A stretch of DNA of 53,796 nucleotides, taken from contig NZ_AOIN01000044.1 in the NCBI RefSeq assembly GCF_000337135.1, positions 84,014-137,809 of the forward strand, given 5' to 3'. This document shows positions 1 to 53,796 of this stretch, one piece after another (positions within the stretch are counted from its first letter, which is position 1; the number at the start of each line of letters is the position of its first letter). The notes beneath the pieces were generated by a model. The model did not search any database, had not been told where the DNA came from, and worked only from the letters and a program-made list of their open reading frames with translations. The position numbers were made by a program, and so were the translations under genes. Origin of the DNA: Natrialba chahannaoensis JCM 10990 (GTDB lineage: Archaea > Halobacteriota > Halobacteria > Halobacteriales > Natrialbaceae).

Positions 1-20
1 GAGATGTGTATAAGAGACAG
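1..20. other. Tn5/Nextera mosaic-end adapter (artefact)
   Basis: Bases 2-20 match exactly the 19-bp hyperactive Tn5 mosaic end used in Nextera libraries. It sits at the extreme edge of the sequence, directly fused to an ongoing reading frame. It is therefore library adapter left in the assembly, not host DNA. Confidence 0.95.
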
Positions 21-22
21 CC

Positions 23-112
23 CTGCAGACGATCGGCGTCTACATCGCCGTGGCCGGTGTCTTCGTCCACGTGCTGCAGCTGGTGTTGCGGTACGTGCTC
101 TCCCAGGAGTAA
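23..112 (+). CDS. C-terminal end of a membrane protein (partial)
   Basis: Only the last 29 codons are present, because the gene is cut by the contig edge and adapter. The visible peptide has one hydrophobic segment (GVYIAVAGVFVHVLQLVL), a short RYVLSQE tail and a TAA stop at 110-112. Codon use is like the neighbours. The family cannot be named from so little; a small multi-pass or tail-anchored membrane protein is likely. Confidence 0.55.
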   Translation: MQTIGVYIAVAGVFVHVLQLVLRYVLSQE

Positions 113-159
113 TCTTTTAGCGGTTCTCACACAGTCTTCGGCAGAGTGGAGTGAACTTC

Positions 160-1419
160 TCAGGCGTCGCCGTTCGCGTCAGCTTCGCCCTCCTCGTCTT
201 CAGTCTCTTCTACCATCTCCTCGGATTCCACTACGTCGCGGAACGCATCGAGAATCACCTGCTTCGTCACCGCACCGCGGGAGGTCCAGTGATTCGCGTA
301 GTCGAGCATGTCGTTGTAGATATCTGGCTTACAGCCCGCCGCCTTCGGATGCCCGCCACCGTTTACCTTCCCCGCGACCTCGTGACAGCGGTCGAACTCG
401 TCCGTGCCGCGGATCGACGCCGAGCCCGCGGGCTTGACGATCACCGAGGCGTCGGCACCGTCCTCGCGCATCGCCTCTGCCACCTCGTTCTGCGAACATC
501 TGCCGTAGGTGATCCCCACCGTATAGTCGCCGATCTCGCGGAACTCCGCGCGACCGATCGCCTGGTCGATCAACTGCTTCTTCTCGATTCGACGTTCGGC
601 GATGAACTCCTCGGCCCACGCCGGCAGATCGACGCCGTACTCGCGGACGACCTCGACGTACTCCGCCGGATCCGTCCAGTAGGCGTAATCCGCTAAATCG
701 TCGCTGCGCGGATCCTCGCGCAGCCAGAGGTCGTGATCCCGGGTGACCGCTGCGAGCTCCTCGTACATCGAATCGAACTCGTACTCGAGTGACCGATAGA
801 CAACATCGGCGCTGCACTCTTCGTCGGAGTCGCCGACGACGAGTTCAACACCGGCGTCGCGAACCGAGTCAGCGACGTCGTCGCCCCACTGGTGGTGGTC
901 GTACCAGGCGACGCTGTCGGCGGTGCCGAGTGCGGCATCGAGTTCGTCGTCGACGTACTCGTAGCGGTCGGGACAGAGGTCACAGACGAAGAGGTCGATA
1001 CCGTCGTCGCCGAATTCGGCGACGCGAGCAAGGGCGTCCTCGACGTTGTGCGGGCTGGCGGGGACAAGCGCGACCGAGTGGGGTGTTGGCTCGGGCTCCT
1101 CGAGTGGGTCGTCGCCGGTGGCGATCGCGATGTTCTCCTCGTCGGCGTCGTTCGCTTCGGTGTCTTCGGTGTCCTCGGTGTCGTCCGGCTCCGGCACGGC
1201 CTGCACGTCGTCGTACGCCTCGCGAATCAGTGCGACGCAGGCGAGGCCGTCTGCGTCGGCGTCGGCGATGACTGCGACATCCGCGCCCTCGAGTGCCGCC
1301 TGAGTCTGTTCGTCTTCGAAGTCCTCCTCGAGCTCGTCCGGGAGAAAGAAGCCGGTGCCCGGGAGGACAGACTTGCGAGCGATCGGGAGCTCGCCGCTGT
1401 CGATGAGTTCGTCGAACAT
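160..1419 (-). CDS. DHH/DHHA1-family phosphoesterase
   Basis: The 419-aa protein has the two halves of the DHH superfamily. An N-terminal metal-binding half carries DADADG at about residues 53-58 and the DHH triad at 174-176. A C-terminal DHHA1-type half has a GGGHPKAAG motif near residue 353. Such proteins are metal-dependent phosphodiesterases or exonucleases (RecJ, NrnA and cyclic-dinucleotide phosphodiesterase relatives). The haloarchaeal subgroup has no single agreed substrate. An acidic low-complexity insert lies at about residues 76-112 and the C-terminus is very acidic, as expected for a cytoplasmic halophilic protein. It stands alone on its strand and starts with ATG. Confidence 0.88.
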   Translation of the reverse strand: MFDELIDSGELPIARKSVLPGTGFFLPDELEEDFEDEQTQAALEGADVAVIADADADGLACVALIREAYDDVQAVPEPDDTEDTEDTEANDADEENIAIATGDDPLEEPEPTPHSVALVPASPHNVEDALARVAEFGDDGIDLFVCDLCPDRYEYVDDELDAALGTADSVAWYDHHQWGDDVADSVRDAGVELVVGDSDEECSADVVYRSLEYEFDSMYEELAAVTRDHDLWLREDPRSDDLADYAYWTDPAEYVEVVREYGVDLPAWAEEFIAERRIEKKQLIDQAIGRAEFREIGDYTVGITYGRCSQNEVAEAMREDGADASVIVKPAGSASIRGTDEFDRCHEVAGKVNGGGHPKAAGCKPDIYNDMLDYANHWTSRGAVTKQVILDAFRDVVESEEMVEETEDEEGEADANGDA

Positions 1420-1627
1420 ACCGGAACTGGGTGAGCGGGCGGGAAGTAACCGCCGGTCTTGGGTGGCTGTGGTCGATGCTGTGCTGTAGTCGGCTCTCGT
1501 CTAGTAGATCCGAGTCGCGTATTGACAAGCCGGTTCTTTGTTTCAGTGTAATTTACGAAACCTGCGTTCAGTATAGGGCAAGCAAGTAATAGAGTAGCAG
1601 CCAGTTTCACTGAAGGCGCGTTAGACT

Positions 1628-2101
1628 TCACTGATCCTGTTCGTACCCACGAGAACTCATACCATCGAGGAACGCTTTTGAGGCTCGGAACAGGACAACG
1701 AGCGCCGCGAGGCCGGCAAGCGCACCGAATACAGCCTGTGGTAATGGTCCCGTGCGCACGAGTACGACCCCAGCCCAGACAGCACCGATTAGAACGCTGG
1801 TTGCAGCCACAGCAAACACTAGATACCGCATGAGAGCGATCCGTGGTAATCCTCGTCCAAGCGCGTCAATCCCGTTTAGTTGGAGTGCAGTGGCTTCGGC
1901 AGCCAGTTGTAACCCAAAGACGAGTGAGACTACGAGGATGGGGATCGAACCGGGGACGGTAGCCAGCGACTCCAGACCGAGCGTTTCGGCCACGGAACTG
2001 AGAATCGCAGCGAGAATCGTTGCGACTGGAAAGCCGATCAGGATCACGGCACCGACGTACGTCGCGGTTGTAGTCAACAGAGACCGGTTCGAGACAGACA
2101 C
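1628..2101 (-). CDS. Four-helix membrane protein, function unknown
   Basis: The 157-aa protein starts with GTG and has about four hydrophobic segments, at residues 12-33, 50-70, 92-113 and 119-140. It ends in a short polar tail. No catalytic motif is visible and I do not recognise the family. It is separated by about 200 bp from both neighbours, so it is probably transcribed alone. Composition is like the surrounding genes. Confidence 0.65.
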   Translation of the reverse strand: MSVSNRSLLTTTATYVGAVILIGFPVATILAAILSSVAETLGLESLATVPGSIPILVVSLVFGLQLAAEATALQLNGIDALGRGLPRIALMRYLVFAVAATSVLIGAVWAGVVLVRTGPLPQAVFGALAGLAALVVLFRASKAFLDGMSSRGYEQDQ

Positions 2102-2295
2102 GTGCTATGGTTCGACTGTCACCAATTAATGATAGTGTTGCAATTGGATTTTCGGCCGGATGTGACTGAGGTGTGATGGGTCGGTAAGATCTAGCAACCG
2201 CAAGGAGCGGCCAACGTTCCATTCGCACATGCGGTGACCGTACTACCTAATTCACCTCCAGAAAGGTTCTGTCAACAACACACCACCAGCCGCTG

Positions 2296-2757
2296 TTAGG
2301 CCACGGCAGCCGCATCGTCTCCGCTCTCAGCCATCGACTCGAGTTGACGCACAGTCAACACTGGGGCGGGTGAGGTACGGACGATGCGCTCGGCGACGCT
2401 GCCGAGGAGCAGGCGGTTCTCACCGTGGCGGCCGCGGGTACCGGTTGCGACGAGATCGGCATCGACCTCGCGGGCGTACTCACAGATTTCGGCGGCAGGA
2501 CGCCCCTCCCGCGCCGCAGTCGTGATCTCGCGAGCCGTCCGTCCCTCGACGGTGGCAACTGCGGCGTCGGCGGTTGTCTCGAGTGCGGTGCGCAGTTCCT
2601 CGCGGAGCTGTTGGGGTGAGGCGTCGACCTCGCTGGCGTCGACGACCGAGAGAGCGTGGACCTCGGCGTCGAATCGGTCTGCCAGATCGAGCGCGACATC
2701 GATGGCGCGGCTGACGCTATCGGAGCCGTCCGTGGCGACGACGACCGTGTCGAACAT
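2296..2757 (-). CDS. Universal stress protein, UspA family (ATP-binding type)
   Basis: This 153-aa protein has the single Usp alpha/beta fold. The N-terminal strand ends in VVATDGSDSV, which carries the conserved nucleotide-contacting Asp. The C-terminal loop GTRGRHGENRLLLGS fits the G-x2-G-x9-G-S ATP-binding signature. Usp proteins are small cytoplasmic dimers linked to stress survival. A short Ala/Asp-rich tail follows the last strand. It is one of four Usp-family genes in the window and, with the two at 3.7 and 4.8 kb, forms a loose cluster. ATG start. Confidence 0.93.
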   Translation of the reverse strand: MFDTVVVATDGSDSVSRAIDVALDLADRFDAEVHALSVVDASEVDASPQQLREELRTALETTADAAVATVEGRTAREITTAAREGRPAAEICEYAREVDADLVATGTRGRHGENRLLLGSVAERIVRTSPAPVLTVRQLESMAESGDDAAAVA

Positions 2758-2834
2758 GGCCGATGATTGGGTGGCCGTCGCTATAAACCCTCACGGCGGC
2801 TGACCGTCGATGGGGGTTGTTAGCCGTCGTTTCC

Positions 2835-2888
2835 GTCTTCGTCTCCGTCTTAGTCTTCGTCTCCGTCTTAGTCGTCGTCTCCGTCTTC
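2835..2888. repeat. 18-bp tandem repeat spanning the lrp stop codon
   Basis: Two perfect 18-bp units (gtcttcgtctccgtctta, at 2835-2852 and 2853-2870) are followed by a third diverged copy. The TTA in the second unit, read on the minus strand, is the stop codon of the regulator gene that ends at 2868. Repeat slippage would therefore change or extend its acidic C-terminus. Confidence 0.8.
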
Positions 2889-3431
2889 GCCGTGACTCTC
2901 GACCGCAACCTCAGCATCCGTCAACGCGCGGACGAGCGTCTCGTACTCGAAATCGTTGATTGGCAGCGGTTCGTTCTTGAGCGTCGTGATGACGAACTTC
3001 GAACTCGTGCGCCGAATCTCGTCGATCGCCTCGTAGTCCGCAACTAGCGATTCGACCATCTGCCGGTTCGGTACGTGTGCGATGACGACAAAGTCGGTCT
3101 CGCCCATCGTGAAGTGAACCTGATTGACACCCTCGATTGCGGTGAGCTTCTCGCCTACTGTCTGGTGGTACCCCTCGTCGAACTCTGCCCACACCTCCGA
3201 GATGAGGGTGATCGACAGCCCCAGTCTCTCGAGGTTCATATCGTAGCGGTCGTTCTCGAGTACCCCCGCGTCCTGCAGTTGGTCGAGGCGGTAGTGGACC
3301 GTGGATTTGGGGATGCCTGTCTCCTGGTGGATCTTGTCGGGGCTGGTAACGCCCTTCGCGGCAACCGCTTTGAGAATTTGAATGTCCTTTTCGTCGAGGT
3401 CGGCTGTATCGCGTCCCATGTCGTCGCTCAT
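2868..3431 (-). CDS. Lrp/AsnC-family transcriptional regulator
   Basis: This 187-aa protein begins MSDDMGRD. A winged helix-turn-helix at about residues 12-55 includes ILKAVAAKGVTSPDK and the recognition helix around IPKSTVHYRLDQL. A C-terminal alpha/beta RAM-type ligand and oligomerisation domain follows (about 70-170). Family members are DNA-binding octamers or dimers sensing amino acids or other small metabolites. Internal ATG 3431 is preferred over an upstream in-frame start at 3539, because the extra 36 residues are basic, Pro/His-rich and unlike the protein. It is divergent from the Usp gene at 3693, so their 260-bp intergenic region could carry its operator. The acidic tail sits in a tandem repeat. 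Confidence 0.9.
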   Translation of the reverse strand: MSDDMGRDTADLDEKDIQILKAVAAKGVTSPDKIHQETGIPKSTVHYRLDQLQDAGVLENDRYDMNLERLGLSITLISEVWAEFDEGYHQTVGEKLTAIEGVNQVHFTMGETDFVVIAHVPNRQMVESLVADYEAIDEIRRTSSKFVITTLKNEPLPINDFEYETLVRALTDAEVAVESHGEDGDDD

Positions 3432-3692
3432 TGTGATCACTCGCCGTGCACGTCCGTACTCGAGTCGGGCCGGCAGCGGGCTGCATCGGTGACTCAATGG
3501 TGGACCGTGCGTCGGTGTGTCTCTATGCTGGCGTCCCAACTGCTGTAACTGTTTCTCAATTGGACACGGTTCGAAACGGAGTTGTTTGTGTCAGGGACCT
3601 GCCCTGCTAGTGGTGGCTGTTGCCGTTAGCCCCTTCTAACACACTGGTCCTCGCCCGAGGGTTTTTGCCGACTGCGCGCACACCCTCCCCAT

Positions 3693-4160
3693 ATGTCCAT
3701 GGACGACAGCGAGCCGGTGACCGTCGATACCGTTCTCGCCCCCGTCGACGGAAGCGACGAGTCCGCAACTGCCGTCGAGTACGCCGTCGCGATTGCCGAC
3801 CGCTACGACGCGTCGGTCCACGTCCTTTACGTGCTCGGCCGCGGCGTCGTCCGCGGGATGGATGTCGGCACCGTTGACGAAGCCGCCGTCGCCGAGAACT
3901 CCCAGGGATTCCTCGAAGATGTTGGCCGGATCGCCGAGCAACGAGGCGTCGCGCTGTCGACCTCCATCGACGACGGCTTCTCACAGGCCCGCAAGACGCG
4001 CCATCCCGGAAACGTCGTTCTCGACACCGCAGACGATGTCGACGCCGACTTCATCGTCTTGCCGCGCGAACCTGTGACCGACGCCGCGTCGGCGGAGGTA
4101 CTCGAGAAGGTCGCCGAGTACGTGCTGTCCTATGCGAGTCAGCCGGTGCTGTCTGTCTGA
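3693..4160 (+). CDS. Degenerate universal stress protein, UspA family
   Basis: The 155-aa protein opens with the Usp strand VLAPVDGSDES and keeps the family length. In place of the C-terminal GxxGxxxxxxxxxG(S/T) loop it reads IVLPREPVTDAASAEVL, so the glycines that hold ATP phosphates are missing. It resembles the non-ATP-binding Usp class. It starts a plus-strand unit divergent from the Lrp-type gene and is convergent with the GNAT gene at 4197. An SD-like motif is not obvious, and the ATG lies shortly after an AT-rich stretch. Confidence 0.85.
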   Translation: MSMDDSEPVTVDTVLAPVDGSDESATAVEYAVAIADRYDASVHVLYVLGRGVVRGMDVGTVDEAAVAENSQGFLEDVGRIAEQRGVALSTSIDDGFSQARKTRHPGNVVLDTADDVDADFIVLPREPVTDAASAEVLEKVAEYVLSYASQPVLSV

Positions 4161-4196
4161 CTGGTGCGGTTACAACGAGAGGTCTGTCAGGGCAGG

Positions 4197-4784
4197 CTAC
4201 TCGAGTCGGATCGACATCTCTTGTTCGAAGCTCTCGGTGCCGGAGGCTTCGAAGCCGACGCGTTCGTAGAGTGCGATTGCGGGGTTGTTCCAGCGCTCGA
4301 CGGTGAGCCAGACGCGTTCGATACCGACGTCGCTGGCGTGGCCGAGCAGGTGTTTGAGCAGGTGGGTGCCGATCCCTGCCTGCTGGTAGTCCTGCAGGAC
4401 GAAGATGGCGAGTTCCCACTCGATGTCGCTGTTGTTCTCGATTGCTGCGGGATCGTCGGCATCGGGGACGAGCATTGCGTGGGCGATGACTTCGGTGTCG
4501 CCGTCGACATCGCCATTTGGCTTGTGATGAGCGATCACGTTGACGCTCTCGTCGGCAATCGTCTCGAGCCAGTTTCGGATCCGGTCCTCGCCCGTCGGTG
4601 GAATCCCCTGGGCGCGGTCGGTAGGGTCGAACTGGTCATACATCTCGACGACGGCGTCGAGGTCGGTCGTTAGTTGACCGGGTGCCCGAATCTCGATATC
4701 GCGGCCCTCGCGGTCCTCGATAGTCGACGGCGGCGACGGGAACGGTCCCGACGGCTCGTCGGGGTAGAGTCGCGCGCGCCCCAT
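4197..4784 (-). CDS. GNAT-family N-acetyltransferase
   Basis: The 195-aa protein carries a GNAT domain in its C-terminal two-thirds. Motif A appears as LQDYQQAGIGTHLL near residue 135, with the Q-x-x-G-x-G acetyl-CoA pyrophosphate loop. A motif-B region contains NPAIALYERVGFEASG. The N-terminal 40 residues are Pro-rich. Its acceptor substrate cannot be inferred. Its ATG lies 2 bp after the stop of the Usp-like gene at 4787-5155 on the same strand, so the two are surely co-transcribed and probably translationally coupled. Confidence 0.88.
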   Translation of the reverse strand: MGRARLYPDEPSGPFPSPPSTIEDREGRDIEIRAPGQLTTDLDAVVEMYDQFDPTDRAQGIPPTGEDRIRNWLETIADESVNVIAHHKPNGDVDGDTEVIAHAMLVPDADDPAAIENNSDIEWELAIFVLQDYQQAGIGTHLLKHLLGHASDVGIERVWLTVERWNNPAIALYERVGFEASGTESFEQEMSIRLE

Positions 4785-4786
4785 CG

Positions 4787-5155
4787 TTATCGCACCAGTT
4801 TGACAGTCGTCGGCGCGTTTAGCAGGACAAACTCTGTGATCGGTCCAAGCTGTATCTTCCCCATCGGGCTGAGTGTTCCGCCGCCGATAACCAACTGGTC
4901 GAACTCACCCTGTTCGGCGTGGTCGACGAGCGCGCTGCCGGGGTCGCCCTCGAGTCGGACGAGATCGGCGTCGACACCGGCCTCGGAGAGCAGGGAGTCG
5001 GCTTCCTCGTACATCTCGCCCTGGCTGCGTTTCGATTCGGGTTTTTCGAGAACGGCAACAGTGAGGTCGTCGCCAACGTCCTGAGTACGATCGATGGTTT
5101 GGCGGAGTGTTTTGACCGATTCGTCGCTCCCACCGAGTCCCACGAGTACGTTCAT
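4787..5155 (-). CDS. Small Usp-like protein, first gene of a Usp-GNAT operon
   Basis: This 122-aa protein is shorter than a usual Usp (about 140-150). It keeps the first strand MNVLVGLGGSDES and a last strand with GGGTLSPMGKIQLGP, a partial version of the ATP loop. The Gly-Ser step is replaced by Gly-Pro. It is followed after only 2 bp by the GNAT gene. Pairing of a Usp with an acetyltransferase recalls bacterial Usp-GNAT proteins in which cAMP or another nucleotide controls acetylation. Whether that holds here is inference. Confidence 0.82.
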   Translation of the reverse strand: MNVLVGLGGSDESVKTLRQTIDRTQDVGDDLTVAVLEKPESKRSQGEMYEEADSLLSEAGVDADLVRLEGDPGSALVDHAEQGEFDQLVIGGGTLSPMGKIQLGPITEFVLLNAPTTVKLVR

Positions 5156-5299
5156 ACGGACTGGTGTGCACCGGGGGACGAAAATCGTTGTGCCGTCGCC
5201 GATGTGCCGTCACCAGTTGGCTTCGTTGTCTCCGCTGTCCCTGTTGTTTTCGACGCTGTCCTAGTATAGCCGTGGTCGTAAGGGAAACCTACCGTTCGG

Positions 5300-5345
5300 T
5301 GATGATGATGGTGGTGCGGTGCTGGTGGTGGTGGTGGTGGTGGTG
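5300..5345. repeat. (GGT/GAT)n low-complexity tract
   Basis: About 45 bp of trinucleotide repeat (gatgatgatggtggtg, then a run of eight ggt units) lie 70-120 bp upstream of the AAA+ ATPase start. The tract lies between divergent genes, so it could affect promoter spacing. No coding role is seen. Confidence 0.7.
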
Positions 5346-5416
5346 ACGCCGAGAGACTCTCACACACGATGGACGTGACGACGCTGTTAAGACCGTGTGG
5401 TGAGTACGATGACCGA

Positions 5417-6856
5417 ATGAGTGATGCAGCGCTCGATGTCGTGGAGTTCCTGCTCACGACGAGCGTGTACTCGGACGACAGGACGCTTGACGAGAACGAC
5501 CTTCCGCCATCGTTCCGCCGGGTATTCTGGACCGGCGGCGTCGACAACGAGGAGGAAGACGAGGAGGAACAGAATCGCCGTCGCCACACTGGTATCAGTC
5601 GCCCGCTTTCGGCGACCAACAGCACTGCGCGCGAGGCAACCGGAGTTGACCGGCCCTGGGACGCCGTCTCCGAACTGATGTTCACCGAGCGCGACGAGTT
5701 CTCTGGTTCGCTCTCGCTTACACAACAGGAGATGGCCGAATCCTGGTTCGCAGAACGTGTCGACGCCGACCGGCTGCACGAGAATCCAACGCTCGCAAAG
5801 CACTTCGCGGGCCACGACGCCATCGACGGCGACGTGAGCCATGAGGAGGCCCGCGAGCGCAACCGGCCGATCCAGGCTGACCGCGTCTGGATCGACAGTC
5901 TTCTCGAGGAGTACTTCGATACCGAGGAGGACGAGGAGATGCTTGACCTCGTCGACGTTCGCGCGCCCGAAGAGGTCGACATCACGCTCGACGATCTGGT
6001 GTTGACGGACGGCCAGGAGGCCGAAATCGACAAGATTTCGAAGGCGATCGAACACCGCGACTACCTCGCAGAGATCGGCCTGCGCGAGATTGGGAAACTA
6101 CTGTTCGTCGGCCCGCCAGGGACTGGAAAGACTTCGACCGCACAGGCGCTCGCGCGGGATATGGACCTCCCGTTCGTCGAGGTCAAACTCTCGATGATCA
6201 CCTCGCAGTACCTCGGTGAGACGGCGAAGAACGTCGACAAGACGTTCGAGGTCGCAAAGCGTCTCTCGCCGTGTATTCTGTTTATCGACGAGTTCGACTT
6301 CGTCGCCAAGACTCGTCGCAGCGACGAGCACGCGGCGCTCAAGCGCGCGGTCAACACCTTGCTCAAAGCCGTCGACAACATCTCGCTGATCGACGACGAC
6401 GTGCTGCTAATCGGCGCGACGAACCACCCCGACCAGTTAGACGACGCAGCCTGGCGGCGCTTTGACGAGATTATCAACTTCCCGAAGCCGGACTACGGGA
6501 TGCGCGCGGACATCCTGCAGGTCATCACCCGCACGATGGACATCGAGGAGTTCGATCCACAGCTCATCGCCGAGGCCACGTCAGGGCTGACCGGCAGCGA
6601 CCTTCGGATGGTGCTTCGCGAGGCGGTACTCGAGGCGCTCACGGAGGACCGAACCACTCTCACGCAAGAGGACCTGCTCAACGCCGTCGAGGAGTTCGAA
6701 GAGCGGGATACCCTGAAGAATATGGACATGATCGAGGGCGACCACGACGCGCTCGTTGCGGGTGGCGATATCGAGGGTGCGGCGAGTGATGGTGGGCACG
6801 AAGACGAACACGATCACGATCACGATCACGACCACGATCACAGTCACGACCACTGA
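5417..6856 (+). CDS. AAA+ ATPase with His/Asp-rich C-terminal tail
   Basis: The 479-aa protein has a haloarchaea-specific N-terminal half and one AAA+ module. Walker A GPPGTGKT is at about 232-239 and Walker B LFIDEFD at about 288-294. A sensor-1 GATNHPD and an arginine-finger-like AAWRRFDE follow. The closest known class is CDC48/FtsH-like AAA ATPases that remodel proteins. The last 30 residues alternate His with Asp and contain about ten histidines, which suggests metal binding. ATG 5417 (MSDAALDVVEF) is chosen over 5369 because the family-like sequence begins there. It is transcribed alone. Confidence 0.9.
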   Translation: MSDAALDVVEFLLTTSVYSDDRTLDENDLPPSFRRVFWTGGVDNEEEDEEEQNRRRHTGISRPLSATNSTAREATGVDRPWDAVSELMFTERDEFSGSLSLTQQEMAESWFAERVDADRLHENPTLAKHFAGHDAIDGDVSHEEARERNRPIQADRVWIDSLLEEYFDTEEDEEMLDLVDVRAPEEVDITLDDLVLTDGQEAEIDKISKAIEHRDYLAEIGLREIGKLLFVGPPGTGKTSTAQALARDMDLPFVEVKLSMITSQYLGETAKNVDKTFEVAKRLSPCILFIDEFDFVAKTRRSDEHAALKRAVNTLLKAVDNISLIDDDVLLIGATNHPDQLDDAAWRRFDEIINFPKPDYGMRADILQVITRTMDIEEFDPQLIAEATSGLTGSDLRMVLREAVLEALTEDRTTLTQEDLLNAVEEFEERDTLKNMDMIEGDHDALVAGGDIEGAASDGGHEDEHDHDHDHDHDHSHDH

Positions 6857-7207
6857 CTGCGCGAGAACGCACCGCAGTTTGTATCTGTCGTCGGATTCGC
6901 AAACGACTCGACACCCGACAGTCAGCGTTCCGTAGCCGTTGAGCTGGTGGCTGCTGTGTCGTTTTCTTGCATAATGAGTTATAATGCCTTGCTTTATAAA
7001 AGCATCTCCAATAAGATGGTTCTTGGGGAGACGCTATAATTCCGTGATTCTGCAACTGCTTGTCCAATTCTTCTGCGAGAGTCGGTGAGTCACTGATCCA
7101 ACGATTGACACGCCTTCGAGATTGGTCACGTTCTCGTGAACGCACACGTTGCTTGCTGTGTCGATAATCAGCATACCCTTTATGGGATGGCGATAAACGA
7201 TCTAGCA
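6857..7207. other. AT-richer intergenic region, no confident gene
   Basis: This 350-bp stretch has lower GC than its surroundings. It contains ctttataaaag at about 6991-7001, a possible archaeal TATA element. On the minus strand a 46-codon frame runs from ATG 7174 to 7034 (begins MLIIDTASNVCVHENV). Its composition is less acidic than real genes here and no family is recognised, so I do not call it a gene. A TATA-like cctttatggg at about 7176-7185 fits leaderless transcription of the next gene. Confidence 0.5.
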
Positions 7208-7681
7208 ATGACTGATGGGCTACGACCAGGCGAGCCGGAGTACGACGCTGACGGTCGGAGCAACCGCAATACGAACCGAGGCATGCGTTCCGGTTCGAAT
7301 CCTGCCAGTATCGACATTGATTCCGGTTCTAATGCCAGTCTCAGTACCAGTGCCAGTTCTAGTTCTCCTCCCGACCCCGCAGCGGCGTTTGCCCGCCAGG
7401 CACAGACTGAGTACGGCGACGCAATCGACCGTCTCATCGCGTTCGGCGATGCCGTCCAGAACAACCGCCCCATCCACGCCTCGATAGAACTCCTGGTCGG
7501 CGTCGCGGACGACGTCCTCAACGACGAAATCGAACGCCAACTCGAGTCGCTTGGCGAGTCGATTGGGATCGAGCACGGCACAGTCCTCTCGGTGTACGTC
7601 ATCCCGGCGAAGCAGTTCGAATCGCAACCGAATCACCCGCTGATCCAGCAGGCGCTGGCCGAAGGGCAGACGTATGTCTGA
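7208..7681 (+). CDS. Degenerate nucleotidyltransferase-like protein (MNT fold)
   Basis: The 157-aa product has a Ser/Asn-rich, probably disordered first 55 residues. Residues 60-157 look like a minimal nucleotidyltransferase domain (YGDAIDRLIAFGDAV, then IHASIELLVGVADDV). The usual GS-x(7-10)-DxD catalytic signature is not intact, so activity is doubtful. Leu/Ile spacing still fits the alpha/beta core. ATG 7208 is preferred because a TATA-like box lies about 27 bp upstream. Starts at 7187 or 7136 are possible. The next gene, a metallo-hydrolase, follows on the same strand. Confidence 0.65.
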   Translation: MTDGLRPGEPEYDADGRSNRNTNRGMRSGSNPASIDIDSGSNASLSTSASSSSPPDPAAAFARQAQTEYGDAIDRLIAFGDAVQNNRPIHASIELLVGVADDVLNDEIERQLESLGESIGIEHGTVLSVYVIPAKQFESQPNHPLIQQALAEGQTYV

Positions 7682-7756
7682 TCGACGGCGACTGCGCGGC
7701 CGTGAGCAGAAACGGTCGGGAGCGAGGTGTTTCACTCCAATGTCGGTGACCTCTCC

Positions 7757-8581
7757 GTGCGCGTAACGCTCCTCGGAACCGGCGATACGACCGGCACACC
7801 CACCGTCGGCTGTGAGTGTGATACCTGCGAAACTGCTCGCGAGCGCGATATCGAACGCACGCGCTTCTCGGTCCACGTCGAGAACGAACGTACGGATGAG
7901 TCCCTGCTCATCGACTTCAGCCCTGACTTCCGATACCAGTTCCTGCGCGAGTCGGTCTCGCTCCCCGACGCCGCCATCATCACCCACATCCATTTTGACC
8001 ACCTCGACGGCCTCGGCAACGTCTTTCGCGTCTTCGACTCGCTCGACGTCTACGCCGCCGATGAAACCGACCCCAAGACCGGCGAAAGCGTCGCCGAAAC
8101 CGTCGCCAACGACTACGACTACCTCAACGCCGTCAGTGTCCAGCCGACGACGCCACTCGAGTCCACCCGAATCTGTGGGTTCGACGTGACGCTCGTTCCG
8201 GTCGATCATCCGCCGCTTCTGTGTTATGGGCTCGCCATCGAGGACCCCGAAACCGGGGCGAAGCTGTCCCTGTCGGGTGATACGAGCTACGCGATTCCGC
8301 AAGCCTCGCGCGAGGTGCTCGCGGAGCCCGATCTACTGCTGGCGGATGCGATCGTTCCCGCGGAACTCTGTGATGCCCATCCGATTGGTGGCAGACACGA
8401 GGACGACGAGGGAGTGGCGCGTACCTTCGGGACCAAGCATATGACACGCGAGGGTGCACTCGCGCTCGCGGACGACCTCGACGCCGAGCGGGCGCGACTG
8501 GTCCACATCGCACACTTTTACCCGGTTACCGATGCGTTTGCGGAGCCGCTGGCACTCGACGGCGAGACGTACGAGCTGTGA
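7757..8581 (+). CDS. Metallo-beta-lactamase-fold hydrolase, PhnP-like
   Basis: The 274-aa protein starts with GTG at RVTLLGTGDTTGTPTVGC, a typical N-terminus of PhnP/RNase Z-like MBL proteins. A Cys-x-Cys-x2-Cys site (CECDTC) near residue 19 fits the extra structural zinc of PhnP. The catalytic HIHFDHLDG (HxHxDH) lies at about residue 78. Further ligands are probably in PVDHPPL, LSGDTSY and the C-terminal VHIAHFYP. Family members cleave phosphodiesters, such as cyclic ribose phosphates. Another GTG 30 bp upstream is possible but adds no conserved sequence. It may share a transcript with the preceding gene. Confidence 0.9.
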   Translation: MRVTLLGTGDTTGTPTVGCECDTCETARERDIERTRFSVHVENERTDESLLIDFSPDFRYQFLRESVSLPDAAIITHIHFDHLDGLGNVFRVFDSLDVYAADETDPKTGESVAETVANDYDYLNAVSVQPTTPLESTRICGFDVTLVPVDHPPLLCYGLAIEDPETGAKLSLSGDTSYAIPQASREVLAEPDLLLADAIVPAELCDAHPIGGRHEDDEGVARTFGTKHMTREGALALADDLDAERARLVHIAHFYPVTDAFAEPLALDGETYEL

Positions 8582-8766
8582 TCGTCGTAGTGAGTCCTCG
8601 TCACGTCGACCGACCGATGACGCTTGTTGTCACGCAAAACTGCTGTTAGCACCAGTTATAGGCCATCAGGCGGTGATGCGTTCTTTCCGAGGTGCAAGTA
8701 TCGACACGTAGCGGCTGCAAACCTAATCCCGACACGACTTTCACCCTCTCGTCCGTACCCCACGCC

Positions 8767-10065
8767 ATGAGCGACGACGCACAGGCCGAAGCCGGCACGG
8801 CCGAAGGGCAGGGTCCCGTCCAGATCTCGGAGGATCTCGCCCGCCATCTCGAGAACAAACGCGACGACCTCTTTGAGAAGTTAGAGATTCGGGACGAGTT
8901 CCCCGAGGCGGTACTCGAGGAGGCCAAAGCGCGAACGGAGAACGTCCAATCGGAGATTTCGGAAGGAATCGACGACCGAAAGGACCTGCGAGACCTGACA
9001 ACTTGGACGACGGACCCGATTGACGCCCAGGACTTCGACGACGCGCTCTCGATCGAAGAGCGCGAGGACGAGTACGTCCTCTGGGTCCACATCGCCGACG
9101 TGACTCACTACGTCAACCCGGAGACGGCGATGTGGGACGAGGCCGTCGAGCGCAGTAACACGGTCTATCTGCCGGGCTATACGATCCACATGCTCCCGCC
9201 GATTCTCGCGGAGTCGGTCTGCTCGCTCGTACCGAACGAGGAGCGCTTCGCCCACACCGTCGAGATGCACCTGGACAAGGAACACCTCGGCTACGAGAAC
9301 ATCGAGATTTACAAGTCGGTCATCGAGTCCGACGAGCGCCTGACGTACTCGCAGGCCGAGAATCGACTCGACGACCCCGACGCGCCACTACACAAGGAGA
9401 ACAAACTCGTCCACGAAGTCGCAGACCGGATGCACGAACAGCGCAAGGAAGACGGCTCGCTCGTCCTGAACCCGAGCCGCGATCGCGCGCACACGATTAT
9501 CGAGGAGTGCATGCTCAAGGCCAACAAGGCCGTCACGCACACGCTGATGTGGGACCGCGGGGTCGAGGCGATGTACCGCGTTCACCCGCAGCCAAGCCCG
9601 GACGAGTGGTCTGAGGCACTGCGCGAGATTCAGGACTTAGACGGCGTCTCGGTCCCTGGCGACACCTGGGACGACCCACGGAAGGCCGTCAACGCGACCC
9701 TAGAGGAGGCACCCGGTCGACAGCTCGATAAGATTCAGTGGGCCGTGATGAAGGTGATGCCCCGCGCGAAGTACATGAACGACCCGTTCGGCGGCCACCA
9801 CGCGCTGAACTTCGAGATCTACGGCCACTTCACCAGTCCGATCCGCCGCCTCTCGGACCTGATCAACCACTGGATTGTCTACCAAAACGACGTGCCAGAG
9901 AACCTCGTGGAACTCTGTGACCGCGCGAGCGACAAGCAGAAGGACGCAGAACAGTGTGAGCGCGAGTACAAGCAGTTCCTCCAGGAGGTCGGCCTCGATC
10001 CGATGGCGGTCAACAACCGTGGGATCGAAATTGTCGACGACGACGAAGCCGAAAAGACGCTGTAA
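8767..10065 (+). CDS. RNB-domain 3'-5' exoribonuclease (RNase R/II family)
   Basis: The 432-aa protein is almost only an RNB catalytic domain. TDPIDAQDFDDALSIE at about residues 79-94 gives the Mg-binding aspartates. MLPPILAESVCSL and the terminal-third GHFTSPIRRLSDLINHW are RNB hallmarks. It degrades RNA from the 3' end in the cytoplasm. Bacterial RNase R is about 800 aa; here the cold-shock and S1 RNA-binding domains are absent. Haloarchaea are known to rely on an RNase R homologue instead of an exosome. ATG 8767 (MSDDAQAEAG) is preferred over an in-frame start 75 bp upstream. It appears monocistronic. Confidence 0.92.
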   Translation: MSDDAQAEAGTAEGQGPVQISEDLARHLENKRDDLFEKLEIRDEFPEAVLEEAKARTENVQSEISEGIDDRKDLRDLTTWTTDPIDAQDFDDALSIEEREDEYVLWVHIADVTHYVNPETAMWDEAVERSNTVYLPGYTIHMLPPILAESVCSLVPNEERFAHTVEMHLDKEHLGYENIEIYKSVIESDERLTYSQAENRLDDPDAPLHKENKLVHEVADRMHEQRKEDGSLVLNPSRDRAHTIIEECMLKANKAVTHTLMWDRGVEAMYRVHPQPSPDEWSEALREIQDLDGVSVPGDTWDDPRKAVNATLEEAPGRQLDKIQWAVMKVMPRAKYMNDPFGGHHALNFEIYGHFTSPIRRLSDLINHWIVYQNDVPENLVELCDRASDKQKDAEQCEREYKQFLQEVGLDPMAVNNRGIEIVDDDEAEKTL

Positions 10066-10132
10066 GCGAAGCTGAGACCGCAAACAGGCTGAAGTGCGTG
10101 CGCCAGCAGCACGCCATCAACACAGCACCACG

Positions 10133-10696
10133 TTATAGCGACTTTTCGTAGATATACTCCTCGAGTACACCCTCGCCATCCACGGACTCCAGATCCGACG
10201 GTCGCGTTTCAACTCGCTCGAAGCCGCGCGATTCGTAGAACGAGACGCCGACCTCGTTGTCCGCGAGGACGGTGAGTCGAAGTCGCTCGCTGTGTGAGCG
10301 CAGATCGGCCTCGATGCGGGCGATCAGCGCCGTTCCGACCCCTTCTCCCCAGACGCTCGGCCGGGCGTACAGCCGTGGGAGGTATGCGGTTTCCGGCTCA
10401 TCTGGATCGACGCCAGCGTGTGCGAAGCCGACGGCGGCTGTAGCGTTTTCAGCGTTCTCACTACTGGCTGGGCCGCCGCCCTCGGATGGAACGGCGACCA
10501 GAAACGACGCTCCCGCTTGGTCGGCTGCGTTCGCGATGGAGGACTCGAGTTCGTCCAGTTCGTACCAGTCGTCGATCATCCGGTCGACCTGCGACGCGCC
10601 GAGGAAGTCATCGTAGGCGGCGTGCCAGCTTTCGTGGGCGATTTCCCGGATGGTTTCTGCGGCCGACGGCGGTGCCTGGTGAACAGTCCAGTTCAT
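10133..10696 (-). CDS. GNAT-family N-acetyltransferase
   Basis: This 187-aa protein begins MNWTVHQAPPSAAETIREI and has a full GNAT fold. The acetyl-CoA loop YARPSVWGEGVGTALI lies near residue 112 and the motif-B helix NEVGVSFYESRGFERV near 150. It could acetylate a protein N-terminus, polyamine or small molecule; nothing narrows this. An insert at about 70-88 is Ser/Glu/Asn-rich. It is convergent with the RNB exonuclease and alone on its strand. Confidence 0.88.
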   Translation of the reverse strand: MNWTVHQAPPSAAETIREIAHESWHAAYDDFLGASQVDRMIDDWYELDELESSIANAADQAGASFLVAVPSEGGGPASSENAENATAAVGFAHAGVDPDEPETAYLPRLYARPSVWGEGVGTALIARIEADLRSHSERLRLTVLADNEVGVSFYESRGFERVETRPSDLESVDGEGVLEEYIYEKSL

Positions 10697-10794
10697 AGAC
10701 GGATTTCTGCCGTAGTCGACAAAAGTACTGGCCTGGTGTGTCTTGGTGTCTCACAGTCGGTGGAAAACACACGCAGGGGAGCGGAGGTCCGGAG

Positions 10795-10845
10795 AAAAAC
10801 GAAAACAGAACAGAACAGAGCAGAGCAGAAGACAGGACAAAACCC
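10795..10845. repeat. Purine-rich ACAGA/GCAGA short tandem tract
   Basis: The stretch gaaaacagaacagaacagagcagagcagaagacaggac is a run of imperfect 5-bp repeats. It lies between two minus-strand genes, just past the 3' end of the sugar kinase. On the minus strand it is a pyrimidine (T/C) run and may help terminate kdgK transcription. Confidence 0.45.
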
Positions 10846-10857
10846 CAACTGCACCCG

Positions 10858-11811
10858 TCAGCGAGAAATATCCTCCCCGCGCTCCGAAACGACCTCTTCA
10901 ACTTCCTCCTCCGTAACCAGCGCCGCGTCGCCCGGAATCGTCCGCTTGAGCGCTGCCGTCGCGGCCGCGTACTCGAGTGCCGTTGGGACGTCGTCGCCGT
11001 CGAGTCGGCGGGCGATGAACGCGCCGGTGAAGGCGTCGCCGGTGCCGATGGCGTCGGCGGTGTCGGTCTCGTAGGCCGCCTGGTCGTGGACGACGCTGTC
11101 GTGCCAGCCGATTGCGCCCTCGTCGCCGCGGGTGACGACGACGGTGGTGAAGTTGTACTGGGAGCCGAGTTTGTGTGCGAGCTGGCGCGGGTCGCCCTCG
11201 AAACCGAGGACGGCACGGGCGTCGCGGGCGGCGATGACGAGGATGTCGATGCCGGGGAACAGCCGGGTCATCGTCGATTCGGCTTCCTCGGGGCTCCAGA
11301 GCTTCCGTCGGTAGTTGAAATCGACGGCGGTCGTCGTCCCGCCCTGTCTGGCCGCCTTGAGCAGGTTTGCTGTAGCATCCCGGAGTGATTCGGAGAGCGC
11401 GGGCGTGATACCGCTGGTGAAGAACACCTGCGCGTTCTGAATCAGGTCGAGGTTGAACTCGCTTGCCGAGGCGGTCGTGATAGCGCTGTCCGCGCGGTCG
11501 TAGATGACGTTCGTGCCGCGGGGTGAGCCACCTTGCTCCAGGTAGTAGGTGCCCTGTCGGCCGCGGTGGCTCCAGACCACGTCCGTCTCGATGCCGTGCT
11601 GTCTGAGTTCGCCGACGACGCGTCGGCCGAGCGGCGTCTCGGGTACCTTCGACAGCCATGTCGATTCAGTGCCGAATCGCTGGGCAGCGATAGCAACGTT
11701 GCTCTCTGCGCCGCCGGCGTGGACCTCGAGTTCGGTCGCGTTCTCGAGTCGCTCGTGACCAGGTGGGGAGAGTCGGAGCATCGACTCGCCGAAGGTGACG
11801 AGTTCGCTCAC
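10858..11811 (-). CDS. kdgK: 2-keto-3-deoxygluconate kinase (PfkB family)
   Basis: The 317-aa protein starts with GTG (SELVTFGESMLRLSP). It has the PfkB N-terminal glycine motif (VHAGGAESNVAIAAQRFG, about 32-49) and the C-terminal signature DAIGTGDAFTGAF near residue 250, with the catalytic Asp. The GES-x-RL start and active-site residues fit KDG kinases, which phosphorylate 2-keto-3-deoxygluconate with ATP to KDPG. This is the kinase step of the haloarchaeal semi-phosphorylative Entner-Doudoroff pathway. The matching aldolase candidate lies 5 kb away at 16.9 kb. A related sugar or nucleoside kinase activity cannot be excluded. Confidence 0.86.
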   Translation of the reverse strand: MSELVTFGESMLRLSPPGHERLENATELEVHAGGAESNVAIAAQRFGTESTWLSKVPETPLGRRVVGELRQHGIETDVVWSHRGRQGTYYLEQGGSPRGTNVIYDRADSAITTASASEFNLDLIQNAQVFFTSGITPALSESLRDATANLLKAARQGGTTTAVDFNYRRKLWSPEEAESTMTRLFPGIDILVIAARDARAVLGFEGDPRQLAHKLGSQYNFTTVVVTRGDEGAIGWHDSVVHDQAAYETDTADAIGTGDAFTGAFIARRLDGDDVPTALEYAAATAALKRTIPGDAALVTEEEVEEVVSERGEDISR

Positions 11812-11917
11812 GGATCAACCCTCCGCTGTCGGCCGGTGCCGTCTGTCCGAGTCATATCGCGACAATCGGACGCTGCCGGTATAAGTTGTTCCAATGTCAC
11901 GTGCGCGACCCGTCGGT

Positions 11918-13036
11918 TCAGACACCGCCGACTTCACTGACTTCGTCGCCCGACTCGACGGCGACCACGGCCGTCGCTCCCGTTCCCTCACCGACGCGCT
12001 CGACCGGCACACCGAACGACTCGAGTAAGTCGCAACTCGAGTCGACGTGATCGGTGACGGCGGGAACGCGAACCCGGCCGCTGGCGAGTGCGAGAAAAAC
12101 GAGGAGCTGATCTGCCAGATGGCGGTCGACGGCTGCGTCGCCGGCCAGAAATCGGTTCGCGGCGTCCGCGGCGTCCTCGCCGACGCGCTCGGCTGGCACG
12201 CCGCGCTCGCCGAGTGCGTTGCAGCCCGCGATGGGAACGCCGTCTTCGGACTCGAGTCGGAGCACGATCGCCGAGCCTGGGCAGGCGCTCGCCGCGGTCG
12301 TCTCGATCTGTTCGACGACCTCGCACTCGTCGAGCGCTGATTGGGTGTCAGGGTTCTCAGCTCCCACCGACTCGAGCCCGAGCCAATTCAGCGCCCCCGC
12401 AGCCTGTCGATGTGCGACGTCCTGCTCTGCGAGCGCAGCGGCCTCTGTCGAGTACACGCGGAGTCCAGCCACGTCCGGCCGCTCGACCAGCGAGGGAGCG
12501 TCGAGTGGCTCGATTTCGGACGGCGCAAGATGGAGCGTCGCCCGTCCGCCACCATCGGGATAGAATCCGCGCCGCTCACACTCGATCGCGGCAGTGAGTC
12601 CGAATCGGCGCAGCAGCGGCAGTTTCACGTATCGCGTGTAATCGAGTGGCGGCGACCACGCCACATCCGTCCCGCCGGTCACCGTCAGTGACAGCGGGGA
12701 CTCGAGTACGGTCGCCAGCGGGAGGACGGCGTCGAACAGCAGCGTCACGCTGCCAGCGGTGCCGATGTCGACAGCGTACTCTCCGCCCGCGAGTCGGAAC
12801 GTTCCGGGATCGAACGCGACGGTCTCCGCGCCGTGGTCGGCACCCGATACGTCGGCGTCGATGAGTTCGGCCATCGTCTCGAGGACCGCCAGGTGCTGGT
12901 GAGCCAATCCCGGTGTCGGTCGGTCACCGCGAACGTTCTCGATCCGAATCGGTCTGGACTCGAGTACCGACAGTGCGAGTGCGTTTCGCAGGAACTGTCC
13001 CCCGGCGTGTTCGCCGTCGAGTTCGAGCGTTGTCAT
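11918..13036 (-). CDS. rtcA: RNA 3'-terminal phosphate cyclase
   Basis: The 372-aa protein begins MTTLELDGEHAGGQFLRNAL, a typical RtcA start (substrate loop EGGGQ-like, here EHAGGQ). The catalytic-histidine motif RHLADQLLVFLALASG lies near residue 310. FYPDGGGRATLHL and PGSAIVLRLE match the family core. The enzyme converts RNA 3'-phosphates to 2',3'-cyclic phosphates through an AMP-histidine intermediate. ATG 13036 is chosen because the family sequence starts there; an open frame extends to 13207. It is divergent from the broken small gene at 13161. Confidence 0.93.
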   Translation of the reverse strand: MTTLELDGEHAGGQFLRNALALSVLESRPIRIENVRGDRPTPGLAHQHLAVLETMAELIDADVSGADHGAETVAFDPGTFRLAGGEYAVDIGTAGSVTLLFDAVLPLATVLESPLSLTVTGGTDVAWSPPLDYTRYVKLPLLRRFGLTAAIECERRGFYPDGGGRATLHLAPSEIEPLDAPSLVERPDVAGLRVYSTEAAALAEQDVAHRQAAGALNWLGLESVGAENPDTQSALDECEVVEQIETTAASACPGSAIVLRLESEDGVPIAGCNALGERGVPAERVGEDAADAANRFLAGDAAVDRHLADQLLVFLALASGRVRVPAVTDHVDSSCDLLESFGVPVERVGEGTGATAVVAVESGDEVSEVGGV

Positions 13037-13160
13037 GGCAGCCGGTACGTGCTGGAGTGCCGTTTCGTTGTCGACGCCAATGAGACCACACCGAGCGACT
13101 GGGTCGCAGACCGTTCCGCTTCGCGAATATTGTGGATGCGTTGGCGGAAACACCCAACGA

Positions 13161-13398
13161 ATGCGACTGTGGGCCGATTCGTTTCGACGGCGCTGGGTGC
13201 TCGACACCTACTGGGCCGGCGAACTCGTCGGCGGGCGTTTAGGTCTACACAGAAACCGGCTACCAGATTGCGTTCGCGATTGCGACCAGTGCAGCGGTCG
13301 TCGCGCTCCTCTGTGGCCTCTGGCTCTCCTATCACGAACGCCGTTCTGAGAGCCCAGTCCGCTCGCTCGACGAACCGGATACACACCGCGCAGAATAG
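13161..13398 (+). pseudogene. Small membrane protein gene with a +1 frameshift
   Basis: From ATG 13161 the frame reads MRLWADSFRRRWVLDTYWAG up to about 13240. From 13243 a different frame reads VYTETGYQIAFAIATSAA, a hydrophobic helix and a polar tail, ending at TAG 13396-13398. The second frame has no start codon and a TAG just upstream. Joining the two by removing one base near the tttagg at 13238-13243 gives a sensible protein of about 78 aa with one or two membrane helices. This is either a disabled gene or a one-base sequencing error. Confidence 0.5.
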
Positions 13399-13425
13399 CG
13401 GTCAGAAACCGACGCGACGGTGACC

Positions 13426-15714
13426 TTAGCCGCTGTGACCCGGATAATCCCGCTCGAACCGATCCTCGATTTCGGCCTCGTCGAACTGCACGATCACCGG
13501 CCGCCCGTGCGGACAGGCGTACGGATTTGCACAGTCGTCGAGCGCCGCGAGCAGATCAACGACAGAGCCCTCCGTCAGCGACGTGTTGCCCGTGATCGAC
13601 GGATAACACGCCAGGTCGCCGATAAACTCGTCCGCCAGCGCGTCGACCGTCTCCGCGCCTGCCTCGCGGTCGCCCTCGACGAACGAGACGAGCACGTCCC
13701 GAAGCTGGTCCGGCTCGAGCGTCTTCTCGAACACCGCCGGCACGGTCGTCACCGCCACCGTCCGGTCATCGACCCGGTCCGCGTAGAAGCCAAGTTGCGC
13801 GAGCGCATCGCGGTAGGCCGCAAACGCCTCCGCTTCGGCAGCGGTCAACTCGAGTTCGACTGGCGAGGCCAGCGCCTGCGCGGAGGAGTCTTCATCGAAC
13901 GCAGCGCGAAGGCGCTCGTAGTTGACTCGCTCGTCGGCAGCGTGCTGGTCGATCAGTACGAGGCCGTCGTCGGTTTCGCAGACGAGGTAGGTGTGGCTCA
14001 GTTGGCCGAGCACCCGTAGCGGCGGCAGCGAGTCGAACTGGCGATTCTCTGCGCTGCCCGTCGCAGCGTCGCCCGCGAGCGTCCGTTGTTCGGTCGCGTT
14101 GTCGAACTTGCGTTCGTGTTCGCGAGTCGGATGTTCCTGGTTTTGTTCCGACGCTGTGCGGTCGAACTTGCTTTCCCCCTGCGTCCCGGCGGTCTCCGAT
14201 GTATTCGTCGGGGCGGGGGCCGCCGATTCCGGGTTTTGGTCCCGATCCGTATCCCGAGCCTTATCGCCCGAACCGGCCGGCGAGCTGGACGATGCGGCGG
14301 AGGCGGAATCGGCTACATCGTCGTCTGGGTGGAACTCTGCGGCCGACTGGAACTCGGGGTCATCCGACTCTATCGGCTCACTCGTCGCCGCCGAGTTCGC
14401 TGACCCCACCGACTCCAAATCTCCTGCTCGATTCGGCCCTGTCGGCGTCCGGTCGCCGTCGACAGCGCTCGTGGCTGTCTCCTCGTTCGTATCGCTCGTT
14501 GTGTCACCGCTCTCGAGTACCCCCGACTCGTCGGCGTCGCCTTCGGAAGTGCCCGTTTCCGCTGCACTCGTCTCGGCTCCATTACCCGCTCGCTCCGCCA
14601 GCTCCTCCTGCGTCGGCGTCACCCGTGCCTCGTCCGGTGCCGAGCGACCGCGCGGCGCTCGCGAGCGAAGCAGGCCGTGCTCGAGGAGGGCACTTTCGAC
14701 CGCCGAATCGACCTGTCGGCGCACCGCGTCATCGTCGTCGAAACGCACCTCCCGTTTGCGCGGGTGGACGTTCACGTCGACGGCGTCGCCAGGAACCTCG
14801 TGAAAGAGCACGACGAATGGGTAGCGATCGCCGCCGAGCTGCGTGCCGTAGGCACCCATGACCCCCTCTCGGAGCGCGTCTGAGGTCACCGCACGGTCGT
14901 TGACGTACGTCGCCAGATACTCTCGGCTCGCACGATTCGTCTCGGGATGGGAGACGAGACCGGCGACGGACTCGAGTGGCCCCGGCGGAAGTTCCTCGCC
15001 GTCGGCGTCGACGGGGATCATTGCGGAGGCGACCTCGCGGCCGTAGACAGCGAGGACGGCGGCCTGCAGGTCGTCCTGCCCGGTCGTCGAGAATACCTCG
15101 CGGCCGTCGTGAGTCAGCGAGACGGCTACGTCCGGGTTCGCGAGCGCGTAGCGGGTGACGATGCGATTGACGTGGGCGAACTCGGTCGCAGTCGTCTTGA
15201 GGAATTTCCGGCGGGCGGGCGTGTTGTAGAAGAGATCCGCGACCTCGACTGTTGTTCCTGAGGGACAGCCGGTCGGCGAGACCGATTCGACGGTGCCGCC
15301 CTCGTAGACGAGTTCGGTGCCCGCGCCGTCGCTGTCCTGTGGTCGCGACTGGATGGTCAGGCGCGCGACGGAGCCGATGGTGTGCAGGGCTTCGCCGCGG
15401 AAGCCGAGGGTGGCCACACCCGACTCGAGGTCGTCGAGGCCGCTGATCTTGCTCGTCGTGTGCTGGCGGACGGCAGCGCGAAGGTCGGCTTCAGTCATGC
15501 CGTGACCGTCGTCCGCGACGCGGACGAGGTCCGTGCCGCCAGCCTCGACGGTGACGTCGATACTCGAAGCCCCGGCGTCGAGGCTGTTCTCGACGAGTTC
15601 CTTGACGGCGCTTGCGGGCCGTTCGACGACCTCGCCGGCGGCGATGCGGGCGACGGTGTCCTCGTCTAACTGGTGAATCTCGGTTTCGTCGGTCGGTGGT
15701 TGTGTGTCGGTCAT
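13426..15714 (-). CDS. mutL: DNA mismatch repair protein MutL
   Basis: The 762-aa protein has the GHKL ATPase N-terminus, with ELVENSLDAGAS, DDGHGM and TLGFRGEAL in the first 110 residues. A long Ser/Glu/Asp-rich linker (about 350-560) is typical of a halophile. The C-terminal domain contains the endonuclease motif DQHAADERVNYE near residue 586, which fits DQHA(X)2E(X)4E. It also has the CPHGRP motif near the end, so it should be a nicking MutL. It works with MutS, encoded on the same strand at 19.8-22.5 kb. Length is normal and the start is ATG. Known haloarchaea carry such bacterial-type MMR genes. Confidence 0.96.
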   Translation of the reverse strand: MTDTQPPTDETEIHQLDEDTVARIAAGEVVERPASAVKELVENSLDAGASSIDVTVEAGGTDLVRVADDGHGMTEADLRAAVRQHTTSKISGLDDLESGVATLGFRGEALHTIGSVARLTIQSRPQDSDGAGTELVYEGGTVESVSPTGCPSGTTVEVADLFYNTPARRKFLKTTATEFAHVNRIVTRYALANPDVAVSLTHDGREVFSTTGQDDLQAAVLAVYGREVASAMIPVDADGEELPPGPLESVAGLVSHPETNRASREYLATYVNDRAVTSDALREGVMGAYGTQLGGDRYPFVVLFHEVPGDAVDVNVHPRKREVRFDDDDAVRRQVDSAVESALLEHGLLRSRAPRGRSAPDEARVTPTQEELAERAGNGAETSAAETGTSEGDADESGVLESGDTTSDTNEETATSAVDGDRTPTGPNRAGDLESVGSANSAATSEPIESDDPEFQSAAEFHPDDDVADSASAASSSSPAGSGDKARDTDRDQNPESAAPAPTNTSETAGTQGESKFDRTASEQNQEHPTREHERKFDNATEQRTLAGDAATGSAENRQFDSLPPLRVLGQLSHTYLVCETDDGLVLIDQHAADERVNYERLRAAFDEDSSAQALASPVELELTAAEAEAFAAYRDALAQLGFYADRVDDRTVAVTTVPAVFEKTLEPDQLRDVLVSFVEGDREAGAETVDALADEFIGDLACYPSITGNTSLTEGSVVDLLAALDDCANPYACPHGRPVIVQFDEAEIEDRFERDYPGHSG

Positions 15715-15855
15715 GGTTCGGGCACAGTCTCAGGTGGGCGCGAGTTCGGACCGACTCGAGTGCGAGTGTAAGTGCGAGCACAAACGCGAGCGCGGCTGCG
15801 ATGTCGGTCCGGACGATAACGTCGGCGTATGGTCCCAACTGGGGCTCGAGGGAGG

Positions 15856-16848
15856 TCAGAATTGCGGTTCATCAGCCGTGACTGGGTCGACTCGCTGTGG
15901 TCGGTTCCGGCCGCTCGTCTCGACGGCCTCGAGTACGGCGTCCACGTCGTCGATTGCAGCGCGATCACACCGGATATCCGGCCACCAGCGCCGTTCGAGT
16001 ACGAGTCGGTCCTCAGTCAGGCGGACGCCGGTGAACCGGTCCCAGGGAACGACGCGCCGGTAGGACGGTCGAAACCGAGGTTCGACGACGAGCCCGTCCG
16101 CGTAGGCACGAATCTCGGCACGCGCGTAGTCGAAGTCTGGAACCGAGAACAGCGTGGTCGGCGTGTCACTCGACGACGGGAGTCGGACGGTCGGTGCCCA
16201 GCCGAGAAGGAGACTGACCGCGCCAAGCGCGCCGAGCCGAGTCGGGAGCCTGTTCGACCCCGAAAGCGCGTACGTGAGGCCAGCGAACAGCAGCGAACCA
16301 ACCCCGAGTGCAATCAGCGGCGGGTTGGGTCCCGACTGGTACCACGTCCACTCGATGATCGGCGCTCCGTCATCGACCGTCGCACCGACGGCGAGGTCGT
16401 GTGCGGCGTGTGCTGCGAGCCGTCCCGTCAGCAGAACGCCAGCCGCCGGAATGAGAAGAAGGAGTGTGAGCCCCGTTTCTGGAACGAGCCCCGTCGAATC
16501 GAGAACGAGTGCGCCACCGGCAAAGAGCGGCGCGGGTAGCCAGAGGGCAAGCGTCCGCCACCGAAAGCGCCCGAGGCGGAACAGGAGGGACGGGCGAATT
16601 CGGGCGAGAACGATCCCACCGAGCACCCCTCCCGTGAACGCGGTCGGCAGGGAGGTAAGTAGAACCTCAGTGGCCGCGCCCGTGGCGACCGAGACGAGCG
16701 CGGTGACACCCACCGTGACGACGGCGAGGTAGAGTCCAACGGCGGCAGGCGTGCTCACGCCGACGTCCAGATCGGCCTGGTCGGACGAGTCGGTCAGCTC
16801 GGCCAACCCACCGACACCCGTCGTCGAGTCAGCTTCGGGGCCACTCAT
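15856..16848 (-). CDS. Membrane protein with C-terminal PH-like domain, unknown role
   Basis: The 330-aa protein begins with an acidic 30-residue cytoplasmic segment, then about six hydrophobic helices at 33-58, 63-80, 95-120, 124-145, 178-198 and 205-220. A soluble C-terminal region (about 230-320) contains IRAYADGLVVEPRF and LVLERRWWPDIRCDRAAIDDVD. That pattern resembles PH-like domains of bacterial and archaeal membrane proteins (bPH2/YdbT type). No catalytic residues are seen. It lies between mutL and the aldolase gene, same strand, with gaps of 141 and 27 bp. I cannot name a function. Confidence 0.75.
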   Translation of the reverse strand: MSGPEADSTTGVGGLAELTDSSDQADLDVGVSTPAAVGLYLAVVTVGVTALVSVATGAATEVLLTSLPTAFTGGVLGGIVLARIRPSLLFRLGRFRWRTLALWLPAPLFAGGALVLDSTGLVPETGLTLLLLIPAAGVLLTGRLAAHAAHDLAVGATVDDGAPIIEWTWYQSGPNPPLIALGVGSLLFAGLTYALSGSNRLPTRLGALGAVSLLLGWAPTVRLPSSSDTPTTLFSVPDFDYARAEIRAYADGLVVEPRFRPSYRRVVPWDRFTGVRLTEDRLVLERRWWPDIRCDRAAIDDVDAVLEAVETSGRNRPQRVDPVTADEPQF

Positions 16849-16875
16849 ATGTCAACACGTCCCCACTTCGGCGTA

Positions 16876-17778
16876 TCAATCTTCCGACTGTACGAGACCG
16901 TCGACGTCCCGCTCGATCCCCGCCTGCCCATCGTCGGGAACGGACACGAGCGGCGGCCGAACCACAGCCGAAGGAATCACGCCGTGGTACTCGAGTGCCG
17001 TCTTCGTCGCCGGCGCGAAACCGTACTCGCCGCAGGCGTCGAACAGGTCGGCAACGGCAGTCTGAAGTTCTGCGCCCCGAACTCCGGTAGCTGTCTCGTA
17101 CAGGTCAGCGTACGCCTCGGGTGCGACGTTCGAGAGCGCGTTCACGCCACCGTCGGCACCCATCCGCAGCGCCGGGACGAGGAGGGCGTCGTACCCCTGT
17201 AGCATGAGAAAGTCCGAATCCGCGTCGGCTGCCTGGCGCATCGTCTCGAGGAAGTATTCGAGGTCGCCACTCGAGTCCTTCAGACCGAGCACGTCGTCAC
17301 GACTCGCAAGCGCTGCGACAGTTTCCGGTGCAATTCCCTGCCCAGTACAGGCCGGAATGTTGTACAGCAACAGCGGCAGCGACGACTCGTCCGCGATAGT
17401 CTCGAAGAACTGCTGGTTGCCGGCCGGCGCGTTCGCCGTGTGGAAATACGGCGGTGTGACGACGGCAGCGTCGGCACCAACTGCAGCGGCGTCCTCGATG
17501 GCGGTGAGAACGTCGTCCACGCTCGTCGCGGCCGCACCGGCCAGCACCGGGACCTCGCCATCGGCCTGCTCGACGGTGAATTCGGTCACGCGCCGGCGCT
17601 CGTCCCGCGACAGGCTGGCGAACTCGCCGGTCGTCCCGCAGGGAAAGAGGCCGTCGATGTCGCCCGCGAGGAGGTACTCGAGTAGGTCTCCGAGTGCGCG
17701 TTCGTCGACGACGCCGCTCTCGTCGAACGGCGTGACGATGGGGCAGGTAATTCCGGTGAGTGACTGTCGAAGGGTCAT
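16876..17778 (-). CDS. kdgA: KDG/KDPG aldolase-type protein (DapA/NAL superfamily)
   Basis: The 300-aa protein has the class I aldolase TIM barrel of the dihydrodipicolinate synthase superfamily. FPCGTTGEFASL near 45 is the carboxylate-binding loop, LLYNIPACTG near 138 carries the conserved Tyr, and VLGLKDSSGD near 163 carries the Schiff-base Lys. In haloarchaea this subgroup includes the 2-keto-3-deoxy-6-phosphogluconate aldolase. The nearby kdgK supports a role splitting K(P)DG into pyruvate and glyceraldehyde (3-phosphate). DapA itself is the main alternative. ATG 17778 (MTLRQSLTGI) is preferred over an upstream in-frame start at 17841. Confidence 0.82.
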   Translation of the reverse strand: MTLRQSLTGITCPIVTPFDESGVVDERALGDLLEYLLAGDIDGLFPCGTTGEFASLSRDERRRVTEFTVEQADGEVPVLAGAAATSVDDVLTAIEDAAAVGADAAVVTPPYFHTANAPAGNQQFFETIADESSLPLLLYNIPACTGQGIAPETVAALASRDDVLGLKDSSGDLEYFLETMRQAADADSDFLMLQGYDALLVPALRMGADGGVNALSNVAPEAYADLYETATGVRGAELQTAVADLFDACGEYGFAPATKTALEYHGVIPSAVVRPPLVSVPDDGQAGIERDVDGLVQSED

Positions 17779-17932
17779 ACGTGGGTGTCTTCCGGAATCT
17801 GTAAAAGCGTATGCCCGCAGGAGAACGGTCGTTGGGTCCACTCCAGCACGCAGTAGCCCGCTCTGCGTGCGATGCGACTCGATCGGGCACCCATTCAGTT
17901 AGGTATTTGACTCGTGTCGGTGAACGTCCCGT

Positions 17933-18820
17933 ATGGATTGGTCCGCCGACAGACGGCTCCAGTGGCGGATGCTACTGGCGCTCGTCCTCACACTTGCCGG
18001 ATACGCCGTCCTCGGCTGGATCGTACTCTCGGTGCTGTCGACGACGATGGCGCTCGTGGTCTGTGCGTGCTTCGCCATCGTCATCCTGGCGAGCGTCTCG
18101 CAGGCCGACTACATCGCCTACTGGGCGACGAACGCGATCGCCATCGAACGCGAGCAGTATCCGCTGCTGTACGACACCATCGAGCGGCTGGCTCGCCAGG
18201 CCGACCTCCCGGTGCCCCCAGTCGCCGTGATCCCATCGGACGAGCCGAACGCCCTTTCGGCCGGAACGGGAAACAGAACCGTCGTCTGCGTGACGACCGG
18301 GCTTCTGCGGGCGCTCGACGACGACGAACTCGAGGCGGTCCTCGCGCACGAACTCGCACACCTCAAGAACGACGACTCGACGGTGATGACCGTCGCCGGC
18401 TTCCCGATGGTCGTCTCGGCAATCGCGCTGTCGACCGCAAGACGGACGTTCACGCTCGGCTCGTACCTGATCGGGCTGCCGTTTCTGCTCGGTACCTACC
18501 TGCTGTTCATCGGGCTGCCGGTGTATCTCGCCAGCCTGCCGGGAACACTCGTCCTGTCGCGGTATCGCGAGTACGCTGCCGACCGCGGTGCCGTCGCGAT
18601 CACGGGCGATCCGTACGCTCTCGCAAGCGCGCTCGCGACGCTGCACGGTGAACCCACGCCGCCGGATGCAGACCTCCGGACGGTTGCTGGGTTCAACGCC
18701 TTCTGTATCGTTCCGACAGACTCCCTGTCGCCGTTTTCGACGCATCCGCCGACGCATCGGCGAATCGCACGGCTGCGTGAGCAGTTCGTCGAGGATACGC
18801 CAGGTGCAACGTCAACGTGA
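17933..18820 (+). CDS. HtpX-like M48 zinc metalloprotease
   Basis: The 295-aa membrane protein has two N-terminal helices (about 13-55). A cytoplasmic catalytic region carries HELAHLKNDD near residue 140, the HExxH zinc site. Two further hydrophobic segments (160-205) and SRYREYAADRGA, with the third zinc-ligand Glu, follow near residue 215. The C-terminus has the FSTHPPTHRRIARL motif usual for HtpX. Such enzymes degrade misfolded membrane proteins. The length matches HtpX (about 290). It is divergent from the aldolase gene, with 154 bp between them. Confidence 0.92.
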   Translation: MDWSADRRLQWRMLLALVLTLAGYAVLGWIVLSVLSTTMALVVCACFAIVILASVSQADYIAYWATNAIAIEREQYPLLYDTIERLARQADLPVPPVAVIPSDEPNALSAGTGNRTVVCVTTGLLRALDDDELEAVLAHELAHLKNDDSTVMTVAGFPMVVSAIALSTARRTFTLGSYLIGLPFLLGTYLLFIGLPVYLASLPGTLVLSRYREYAADRGAVAITGDPYALASALATLHGEPTPPDADLRTVAGFNAFCIVPTDSLSPFSTHPPTHRRIARLREQFVEDTPGATST

Positions 18821-18877
18821 GCAGCAAACGCAGTGCCAGCGTACGCGAGGGGACGAGACGCCGTCTACTGTCGTAGC

Positions 18878-19678
18878 CTACTCGAGTCCCAGGTCCTGCG
18901 ACATCGAGTTCCCGGCGCGCGGAACTCCCTTGATGGTCAGCGTTTCGCCGGTGATGAACGAGGCGGCCGGGCTGGCGAGGAACTGGACGGCGTCTGCGAT
19001 TTCCTCGGTGTGACCGATGCGGCGCTCTGCTTTCTCGCGCGGTGGCATGTCCTCGCTCTGGATGCCAAGCGTCTCGGTGACGCCGGGGGTCTGGATCAAC
19101 CCCGGTGCGACGCAGTTGACGCGGATGCCGTCGCCGGCCCACTCGGTCGCGAGCGTTTCGGTCAGTCGGATGATCGCCGCCTTCGAGGCGCTGTAGTGGC
19201 TTTCGCCCGGCGCGGCGTGCTGGCCGTTGACCGACGAGAGGTTGATGATCGAGCCGCCGTCGCCCTCGCGCATGACCTCGCCGGCAAGCTGGGTGCAGTG
19301 AACCGTGCTGTGGAGGTTGAGGTCGACGATGGTCTTCCAGCCGTTCTCCGAGATGTCCTCGAAGTTCGCAATGAACTCGCCGCCGGCGTTGTTGACGAGG
19401 ATGTCGATATCGCCGAACGCCTCGACGGTGTCGTCGACGAACGACTGGACCTGGTCGCGCTCGCGGACGTTACACTCGACGGCAAGAGCCTCGCCAGGCA
19501 CGTCTTCGGCGTCGTTGATCGCCTCCGCGACCGGGCCGACACGGTCGATCGAGCGCGAACAGATCGCGACGTTCGCCCCGCTTGCGGCGAGCGTCTCCGC
19601 GATCGACTTGCCGATTCCCTGACTCGCGCCGGTGACGATAGCGGTCTCGCCCGCCACGTCATAATCTGGTTCGTGCAT
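18878..19678 (-). CDS. Short-chain dehydrogenase/reductase (SDR)
   Basis: The 266-aa protein is a classical SDR. The NAD(P) loop TGASQGIG lies at about 15-22, NNAG at about 95, and Ser plus YSASK (Tyr-x3-Lys) at about 160-168. The residue after strand 2 (ICSRS) suggests NADP use. The substrate is unknown; relatives include 3-oxoacyl-ACP reductase-like and glucose-dehydrogenase-like SDRs. ATG 19678 (MHEPDYDVAGET) is used instead of an in-frame start 96 bp upstream that would add Cys- and Tyr-rich sequence. Confidence 0.9.
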   Translation of the reverse strand: MHEPDYDVAGETAIVTGASQGIGKSIAETLAASGANVAICSRSIDRVGPVAEAINDAEDVPGEALAVECNVRERDQVQSFVDDTVEAFGDIDILVNNAGGEFIANFEDISENGWKTIVDLNLHSTVHCTQLAGEVMREGDGGSIINLSSVNGQHAAPGESHYSASKAAIIRLTETLATEWAGDGIRVNCVAPGLIQTPGVTETLGIQSEDMPPREKAERRIGHTEEIADAVQFLASPAASFITGETLTIKGVPRAGNSMSQDLGLE

Positions 19679-19774
19679 CGTGCTATACAATGGCGAATCG
19701 GCGTATAGATTTACCGATGTAAAATCAAACGCACAAGAGCTGTACAATGGATGTGACACACCGCTGGCGAGCAC

Positions 19775-22459
19775 TCACTCGGACAACTGCTCTTGCCACT
19801 CCTGTACCTTCGACATCAGCTCAACCGGCGGCGTCGCGTTCACGTCGAGGTCACCAAGGTCCTCGAGTACCGCCTCGGTCTCGGGGTCGAGCGCACTCTC
19901 GTCCGTCGTGTCGTCCGGTTCACCACCGTCCGCGTTCGCCGGCCCGCGGAACTGGCCGCTTCCCACGTCGAACACCGTCTGGACAGGCTCGGTCGTGTGT
20001 CCGCCTTTCGCCTCGATAGCCTTCTCCTCGCGGAGGCGCTCGAGGACATCCTGTGCGCGGTCGACGACAGGGCCGGGGACGCCCGCCAGATCGGCGACGT
20101 GAATTCCGTACGAGCGGTCCGTTGGACCGTCGCGGACGGTTCGGAGGAAGGTCACGTCGCCATCGCGCTCGTCCGCCGCGACGTGGACGTTAGCGACGCG
20201 CGGCAGGTTCTCCGCGAGCCCGGTCAGTTCGTGGTAGTGCGTTGCGAACAGCGTTTTCGCTGCGACTTCGTTGTGCAGGTACTCGGTGGCCGCCCAGGCA
20301 ATCGAGATGCCGTCGTATGTCGCCGTGCCGCGGCCGACTTCGTCCAGGATGACCAGCGACTCATCGGTCGCCGTATGGAGGATGTTCGAGAGTTCACTCA
20401 TCTCGACCATGAACGTCGACCGGCCCTGTGCGAGTTCGTCGAGCGCGCCGACGCGGGTGAAGATGCCGTCAACGAGACCGATTTCGGCCTCCTTCGCCGG
20501 GACGAAACTCCCGATCTGGGCCAGCAGAACGATACAGGCGACCTGGCGCATGTAGGTCGACTTCCCGGACATGTTGGGACCGGTGACGACCAGGAAACCT
20601 CGCTGCTCGCCGTCCAGTCGGACATCGTTCGGGACGAACTCGGTCGTCTGCTCGACGACAGGGTGGCGACCCTGGTCGATGTCGAGCGCGTCACCGTGGT
20701 GCAGGTCGGGCTTGACCCACCGATTCTCGGCCGCGTGGGTCGCCAGACTCGCCAGCGCGTCGACCGTCGCCAGCGCCCGGCCCACGTCCTGTAGGAGTTC
20801 TGCTTGCTCGGCAACTTCCTCTCGTAACTCTTCGAAGAGTTCGTACTCGAGTTCCCCTCGTTTCTCCTCGAGTCGGAGCACGTTGCGTTCCTTCTCGGCT
20901 AGCTCGTCGGTCGTGAACCGCTTCGAGTTCTTGAGCGTCTTGATCTGCTCGTAGTGGTCGGGGACGCCGTCGGCGGCGGACTTGCCGACCTGGATATAGT
21001 AGCCGTCGGTCTTGTTCCGGTCGACGGTGACGTGTGAGAGAGAGTACTGGCGCTTCTCGCGTTCGGCAAGCGTGCCGAGCCACTGCTTGACCTCCTCGTG
21101 GCGGTCGATAACCTCGTCTAACTCATCGTCGTAGCCGTACTGGAAGAGCTCACCCTGGGTAACCGTCGACGGGGGGTCCGAAGCGATGGCGTTCTCGAGT
21201 GCCTCTCGAAGCTCGCGTGCAGCCTTGCGGTCCGGCCGGTCGATGATGTCAGCGAGCGGCGAGTCAGCCAGGTCTGGCGTCGATTCAATTGTCTTCGCGA
21301 GCGCCGGCAGCACGGCGAGCGTCTCACGAGCTGCGACGAGGTCGCGAGCGTCTGCGCTGCCGTGGGTTGCCTTCGAGGCCAGCCGCGCGAGGTCGTAGGC
21401 TTCACCAAGGGTGTCCTGCATCTCGTCGCGAGCGAGCGCGGCCGAGGCGAGCGCGGCAACGCTCTCCTGGCGCTGTTCGAGGGTGTCGAGTGCGCGTCGG
21501 GGGCGCTGGAGCCACTCCTTGAGGAGTCGGCCGCCGGCGCTGGTCTCGGTGTGGTCGATCGTCGCGAACAGCGAGCCGTCGCGCTCGCCCTGCATCGTTT
21601 CGGTCAGCTCGAGGTTGCGCTGGGTCGTCGCGTCGAGGGTGACGTGGTCGTCTCCGTGGTGGGACTGGATCCGCGTCATCGAGGCGAGCACGCCCGCGCC
21701 GGTCTCCTCGACATACGAGAGGATCGCGCCCGCGGCGGCGATGGCTTCCTCACCGACCGCCAGTCGGTCGACGGTCTCGCTACCGAACTGTTCCTGCACT
21801 GCGTGGTCGGCGCGCTTCGGTGCGAACGCCTCCGTCTCGTGGAGTGTCAGCGTTGCGTCGATGCGCTCTCGAACGGTACCGAGCAGGTCGTCGTCAGTTC
21901 GGCTCTCGGGTCCCGGGAGCACTTCGACGGGATCGAACCGGTAGAGTTCCGTCAGCGCCTCGTCGGTGTCCGCGGCTTCGGCGACGAGGAATCGGCCCGT
22001 GGTCACGTCGGCGAAGGCGAGGCCGTAGTGCGCGCCGTTGGCCGCGGAGCCGGAGCTGGAGCCGCCGTCGACCACCGCCGCCAGATACTGCGCATCTGCG
22101 TCGCTCGTCTCGAGTAGCGTCCCCGGCGTCACGACGCGGACGATCTCTCGCGCATGGCCAGAGTCGGTTTCGTACTGGTCGGCGACGGCGACCCGGTAGC
22201 CGCGCTCGACTAAGGCCTTGAGATACGGCGTCAGATCGTCCAGTGGCACGCCGGCCATCGGGTACGACGAGCCGTGTGAGGACTTTTGAGACACTTTGAG
22301 ATCGAGTTCATCGCTGACCGTTTCTGCGTCCTCGCCGAAGAACTCGTAGAAATCGCCACACTGCATCGCCAGCAACTCCGCGTCGGTGCCCTCCTTGAGC
22401 GAGAAGAACTCCCCGACGATGCCCGTCGCCTCTGTCATACTCGGTGCCTGGCTTTCCAT
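19775..22459 (-). CDS. mutS: DNA mismatch repair protein MutS
   Basis: The 894-aa protein begins MESQAPSMTEATGIVGEFF. ATG 22438 (MTEATG) is an equally plausible start. The mismatch-binding domain has the Phe-x-Glu element in CGDFYEFF. Connector, lever and clamp regions follow. The ABC ATPase has Walker A GPNMSGKST near 626, Walker B LVILDEVGRGT and the FATHYHELT region. It recognises mismatches and recruits MutL. A Gly/Asp-rich linker precedes a small C-terminal helix (MSKVQEWQEQL). Its gene is 4 kb from mutL on the same strand but not in one operon. Confidence 0.96.
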   Translation of the reverse strand: MESQAPSMTEATGIVGEFFSLKEGTDAELLAMQCGDFYEFFGEDAETVSDELDLKVSQKSSHGSSYPMAGVPLDDLTPYLKALVERGYRVAVADQYETDSGHAREIVRVVTPGTLLETSDADAQYLAAVVDGGSSSGSAANGAHYGLAFADVTTGRFLVAEAADTDEALTELYRFDPVEVLPGPESRTDDDLLGTVRERIDATLTLHETEAFAPKRADHAVQEQFGSETVDRLAVGEEAIAAAGAILSYVEETGAGVLASMTRIQSHHGDDHVTLDATTQRNLELTETMQGERDGSLFATIDHTETSAGGRLLKEWLQRPRRALDTLEQRQESVAALASAALARDEMQDTLGEAYDLARLASKATHGSADARDLVAARETLAVLPALAKTIESTPDLADSPLADIIDRPDRKAARELREALENAIASDPPSTVTQGELFQYGYDDELDEVIDRHEEVKQWLGTLAEREKRQYSLSHVTVDRNKTDGYYIQVGKSAADGVPDHYEQIKTLKNSKRFTTDELAEKERNVLRLEEKRGELEYELFEELREEVAEQAELLQDVGRALATVDALASLATHAAENRWVKPDLHHGDALDIDQGRHPVVEQTTEFVPNDVRLDGEQRGFLVVTGPNMSGKSTYMRQVACIVLLAQIGSFVPAKEAEIGLVDGIFTRVGALDELAQGRSTFMVEMSELSNILHTATDESLVILDEVGRGTATYDGISIAWAATEYLHNEVAAKTLFATHYHELTGLAENLPRVANVHVAADERDGDVTFLRTVRDGPTDRSYGIHVADLAGVPGPVVDRAQDVLERLREEKAIEAKGGHTTEPVQTVFDVGSGQFRGPANADGGEPDDTTDESALDPETEAVLEDLGDLDVNATPPVELMSKVQEWQEQLSE

Positions 22460-22601
22460 CGCAAAAACCCTGCGGGATCCGTAGTGGAAGTGATGCACCA
22501 CTGTACACATTGGCGTCGATCGACCCGTTATCGGTCCGGTCGGCTACCGATCACACGCAGTGTACGACAGAGAGAACGCCTTAAGTTCGAGAAATCGGTA
22601 G

Positions 22602-24104
22602 TTAGATGTCCTCGGCTTCTTCGACTGCTGCCAACTCATCCAGCGCATCGATGATGTCCATCACCTGTCCGTTCGCCTCCTCGTTCGCCTCGGCCAGCGT
22701 CTCCGTTTCGGCCGCAATCTCGTCTGCGTTCTGCATCACTTCATCAGCCATACTGGCGACTTCTTCAGTACTCGCAGCTTGATCGTCGGTCGCGGCCGCA
22801 ACCTCGTCGATGCCGGACGCCGACTCCTCGATCGCTGATTCGATCTCGTCGAGGTTATCGACGGTTTCCTCGACGAGTTCGACGCCGTCCTCGATCTCCT
22901 CGTTCGCCTCTTCGAGGCTGTCGACCGTCTCCTCAGTATCCGCCTGAATCTGGTCGACCATCCGTTCAATCGTGGCCGCCTCCTCCTGGGACTCCTCGGC
23001 TAAAGACTTGACCTCGTTCGCGACGACCGCGAAGCCGTCGCCCGCTTCACCGGCAGTCGCCGCCTCAATCGAGGCGTTCAACGCAAGCAGGTTCGTCTGG
23101 TCGGCGATGTCGTTGATCACATCCACGATTTCGTCGATCCGTTGGACACCCTCCCGAAGCTCCTCGACATCCGACGTAACTTCTCCCGCCGCGTCGTTGA
23201 CCCGTTGCATCTTCGAAATCGCCTCGTTGGCCGTCTCCGTCGTTTCGGTCGTGACCTCCGCCGCGCGTTCGGTGGTCGCGCTCACCTCCTCCGTGTTCGA
23301 CGCGATCTCCTCAACGGTCGCGCTGAGATCGGACAGTTCGCCCGCAATTTCCGCTACCGAGGCCGACTGTTCGTCTGTGACATCGCTGATCTCCGCTGTC
23401 CCGTCGTTGATCCGATTCGCAACTGTCGCGAGTTCGTCGAGACTGTCTTCGAGATCCGTCCGAATTGCCTCCCGTCGCTCAGCGTGCTGCTCGAGTTGGG
23501 TCGCTCGCGCCGCGGTTCGCGTCTCGACTGCGAGGTGCTGGTCCATCGCGGCCACTCGAAGGAACGAAAGCGACCGGGATGCGGTTTCCTGGACGGCTTG
23601 CTCAACGGTTTCGGTTGTAACATCACTATCGTCCTCGGCATCACCCGCTGTGTACGTCGCTGCGACATCGTCTGCGATTTCGGACAGGATGCGCTCGTAG
23701 TACAGTCCAAACGAACTGACGTAGGTCCCGAGTCCGGCCTCGAGGAACGGATCGATGCTGGCCGACTTGGCGCGGCGCTCGAAGAACTCGTGATCGTACT
23801 CGCCATTACCGAAGCCACGGAGATAGGCGCGCTGTGCTCGGACAAACTGGTCGTCACTGATCGGTTGCTCATCGATCGCATCAGCGACAGCTTGCTGCCC
23901 CGATACCGCGTCGTGGTACGCCGCGGCGAGGCCGGCGCTAACATCCTCGAAGAGGTCATTCATCGACTCGAGTACCTGTTCGTCCTCTCGGTCGAACCCG
24001 ACGAACTGCTTTAGGCGGTCGATCTCTGCGCGGTCGACAGTTACATCCTGACGTGCCCCAGCGCCGTCCGATTGAGATACCGCTGTGCCGCTGTTCAATG
24101 ACAT
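22602..24104 (-). CDS. HemAT-like soluble taxis transducer lacking the heme-ligand His
   Basis: The 500-aa protein has no transmembrane helix. Residues 25-150 align with the globin domain of haloarchaeal HemAT. The segment [17 protein letters not shown] aligns without gaps to the RxRIxxIHxxLGLG element that carries the proximal heme His; here Asp118 stands in its place. Residues 200-490 are an alanine/glutamate-rich coiled coil with the conserved signalling hairpin ([21 protein letters not shown], about 330-350), which binds CheA/CheW. It should signal to the flagellar motor, but probably does not bind heme in the usual way. ATG 24104 is chosen; GTG 24110 is also possible. Confidence 0.9.
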
Positions 24105-24129
24105 ATCCACATGACTAGTCGTCTGTGAG

Positions 24130-24139
24130 ATAAGTATTA
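24130..24139 (-). promoter_or_regulatory. TATA-like element for the transducer gene
   Basis: On the minus strand the sequence aatacttatc lies about 26-35 bp upstream of ATG 24104. This is the expected distance for an archaeal TATA box driving a leaderless or very short-leader mRNA. Confidence 0.45.
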
Positions 24140-24345
24140 TTGCCGAGTGAGGAGTCGATTTCTGCCATACTGTATGACATCAATAGACACACATTAGCGA
24201 GGCAATTGGGCGGTGAGACTCCAGTCTCTATCCAGGAATTAAGCGGTCAGATCGGGTATGATTTTGCGACCGAAGTTCTTCACAGTCATAACCTTGACAA
24301 TTCGTGGAGAGCGAAAGTTTTGTAGATCCACAACGGTAAGATGCG

Positions 24346-24681
24346 TCAGAACAGCAGTCCGCCGAGCGGTACGTCCACGTCACAGTCCGGTTCGACCAGT
24401 ACCGGATACTCCTCCTCGTCGGGAACGCCGACCGTCAGCGCCTCGGATTTGAAACCTGCAATACGGACGGTACCAAGGTTCGTCGCGCACAGTACGCGCC
24501 GGCCCTCGAGTTCCTCTGGCTCGTAGTGGTGGTCGTACTGTGCCGCAGACTGGATCTCACCGTGTTCTTCACCCAGGTCGATCCAGAGCTTGGTCATTTT
24601 GGGTTTGTTCGCTTCCGGAAACGTCTCGGCCTCGAGTATTTCGCCGACGCGAATCTCGACATCGAATGGATTCTCGACCAT
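24346..24681 (-). CDS. tRNA-binding OB-fold domain protein (CsaA/EMAP-II like)
   Basis: The 111-aa protein begins MVENPFDVEIRVGEILEAET and contains the EMAP/CsaA OB-fold. FPEANKPKMTKLWIDLGE and VLCATNLGTVRIAGFKSEALTVG are typical of the tRNA-binding domain found in CsaA and at the end of MetRS. It probably binds tRNA or acts as a small export-related chaperone. The start is set at ATG 24681 because the family sequence begins there; the frame continues to 24774 with a basic Ser/Pro-rich stretch. It lies 95 bp downstream of thiDN on the same strand. Confidence 0.88.
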   Translation of the reverse strand: MVENPFDVEIRVGEILEAETFPEANKPKMTKLWIDLGEEHGEIQSAAQYDHHYEPEELEGRRVLCATNLGTVRIAGFKSEALTVGVPDEEEYPVLVEPDCDVDVPLGGLLF

Positions 24682-24776
24682 GTGGCGTGCTGTCGGTGTG
24701 CTGGGGAATGAGCGTTCGGTTTGCGGCGACTGTTCCCGTGGGGAGCCACTGAAGCGGCCCCGGGATCGTTGCAACT

Positions 24777-26153
24777 TCAGCGCTCGAGTGTCACGTCGAG
24801 TGCCATGACGCGCTCCGTGAGGGTCGTTGGTTCGGTCGCGACGAGTTTCACCATCGCCTCCTTGCCGACTGCACCACGGTCGATCACAGCCGCGGGCGGC
24901 TCCTGTGACATCTCACTGTCACTGTCCCCGAACGCTTGCTGTGCGCCCCACCCTATCGTCTCGCCTTCTCGTGCAGCCACATCCGCCGGCTCGTCCGAGC
25001 GATCGTACTCGACGACGGACCAGTCCAGTTCCTCAAGCGCTGCCTCGATGTCTGGCCCAAATCGGCAGTTGACGGCGAACCGAAGGTCGGGGCTGAATTC
25101 GCGTGCGGAGAGGAGGAAGCGGGAGACGTGGCTCGAAGCACCAAAGCGGACGCCGCGGTTCGGCTGGATGCCCGACAGCGTTCGTGTAACCCGTCCCTCG
25201 ACGGCGGCCGTCTCGTCGACGGATTCGGCGTAGGGCGTCGCACCGACGACGTTCATCCCGACCTCTGGAACGAGTGCGGCCACGTCGGCGTCAACGAGTC
25301 GGTCGACGACTGACTGGACGGCTTCGGCTGTCGGTTCCCGTGCGGCCTGGTTTCGCAGGTCGACAGCGTGGTTTACCGCACCGTCGCCCTCACCGACATC
25401 GTAGGCGTAGCGAACCGCGCGAGCGAGGAAGTCTGTCGCGCCGCCGACCGCGGTCTTGAGGTCGTCGCCGGTCGCCAGCCGGGCTGCGATGGCTGCCGCC
25501 AGCGTACAGCCCGACCCGTGAGTCGCCCCTGTGTTGACGCGTGGGTGTTCGAACGACGTTGTTCCTGCCTCGGTAACGAGCAGGTCTGTGACTGTCTCAC
25601 CGGGAACGTGGCCTCCCTTCACGAGCACGGCGTCGACGCCGTGCTCGCGGATCGCCTCGCCCGCTTCGCGAGCGGTCTCCTCGTCAGTGACCGCGATATC
25701 CGTCAGTACCTCGGCCTCGTCCGTGTTCGGCGTCGCGAGGGTCGCTTCCGAGAGCAGGTCCTCGTAGGCGCGCTCAGCATCGGGTTCTAACAATCGGTCG
25801 CCGGTGGTCGCGACCATCACGGGGTCGACAACGAGCGGGAACTCGAACGTGGCTGCTTTTTCGGCGACGAGTTCGACGAGTTCGGTCGTCGCGAGCATCC
25901 CGGTCTTCGCCGCGCCGACCGCAAAGTCGCCGGTGACGGCGTCGATCTGGGCTGCGACCTCCTCAGTGGGGAGGGCGAACGAGCGCTCGACGCCGCGGGT
26001 GTGCTGGGCGGTGACGGCGGTGATCGCCGACGTGCCGAAGACGCCGTGGGCGGTCATCGTCGCGAGGTCGGCCTGGATGCCGGCCCCGCCACCGGAGTCA
26101 CTGCCCGCGATTGTGAGCGCAACGGGGCGGCTGTCGGGTGCTGGTGTTCTCAT
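24777..26153 (-). CDS. Bifunctional HMP(-P) kinase / thiamine-phosphate synthase (ThiD-ThiN)
   Basis: This 458-aa fusion has an N-terminal ThiD ribokinase-like domain (about 1-265). It has the substrate loop [15 protein letters not shown] at 15-29, [11 protein letters not shown] in the core and the catalytic [15 protein letters not shown] anion hole. A C-terminal ThiN domain (about 280-458) contains [14 protein letters not shown] and [15 protein letters not shown]. It phosphorylates hydroxymethylpyrimidine and joins HMP-PP with thiazole phosphate to form thiamine phosphate. ThiN replaces ThiE in many archaea. ATG 26153 is chosen over an in-frame upstream start at 26180. No THI riboswitch is obvious upstream. 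Confidence 0.93.
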
Positions 26154-26272
26154 AGCTGTTGGTATTCGCTGGTTATACAAATCGATGATGGTGCACTGTT
26201 CGCTGCCGGTTGGGGTAATTCGGACTGGGTCGGGTCACTCAGCGCGACACCCTGCAGCCACGTCAAGCTCTG

Positions 26273-27310
26273 CTACTCAGTTGCAAGCTCTGCGTACGCC
26301 GCCCACGACGGATCTTCGTTCGGATGGCCGAGCCGCTCACCATCGACAACGACCGCTCCTGCCCCAGAGTCGTCCTCGGACTCGGCGCGCTCCACCCGAC
26401 CAATGTCCGCAACGACAGTGCCCCTGTTCTCGAGTGCGTCCGTGACCGCAGCAGCGCCGTCGGGGTCGACCGCGATGACGAGCGAGCCGCTGCTGGTCAT
26501 CGCCCACGGGTCGATTTCGAGGTGCTCACAGAGCTCGGCGACGCCGGGGCGCATCGGTACAGCCTCGCAGTCGATGGCAAACCGAGCACCCGCACCGGCG
26601 GCCATCTCATTCAGCGCGCCAGCGAGTCCGCCTTCGGTCACGTCGTGCATCGCGGTGACGGTTCCGGAGCCTGCCACGGCTGCCGTGAGCGCGTCCCGAA
26701 CAGCATACACCTCGTCGAGGCGCTCCTGTGCGTCGGCGAGCACGTCCGCCGGGAGGTCGATCTCGTCGGCGAAGATCGTACTCAGGAGCCCCACAGACTC
26801 GACGGCAAGCCCGGTCGTCAGCAGGAGTCGGTCGCCGACACACGCCCCGTCTGGGCGGACCACTTCGTCGTGCTCGCCGACGCCCATCGCGGTCGCCGCG
26901 CCGACCCACGGATGGGACGGGTCAGAGTACCGAGCCGTGTGCCCCGTCACGACGGACACACCGAGGTCGGCGCACTCCTCGTGGATCGTCTCCCAGACCG
27001 TCGCGAACTCCTCGTCGGACATCGTCTCGGGGAGCGTGAAACAGACTGAGAGGTGTGACGGCGCGACGCCACTGACGGCCACGTCTGCGAGCACGAGGTC
27101 GAGCGCGAACCGCGCCGCGCGTTCGAACCCGAGCGCGGGCGGGATCGAGAGCGGATCGGTCGCGGTGACGAACGCCCGTCCGCCGATATCGAGCACGCCG
27201 AAGTCGACACCGTGGGTCGGCCCGAGAACCACGTCGTCCCGGTCAGCACCGAGATTCGGCGCGATCCGGCGCTCGAAGAACTCGCGATCTATCTTGCCGA
27301 GATCAGCCAT
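26273..27310 (-). CDS. AIR synthase/HypE-related protein
   Basis: The 345-aa protein begins [21 protein letters not shown] and has the PurM/HypE/ThiL/SelD fold. The N-terminal half includes [20 protein letters not shown] and the helix region [17 protein letters not shown]. The C-terminal half carries [17 protein letters not shown], a HypE-like glycine motif. These proteins bind ATP and phosphorylate or activate small substrates. No hyp genes are nearby, so hydrogenase maturation is unlikely. The position 119 bp upstream of thiDN, same strand, leaves a link to thiamine (ThiL-like) possible but unproved. Confidence 0.85.
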
Positions 27311-27579
27311 ACGAACACGCACCCAGCGGCCGCTCTTCAGACTGCTGATCCGCAGTCGACAGCGGCCGGTAGCTCGTTTGCCTGCGGACTGGGAAGCGTG
27401 GGGCACTGTCTGGTGGTCCGGTGGTACTCGAGTCCGCTCGCGGGCAGTGCTGGTGAGGACGACTCGCTGTGCCAGCGCGTATTCCGTCCCGTAACCGATT
27501 CTGGTTTTAGACAGCCGCTGACGCAACCATACTCGATTTCTGAAAACAGTGAAACCACTGCCTGGCAAAGCACCACCGA

Positions 27580-28683
27580 ATGGGGTACTCGTTCAGGGGA
27601 GACGAGCAAACCGAGCTCGGGTTCTCGGCCAGTGAACTCACGGGTGCGCTAGGAGATTCGGTTACTGTCCTGCCGCTGCTCGTCGCGCTCGCTGCGACGA
27701 CGAGCGTCTCGCTCGCACACGTGCTCGTCGGCTTCGGTGTCTTCCAGATCGTCTGGGGGCTATACTATGGGATGCCATTGTCCGTCGAGCCGATGAAAGC
27801 GCTCGTTGGGCTGGCGATCGTCGGCTCGCTTTCCTATCCCGAACTCGCGGCAGCCGGACTGCTCGCCGGCGGCGTTCTGCTGATCGTGGGCTCGTTCGGC
27901 CTCGTCGGGCACCTCCAGCGCGTCGTCGGAGAACCCGTTATTCGCGGCGTGCAGTTCGCGGTCGCACTCTTACTACTCGAGGCCGCGGTCGACCTCTCGC
28001 TCGGCGCGCCCGGCGTCGCCGTCGCCGGGCTCGCGCTCGTCTGCCTGCTCGCGCTTCTGGGCTATCGCCAGTCGAGTGTGCTCGTCGTGCTCGCACTCGG
28101 TGGCGTCGCCGCAGTGCTCGCAGCCGGCGTTCCCGCCCCGCGGCTCCCCGAACTCGCACTCTTCCCCGCTGGCTCGCCGACGATTTCCGGCGCGGCACTC
28201 GAGGGCACGGTCGCACAACTTGGAATGACGATTGGCAATGCGGCCATCGCAACCGCGCTGCTCTGCGGCGATCTCTACGACCGCGACGTGTCGGCCGACA
28301 GGCTCTCCCAGAGCATGGGCGTCACCTGCCTCGCGGCGATTCCCGCCGGCGGCGTGCCGATGTGTCACGGCAGCGGCGGCCTCGCCGGCAAGTACGCCTT
28401 CGGCGCACGGACCGCGGGTGCGAACGTGTTGCTTGGTGTGGGCTACATCGCCCTCGCGCTCGTCACGACCGGCGCGCTGCTGGCCGCGTTTCCGATGGCC
28501 CTGCTCGGAGTCTTGCTCGTCGTCGTCGCCATCGAACTCGGCCGGGCGGCGTTCGAACCAATTCCGTTCGCAGATCACCGCGCGCTCGCACTCGTCGTCG
28601 GCGTCGGTGTCGTGGGCCTCGCCGTCAACGTCGGTATCGCGTTCGTCCTCGGCGCGGTCGTGTTCTGGCTGCTCTCCGAGTGA
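27580..28683 (+). CDS. MOT1-family molybdate/sulfate transporter
   Basis: The 367-aa protein has about ten hydrophobic helices. It carries the two MOT1 signatures: YYGMPLSVEPMKALVGLAIV near residue 62 and PAGGVPMCHGSGGLAGKYAF near 250. This family (SulP-like, without STAS domain) moves molybdate, and possibly sulfate, across the membrane. No STAS domain follows here. It is divergent from the AIR-synthase-type gene across 269 bp that hold no other gene. No molybdopterin genes are adjacent, so the ion is inferred from family only. Confidence 0.86.
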   Translation: MGYSFRGDEQTELGFSASELTGALGDSVTVLPLLVALAATTSVSLAHVLVGFGVFQIVWGLYYGMPLSVEPMKALVGLAIVGSLSYPELAAAGLLAGGVLLIVGSFGLVGHLQRVVGEPVIRGVQFAVALLLLEAAVDLSLGAPGVAVAGLALVCLLALLGYRQSSVLVVLALGGVAAVLAAGVPAPRLPELALFPAGSPTISGAALEGTVAQLGMTIGNAAIATALLCGDLYDRDVSADRLSQSMGVTCLAAIPAGGVPMCHGSGGLAGKYAFGARTAGANVLLGVGYIALALVTTGALLAAFPMALLGVLLVVVAIELGRAAFEPIPFADHRALALVVGVGVVGLAVNVGIAFVLGAVVFWLLSE

Positions 28684-28772
28684 CTGCTGAGTGGCAGCCT
28701 CGACGCCATCGTCTGGGGCTTCGGGCTCCAATCTCCGGGCGGCTTTTCTTTCCGTACTCCGAACGGCCACCA

Positions 28773-28898
28773 ATGCCTGCTACCTGGGGCGACCTCTTCG
28801 ACCGCGCGGAGTCCGCCGAGATCACGCTCGACCAGCTCCGTTCGACTGCTTCGGAACTGACCGACGACGAGACGGCGTCGGGTGAGACCGATGGCTGA
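28773..28898 (+). CDS. 41-aa acidic protein coupled to a PIN-like gene
   Basis: The frame MPATWGDLFDRAESAEITLD continues to a 41-residue acidic peptide with one predicted amphipathic helix. Its stop overlaps the next gene: ATG 28891 lies inside the last codons (atggctga), which suggests translational coupling. A TATA-like cttttctttc lies just upstream. Small protein plus PIN-domain order resembles an antitoxin-toxin pair, but no DNA-binding motif is visible. Similar short leaders before PIN-like genes occur in other haloarchaea; this is from memory. Confidence 0.65.
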   Translation: MPATWGDLFDRAESAEITLDQLRSTASELTDDETASGETDG

Positions 28899-29385
28899 TC
28901 GATCCACTGGGGACGCAGACCACCCCGATCCGACCCGCGTCGTCGCGGATTCGTCCGTCCTCGCCGCCGACCTGTTCGTCGATGGCGACGCTCGCCGAGC
29001 GCTGGACCTGGTCCGCAGTCACTCCTGGATCGACCTCATCGCCAGCGACCACCTTCTCGCGGCAACCGAAGAACTCGTCGCCGCCCTCGCGGACCCCGAT
29101 CTGGCGGCCGCGCATCGGGACCGACTCGAGTCCGATCGCGTCGCGGTCGACCACCCCGACGACGACCATCCGGCGCTGGCCTCGGCCTACCGCGGCGAGG
29201 CGGCGCATCTGCTGTCCTACGACGAGCGGCTGAACTCCGCGAAGGCGGGGCTCTCGATGCAGCCGCGGCTCTCGATCAGTGTGCGCACGCCGGACGCATT
29301 TGCGGCGGTGTTCGACCCCGAAAAGCTGTATCCTGCGGTCGAAGACGGACCGTATCCGGGCCCGGACTGTGATCCTCGCGGGTAG
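28891..29385 (+). CDS. PIN-domain-like protein
   Basis: The 164-aa protein opens the fold with TRVVADSSVLAADLFVDG (about 15-32). The first PIN Asp is present, followed by the usual helix. Further acidic residues (EELVAAL, then a His/Asp-rich HPDDDHPALASAY near 95) and LLSYDERL near 112 could complete a metal site, with Asp in SYDE. PIN proteins are Mg-dependent RNases, often VapC toxins. The C-terminus (FDPEKLYPAVEDGPYPGPD) is unusual for VapC. The gene overlaps the 41-aa gene by 8 bp. Activity is uncertain. Confidence 0.75.
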   Translation: MADRSTGDADHPDPTRVVADSSVLAADLFVDGDARRALDLVRSHSWIDLIASDHLLAATEELVAALADPDLAAAHRDRLESDRVAVDHPDDDHPALASAYRGEAAHLLSYDERLNSAKAGLSMQPRLSISVRTPDAFAAVFDPEKLYPAVEDGPYPGPDCDPRG

Positions 29386-29417
29386 TCGAAGCAGTTAGTC
29401 GCCTGTCTCCAAGTGCG

Positions 29418-29963
29418 TTACTGGTCTGCGTACCAGTCCGCAAACGTCGCCAGCGCCCGCCCACGGTGGGAAATCGCGTTCTTCTCCTCGACATCCATCT
29501 CGGCCAGCGTCTGCCCGTTGAACTCGAAGATCGGATCGTAGCCGAAGCCGCCGTCGCCCCGCGGCGCGACGATGGTGCCCGCAAGCGTTCCCTCGAAGGT
29601 CTCAGTCCGCTCGCCGTCCGTGAAGCCGAGCACCGTCTTGAATCGGGCTCTGTGGTTCTCCTCTGGTTCGACGAGTCGCCAGAGGCGCTCGACGCCGACA
29701 GTGTCCTCGACGTACGCCGAGTACGGCCCCGGGAAGCCGCCGAGCGCGTCGACGAACAGGCCCGTGTCGCCGACCAGGATCGGGTCCCCGCCCTCGAGTT
29801 CCGCGTGTGCTTCTTCGGCTCCCTGAATTGCGATCTCTGCGAGCGAGTCGCTCTGGATCTCGGTGTAGTCGTAAGGGACCTGCTCGACGGCTTCGATGCC
29901 GTCGAGGTAGGCCCGCGCCTCGCGTGCTTTGCCGTCGTTTCCGGTGACGAAGCGGATTGCCAT
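29418..29963 (-). CDS. XTP/dITP diphosphatase (Ham1/RdgB/ITPase)
   Basis: The 181-aa protein has the full family pattern. The start MAIRFVTGNDGKAREARAYL contains the TGN-x-GK motif. VGDTGLFVDALGGFPGPYSA in the middle holds the catalytic Asp, and GFGYDPIF plus KNAISHRGRA lie in the C-terminus. It hydrolyses ITP, dITP and XTP to monophosphates and keeps deaminated purines out of nucleic acids. The length is normal (about 180-190). ATG 29963 is used, as an upstream extension of 41 residues is Pro/Ala-rich. In the Kae1 region of other archaea this gene is often close by; here it is 2.2 kb away. Confidence 0.95.
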   Translation of the reverse strand: MAIRFVTGNDGKAREARAYLDGIEAVEQVPYDYTEIQSDSLAEIAIQGAEEAHAELEGGDPILVGDTGLFVDALGGFPGPYSAYVEDTVGVERLWRLVEPEENHRARFKTVLGFTDGERTETFEGTLAGTIVAPRGDGGFGYDPIFEFNGQTLAEMDVEEKNAISHRGRALATFADWYADQ

Positions 29964-30110
29964 GTTCGAGGCGGCGGCCGCCGCGGGAATATAGCCGTCG
30001 GTTGCCGTCCGTGGCGGTGCTGAGGAGTCTGGGAGTCCTGCTCCACGAGTCGGGGCTTGCGGCCCAGATCGCACGCACTGTCCCACTCATTCGCTCACAC
30101 ACTCACTCGC

Positions 30111-30926
30111 TCACTCCGTTACCGACCCACTCCCTGGAAGCCCAGCACTCACTCTGGCGCGAAGCAGGTACTCGAGTCCACCCAGCACCAGCGCGATCGT
30201 CAGCGGGACGAACCAGAGGGCGACGTAGAGCGCATCCGGTTGCGGCGAGATGCCTGACGTTGCGCCGAGTTCACGGGTGGCCTCGAGCGAGAGCCAGGTC
30301 CGATACGAGAGCCAGGAAAAGAGTGCTGTGAGGCCGAGTACTGGCGTGAGGAGCCGGTAGCGAACGAGCATGACTGCGGTGACGGCACCAACGAGCAACT
30401 GACCGAACAGAAGGTACGAAACGACGAACAACACGAACGGTTCGAGGACGACGGAGCCGTCCCAGATGGATGCGTGGCGAACGTACGTATAGATCGCCCG
30501 AACGACGACCGCGTGGAGAATGCCGCCAGCGACCCCAATCGCGATCGTTCGCGGCGTGAGCCACGCTCGAACCCGGCCAGGGTTTCGAACCGCGTACTCG
30601 ACTACCACGAGGGTCCCGGCGACGTACGCCCCGATGAGCAGTGCCAGACTGTCAATCTCGCGCCCGAGCGACAGATCCGGCGCGCCGGCGGGTTCGAACA
30701 GCACTGGGGCGCTCAGGATGAGTCCACCGAGAATCGCGACTGGGGAGACGCGGTACCCCGCGGCGTACGAACCGCCAGCGAGTGCGCCGAGTGCGAGCAA
30801 TGCGGCGGCGGGGAGTCCCGGCGGGACGAGTCCGTCGAGTCTGTACCCGGTTGCAGCGAAGTAGCCTGTCGCGACTGCCCAGCAGGCGACGGCACCGATC
30901 ACTGCAGCGCGACGTGGAGAGGGCAT
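30111..30926 (-). CDS. Multi-pass membrane protein, function unknown
   Basis: From ATG 30926 (MPSPRRAAVIGAVACW) this is 271 aa with about seven or eight hydrophobic segments, at 7-25, 31-50, 56-75, 90-110, 120-140, 158-182, 190-210 and 230-250. A further in-frame ATG at 30953 would add nine residues. No motif is recognised. It lies 60 bp downstream of the DUF5808-like gene on the same strand and may be co-transcribed with it. Confidence 0.65.
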   Translation of the reverse strand: MPSPRRAAVIGAVACWAVATGYFAATGYRLDGLVPPGLPAAALLALGALAGGSYAAGYRVSPVAILGGLILSAPVLFEPAGAPDLSLGREIDSLALLIGAYVAGTLVVVEYAVRNPGRVRAWLTPRTIAIGVAGGILHAVVVRAIYTYVRHASIWDGSVVLEPFVLFVVSYLLFGQLLVGAVTAVMLVRYRLLTPVLGLTALFSWLSYRTWLSLEATRELGATSGISPQPDALYVALWFVPLTIALVLGGLEYLLRARVSAGLPGSGSVTE

Positions 30927-30986
30927 AGCCGAACAGACAGCCGCGTTTGACATAACTGTTTGTCAGGAAAACAGTCGGCTCGCGCG

Positions 30987-31271
30987 TCAGTTCTCGTCGT
31001 CGTCGACGATCACTTCGACGGGTTCGTCCTGTGCCTCCTCGGTGTCTGCCGAGGCGCTCTGTTCTTGCTGCCAGAGGAGTGCACCAGCGACCGCGACGAC
31101 GACCCACGACCGCCAGTTGGCGAGGTTCAGCGTGTACCCGACGCCGAAGGGCTTCTCGACGAGCATCCCCTCGCCGGGCTGCCAGTACGACGAGAGCATG
31201 CGGCCGAAGCTCGGTCGTTCGAAGTTGTACGGGACGCCAAGAATCTCACCGGAGGTCGGTTTATCTGCCAT
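30987..31271 (-). CDS. DUF5808-type small membrane-associated protein
   Basis: The 94-aa protein begins MADKPTSGEILGVPYNFERP. It has the pattern GVPYNFERPS...WQPGEG...KPFGVGYTLNLAN typical of DUF5808 proteins, where a short globular motif precedes one membrane helix (WVVVAVAGALLW, about 67-80). An acidic tail (VEVIVDDDEN) follows. The function of the family is unknown. ATG 31271 fits; an in-frame start 66 bp upstream adds unrelated residues. Confidence 0.8.
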   Translation of the reverse strand: MADKPTSGEILGVPYNFERPSFGRMLSSYWQPGEGMLVEKPFGVGYTLNLANWRSWVVVAVAGALLWQQEQSASADTEEAQDEPVEVIVDDDEN

Positions 31272-31390
31272 ACGGGACAGTACGGTCTTCCCCATTAAGA
31301 GTATTGTGTGCCCGTCTTGTCTGTGGAAATTGGTCACTCTCGGTTTTCAACTCGTTCACCGAATTCGGCACGTCTTCCGCCGACAGGCTG

Positions 31391-32068
31391 TCACCGAGAA
31401 CACGCCGCTTCGAGTCCCACCAGTAGCCCCTCCTGCATCGTCTCGAGTGCCATGCTCGGCTCACCCGCATCGCGCGCCGCCGCCTGCACGTGCGAGAACG
31501 GAACGTGGACGAACCCCACGTCGCAGTCGTCGACGACACCGGTCTCCACGAGGTGGCGCGCGGCGTACAGCAGGTTGTTACAGCAGTGCGTTCCGGCGTC
31601 CGTCGAGAGCGTCGTCGGCACGCCAGCATCCTGCATCGCTTCCTTCATCTCCCGCACCGGCAGCGTCGTGAAGTAGGCGTCCGGCCCGTCCGCGACGACG
31701 GACTCGTCGACAGGCTGCCGGTCCTCGTTGTCTGGTATCTCGGAGGCGCTCGTATCGCGGAGGTTAATCCCCACACGCTCGAGCGAGAGCGTGTTCCGGC
31801 CGCCAGCCAGGCCGAGCGCGCAGACGATGTCTGGGTTGTGCTCGCCGATGGCGGACTCGAGTACGTCCGCGGCCTGATCGAAGACGACGGGGAGTTCGCG
31901 GCCGACGACGGTGTGGGTGCCGAGGGCGGTGCCGTCGAGGCGCGCGGCGAGTTGGCGGGCGGGGTTAGTTTCGAAGTCGCCGAAGGGTTCGTAGCCGGTG
32001 AGGAGGACGGTGGGTGCTGTGCCGTCAGTAGCGTCGGTGTCGCTGCGTGTCTCGGTACTCGACTCCAT
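31391..32068 (-). CDS. pcp: Pyroglutamyl peptidase I (pyrrolidone-carboxylate peptidase)
   Basis: The 225-aa cysteine peptidase has an acidic 18-residue N-terminal extension, then VLLTGYEPFGDFETNPA. The catalytic triad is visible. Glu lies in AGGRNTLSLERVGIN (near 92), Cys in DAGTHCCNNLLY (near 160) and His in VGFVHVPFSH (near 187). It removes N-terminal pyroglutamate from peptides in the cytoplasm. Two adjacent cysteines occur at the nucleophile position, as in many archaeal homologues. Neighbouring genes give no pathway hint. Confidence 0.94.
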   Translation of the reverse strand: MESSTETRSDTDATDGTAPTVLLTGYEPFGDFETNPARQLAARLDGTALGTHTVVGRELPVVFDQAADVLESAIGEHNPDIVCALGLAGGRNTLSLERVGINLRDTSASEIPDNEDRQPVDESVVADGPDAYFTTLPVREMKEAMQDAGVPTTLSTDAGTHCCNNLLYAARHLVETGVVDDCDVGFVHVPFSHVQAAARDAGEPSMALETMQEGLLVGLEAACSR

Positions 32069-32196
32069 CGGTTGTGACTATTCGCGTCGTGACAAGAGTG
32101 TCTGGGTCTCGGCACTCGATGAGCTGACTGTGGGTACCGACCGAAGCCGCGAACCAGTCCTCGGTTCTCAGTTCTCGGTAAAGTCGTAAACGGCCG

Positions 32197-33870
32197 TCAG
32201 CTCTCGCCGCCGACGTACCGTCCACGGCCCTCGACGTCGAGCAGTCGCTCGAGTACCCGCTCCTCCCCGACCTCGCGATACCCCTCACGGACCGCTTCGC
32301 GGAGCGGCTCGGGGTCGTTCGCGGTTCCGACGAGACTCTGGTCGAAGACGTGCAGGTCCATCGCGTAGTCTTCGACGTGGTCGGTGTGATACCCCAGTCC
32401 GAAGTCGATGAGGAAGGTGCGGTCTGCAGCGATCCGTACGTTCCGCGTCGTCGGATCCCCGTGAACGATGCCGGCCCGGTGAAGCCGCGCGAGATGGCGA
32501 CCCACGTCTCGGACGTGCGTCTCCCCCGACTCGCCGTCGAGAACCACGCGCAGATCGCAGTCGCCGACGAAGGCGAACTCGAGTAGCGACTCTTTTGGAT
32601 CGATATCCGAGAGTACGGGTGTAGGGACGCCCTCGCGGCGAGCGAGGTTCGTCAGGCGGGCTTCGAGGCGAGTCCGCTCCGTGCGGAGGCGTTCGTCGAG
32701 GTCGGGGTGGCGGTAGGCCTTGGGTCGTCGGCGTTTGGTGACACAGCCGGTGGTGGGGTCGAGATCGACGACGGCTTCGGCACCCTGGACCTGCCCCGTT
32801 TCCTCGCCTGTGTCGTCTCCACTGCGGCCGACTGCGAGCTCCGGTTCGTCCGTGCGCCAAGTCACTGGCACCTGATCCGGCCGGAAGTTCGGATCGACGC
32901 GCGAGTCTTCGATCGCGAGCGTCTCGCCGGCTTCGTACATCTTCGCGCCGAGGACGGCGATCATTCCCGCGTTATCGCGCAGGAATCGCGGCTCGGGTGC
33001 GTGAAAGTCCGCCCCGCGCTGCTCGCACATCTCTGCGAGCATTTCGCGGAGGCGGGCGTTCTGCCCGACGCCGCCGCCGAGGACGAGTTCGTCGCTGCCG
33101 GTCAGTGAGAGTGCGCGCTCGGCGACTTCAGTCAGCATGGCGAAGATTGTCTCCTGCAGCGAGTAACAGATATCCTCGACAGGAATCCCATCATCGTAGC
33201 GCTGCTTCGCGGCACTCATAATCCCCGAGAAAGAGAAGTCCATTCCCTTCACGACGTAGGGGAGGGCGATGAGTTCGCCGTCTTTTGCGGCCGCCTCGAC
33301 CTTCGGTCCGCCGGGATGGGACCAGCCAACGTGGCGGGTGAACTTGTCGATAGCGTTGCCGACGCCGGTGTCCATCGTCTCCCCGAGGACGCGGTAGCGG
33401 CCGTTGCGGTAGGCGAGCAGGTGTGCGTTCGCCCCGCTCGCGTTCAGACAGACCGGCGAGTCGAAGTCGGCTGTGTGGCGACCGATCTCAAGGTGGGCCA
33501 CCATGTGATTCACGCCAATAAGCCGTACGTCGAGCGATTGGGCGAGTGCCCGCGCGGCCGTGCCGACTGTGCGCAGGCACGGGCCGAGACCGGGCCCGCG
33601 CGAGAAGGCGACCGCGTCTACGGGCGGTTCCGTGTCGGGCCCGTCGAACGTCTCTCGGGCGTGTGCGAGTGCCGTCTCGACGACGCGCGGGATGGCGTCG
33701 TGCATGTGTTCTGCGGCCTCGCGGGGGTGAATGCCGCCGCTGTCAGGTTCGTAGGCGTCGGTTTCGATAAAAACGTCGTCGGTCTCGGTGTCAAAGACGG
33801 CCGCGCTGGCCGCCCAGGCGGTGCCTTCGATGCCGAGAACGCGTGTTCGTGTGGCTGAACTTCTGGTCAC
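32197..33870 (-). CDS. Fused Kae1-Bud32: tRNA t6A synthase / Bud32 kinase
   Basis: This 557-aa fusion starts with GTG. The N-terminal Kae1 domain (about 1-340) has IEGTAWAASAA, GPGLGPCLRTVG, the iron-binding NHMVAHLEIGRH near 120 and LVLGGGVGQNARL. The C-terminal Bud32 kinase (about 365-557) has HGDPTTRNVRI near 468 as catalytic loop and LIDFGLGYHTDHVEDYAMDL as the DFG region. In KEOPS, Kae1 transfers threonylcarbamoyl to A37 of ANN-decoding tRNAs and Bud32 supports it by ATPase activity. A charged linker of about 30 residues joins the domains. It is the third gene of rps24e-rps27ae-kae1/bud32, a cluster also known from other archaea. Confidence 0.96.
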   Translation of the reverse strand: MTRSSATRTRVLGIEGTAWAASAAVFDTETDDVFIETDAYEPDSGGIHPREAAEHMHDAIPRVVETALAHARETFDGPDTEPPVDAVAFSRGPGLGPCLRTVGTAARALAQSLDVRLIGVNHMVAHLEIGRHTADFDSPVCLNASGANAHLLAYRNGRYRVLGETMDTGVGNAIDKFTRHVGWSHPGGPKVEAAAKDGELIALPYVVKGMDFSFSGIMSAAKQRYDDGIPVEDICYSLQETIFAMLTEVAERALSLTGSDELVLGGGVGQNARLREMLAEMCEQRGADFHAPEPRFLRDNAGMIAVLGAKMYEAGETLAIEDSRVDPNFRPDQVPVTWRTDEPELAVGRSGDDTGEETGQVQGAEAVVDLDPTTGCVTKRRRPKAYRHPDLDERLRTERTRLEARLTNLARREGVPTPVLSDIDPKESLLEFAFVGDCDLRVVLDGESGETHVRDVGRHLARLHRAGIVHGDPTTRNVRIAADRTFLIDFGLGYHTDHVEDYAMDLHVFDQSLVGTANDPEPLREAVREGYREVGEERVLERLLDVEGRGRYVGGES

Positions 33871-33889
33871 GACTCAACGGTGGGCGTCG

Positions 33890-34024
33890 TTACTCCCACT
33901 CGGTGTAGCCGCACTTGCCACAGTGCTTGCGGTCGCCGTGGTCGGCGAGGAAAACGTCGCCACAGCGGGGGCACTGATCGCCTTCGGTGGTGCCGTCGTC
34001 GCCGTAGAGTTCGTGGCGCGCCAT
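33890..34024 (-). CDS. rps27ae: 30S ribosomal protein S27ae
   Basis: The 44-aa protein reads [21 protein letters not shown] at its start. It has a zinc ribbon with CPRC near 18-21 and CGKCGY near 36-41, ending in YTEWE. It is a small-subunit ribosomal protein without the ubiquitin part found in eukaryotes. Its ATG (34022-34024) follows directly after the TAA of rps24e (34025-34027) with no spacer, and it is followed after 19 bp by the Kae1-Bud32 gene. It is too short for most gene finders but certain by motif and context. Confidence 0.96.
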
Positions 34025-34345
34025 TTATGCTTCCTCCGCGTCGGCTTCTGCCTCGGCCTCTTCGTCGACGCCGATCTTGTTGCGCTCGAGCATGTGGTCC
34101 TGCTCGACGTCGCGGGCGTGGTCTGCGCTGTCGTAGACCTTGGCCTCGCCGACGGTCTTTCGCATCCCGAACTTCGTCTCGAGTTTGCGGATGACGACCT
34201 CGTCGGCGTCCTTGTTCAGTTTCGCTGCGAGACTGTCACGGACCTGGAGACGCTCTGGCGTGGCGTCCTCGTGGGTCAGTTCGAACGTGACGTCCGTCCG
34301 GTGCAACATGGGGTTCTCCGATTCGGAGATGATGTCGACGTCCAT
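34025..34345 (-). CDS. rps24e: 30S ribosomal protein S24e
   Basis: The 106-aa protein starts MDVDIISESENPMLHRTDV, with the S24e pattern NPML-x-R. It continues with VVIRKLETKFGMRKTVGEAK in the core. The last 15 residues are an acidic Glu/Ala/Asp tail. It binds 16S rRNA in the small subunit. It is the first gene of the rps24e-rps27ae-kae1/bud32 operon and its stop touches the next start. A TATA-like TTTTAG (minus strand, 34384-34389) lies about 39 bp upstream of the ATG. Confidence 0.96.
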   Translation of the reverse strand: MDVDIISESENPMLHRTDVTFELTHEDATPERLQVRDSLAAKLNKDADEVVIRKLETKFGMRKTVGEAKVYDSADHARDVEQDHMLERNKIGVDEEAEAEADAEEA

Positions 34346-34559
34346 GATATCACTCAGTTACCCTACTATCCCCGTGTAGCGCCTAAAAGGATTTCGAAGC
34401 GCTCAGTGGCTGCCGGGGAGTCGCCACGAGCCGAACAGCACGTCGCCACTTCAGTGATCCGTCGAATGTTGTGCGTCGTGTACTGACTCGACACGGGTTC
34501 AGCTGCCGCTCTCGACTAACGAAAAGACATATTACTTGTCTGACTAAACCGCCGGATAG

Positions 34560-35849
34560 ATGCCCTCCAGACGACGCCTCCTCGTCGGTGCTGCCGGAAT
34601 TTCCGGTGCCGTCGGCACTACTGTGACGGCCGCAGCGCTGGCCGGAACGGAGCCGATACTCGCCGACGGTGGGGAAGACGCCGACCGCGCCGACCGCGCC
34701 GACCGCGCCGACCACACCGACCGAATCGAGTGGCCCCTGGCGCGATACGACCCCGCCGGGACGGCTCACAACCCCGATGCGTCGGGGCCAAAGTCGCCCC
34801 CAGAACTCGCATGGCGACAGGATACGGACTCGACGATGCACGGGTTGACGGCACCGATACTCGTCGGTGACACCCTGTACGGCGTTGGCCGTGACTCCCT
34901 GGTCGCCTTCGACCGCGACACCGGCGAGATCCAATTCGAGCGGTCGGGGTCGTACTGGTCGACGCCGGCCCGTGCCGAGGCGACGGCCTACCGGAGCGAC
35001 ACGCTCGCCGTCTACAGCCGAACGGGTGTCTACGGCCTGAGCGCCGACGGCGGCTACGAACTGCTCGGACGCCCCATCGGCACCGAGCGCTGGCACGCAC
35101 CCGGCCAGGATACCAGCAACTGGTCCAGTTCGTCGGCACGCGAGCCCGCTCCCGTCGCCGCGGACGGAACCGTGTACGCAGTTATCCCCGAAACCGACCG
35201 GGTCGCCGCACTGGACGCGAGCAGCGGCCAGCAGCAATGGGAGCAAGTTGTCGGCAAGGAACGATCGATCGGTACGAATCAACCAGTCGTCTCCGACGAT
35301 ACCGTCTACGTCTCGAGTACCCCTGGTGATCTCGTCGCCTTCGACGCGGAGACGGGAGCGACTCGCTGGCAGGCCCACCCAGCTCCTCGCGAGGAAAGCC
35401 CCCTCCAGTACCGCGAGTTTCAGGCACCAACAGTGACGGATGCGGGAATTGTCGTTCCCGACCGGCAAGGCGTCGCGCTGTTCGACCGCGCCGACGGCAG
35501 CCTGGTGTGGGACTACTTCCACGACGGGAACGGCACCGACGGGAGCGCTGCGGTCGCCGACGGGATGGTGTTCGTCACGGACGGTACAGAGTCACTGCAC
35601 GCGGTCGCCCTCGAAACCGGCGAGCGCGAGTGGACGGCTGAGTACAGCCCCGATACACATCCCATCGTCGCCGACGGTGTCGTCTACCTCGGCTATCAGA
35701 TGTCCGAACTGGTCGCGATCGACGCCGACACCGGCGACCGGCGCTGGACGTACGAGGAAGCAATCTACTTCTCACAGCCGATCGCCGCCGACGGCGTACT
35801 GTACGTCTTCGGTGACGAGGGCCTGATGGCGCTCGAGGAGGGGAGCTAA
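34560..35849 (+). CDS. Exported PQQ-type beta-propeller protein (BamB-like)
   Basis: The 429-aa protein begins MPSRRRLLVGAAGISGAVG, a twin-arginine-type signal with hydrophobic core and Ala-rich cleavage region (about 1-35). A short low-complexity Ala-Asp-Arg repeat (about 40-52) precedes a beta-propeller of about seven WxxD/G blades with repeated motifs such as LVAFDRDTGE, VAALDASSGQ, LVAFDAETGA and LVAIDADTGD. It is probably secreted through Tat and may bind a quinone cofactor or protein partner. The next gene (membrane protein) begins 2 bp after its stop, so they form an operon. Confidence 0.88.
   Translation: MPSRRRLLVGAAGISGAVGTTVTAAALAGTEPILADGGEDADRADRADRADHTDRIEWPLARYDPAGTAHNPDASGPKSPPELAWRQDTDSTMHGLTAPILVGDTLYGVGRDSLVAFDRDTGEIQFERSGSYWSTPARAEATAYRSDTLAVYSRTGVYGLSADGGYELLGRPIGTERWHAPGQDTSNWSSSSAREPAPVAADGTVYAVIPETDRVAALDASSGQQQWEQVVGKERSIGTNQPVVSDDTVYVSSTPGDLVAFDAETGATRWQAHPAPREESPLQYREFQAPTVTDAGIVVPDRQGVALFDRADGSLVWDYFHDGNGTDGSAAVADGMVFVTDGTESLHAVALETGEREWTAEYSPDTHPIVADGVVYLGYQMSELVAIDADTGDRRWTYEEAIYFSQPIAADGVLYVFGDEGLMALEEGS
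34678..34725. repeat. 9-bp tandem repeat inside the propeller gene
   Basis: Near-identical units gccgaccgc repeat four to five times and encode Ala-Asp-Arg triplets just after the signal peptide. The repeat sits in the linker between signal and propeller, so changes in copy number would keep the frame. Confidence 0.6.
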
Positions 35850-35851
35850 TC

Positions 35852-36700
35852 GTGTCGGACGGTGCTGCTGGTCGCGACTCAGGCCCAGGCTCAGGCCCAG
35901 ACTCAAACTCTGGCCCTCACTCCGATCGAGACGATCGCCCAGCGTGGTACGTCGCACGCGCCCTCTCGACGGCTATCGCTCGACTCGGCAGGAACCCCCT
36001 CCTCCTCGCCCCCTTCGCACTCGCCGGCTTCGTCCTCGCAGTAATCGACACGATGCGACGCCACGATCCGATCCCGGTACTCGAGTACGGCGGCCTCGAT
36101 CGGGCGACGATCCATCTCGAGTACGCTGGCTACCCAACCGCGACCGGCCAGACGACGCTCCCACTCGAGTCGCTCGTCGGGATCGAACTCCCGTATCTCG
36201 TCTGGGGAGGCGGCCTCTACGTTCTCTCGCTGCTCGCGGTGAGTGCGGCGGGCGTGCTCACGTTCACTGCGCTTCTTGACGACGAGGCACACCTCGGGCC
36301 GCTTCCGTCGTACTTCGGCCTCGTCGTTGGCTTCGATCTAGGGTATCGGCTGCTCAGTTCGGTCGAATTTCTCCAGAACCTGGGACTGCTGGGAATCGTT
36401 CCCCTGGTGCTCATCCTGTTCGTACTGGTCCTGCTCTTTCCCGCGCCCGGACTTGTCGCTGCTGGTGCGTCGCCCTGGACTGCGGTCCGCCGGAGCGAGG
36501 ACGTGGTCCGCGGTGAGCGCTGGACGGTACTCGGACTGGTGTTGCTCCTCGGTATCTGTGCCTGGGTCCTCGCCAGCGTTCCGGTTGTCGGGCCGTTTCT
36601 GACCGGTGCGCTCATCGCGCCACTGCACGCCGCACTGATCGTGTCGCTGTTCGAGTATCGGCGTGCGGGTGAGCGGTTTTGGGCTCCCTCGGAGCCGTAA
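35852..36700 (+). CDS. Membrane protein paired with the beta-propeller
   Basis: The 282-aa protein starts with GTG 2 bp after the propeller gene stop, so coupling is likely. The first 30 residues are a Gly/Ser/Pro/Asp repeat (GPGSGPDSNSGPHSD). About five or six hydrophobic segments follow at 45-65, 112-140, 155-175, 182-210 and 225-262. The pattern resembles haloarchaeal membrane proteins of the DUF7847 or stage II sporulation M type, without a motif I can name. Together with the exported propeller it may form an envelope complex (inference). Confidence 0.75.
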   Translation: MSDGAAGRDSGPGSGPDSNSGPHSDRDDRPAWYVARALSTAIARLGRNPLLLAPFALAGFVLAVIDTMRRHDPIPVLEYGGLDRATIHLEYAGYPTATGQTTLPLESLVGIELPYLVWGGGLYVLSLLAVSAAGVLTFTALLDDEAHLGPLPSYFGLVVGFDLGYRLLSSVEFLQNLGLLGIVPLVLILFVLVLLFPAPGLVAAGASPWTAVRRSEDVVRGERWTVLGLVLLLGICAWVLASVPVVGPFLTGALIAPLHAALIVSLFEYRRAGERFWAPSEP

Positions 36701-36726
36701 CCCGACTTCTACTCTTCCTGACTACA

Positions 36727-37740
36727 CTACGTCTCGACCACAGCCAGCCCTCGCGGCGTCTGTGTCTCTGCCTGCTCGGGCCACTCGATATCGACCCGGC
36801 CCCAGGAATCGCCGAAGTTCTCCGTAACGTACAGTCCCTGGTTGTTCACCCCATAGATCTCGCCGGATTCCTCAGCAGCCGCGAAGACGGCGCGGACGAC
36901 ACCGTCACCCATCGGCAATCCGGTTTCGTCGAGGCGCTCCCACGGGTCGCCCTCGTCTTTCTTCCTGCGATACACGTACGACTCCGCTCTGCTCGCCGTA
37001 TGAGCCGTCGACGCACCGCTCGCACTCGAGACGAGCACGCGCTCAGGTTCCTCTGGGTCGGGAATGACGCTCCAGCAATAACGGTGCTCGAGCCCGTCTT
37101 GTGGCTGCCCCCAGTGTTCGCCGCCGTTGTCGCTCTCGGCGTAGCCGTCGCCGGCCGCAGTGTAGATGCGTCCCTCACGGTCCGGATGCGTCGCCAGACT
37201 GTGGTTATCGATTCGCGAGCCCTGGGGACGCTCGCGCCACGTCTCGCCGCCGTCCTCGCTCAAAACGAACGCGCCGGCCTCGATGCCGACGTAGAGCCGA
37301 TCCGGATCGAACGGGTCCACCTCGAGCCAGCGAACGTGGTGGGTCTCCGGGCGCGGCGGGAAGTACCAGTCCGACGCTGAGGGGAGGTCGGTGAGTCCGG
37401 CGAGGTGCGTCCAGGTGTCGCCGCCGTCGGTGCTGCGGTAGACCCGACTCGGCTCCGTCCCCGCGTAGATCACGTCCGGATCGTGCGGGTTGATCGTGAG
37501 CGACATCACGGCGTCGCTCGCGAAGATGTCGTCCGTCTCGAGTTGCTCGAACGTCTCCCCGCCGTCGGTGCTCCGGAACAGCCCGCTCTCGAAGGTCCCG
37601 ACGAACACGCGGTCGGGTGTGGCAGCTGTGGTGGCGACGCACTCGAGTGCCCGTCCCTCGAGCCGCGTCGCGGTCTTCCATGATGTGCCGTCGGTCGAAC
37701 AGCGAAGCAGCCGGTCTCGCAGTGCAACGTAGACGCACAT
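36727..37740 (-). CDS. BNR/sialidase-type beta-propeller protein
   Basis: The 337-aa protein has repeated Asp-box motifs: SxDGGxTW-like elements STDGGETF, STDGGDTW, SEDGGETW and SDNGGEHW. These occur in WD-like and sortilin/BNR beta-propellers. No signal peptide is seen (start MCVYVALRDRLLRCST), so it is probably cytoplasmic. Catalytic sialidase residues cannot be assigned; the class is often annotated as VPS10/BNR or photosystem-II HCF136-like. ATG 37740 is preferred to a weak TTG 27 bp upstream. It is convergent with the membrane protein gene. Confidence 0.8.
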   Translation of the reverse strand: MCVYVALRDRLLRCSTDGTSWKTATRLEGRALECVATTAATPDRVFVGTFESGLFRSTDGGETFEQLETDDIFASDAVMSLTINPHDPDVIYAGTEPSRVYRSTDGGDTWTHLAGLTDLPSASDWYFPPRPETHHVRWLEVDPFDPDRLYVGIEAGAFVLSEDGGETWRERPQGSRIDNHSLATHPDREGRIYTAAGDGYAESDNGGEHWGQPQDGLEHRYCWSVIPDPEEPERVLVSSASGASTAHTASRAESYVYRRKKDEGDPWERLDETGLPMGDGVVRAVFAAAEESGEIYGVNNQGLYVTENFGDSWGRVDIEWPEQAETQTPRGLAVVET

Positions 37741-37838
37741 ACGGTGTGCTATGTAGTCACTGCACAAACAAGTCGTGGTTGGTTCGAGTCGCGGCTGGCT
37801 GCAATTACGTCGCGGTTACATTGCGGCCGCGGTCTCGA

Positions 37839-38243
37839 TCAGTCGACCGCGAACAAGTCCTCGTCGAGCAGCACACCACCCAGCCAGCACTCGAGTGCGC
37901 CGAGCGCGAGCACCAGTGCAGCGAGAACGGCGAGGATGCCGTTCAGGAGCCCCCAGCCAACGGGGGCGACGAACAGCTGGAGGAAGCCGACGGTACTCGA
38001 GCCGATAGAGAGGATGGCGAGGCCGGCGGCGGCGAGTTTGGGCCAGCCGAGGGTCACGACGCCGAGCGGGAACCGAGTTTGGAGGCCGGCGACGACAAGC
38101 AGTGCGCCACCGGCTGCGAGCCAGCCCACGATGAATTGATTGAGTGTGGCTCCTGCACCGTCGAGAGTGAGCAACCCGGCCGCAACGAGGAGTGCTACGA
38201 GGCCGCCGCCGAGCAGTCGTCGCTGGAGCGTCTCCGCCGTCAT
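37839..38243 (-). CDS. Small four-helix membrane protein, unknown
   Basis: The 134-aa protein has four hydrophobic segments at about 10-28, 38-58, 70-92 and 98-125, and ends LLDEDLFAVD. No motif is recognised. It is alone on its strand, 98 bp past the start of the BNR gene and divergent from the cysteine-synthase-type gene. Confidence 0.65.
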   Translation of the reverse strand: MTAETLQRRLLGGGLVALLVAAGLLTLDGAGATLNQFIVGWLAAGGALLVVAGLQTRFPLGVVTLGWPKLAAAGLAILSIGSSTVGFLQLFVAPVGWGLLNGILAVLAALVLALGALECWLGGVLLDEDLFAVD

Positions 38244-38414
38244 CGAATCCCTCGCATACGTATCTACGGGAGGATTTCGCGTCGGCTCCGGTAATGGTTC
38301 GGGTTTTCATCGGTGTCGGTGACTGGAAGCGGCGTTCCGCTTGGCAACCGGATGGTCGAGAGCAGCGTCTCATATGTCTGCCCCTTGACCTCATCTACCT
38401 GGGTGTCGAACTGC

Positions 38415-38422
38415 TTATATAT
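38415..38422 (+). promoter_or_regulatory. TATA box of the cysteine-synthase-type gene
   Basis: The sequence ttatatat is centred about 27 bp upstream of ATG 38446. That is the archaeal TATA-to-start spacing, so the mRNA should be leaderless. The element is stronger than most in this window. Confidence 0.75.
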
Positions 38423-38445
38423 GTGCTATCATCGAACACTATTCT

Positions 38446-39438
38446 ATGAACGATCACGAAAATTACGAAGCACTCGAGACGCCGGTTGCTGACGTTGGGG
38501 CGGTAGCCGCTATTGGTGACTCGCCGCTGGTTGAACTCCCCACCATCTCGCCGGACGACGGGGCAACGATTTACGCCAAGTGGGAGGGTGGCAACCCGAC
38601 CGGAAGCATCAAGGATCGAATGGCGCTCGCCATGATTCGAGCGGCACGTGAGCGAGGCGACCTCGAACCTGGTGAGCCAGTGATCGAGTTCACGGGCGGC
38701 AGCACGGGTTCGAGTCTCGCGTTCGTCTGTTCGGTACTCGATCACCCGTTCCAGGTCGTCACCGCCGACTGCGTCGCCGACGAGAAGATTGCATCGATGC
38801 GGGCTCTCGGTGCCGATGTCGAGGTCGTCGAAACACCGGACGGTGTCGCGTACGACGGCCTCTTCGATGACCTTCGGCAGGAAACCGAACGCATCGCCGA
38901 TGAAACGGGCGCATACTTCACCAATCAGTTCGAAAATCCAGACCAACTCGACGGCTATCGCGCACTTGGTGCGGAGATTCTCGCCCAGCAACCCGATATC
39001 GACGAGTTCGTGATGATCGTCGGGACTGGTGGCTGTGCGATGGGCACTGCGAAAGCGCTGCGCGAGGAGAAACCCGACCTCGATATCGGAGTGGTCGAGC
39101 CCGCCGAATCACCCGTTCTCACCGAGGGGACTACGGGTGAACACAGCGTGCAGGGGACTGCAATCGTCGCGTCTCCGCCATTGGTTGATGACGACCTCTA
39201 CGATCGTATCTACACGATTCCGAACGACGACGGCATCGAAACGGTACAGAAGATTGCCAGTGAGGAAGGGTTACTCGTCGGCACCAGTACGGGGATGAAC
39301 GTCGCTGCTGCTCGCCGCACTGCCGAGATGTGCGATCCCGACGATGTGATCGTCACCATCGCCTGTGATACCGGGCTCAAATATCTCTCTGACGGACTGT
39401 ACGAGGGACTTGAAGGGTCGACGTTCTGTCTCTGCTAG
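38446..39438 (+). CDS. PLP-dependent cysteine synthase-family enzyme
   Basis: The 330-aa protein has a fold-type II PLP fold. The Schiff-base Lys lies in NPTGSIKDRMALAM near 59, the substrate loop EFTGGSTGSSLA near 83 and the PLP-phosphate loop VGTGGCAMGT near 193. It catalyses beta-replacement on O-acetylserine, O-phosphoserine or serine to give cysteine, or a related reaction. Compared with CysK, the loop TGNTG is replaced by TGGSTGS and the C-terminus ends in Cys-Leu-Cys. The group includes serine/threonine-type and cystathionine beta-synthase relatives. A strong TATA box suggests independent expression. Confidence 0.85.
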   Translation: MNDHENYEALETPVADVGAVAAIGDSPLVELPTISPDDGATIYAKWEGGNPTGSIKDRMALAMIRAARERGDLEPGEPVIEFTGGSTGSSLAFVCSVLDHPFQVVTADCVADEKIASMRALGADVEVVETPDGVAYDGLFDDLRQETERIADETGAYFTNQFENPDQLDGYRALGAEILAQQPDIDEFVMIVGTGGCAMGTAKALREEKPDLDIGVVEPAESPVLTEGTTGEHSVQGTAIVASPPLVDDDLYDRIYTIPNDDGIETVQKIASEEGLLVGTSTGMNVAAARRTAEMCDPDDVIVTIACDTGLKYLSDGLYEGLEGSTFCLC

Positions 39439-39708
39439 CGTTTCCGTGGCGACTGGATCAGGAGTCAGTTCACAGTACGGTACGGGCCAGCTCTACAGAC
39501 GGTCTGTGACGCTGGCTGAACGCCAGTCCTCCACGCCGACACTCGCAGTGACCGCCGCTTGACACCGAAATAGACTGTACTACGTCCTGTCTGACAGTGC
39601 CGTCGCACAGTGACAGTGCGTCGGTGAACTGGTTCGCACGGCGTACTCGAGTACGGACTCCCGATTCCGGATCGTCGTCACGAAAAATGAGCTGTACTTG
39701 GGTGGCGG

Positions 39709-39945
39709 TTACCGGCAGGGGCCACACCAGTCACAAAGGACGGGGTCACAGTTGTCGCAGGTACACAGGTCGTCCTCGCTCAGGTCGTCAACGGTTGCGT
39801 CGCCGAACACGAGGTACGTTTCGCCGTCGATTTTGACCCGGCGGACCTCCGGTTCGTCGTTCCGTGCGGCGGCACTTCCCGCACCGATTGTGGCGACCCC
39901 CAGTCCTGCTGCGCTGGCTCGTTTGAGGATGGTTCGTCGTTCCAT
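39709..39945 (-). CDS. Small exported Cys-rich peptide with Tat-type signal
   Basis: The 78-aa product begins MERRTILKRASAAGLGVATI, a twin-arginine signal with a following Ala/Gly core and AAAR cleavage region near residue 28. The mature part is short and acidic, ending in a six-cysteine module (C at about 61, 63, 66, 71, 74 and 77, CTCDNC to CGPC). ATG 39945 is preferred because GGAG at 39952-39955 lies 6 bp upstream; ATG 39951 touches the SD. The layout recalls haloarchaeal Cys-rich secreted peptides such as halocin C8, but a metal-binding or redox role is equally possible. Confidence 0.75.
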   Translation of the reverse strand: MERRTILKRASAAGLGVATIGAGSAAARNDEPEVRRVKIDGETYLVFGDATVDDLSEDDLCTCDNCDPVLCDWCGPCR

Positions 39946-39951
39946 TGACAT

Positions 39952-39955
39952 CTCC
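39952..39955 (-). promoter_or_regulatory. Shine-Dalgarno GGAG fixing the peptide start
   Basis: On the minus strand ataggag ends six bases before ATG 39945. Most genes here show no SD, so this one is unusual and decides between two ATGs six bases apart. Confidence 0.6.
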
Positions 39956-40110
39956 TATGGTTATTTCCGACTAGTACATAATAGTTTCCCAACAATAACC
40001 GATTCGAACGGACCGTTGGCACACCTGTTCGGTGGGACGAGTTCAAAATGAGCGGGTCGTAGTCGAGAACGGAAGGGTGGTGCCAGCCACCGAATAGGCG
40101 TCTCGACAAC

Positions 40111-43074
40111 TCAGTCGTCGTCCATCGGCGCGGAGACCGGCTCGACCCGCTCGCCGCGTGGCCCCTCAATGTTGACTCTCGGAAGCAGGTCCCGCAGGTA
40201 GCGGCCGGTGTGGGAGTCGTCGAGTCGGGCGACCTCCTCCGGCGTCCCCGTCGCGACGATTTCGCCACCGTTCTCGCCACCTTCGGGACCGAGGTCGATG
40301 ACGTGGTCGGCGTTCTTCACTAGGTCGAGCTCATGCTCGATGACGACGACGGTGTTGTCGTTGTCGGTGAGCCGGTGGAGGACGTTGATCAGCTTGCGCT
40401 CGTCCTCGCTGTGCAGTCCGGTCGTCGGCTCGTCGAGCAGGTAGAGGGTGTTGCCGCTGTCTTTCTTCCCGAGTTCCTCAGCGAGCTTGATCCGCTGGGC
40501 TTCACCGCCCGAGAGGGTCGTCGAGGGCTGGCCGAGGGTCATGTAATCCAATCCGACGTCCGTCAGTAGTTTGAGGCGACGACGGATCTGGGAGTTCGAC
40601 TCGAAGAACTCGTAGGCCTCGTCGACCTCCATCTCCAGCACGTCGGAAATCGTCTTGTCCTTGTAGGTGACGTCGAGCGTGGCGTCGTTGTACCGTGCGC
40701 CGTCACACTCCTCACAGGGGACGTACACGTCGGAAAGGAAGTTCATCTCGATCTTTACCGTACCCTGGCCGCCACACTCCTCACAGCGGCCCTCCTTGAC
40801 GTTGAACGAGAAGCGGCCCTTCTCGTAGCCGCGCTGTTTCGACAGTTTGGTCTGGGCAAACAGGTCGCGGATATGGTCAAAGACGCCGGTGTAGGTCGCG
40901 GGATTGGACCGCGGCGTGCGACCGATCGGCGACTGGTCGATTAGGCGCACCGTCTCAACCTCGTCGAGTCCGTCGAGGCTGTCGTGATCGCCTGGAATGA
41001 CGCTCGTGTTGTCGTTCATCTGGCGGGCGATTCCCTTGTAGAGCACGTCGTGCATCAGGGTCGACTTGCCGGAGCCTGAGACGCCCGTGATCGCAGTAAA
41101 GCAGCCGAGCGGGATGTCCACGTCAAGATCCTTCAGGTTGTGCTGACGCGCGCCGAGGATCGTCAGTGCACAATCTGGATCGCGTCGCTCTTCGGGCACC
41201 GGAATCTGCCGGCGACCGGAGAGGTAGTCGCCCGTGACCGAGTCCTCGCACTCTTTGACCGCACCGACGGGGCCGTTGACGACGACCTCACCGCCGCGCT
41301 TACCTGGTCCGGGGCCCATGTCGATGACAGTATCTGCGCGGCGCATCGTCTCCTCGTCGTGCTCGACGATCAGCAACGTGTTGCCCAGATCCCGAAGCTC
41401 TTCTAAGGTGTCGAGCAGCCGGTCGTTGTCTCGCTGGTGGAGCCCGATCGAGGGTTCGTCGAGCACATACAGGACGCCGACAAGTCCAGACCCGATCTGG
41501 GTCGCCAGCCGAATGCGCTGACTCTCTCCACCGGAGAGCGTCGAGGCCTCCCGGTCGAGCGTGAGGTACTCGAGTCCAACCTCGACCATGAAGCCGAGGC
41601 GGGCACGAATCTCCTTCAGAATCTCTTCGGCGATGACCTTCTCGCGCTCTGTGAGGTCAGCTTCCATCGACTCGAAGTGGCCGAGTGCGTCGCCGATGGA
41701 CATCGCGTTAATCTCCGTGATGGCGGTGTCGTCGACGAGCACGGCGCGGGAGGCGGGCTTGAGGCGGGTGCCGTCACAGGCCGGACACTCGGTGACGGAC
41801 ATGTAGTCCTCGATGTGTTCGCGGGTGGAGTCGGAGTCGGTCTCGAGGTAGCGCCGTTCGAGGTTCGGAATGACGCCCTCGAAGCGCTTTTGCTTGCGTC
41901 GGATGCCGTTTTTCGTGCTGCGCTTGAAGACGACCTCGCGGTCGGTGCCGTAGAGGAACTGCTGTTGGATGTCCTCGTCTAGCTCTTCGAACGACGTCGA
42001 GAGCGAGACATCGAAGTGCTCGGCGACGGCGTCGAGGCGCGTCTTGTAATATGAGCGGTTGTAGCTCCAGGCCTCGAAGACGTGTTTGACGGGTTTCGAG
42101 GGGTCCTGAATGACGAGGTCCTCGTCGACCTCTTTCGTCTCGCCGAGCCCCTCACACTCCGGACAGGCTCCGTGTGGCGAGTTGAAGGAGAACGAGCGGG
42201 TTTCGATCTCCGGGACATCGATGCCACAGTGGGTACAGGCGAGATCCTTCGAGAACTCAACGACGGAGCGGTCGTCGCTCTCGGCCTCGTCGCCCAGCGC
42301 GCCGGTTCGGCGGGCTTCCTCGCCGAGTTCGGTTGCCACCTCTTCGGGTGCATCGGGGAGGATGACCTTCAGGACGCCCTCGGCCTCGTCGAGTGCGGTT
42401 TCAACGCTGTCGACGATCCGCGGCCGGGCCTCGGTCGAGACCTTCACACGGTCGACGATGACGTCGATCGTGTGGTCGAAGTTCTCGTCAAGTTCGGGCC
42501 GATCAAGTGTGAGGTCGTGTTCCTCGCCGTCGACCTCGACGCGGGCGTACCCCTCAGACACCAATTCGTCGAAGAGGTCCTCGAATGCGCCTTTCTGGTC
42601 GCGAACGACGGGTGCAGCGAGTTTTGCCTTCGTGCCCTCGGGGAGTTCGAGAATCCGCTCGACCATATTTTGGGCCGACTGCTCGCCAACTTCACGGCCA
42701 CACTCGGGACAGTGAGGCGTCCCAACGCGGGCATACAGCAGGCGGAGGTAGTCGTGAAGTTCCGTCACCGTCCCGACCGTTGAGCGTGGATTGTTCGCCG
42801 CGTTCTTCTGGTCGATCGAAATCGCCGGCGAAAGGCCTTCGACGGTCTCGACCTGGGGCTTGTCCATCTGGCCCAGGAAGTTCCGTGCGTAGGCCGAGAG
42901 ACTCTCGATGTACCGGCGCTGGCCCTCTGCGTAGACGGTCTCGAACGCAAGTGAGGACTTCCCCGAACCCGAGAGGCCAGTGACGACGGTGAGTTCCTCG
43001 CGAGGAATCGTCACGTCAAGATCCTTCAGATTGTGCTCTTCCGCACCGCGTACCTCGATCGTCTCCTTACTCAT
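40111..43074 (-). CDS. uvrA: Excinuclease ABC subunit A
   Basis: The 987-aa protein has two ABC ATPase halves. Walker [10 protein letters not shown] is at about 33-41 and GVSGSGKST at about 664-672, with [12 protein letters not shown] and [12 protein letters not shown] signatures. Zinc-binding cysteine pairs are seen in [22 protein letters not shown] and CEECGGQG...CEECDGARY. It scans DNA for bulky or UV damage and loads UvrB. The length matches UvrA (about 940-990). UvrB and UvrC are not in the window. Haloarchaea are known to use this bacterial-type pathway. It appears to be transcribed alone. Confidence 0.97.
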
Positions 43075-43260
43075 CGGTCGTCCCTCGTCGGATACCGTGA
43101 GAACGGCGGTCGCAGCAACGGTGCTCGATCATTGTAGTTGTGTCAGTGGCCGAAGCAACTTAACGAGTCTGAAACCCGAATAGCGTGATGGCTGCTAACA
43201 CTGAACACAAGGGCTCGTACCGACCAAAGTATCTTCGGTCGGTACCCCGAATGATCCTCC

Positions 43261-43848
43261 ATGAGCGACGACAGCGACGGTCGGCACACGCTCTCGGTCG
43301 ACGACTTCGTGGAGTACTGTCGAACCCAGGCGGGACTGCTCACCGGCCACGTCGAAACCATGCGCGAGGAGGCCGACGACCTGCTCGACGACATCGACGA
43401 GGACATGGCTGAAATCCGATCCCGACTCGAGTCCCAGTCCTCCGGCGTCAACGGCACAGCGACCCCGTCGGCGGGAACTACGGGCGCAACCGGCGTCGGC
43501 TCCGAGACGGACGAGGCTGACCTCGACGAAATCGAAGCACTCGAGAACGATGTCGAGGAAAAGCAGTTCCTGGTCGAGGCAAAACAGACGCGAATGGAGG
43601 CGTTTCAACAGCTCGCGGCGGACTACACTGACCTGGCTGCGGAGTTGCAATCCGAGGCGGCCGACGGACAGGCTGCACTCGAACGAGTGATTCGCTTCGA
43701 AGCGGAGACCGATGCACCGATGTACTTCGAGGAGCGCGAGACGATGTACGAGGCAGCTGCAGCGGCTGGGTCGGCGGACAACTCCTCGGAGGGCAACGAT
43801 GAGACCGACGAAACTCTGAATCGGGACAGCGCTGAAACGGACAGGTAA
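43261..43848 (+). CDS. Haloarchaeal coiled-coil protein (DUF7118-like), unknown
   Basis: The 195-aa acidic protein has two long helical parts (about 10-60 and 88-160) with heptad-like spacing (DDFVEYCRTQAGLLTGHVETM, then ALENDVEEKQFLVEAKQTRM). They are separated by a Ser/Gly/Thr-rich linker. No enzyme motif is visible. It is divergent from uvrA (186 bp between). Its stop lies 2 bp before the left arm of a nested palindrome, which may act as terminator. Confidence 0.75.
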   Translation: MSDDSDGRHTLSVDDFVEYCRTQAGLLTGHVETMREEADDLLDDIDEDMAEIRSRLESQSSGVNGTATPSAGTTGATGVGSETDEADLDEIEALENDVEEKQFLVEAKQTRMEAFQQLAADYTDLAAELQSEAADGQAALERVIRFEAETDAPMYFEERETMYEAAAAAGSADNSSEGNDETDETLNRDSAETDR

Positions 43849-43850
43849 AC

Positions 43851-43950
43851 TATACTGCCGGACAGAACTCAGTGAGGAGTCGCGGCCGTCCCCGAAGGTG
43901 ACGGCCACAGGAGCGCGACCGATCTTCGAATAGTTCTGTCCGACAGTATA
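43851..43950. repeat. 100-bp nested palindrome (MITE-like or structural)
   Basis: 18-bp arms (43851-43868 and 43933-43950, one mismatch) enclose two further stems, gtcgcg/cgcgac (43879-43884/43914-43919) and gccgtc/gacggc (43885-43890/43900-43905). Ends are TA-rich. The element sits directly between an intact gene and a truncated one, which is what an inserted MITE would look like. Confidence 0.75.
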
Positions 43951-43955
43951 TTAAA

Positions 43956-44096
43956 TGCTTCCTCGATATCACCGATCGGCTAACCGACGGCGACACTCAC
44001 TACCCGTTCGACCAGTTCGAGAATGTCGATCAACGAGCCAAGTGGATCGAACGCTGTCTTGAGTCCGGAAAGATTCTGCTCTCAACCGAGGCCTGA
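43956..44096 (+). pseudogene. 3' fragment of a truncated gene
   Basis: An open frame with no start codon runs from the right arm of the palindrome to TGA 44094-44096. It encodes CFLDITDRLTDGDTHYPFDQ and a further 26 residues ending KILLSTEA. Composition and codon use are like genuine haloarchaeal protein, so this is the C-terminal part of a gene whose 5' end is lost. The family is not recognised. Confidence 0.55.
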
Positions 44097-44887
44097 TGTG
44101 AGTTCGTTCAAATCGGTTGCAGACATCGAAGACACTGGGGAGTGGTGCCGCAAGAAAGATTCCGCACGAGTTCTTCGACTTGACTTTGCTATGCGTTGTC
44201 GTCGAGTCTCGTCGTCGTGCGTGGCCCTCGGGGGGCTTTCATCGCAATCGTCCGGCGGACGGTACCTATCGGCGGAGGGCTTCGGCTCGGATGTCGTCGC
44301 CCACAGCCGGGTCCTCGGCTGTAGGCCTTGTCCTGCACCTGTCGCCGGTGGCCTTCAGTGCTGCCTGCTACGGACGTGCATTTGTTCCGCCGAGAGCAGG
44401 GCATGTGCCCCGTTGTTTTGTAAATCGTGTCCCTATGTAATAATTACGGTAGCTACCTGAGTACCGATTGTATCAACTTCAGCGCTCCGCCGATGCACGG
44501 TGGGGTCGATCGTGTCGTCAGGTTGTATTTCACTCACCTGCCGGTATCGAACTGCTGCATCCGTGATTCTATATGCCTTCGAGAAGTGGCTGTCTCAGCG
44601 GGAGAGAATGGGATTCAATGATCTGCAAAGTACCGACTGAAAAGCTGGGAATCGGGCTTATCAGTGAAGGCGCATCCAGACCGGATCGTCATGTGCAGCC
44701 CACAAGATGACCCAGTGATCGTCTATGCACTGTCACTACTCGCTCGGGAGCAGAATGGTCGCAGGAAGAACGGTGGTCCCTGAATCCCACGAACCCGCTC
44801 CGCTCGGCAGAGGTCGCTACCGGGGCGCGGTTTCAGTTTCGGTGTCTGGAACCGGACACTTGCCGTGGGGAGTCGATTTGGCTCTGC
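44097..44887. other. About 0.8 kb relic/non-coding region with hairpins
   Basis: No reading frame here looks like a real gene: frames are basic and Arg/Ser/Pro-rich. The part 44220-44370 has several short perfect stems: cgtcc-ggc-ggacg (44249-44261), acagccg-ggtcct-cggctgt (44303-44322), and gcc-ggt-ggc near 44343. A minus-strand frame ending at about 44265 encodes an acidic end EDPAVGDDIRAEALRR before TAG, which may be a gene relic. From 44440 to 44887 I see only broken coding-like segments. Confidence 0.45.
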
Positions 44888-45670
44888 TTAGAACTCACAG
44901 TGATCGTTTTCGACACACTGGTCTATCCACGTGGGTGTCTCGATGTCATCAATATCGGGGTTGGGATCATACTCGTATCGTAGGTCTACTGTCGTCGTTT
45001 CGCCTAGCCGAAGCAGATATTCCCCGTACGATGACGCATTAGTCAGTTGATACTGTAACGACGCTTCGCGTAAGACCCCAGTTTCTGTGTCGACGCTGAG
45101 TTTACCCGCTGTCGGACTGGCATGCATCGTCTCCGTGTTCACCGTGGTCCACGTCGACGACGGCGCGTAGACCGTCCGGTCTCCCTGCTCGTCGCCCTGG
45201 CCGTACTCGAGGTTCCGAAGGTGGTGACTGGTCTGTATGCGTACGAACGTCATATCCGAGGAGTCTACGGTTCCGTTCTCTTCGGTTATCCGGACAACCC
45301 TGTCCTGGTGCTCTCCGAAGTGTCTCTCCTCCGCGTCGGTTGGCCCGATTGACTCTATCCAGTCCTTGTCGGTGACGGTAGTCTCGTACTTCGTGTAGAC
45401 TGTTCCGTCGTCGTAGACGCGTTCGACGGTTCTGTTCCCGTATTCGAACGTGAGGTGTGCGTTGTCGTCGGCGATGACCGTTCCCTCGTGTGCGACCAGT
45501 AACCCATCGCTCTCCGTCGATATTTCTCCCGAGGTGACGTACGACTCGGACTCACCAAGTTCCACCGGCCGGTCTGTCGAATCACCGCTCAGGGGGAGCA
45601 AAAACAGGGATGCGACCCCAACGAACACCAGCATGATTGCCACACTTCCGATCAAAACTCGACGATTCAT
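44888..45670 (-). CDS. Membrane-anchored extracytoplasmic protein, unknown
   Basis: The 260-aa protein begins MNRRVLIGSVAIMLVFVGVA, a signal anchor of about 20 residues. A soluble, acidic, beta-rich domain follows (for example YVTSGEISTESDGLLVAHEG, then TFEYGNRTVERVYDDGTVYT). The pattern of short strands resembles the LolA-like DUF7537 lipoproteins of haloarchaea, but no lipobox cysteine is seen. Cys residues near the C-terminus (CVENDHC) could pair. ATG 45670 is used; a frame extends 39 bp upstream. GC is lower than average, suggesting an accessory gene. It reads away from the IS200/IS605 relic. Confidence 0.7.
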   Translation of the reverse strand: MNRRVLIGSVAIMLVFVGVASLFLLPLSGDSTDRPVELGESESYVTSGEISTESDGLLVAHEGTVIADDNAHLTFEYGNRTVERVYDDGTVYTKYETTVTDKDWIESIGPTDAEERHFGEHQDRVVRITEENGTVDSSDMTFVRIQTSHHLRNLEYGQGDEQGDRTVYAPSSTWTTVNTETMHASPTAGKLSVDTETGVLREASLQYQLTNASSYGEYLLRLGETTTVDLRYEYDPNPDIDDIETPTWIDQCVENDHCEF

Positions 45671-45742
45671 ACTCGTGTGGTTTTTACAGGAGAATATTAA
45701 TTTTCTCAAGGGTACACCCGAGTCTCGTCACAGATGGCGTTA

Positions 45743-45820
45743 ACGAGACTTCGCGTCTCGTTCGCACACCAGAAATCGAATATTTCTGGAGACGCCTTCA
45801 GGCGCGGGAAGATATCAACC
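45743..45820 (+). mobile_element. Orphan IS200/IS605-type right end with three hairpins
   Basis: Three consecutive stems lie on the plus strand: acgagac-ttcgc-gtctcgt (45743-45761), ccagaaat-cgaat-atttctgg (45769-45789) and cgcc-ttca-ggcg (45793-45804). They are followed by cgggaagatatcaacc. The last part matches the usual right end of IS200/IS605 elements, a GCC-TTCA-GGC hairpin followed by a GGGAGGATGTCAAC-like run, and the 3' end of TnpB guide (omega) RNAs. No tnpA, tnpB or left end is visible, so this is a remnant or a small non-autonomous derivative. Confidence 0.6.
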
Positions 45821-45847
45821 AATGAGGAGTGACCTGCTATTCCACAT

Positions 45848-46087
45848 TTAAAGATCGCCCTGCAGCACGATCTCGTCGCCGACTGATGCGACCATATCCT
45901 CCGTGACGAGGTAGTCCTCCTCGTCTTCGCCTTCCCAGCCGATCGTCGCCAGTACGTGTTCGGCCACCGACGGGTTGGGATCGACATAGGCACGGTCGCC
46001 GTCGACCTTCGCGACGATTCCGAGTTCCTTCTGCTCTGCGTCGACGACTGTCTTTCCGACCTCGTCGTCAGTTAACATTGCTGCCAT
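45848..46087 (-). CDS. PRC-barrel-like small protein
   Basis: The 79-aa protein begins MAAMLTDDEVGKTVVDAEQK and continues ELGIVAKVDGDRAYVDPNPS, a typical PRC-barrel beta-strand pattern. It then has an acidic stretch and EDMVASVGDEIVLQGDL. PRC-barrel proteins bind RNA-processing or cell-division partners; in haloarchaea many small stand-alone copies exist. ATG 46078 (MLTDDE) is an equally likely start. It lies next to the orphan IS200/IS605 end. Confidence 0.75.
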   Translation of the reverse strand: MAAMLTDDEVGKTVVDAEQKELGIVAKVDGDRAYVDPNPSVAEHVLATIGWEGEDEEDYLVTEDMVASVGDEIVLQGDL

Positions 46088-46228
46088 ATCACCCGATATG
46101 ACGAACCGACGCCTAAAGGTCGGGCCGTCTGGTGCCGGCCGCGGTCGTCGTCCGGTCCGACGAGGCGGCCGTCTGTTGCGCGCCGTACGTCTATGTTACT
46201 AGCGTGCGATTTGGTAACACGATTCCCC

Positions 46229-46378
46229 ATGACCCACACACTCGAGATCAGTGACGACCTCAAGAACCGCCTCGACGAACACCGCGAAGAGGGTCAGTCA
46301 CAGGAAGAACTCATCGAGGAGTTGGTGGCAATGTACGAGACGAGCGGGACGTTCCTGCAGGAAGGGTATTCGGAGTGA
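46229..46378 (+). CDS. 49-aa DUF7557-like protein
   Basis: The frame MTHTLEISDDLKNRLDEHRE continues with EGQSQEELIEELVAMYETSG and ends FLQEGYSE. It fits a short conserved haloarchaeal family with an N-terminal beta strand and two helices, as in ribbon-helix-helix antitoxins (DUF7557). No toxin gene is adjacent. Start ATG 46229 is clear because homologues begin there; an in-frame start 36 bp upstream is less likely. Confidence 0.78.
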   Translation: MTHTLEISDDLKNRLDEHREEGQSQEELIEELVAMYETSGTFLQEGYSE

Positions 46379-46414
46379 ACGAGCCGCTCTCACACACTCA
46401 CACATCCTTCGTGA

Positions 46415-47074
46415 TCAGGTGTCGAGCTCCGCGACGAGATACTGCCAGCGCTCGTCCTGATCGGCGAAGCGTTCCGTCGCTCCCCACTCGTCGACAATCG
46501 TGAAGCCGGCGTCCCGGAGTTGCTCCCGCGTCGCGTCAGCGCCGGCCATATGCCACTGCATTTCGCTGCCGCTGTCGAGCCAGTCCGGGTTCGACCCTTG
46601 CCACTCCGAGATTCCCTCAGAGACGAGAACGCGCCCGTCGGGACGTAGCACGCGAGCGAGTTCATCGAGACACGTCTGATGTTCTGCAAGCGGCAGGTGA
46701 ACGATCGAGTGGAGTACGATACCTGCATCGACGCAGTCGGCACGGATCGGCAGTCGCGTCATGTCCCCCTGTGCGAGCGATGCGGTAGGCACAGTGTCGG
46801 TTGCGAACTCGAGTAGCGTTCGTGAGATGTCGACTCCGATGGCGTCACACACTCTCTCAGTTCTGTCCTCATCTACAACCTCGTCCACGACCGCCGACAA
46901 TACCGGCGTTCCCTGGCCACAGCCAACGTCGAGCACTCGACCGCCCGCAGGAAGCGACTCGAGTACCGTCGCCAGCGCGGCCCGTTCCGCCCCACGTTCG
47001 CCCATCGCTCGTTCAGCAGCGTACGCCGCGGCGATATCGTCGTAGCTCCGGCGAACGACGTGTTTGTCGACCAT
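46415..47074 (-). CDS. Class I SAM-dependent methyltransferase
   Basis: The 219-aa protein has the Rossmann-like MTase fold. RVLDVGCGQGTPVL near residue 45 is motif I. IGVDISRTLLEFA near 80 carries the acidic residue that binds the SAM ribose, and LAQGDMTRLPI near 100 is motif II. LHSIVHLPLAEHQTCLDELARVL with RPDGRVLVSEG follows. The substrate is unknown; it is of the UbiE/small-molecule type. ATG 47074 is used, as upstream frame sequence is unlike MTases. It is divergent from the TIM-like gene. Confidence 0.9.
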   Translation of the reverse strand: MVDKHVVRRSYDDIAAAYAAERAMGERGAERAALATVLESLPAGGRVLDVGCGQGTPVLSAVVDEVVDEDRTERVCDAIGVDISRTLLEFATDTVPTASLAQGDMTRLPIRADCVDAGIVLHSIVHLPLAEHQTCLDELARVLRPDGRVLVSEGISEWQGSNPDWLDSGSEMQWHMAGADATREQLRDAGFTIVDEWGATERFADQDERWQYLVAELDT

Positions 47075-47218
47075 GGTCGTCCATCCGGGCAGTGGCTGAT
47101 TAATCTTGCCTGCGTGTGACTTTGGATCCCACACTTGGCTGTCCCACCTGCCTTGATCGCAGAGCACCCAGCACCAGAGACCACAACTGCGATACACCAT
47201 CCCGGCGAAATCGCGGAT

Positions 47219-47935
47219 ATGCACGAACTCGAGTCCCCCTTCTTTCTGGTCAACACCAAGACCAGCCCCAAGGTTGTGGGCGACGACCTGTGCGAGTTCG
47301 CGGCGACAGTCGAGCGCGTCGCAGCAGACACCAGCCGTCGGTTCGCGCTCGCGCCGCAGGGGCCCGATATACGCCTCGTCGCTTCGGAGACGGCGCTTCC
47401 GGTCGTCGCCCAGACGGCCGTTCGCCACGAGGATGCGAGTATCGGTGACGTGACCTGCGAGGCGGTCGCCGCTGCCGGTGCTGATGCCGTCTTCGTCAAC
47501 CATCCCGAGAACGAGGACGCCCTTGCAGCCGTCGGCCGACTCGTCGAGCGTTGCGACGCGCTCGGGCTGGCATCGATCGTCTGCGTCCCGGATCACCAGA
47601 CTGCCGCGGCGGCACTCGCGTTCGATCCAGCGCCGGACTGCCTGCTGTTCGAACAGCCTGCAGACATCGCTTCCGAGGGTGGCGTAGTACGGTCGAATCC
47701 GGCGGTACTCGAGTCGTTTGTCGAGTTCGTCGCGGCAGAGGCTCCAGAAACCAGGGTCTTCGTCGGTGGCGGGATTCGAACAGCCGAGGACGTAGCGCAG
47801 GCGTTCGACTGCGGCGTCGACGCGACCGGCGCAGCCTCGGCCGCGCTGGAAGCCGCCGATTCCGACGATTTCGAGGCGTGGCTTCGAGCAGTTGCAGCGG
47901 TGATGCCGACGGCCGAAGGCGGCTCGAATACGTGA
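47219..47935 (+). CDS. Divergent triosephosphate isomerase-family paralogue
   Basis: The 238-aa protein has a TIM barrel of the archaeal TPI type. The Lys is in FFLVNTKTSPK, the His in VFVNHPENEDAL (NHSE in normal TPI), and a Glu in LLFEQPADIAS (VEPPELIG-like). Three catalytic positions are thus kept, but flanking residues are changed: NHSE to NHPE, and the phosphate loop GTG to ASEGG. The end motif LLASG is changed to GAASAA. It may be a TPI with altered substrate or a lost function. It stands alone between a methyltransferase and an NrfD gene. ATG 47219 is preferred. Confidence 0.72.
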   Translation: MHELESPFFLVNTKTSPKVVGDDLCEFAATVERVAADTSRRFALAPQGPDIRLVASETALPVVAQTAVRHEDASIGDVTCEAVAAAGADAVFVNHPENEDALAAVGRLVERCDALGLASIVCVPDHQTAAAALAFDPAPDCLLFEQPADIASEGGVVRSNPAVLESFVEFVAAEAPETRVFVGGGIRTAEDVAQAFDCGVDATGAASAALEAADSDDFEAWLRAVAAVMPTAEGGSNT

Positions 47936-47983
47936 GGAAGAGGCGAGAGCTGGAGCCGAGGGAAGAAACCAGCGAACGCCGCG

Positions 47984-49351
47984 CTACTCGTCTTCCGACG
48001 CCGACTGTCGATTCGTGTGGTTGTCCACCCTGCCCTCTTGGTGGTCAGCCTGCAGGTGCTCAATCGCGTGTAACTCGAGTACCGGGACAACTTTTGCGAC
48101 GAGTAAGAAGAACAGCGAGACCATACCGATCGTGCCGGTGACGGACGCAATTTCGATCAGACTCGGGATATAGTGACCGGGCGTAGCAGCGTAAATCTCG
48201 AAAGAGGGATGGAGCATGCCCTCGACGACGAACAGCACCTTCTCAAGGAGCGTCGCGGTGAGAACGGCGAGAGCGCACACGATGGCCCGGCCCTTGGAGA
48301 ACAGCGAGGGGCGAAGCGCTTGCGCGAAGATGTATGCGAGAACGAGGCCGACGAGTGACATGGCAGTGAGGTAGATGGGGTCGGCGAGAGTCGCGGACCA
48401 GACGATACCAAGGTCGATCGGCGGGGCGAAGCCGCTGGCGGTGATCTGCTGTAACTGGAGCCAGAGGAACAGCAGGCAGAAGAAGCCAAGCCAGAGCAAG
48501 AGACCACGGAAGACATCGTCAGTGATGATGTGATCCCAGTCGTAGGCCCGCCGGAACGCTGCCGAGAGCAGGATTACGCCACTGATCGCTGAGGTAAGGG
48601 CGATGGTGAGGAACTGCGGGCCCTGAACGGCACCGAACCAGCGCGGCATCGACGGAATCACGGCGAACAGCCACGGAATGACGCCGCCGTGGAGCAACAG
48701 CGGTGCCATGATGATGATTGCGAGAGCGATCCACCAGACCATTCGTTGGATAACTTCGTCCTCACGCTCTGAGTAGCCGATTGTGAGCAGCGAGTAAATC
48801 GGTCCGTACCGGTCAGGAAGGTCGTCTCTGAGCCGGCTAATGTCGTACCGAAGCGTCAGTCCGAGATAGGTCGCGGTCAGAACGAAATAGGCCGTGATGA
48901 CCGTCACGTCCCACACGAGCGGCGACGCGTGAACGGTGATGTGGTAGTGTCCAACGACGCTCGTTACCATCCGGTCCGGCCGGCCGAGGTGAACGATGAT
49001 GTAGAAACCGGCTGCAGAGAGCGCCCCGATCGTGAGCAACTCGGCCAGGCGAGCGACCGGCATGTAGCGTTCCATCCCGAGCAGTCGCACCGCAGCCGAG
49101 AGGATAATCCCGCCGTGAGCGATACCAACCCACCAGATGAACGCCCCGATGTAGACGCCCCACGTGACCCCGCCGCCGGTTCCCCAGTCTCCCAGTCCAG
49201 TGACGATCATCCCTTCTGCTAGCTGGTAAGCCCACCCAAGCAAGAAGAGACCGAACGCGATCGCCGCAACGGCAACCAGAACGTAGTACGCCGTCGACGT
49301 CTCTCGAATCGGCCGCAGGAGATCGGCTTTCGACGGGGATTTCGTGCTCAT
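47984..49351 (-). CDS. NrfD/PsrC-family membrane quinol oxidoreductase subunit
   Basis: The 455-aa protein begins MSTKSPSKADLLRPIRETST and has about ten hydrophobic helices. YIGAFIWWVGIAHGGIILSA and LVWDVTVITAYF are typical of the NrfD/PsrC/HybB family, which passes electrons between quinones and iron-sulfur proteins. No Fe-S ferredoxin or molybdopterin subunit is next to it, so it is an orphan copy. Its partner must be encoded elsewhere, or it works alone. ATG 49351 is preferred; a frame extends 72 bp upstream. It is divergent from a UspA gene. Confidence 0.86.
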   Translation of the reverse strand: MSTKSPSKADLLRPIRETSTAYYVLVAVAAIAFGLFLLGWAYQLAEGMIVTGLGDWGTGGGVTWGVYIGAFIWWVGIAHGGIILSAAVRLLGMERYMPVARLAELLTIGALSAAGFYIIVHLGRPDRMVTSVVGHYHITVHASPLVWDVTVITAYFVLTATYLGLTLRYDISRLRDDLPDRYGPIYSLLTIGYSEREDEVIQRMVWWIALAIIIMAPLLLHGGVIPWLFAVIPSMPRWFGAVQGPQFLTIALTSAISGVILLSAAFRRAYDWDHIITDDVFRGLLLWLGFFCLLFLWLQLQQITASGFAPPIDLGIVWSATLADPIYLTAMSLVGLVLAYIFAQALRPSLFSKGRAIVCALAVLTATLLEKVLFVVEGMLHPSFEIYAATPGHYIPSLIEIASVTGTIGMVSLFFLLVAKVVPVLELHAIEHLQADHQEGRVDNHTNRQSASEDE

Positions 49352-49536
49352 TGCGAATAGTCCACACTGCTCTACCCCGGCAATCCCTTTCGTTTCGAAC
49401 GTTGATCTTGCAAGGTTCGTCACTACACGCTCTCCTCTATCCCTCGTCCGCCCCAGTTGCTACCGAAAGAAGCGACTGCACCACAGGCATGAGAACAATA
49501 CACACACTCAAGTGTGATGCCACCGTACCGTCTGTC

Positions 49537-49947
49537 ATGCACCTGCTCGTCGCACTCGACGAGTCAGAACCAGGCTGGGCTGCACTCGAGTACGCCCTTT
49601 CCGAGCACCCTGACGACGAGCTAACGGTGGTTCACGTGGTAAATCTCTCCGAGAGTGGGTACGGCGAGGTTGGACATCTGGGGACGGGGACGATGCTCGA
49701 GCAGCGACGGGAGCGGGCGGCGGCGCTGTTCGAGCGGGCGCGAGAACGCAGTGGAGGCCACTCCTTCGACACTGAACTGATTGAGGGACGGCCGGCGCGG
49801 GCGATCGTCGACTATGCGCGCGAGCATCCGGTCGACCGAATCGTTATCGGGAGCCACGGACGGACGGGTGTCTCGCGGGCGTTGTTAGGGAGTGTTGCAG
49901 AACGGGTCGTTCGGCGAGCGCCGGTGCCGGTGACGATCGTCCGGTAG
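49537..49947 (+). CDS. Universal stress protein, UspA family (ATP-binding type)
   Basis: The 136-aa protein begins MHLLVALDESEPGWAALEYAL and ends with IVIGSHGRTGVSRALLGSVA, the complete G-x2-G-x9-G-S ATP loop. The length is usual. It is divergent from the NrfD gene, and a regulatory link with energy supply is possible. ATG 49537 is chosen because family sequence begins there. Of the four Usp genes in this window, this one and that at 2.3 kb keep the full loop. Confidence 0.92.
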   Translation: MHLLVALDESEPGWAALEYALSEHPDDELTVVHVVNLSESGYGEVGHLGTGTMLEQRRERAAALFERARERSGGHSFDTELIEGRPARAIVDYAREHPVDRIVIGSHGRTGVSRALLGSVAERVVRRAPVPVTIVR

Positions 49948-50018
49948 GACACGCAGACGCCGCAGCAAGAATTGGCCGGTCAAGGCCAGTGGACGGTGTT
50001 GTTGCTGTTATTCGTTGG

Positions 50019-51257
50019 CTACTGCTCCTGTGCGGGTGCGAGTTTGTCGGCGTCGACAGACTGCTCGAGCAGCACGTCTGCCTGATCGACAACCGTACGC
50101 TGTTCACGCATGAGCTGTTTGAGCGTGCTCTGTGGCGAGAGATCGCCGATGAGGACGCCGCCGACGATTTTGCCGTCCTTGAAGGCGATACGACGCCACT
50201 CGGTGTCGCTGTAGCGTCGTTCAACGTGTTCGTCGCCAATCGTTGGGTGACCAAAGGAGAGGAACGGGAAGTCAAAGTGCGTAATCGAGTACGAGGAGAC
50301 CCACTCGAAAACCTCGTCTTCGTCGTCTGCGGCCATGTTGACTGCGGCGACGCGGCCCTGCTCCTTGGCCGAGCCCCAGGAGCCGTTCTGGGCCTGGTCG
50401 CCGAGCAGCACGTCGTAGAAGCGCGTGATGTCGCCGGCCGCGTAGATGTCGTCGACGTTCGTCTGCATGTATTCGTCGACGACGATGCCGTTGTCCATCT
50501 CGAGGTCGACGCCGCGGAGGAATTCGGTGTTGAACGTCAGGCCGATTGCGACGCCCGCAAAGTCACACTCGTAGCGCTCGCCATTGGGGTCGACGGCGGC
50601 AGTGACGGTCCCATCGTCGTCCGTCTCGAAGTGGTCGACACCGCTGTCGAAGACCGGTTCGACGCCCACGTCGCGCATGCCCTCGTGCATGATCTCCGCG
50701 CCGTCTTCCGAGAGCGCGTAGCGCCACCAGCGGTCGCCGCGCATCAGGTACTTGCCTTCAACACCCTGTGCGCCACAGACAGCGGCGAAGTCGATGCCGA
50801 GGAGGCCGGCACCGACGATGACGCCTTGCTCTGCAGCTTCTGCGCTCTCGCGAATCCGGCGAGCGTCCTGGAACGTCCAGAAGTGATGGATGCCCTCAGC
50901 ATCGCTGTGATCGACTGGTAGCTGGGTCGGCGTGCCGCCGGTCGCGACGAGTAGCTTGTCGTAGGAGATCTCCTCTCCCCCGTGGGTGTGGATGACGTTC
51001 TCGTCGGCGTCGATCGACGAGACGTGCGTGTTGAGCGAGAGGTCGATATCGCGCTCTTCGTACCACTCCTCGTCGTGGATCGAGATCGGCGCTTCGGGAA
51101 GTTTGCCTTTCGCGTGCTCTTTGATGAGAATACGATTATACAGTGGCTCCCCCTCATCGGTGATGACGGTAATCGTCGACTCCGGGTCTTCCTCCCGGAG
51201 GGTCTCGGCGGCCGAACTGCCCGAGATCCCGTCTCCGATGATGACGTACTCTGTCAT
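50019..51257 (-). CDS. FAD-dependent pyridine-nucleotide oxidoreductase
   Basis: The 412-aa protein has the two-dinucleotide-binding fold. MTEYVIIGDGISGSSAAETL is the FAD GxGxxG motif. VIVGAGLLGIDFAAVCG near residue 147 is the NAD(P) site. MQTNVDDIYAAGDITRF near 265 is the second FAD-binding motif. The group resembles the N-terminal half of assimilatory nitrite reductase and rubredoxin or ferredoxin reductases. No Cys-x-x-Cys disulphide site is visible, so it is not a thioredoxin reductase or lipoamide dehydrogenase. The electron partner is unknown. Confidence 0.9.
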   Translation of the reverse strand: MTEYVIIGDGISGSSAAETLREEDPESTITVITDEGEPLYNRILIKEHAKGKLPEAPISIHDEEWYEERDIDLSLNTHVSSIDADENVIHTHGGEEISYDKLLVATGGTPTQLPVDHSDAEGIHHFWTFQDARRIRESAEAAEQGVIVGAGLLGIDFAAVCGAQGVEGKYLMRGDRWWRYALSEDGAEIMHEGMRDVGVEPVFDSGVDHFETDDDGTVTAAVDPNGERYECDFAGVAIGLTFNTEFLRGVDLEMDNGIVVDEYMQTNVDDIYAAGDITRFYDVLLGDQAQNGSWGSAKEQGRVAAVNMAADDEDEVFEWVSSYSITHFDFPFLSFGHPTIGDEHVERRYSDTEWRRIAFKDGKIVGGVLIGDLSPQSTLKQLMREQRTVVDQADVLLEQSVDADKLAPAQEQ

Positions 51258-51636
51258 ATCCCGACCGTTCGTAATGCGGGTTAAAGTGGATTGCTATCTC
51301 GCTCATTTTTCCTTCGATTACGAATACCTGAACGATATTCGACTGTTTGTGCAGGATTGTGAACATTGCTAATATAGCAACAACTGCAACTAGTTACACA
51401 CTGATCGCACGTCCGCGGTTCTCACTCGTTCTACTCGCTCCGAACCGTGCTGCCGTCGTGCGATCAGGTGTGCAGTGACTTGCAGCGGCTACTATAGTGT
51501 GTGCCACCAGCAGGAATCCTCACGCTACCAACACCGCTGTGGGACTGACACCACCAACGCCACCCGACAGACACCACCGACGAGAGACGTCAGCCGTCCC
51601 GAACGGCTCTTTACGCTCCTCGCTCTAACAGTCTCC
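51258..51636. other. 379-bp intergenic region holding a palindrome
   Basis: No reading frame here is supported. The central part is a long imperfect palindrome, listed separately. A ctcgctcatttttcc run lies near 51297-51311. Confidence 0.5.
51376..51495. repeat. About 120-bp imperfect palindrome (MITE-like)
   Basis: The arms ctgatcgcacg (51401-51411) and cgtgcgatcag (51457-51467) pair perfectly. The complementarity continues imperfectly outwards to ctgcaa (51383-51388) and ttgcag (51480-51485) and to TA-rich flanks. An inner stem cggttc/gaaccg (51416-51421/51442-51447) adds a second level. The form resembles the palindrome at 43.85 kb, although the sequence differs. Confidence 0.65.
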
Positions 51637-52299
51637 ATGAAGCTCCGCCAGAACGCGCGCCATTTCGCATCGCGAACGGCACTCGAGACACCGGTTGTTC
51701 GATCGGTCGCCAAATCGGGGCTCGTCAAACTCCACACTCGCGTCTTTTTGAAGAAGGCAGCCCCCGAACACGCCGACGAGCGCGAGGCTCACCTTGACGA
51801 CCTCTTTGAGGCGACCGTTGACACGTACCTGCGGGCGCTCAACGACGGCTACTCCGAGGCTGAAGCCCGGGAGATTACGCACATCCAGGCCAACTTCGAC
51901 TTCTACAACCATGGCTGGACCGAGATGATGGAGTTCCCGACGGACGAACTCGAAGCCCACTACGACCGCTACCGGGAGTTCTTCGAGCGCTGGGATATCA
52001 CGATCGACGAACCACTCGGACAGTTCAAACCGCCAGAAGGGCTGACCGAGGCTCCCTCGACACCGGAAAAGCTCGAGAATCCGGAGCATCCACACGCCGA
52101 GGGTGGCTTCGCGGATGATGTCTACGTCGAAACGGAGTCTGGCGAACTCGTCGTTGGCGGCCAGGAGGAACCGGAAAATGTCGATGTTTCACAGGCAGTC
52201 GGCGTGAGTGGTGAGACGGCCACTGACGCCAATGGTAGTGGCGGTGACGGCAGCAGTAGCGAGGCGTTCGGATCCAGCGGTAACGGGAGCCGCGACTAA
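51637..52299 (+). CDS. DUF6149-like haloarchaeal protein
   Basis: The 220-aa protein begins MKLRQNARHFASRTALETPV. It contains DGYSEAEAREITHIQANFDF and YNHGWTEMMEFPTDEL, a conserved block that matches haloarchaeal DUF6149 proteins. The second half (about 135-220) is Gly/Ser/Glu-rich and probably disordered. No function is known. ATG 51637 is preferred over a frame reaching 51475, because the preceding residues are Thr/Arg/Pro-rich and not conserved. Confidence 0.8.
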   Translation: MKLRQNARHFASRTALETPVVRSVAKSGLVKLHTRVFLKKAAPEHADEREAHLDDLFEATVDTYLRALNDGYSEAEAREITHIQANFDFYNHGWTEMMEFPTDELEAHYDRYREFFERWDITIDEPLGQFKPPEGLTEAPSTPEKLENPEHPHAEGGFADDVYVETESGELVVGGQEEPENVDVSQAVGVSGETATDANGSGGDGSSSEAFGSSGNGSRD

Positions 52300-52465
52300 C
52301 AACCGGAGAACAACAACCGAACGGCGAAAACAATCGTCTGTGTCACCAGCCATCAGCTGGAGGGGATTCACAAATACTGGTAATTACTTTCCCTCTGGCC
52401 GATTATCGGATCTGATACTCCCCAATGACACTTTATGTGGGAACGATCACACGCGTTGTATATCG

Positions 52466-53796
52466 ATGGATCTCCGACGAGTAGTGCCTGCAGCGATCCG
52501 ACGCCGGTACGCGGTCAAGTTCGGGATCGCATTACTGGTGCTCGGACTTTCGGTAGGGCTGATCGGCTTCGTGGCGACCGCTGGTATCACTCACGAGGTC
52601 GAAGAGCGTGTCCAGGCCGATCAGACGTCCTTCGCCGGACAGGAAGCACAGGGACTGCAGATGTGGAACGAACAGAACGAACAGACAATCGCGACGTTCG
52701 CACACTCGAACGTCGTCGCGAGTGACGAGCCGACCGCGATCGAACAACAGCTGCTCGACTGGGAAGAGCACCTCGACGTCGACATCGTCTCGCTCAGCTA
52801 CGCTGACACCGACGAGGGTGCGATCGTCGCGAGCACTGACGGCGACATCCGCGGCGCGTCGACGGATGAACTCGAGTCCGTTCCAGAATCTGCCTTCGAC
52901 GAGGCGACGGCCGAGGTGCCCTGGGTGTCTGAACCGTACGTCCTCGACGGCGAACTTGGCGAGGATGCCGCGGTCATCACCTACGTCCTGACCGTGCCCG
53001 GACAGAACGACAGGGCAATCGTCTACACGGTCGAACTCGAGGCCTACGGTGGTCAGTTCCAAGACGACGAGCAGGTTGTGACTGTCGTCGTCGACGGCAA
53101 CGACGAGGTCATTCTCGACAACGCTGGCTACGGAGACGACTACGCGGCACTCGGCGAACCGTACGGCGGCGACGACGCCCTCGTCGACACCGCACGTACG
53201 GAGGGTGCGAGCACGTGGGAGGTGTCGGGCAACGGCGCAAGCGTTCTCGACACCTACGACTTCGACACCGACGAGTACGTCGCCAGCTCGGCCCCCGTCT
53301 ACGGCACTGACTGGGTCGTCCTGACGCACGAACCGACCGATCAGGCCTACGGTTTCGTCAATACGGTCAACGACTGGGGATACATTGCGACCATTGTGGT
53401 CGTCCTCATGATCGGGATGGTTGGCGCGGTGCTCGGCCGAAACACGGCCGCTTCGATCGACCGTCTAACGAACAAGGTCGGCCAGATGGAAGACGGCAAC
53501 CTTGATGTCGACCTTGAAACAAAGCGTATCGACAGTATCGGCCAGCTCTACGATGGCTTCGACTCCATGCGCGCCACACTGCGTGAGCAGATTAACGAGG
53601 CCGAAACTGCCCGCAAAGAGGCTGAACGCGAGCGTGAACGTGTCGGTAGAATCAACCGTCAACTCGAACTGACCGCCGACGAGTACAGCGACGTAATGGT
53701 GGCCGCCGCCGACGGCGACCTCACCGCGCGAATGGACGCCGACACCGACAACGAGGCGATGGCCGACATCGCGACGGACTTCAACGTCATGCTCGA
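52466..53796 (+). CDS. Htr-type methyl-accepting taxis transducer (5' part, cut by edge)
   Basis: Only 443 codons are present. The protein begins MDLRRVVPAAIRRRYAVKFG with a membrane helix at about 18-40. An acidic extracellular Cache-like ligand domain follows (about 42-300), then a second helix at about 303-323. A HAMP domain (RNTAASIDRLTNKVGQMEDG, about 325-380) is followed by the start of a second HAMP-like/coiled-coil segment. The CheA/CheW signalling region lies beyond the window. The ligand is unknown. TATA-like cactttatgtgg lies about 30 bp upstream of ATG 52466. Confidence 0.9.
   Translation, partial: MDLRRVVPAAIRRRYAVKFGIALLVLGLSVGLIGFVATAGITHEVEERVQADQTSFAGQEAQGLQMWNEQNEQTIATFAHSNVVASDEPTAIEQQLLDWEEHLDVDIVSLSYADTDEGAIVASTDGDIRGASTDELESVPESAFDEATAEVPWVSEPYVLDGELGEDAAVITYVLTVPGQNDRAIVYTVELEAYGGQFQDDEQVVTVVVDGNDEVILDNAGYGDDYAALGEPYGGDDALVDTARTEGASTWEVSGNGASVLDTYDFDTDEYVASSAPVYGTDWVVLTHEPTDQAYGFVNTVNDWGYIATIVVVLMIGMVGAVLGRNTAASIDRLTNKVGQMEDGNLDVDLETKRIDSIGQLYDGFDSMRATLREQINEAETARKEAERERERVGRINRQLELTADEYSDVMVAAADGDLTARMDADTDNEAMADIATDFNVML

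Follow-up and report, generated by a model that had tools for sequence, protein, structure and literature searches.

What does a globin-coupled chemoreceptor respond to when the histidine that ligates its haem has been replaced by an aspartate? The question is raised by a gene on the reverse strand (22602..24110) of a 53,796-nucleotide stretch of the Natrialba chahannaoensis JCM 10990 genome (contig NZ_AOIN01000044.1, positions 84,014 to 137,809), hereafter the window. Its open reading frame is intact and encodes a cytosolic, HemAT-like receptor of 502 amino acids from a GTG start, or 500 from an ATG at 24104, which lacks the proximal His and which we refer to as D-type. The likeness to HemAT, proposed in a first-pass annotation, was borne out by profile searches, with matches to Protoglobin (PF11563; residues 28-201, E=4.9e-11, 43.3 bits against a cut-off of 25) and MCPsignal (PF00015; residues 292-459, E=6.6e-45, 153.5 bits). 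Among sequences with a solved structure, HemAT-Bs (1or4) comes closest, at E=0.0088 with the single sequence and 7.2e-5 with a profile of the D-type. The order of sensor globin and signalling domain is thus that of HemAT-Bs and HemAT-Hs. The sensor domain, together with the beginning of the helix that connects it to the signalling domain, occupies residues 21-206 (23493..24050, reverse strand), and the MCP signalling domain lies at 22734..23237 on the same strand. The latter is complete, as had been claimed, and its hairpin tip does not differ from that of L001, a canonical HemAT encoded in the same genome.

An alignment without gaps places Asp120 (codon GAT, 23751..23753, reverse strand) on His123 of HemAT-Bs, at the proximal position F8, and on the corresponding His of the two canonical HemATs that this genome encodes, which confirms the substitution described in the first-pass annotation. 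The Asp118 named there is the same residue counted from the ATG, which lies two codons after the GTG. The surrounding segment of EF loop and F helix (residues 107-127; 23730..23792, reverse strand) replaces the canonical motif RARIGKxHDMLDLGP. The genome carries three further protoglobin chemoreceptors, paralogues of the window receptor, two of which have a normal F-helix motif (RARIGKIHDML in L001 and RARIGKLHELL in L002); the third, L004, is also devoid of the proximal His.

The AlphaFold2 model of the D-type sensor domain is a confident globin (pLDDT 88.5, pTM 0.86) and carries no ligand. Helix boundaries are nearly equal in the models of the D-type and of its canonical paralogue, and among solved structures both models resemble HemAT-Bs (1or6/1or4) and other globin-coupled sensors most closely. 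In the model the F helix spans domain residues 97-105, with the Asp at domain position 100. The claim that the globin fold is otherwise preserved therefore stands for the predicted fold, but not for the haem pocket, where several more residues differ as described below.

In order to find out whether the substitution defines a subfamily, the family (125 genomes) and the order (392 genomes) were searched for relatives, and 164 haloarchaeal sequences were aligned. At F8, His was found in 139 of them, Asp in nine, Ala, Gly, Glu or Pro in 15, and Tyr in one (L053), whose sequence is incomplete at the edge of its locus. The nine Asp genes, the window's included, come from five genera of Natrialbaceae (g1, g4, g5, g10 and g20), so that a subfamily sharing this residue does exist; in the sensor domain, the window receptor shares 88-89% identity with its orthologue from the close relative Natrialba sp. 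SSL1. A sequencing error or a variant private to one strain was rejected, since the same Asp recurs in nine genes of five genera. In a maximum-likelihood tree calculated without the F-helix columns, for which support values are rough because the bootstrap had not fully settled, all 24 sequences with Ala, Asp, Glu, Gly or Pro form one clade (100/100), exclusively of Natrialbaceae. Within it the D-type is a clade of its own (96/92), with the Ala/Gly/Glu/Pro genes (hereafter A/G/E/P group) as its sister (100/99). The D-type was nested among haloarchaeal HemATs in this tree, from which RsbR itself was left out. No D-type gene was present outside the Natrialbaceae among the best-scoring matches of the 392 genomes of the order, where every non-Natrialbaceae sequence retrieved for the alignment had His, and among 393 genomes drawn from the phylum no sequence outside the family reached a D-type-level score. 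The clade as a whole has a single origin and is specific to the Natrialbaceae. We found no published description of HemAT or protoglobin receptors without a proximal His in haloarchaea, in a literature search covering few subscription journals, which is weak evidence that the D-type clade is new; the genome paper of Natrialba magadii refers to no more than a hemAT-type aerotactic transducer (PMC3403918).

The haem pocket has changed beyond the proximal His. Its key residues in HemAT-Bs, according to a 2026 review, are His123, Tyr70 and Thr95 (PMC13401364). The column counts that follow come from related sequences, for which Fisher tests overstate significance. Tyr70 is kept in 138 of 139 canonical haloarchaeal sequences, in 5/9 of the D-type and in none of the 15 of the A/G/E/P group. 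Thr95 is kept in 93/139, 0/9 and 0/15, respectively, and is Glu or Ala throughout the D-type. The window receptor has lost both members of this distal pair (His at the Tyr70 position, Ala at that of Thr95), and it shares the loss of the proximal His with the other D-type receptors, all of which have Asp. Two further positions have changed in all nine D-type sequences: that of Phe69 (Phe in 138/139 canonical sequences) is Tyr, and that of Leu92 (Leu in 139/139) is Phe or Val. The F-helix motif RxRIGKxH is gone as well. The residues aligned with Phe69-Tyr70 of HemAT-Bs, on the distal side in helix B, are Tyr65-His66 in the window receptor (23913..23918, reverse strand), of which Tyr65 is invariant in the D-type while position 66 is Tyr, His or Thr. 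An earlier reading from a small alignment, according to which the invariant Tyr was the retained Tyr70 of helix B, was rejected, as the larger alignment puts it at Phe69. Along with Tyr65, the D-type has Asp120, Phe122, Gly126 and Leu127 as invariant residues of its own.

A globin without its proximal His can in principle still take up haem. The first-pass annotation had allowed for sensing through haem, or for another residue that binds it. The latter suggestion found no backing in the alignment, where the nine D-type globin domains share no position with His, Cys or Met. Candidates for a substitute proximal His in the window receptor, at positions 66, 107 and 192, were rejected since all three vary within the D-type (Tyr/His/Thr, His/Pro/Arg and Gln/His, respectively) and none aligns with F8. 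One form of the idea would have haem ligated from the distal side, for example by the invariant Tyr65 or by His66 of the window receptor, while Asp120 lies on the vacated side; the receptor would then be a sensor of gas or of ferric-haem type. Tyr65 does replace an almost invariant Phe right beside Tyr70 of the distal pocket, and His66 is found in both the window and Natrialba SSL1. Unusual ligation is also on record for sensor globins, in a site-swapped globin with Lys-His ligation, but that structure retains a His ligand (PMC4476040). With position 66 variable, no potential ligand of the His, Cys or Met kind shared by the family, and Thr95 replaced in most members by Glu, an uncommon residue in an apolar haem cavity, we regard haem binding through another ligand as quite improbable. 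Given the lack of a shared His, Cys or Met and the joint replacement of Phe69, Leu92, Thr95 and RxRIGKxH, loss of haem is the simpler reading of the alignment, and sensing through haem is not favoured. The point against it is that the haem site is incompletely erased, with Arg113 kept in 9/9, Tyr133 in 8/9 and Tyr70, as stated above, in five. Compared with HemAT, then, the D-type would probably bind no haem and not sense oxygen directly.

Could the gene simply be decaying? Its presence is patchy, with D-type genes in 2/7 genomes of the window's genus and 3/6 of genus g10, which is what a functionless paralogue, or an artefact of annotation or sequencing, might look like. However, all nine open reading frames are free of internal stops, the same Asp is found in five genera, and both halves of the protein are under purifying selection. 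In close D-type pairs the dN/dS of the globin domain is 0.139-0.195, against 0.142-0.161 in canonical HemAT pairs and 0.32-0.37 in the A/G/E/P group; that of the MCP half of the D-type is 0.04-0.07. The D-type sensor domain is thus under purifying selection. The genomic position is likewise conserved. In the window the gene is flanked upstream by a gene for a CsaA/MetRS-C-like tRNA-binding protein of 111 aa (24346..24681, reverse strand) and downstream by mutS (19775..22510, reverse strand; recognized by its GPNMSGKST motif), both named from their sequences and used here as markers of the locus. The csaA-like gene adjoins the D-type gene in four genera (g1, g4, g10 and g20), and where mutS was read, in the window, Natrialba SSL1 and Haloterrigena salina, the D-type lies between the two. 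In genome G011 it is ~3.4 kb away from csaA. No receptor remnant was found between csaA and mutS in five Natrialba genomes without a D-type gene. Decay or artefact is therefore largely refuted, and we give it hardly any weight. The conserved neighbours, and the absence of remnants where the D-type is missing, fit an old locus with clean losses.

The csaA-mutS interval of those five genomes takes two forms. In two of them (G044 and G045; loci L189 and L188) mutS starts ~10 bases after csaA, and in the other three (G042, G043 and G047; L190-L192) a gap of ~0.9 kb that contains no receptor remnant separates the genes.

The D-type may alternatively have kept its place without sensing anything, as a receptor that only signals or serves as a scaffold in mixed arrays, where it would set the bias, possibly as a heterodimer with canonical HemAT. 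The identity of its MCP tip with that of the same-genome canonical HemAT is compatible with this, and so is the location of the sister A/G/E/P group: in the window's genome, as in other Natrialba genomes, it lies within a che cluster, near a canonical HemAT. Against it, selection constrains the D-type globin domain as strongly as the canonical one, and the D-type domain has the invariant residues of its own listed above. In three D-type-bearing genomes of the Haloterrigena group (G024-G026; genus g10), moreover, no protoglobin gene other than the D-type exceeds the Pfam cut-off; the weaker protoglobin matches in these genomes score ~18 bits and lie in short open reading frames. An obligate partnership with canonical HemAT is therefore not supported, and the D-type can act without a haem-bearing HemAT. 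CheW-domain genes are present in all nine genomes that carry a D-type gene, including these three. On balance, we consider a receptor without sensory input improbable. The unchanged output half and the CheW-domain genes are most simply explained by a functional chemoreceptor that no longer takes haem-bound oxygen as its input. The suggestion in the first-pass annotation that the protein senses something other than oxygen is thereby supported, as probable.

We therefore favour, as the probable reading, a haem-independent chemoreceptor derived from HemAT, and we infer that haem is absent, that the changed haem site acts as the input site for a non-haem stimulus, and that the receptor couples to CheA. 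The D-type would have arisen by duplication of a haloarchaeal HemAT, with haem ligation lost on the stem of the Natrialbaceae-specific clade, and would have retained the globin fold, the long G and H helices and the connection with the MCP coiled coil. The vacated and remodelled site, with Asp120, Tyr65, Phe122 and Glu or Ala for Thr95, may then have become the input site for a haem-independent stimulus. Candidates would be a small molecule or an ion bound in the former haem cavity, or a physical signal, for instance a buried acidic group taking up a proton. A change in the packing of the F, G and H helices would be passed to the MCP hairpin; from the hairpin the signal would reach the archaellum motor by way of CheW and CheA, as it does in HemAT. 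More tentatively, and with somewhat more doubt than belief, we posit that the haem pocket of an oxygen sensor has here turned into a binding or protonation site around a conserved Asp and Tyr, by which a stimulus new for globins directs archaeal swimming.

A precedent for such a loss is Bacillus RsbR, a sensor globin in which His F8 is replaced by Ala and which no longer binds haem (PMC4476040), whereas related proteins of other bacteria have retained the haem residues (PMC4976288). The N-terminal non-haem globin of this stressosome protein resembles the D-type in having lost both the proximal His and distal residues among haem-keeping relatives. The D-type likewise joins a sensor-globin fold, by prediction, to the loss of the haem-ligating His. 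In contrast to RsbR, with its STAS output and Ala at F8, the D-type has an MCP output, an invariant Asp and an origin among archaeal HemATs. By analogy, the D-type would represent the same kind of event as the haem loss of RsbR, in an archaeal chemotaxis receptor. The MabR/PucR-type protein of Mycobacterium, which we liken by description, also has an N-terminal globin-like fold, but is a transcription factor with another output; the paper discusses non-haem globins (PMC11617747). The D-type thus appears to be a further case beside RsbR in which a sensor globin lost its haem ligand and selection was maintained, here with a chemotaxis output. As D-type genes pass the Protoglobin cut-off, and are then normally read as oxygen-sensing HemATs, that assignment can mislead. 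Haem-type paralogues often share the cell with the D-type, and the question of what a haem-less globin sensor reads becomes approachable in haloarchaea.

The A/G/E/P receptors of the Natrialbaceae share clade and MCP output with the D-type, but differ from it in the weaker constraint on their globin domain and in the loss of Tyr70 in 15/15. Their representative in the window's genome, L004, has Gly at F8 and, unlike the D-type, sits in a che cluster (contig C100, 77800-83800; L004/L047), in the order cheW-domain gene, His-less HemAT, cheW, canonical HemAT. At 22.4 bits it falls just under the Protoglobin cut-off, so that a census by this cut-off undercounts the A/G/E/P group. The MCP halves of L004 and the canonical HemAT of this cluster are 76% identical (dS 0.65) and the globin halves 31% (dS 1.27); since the former are more alike than the latter, this suggests gene conversion of the output half. 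In the Natrialba SSL1-like genome G046, an A/G/E/P-type receptor (L046, 1407-3037) is split into two frames near residue 458, through either a frameshift or a sequencing error.

A different type of His-less receptor was observed in genus g9. Four genomes (G019, G018, G020 and G022; loci L213, L214, L215 and L216, respectively) carry a globin-MCP gene beside a canonical HemAT; in its product Tyr occupies the proximal-His position (RAKAGERYEQMG) and the MCP tip is altered to EAADSGQTGDRF. These receptors may share the loss of His with the main clade, as a tree that holds all His-less genes together, the Tyr-type included, was not rejected (p-AU 0.70).
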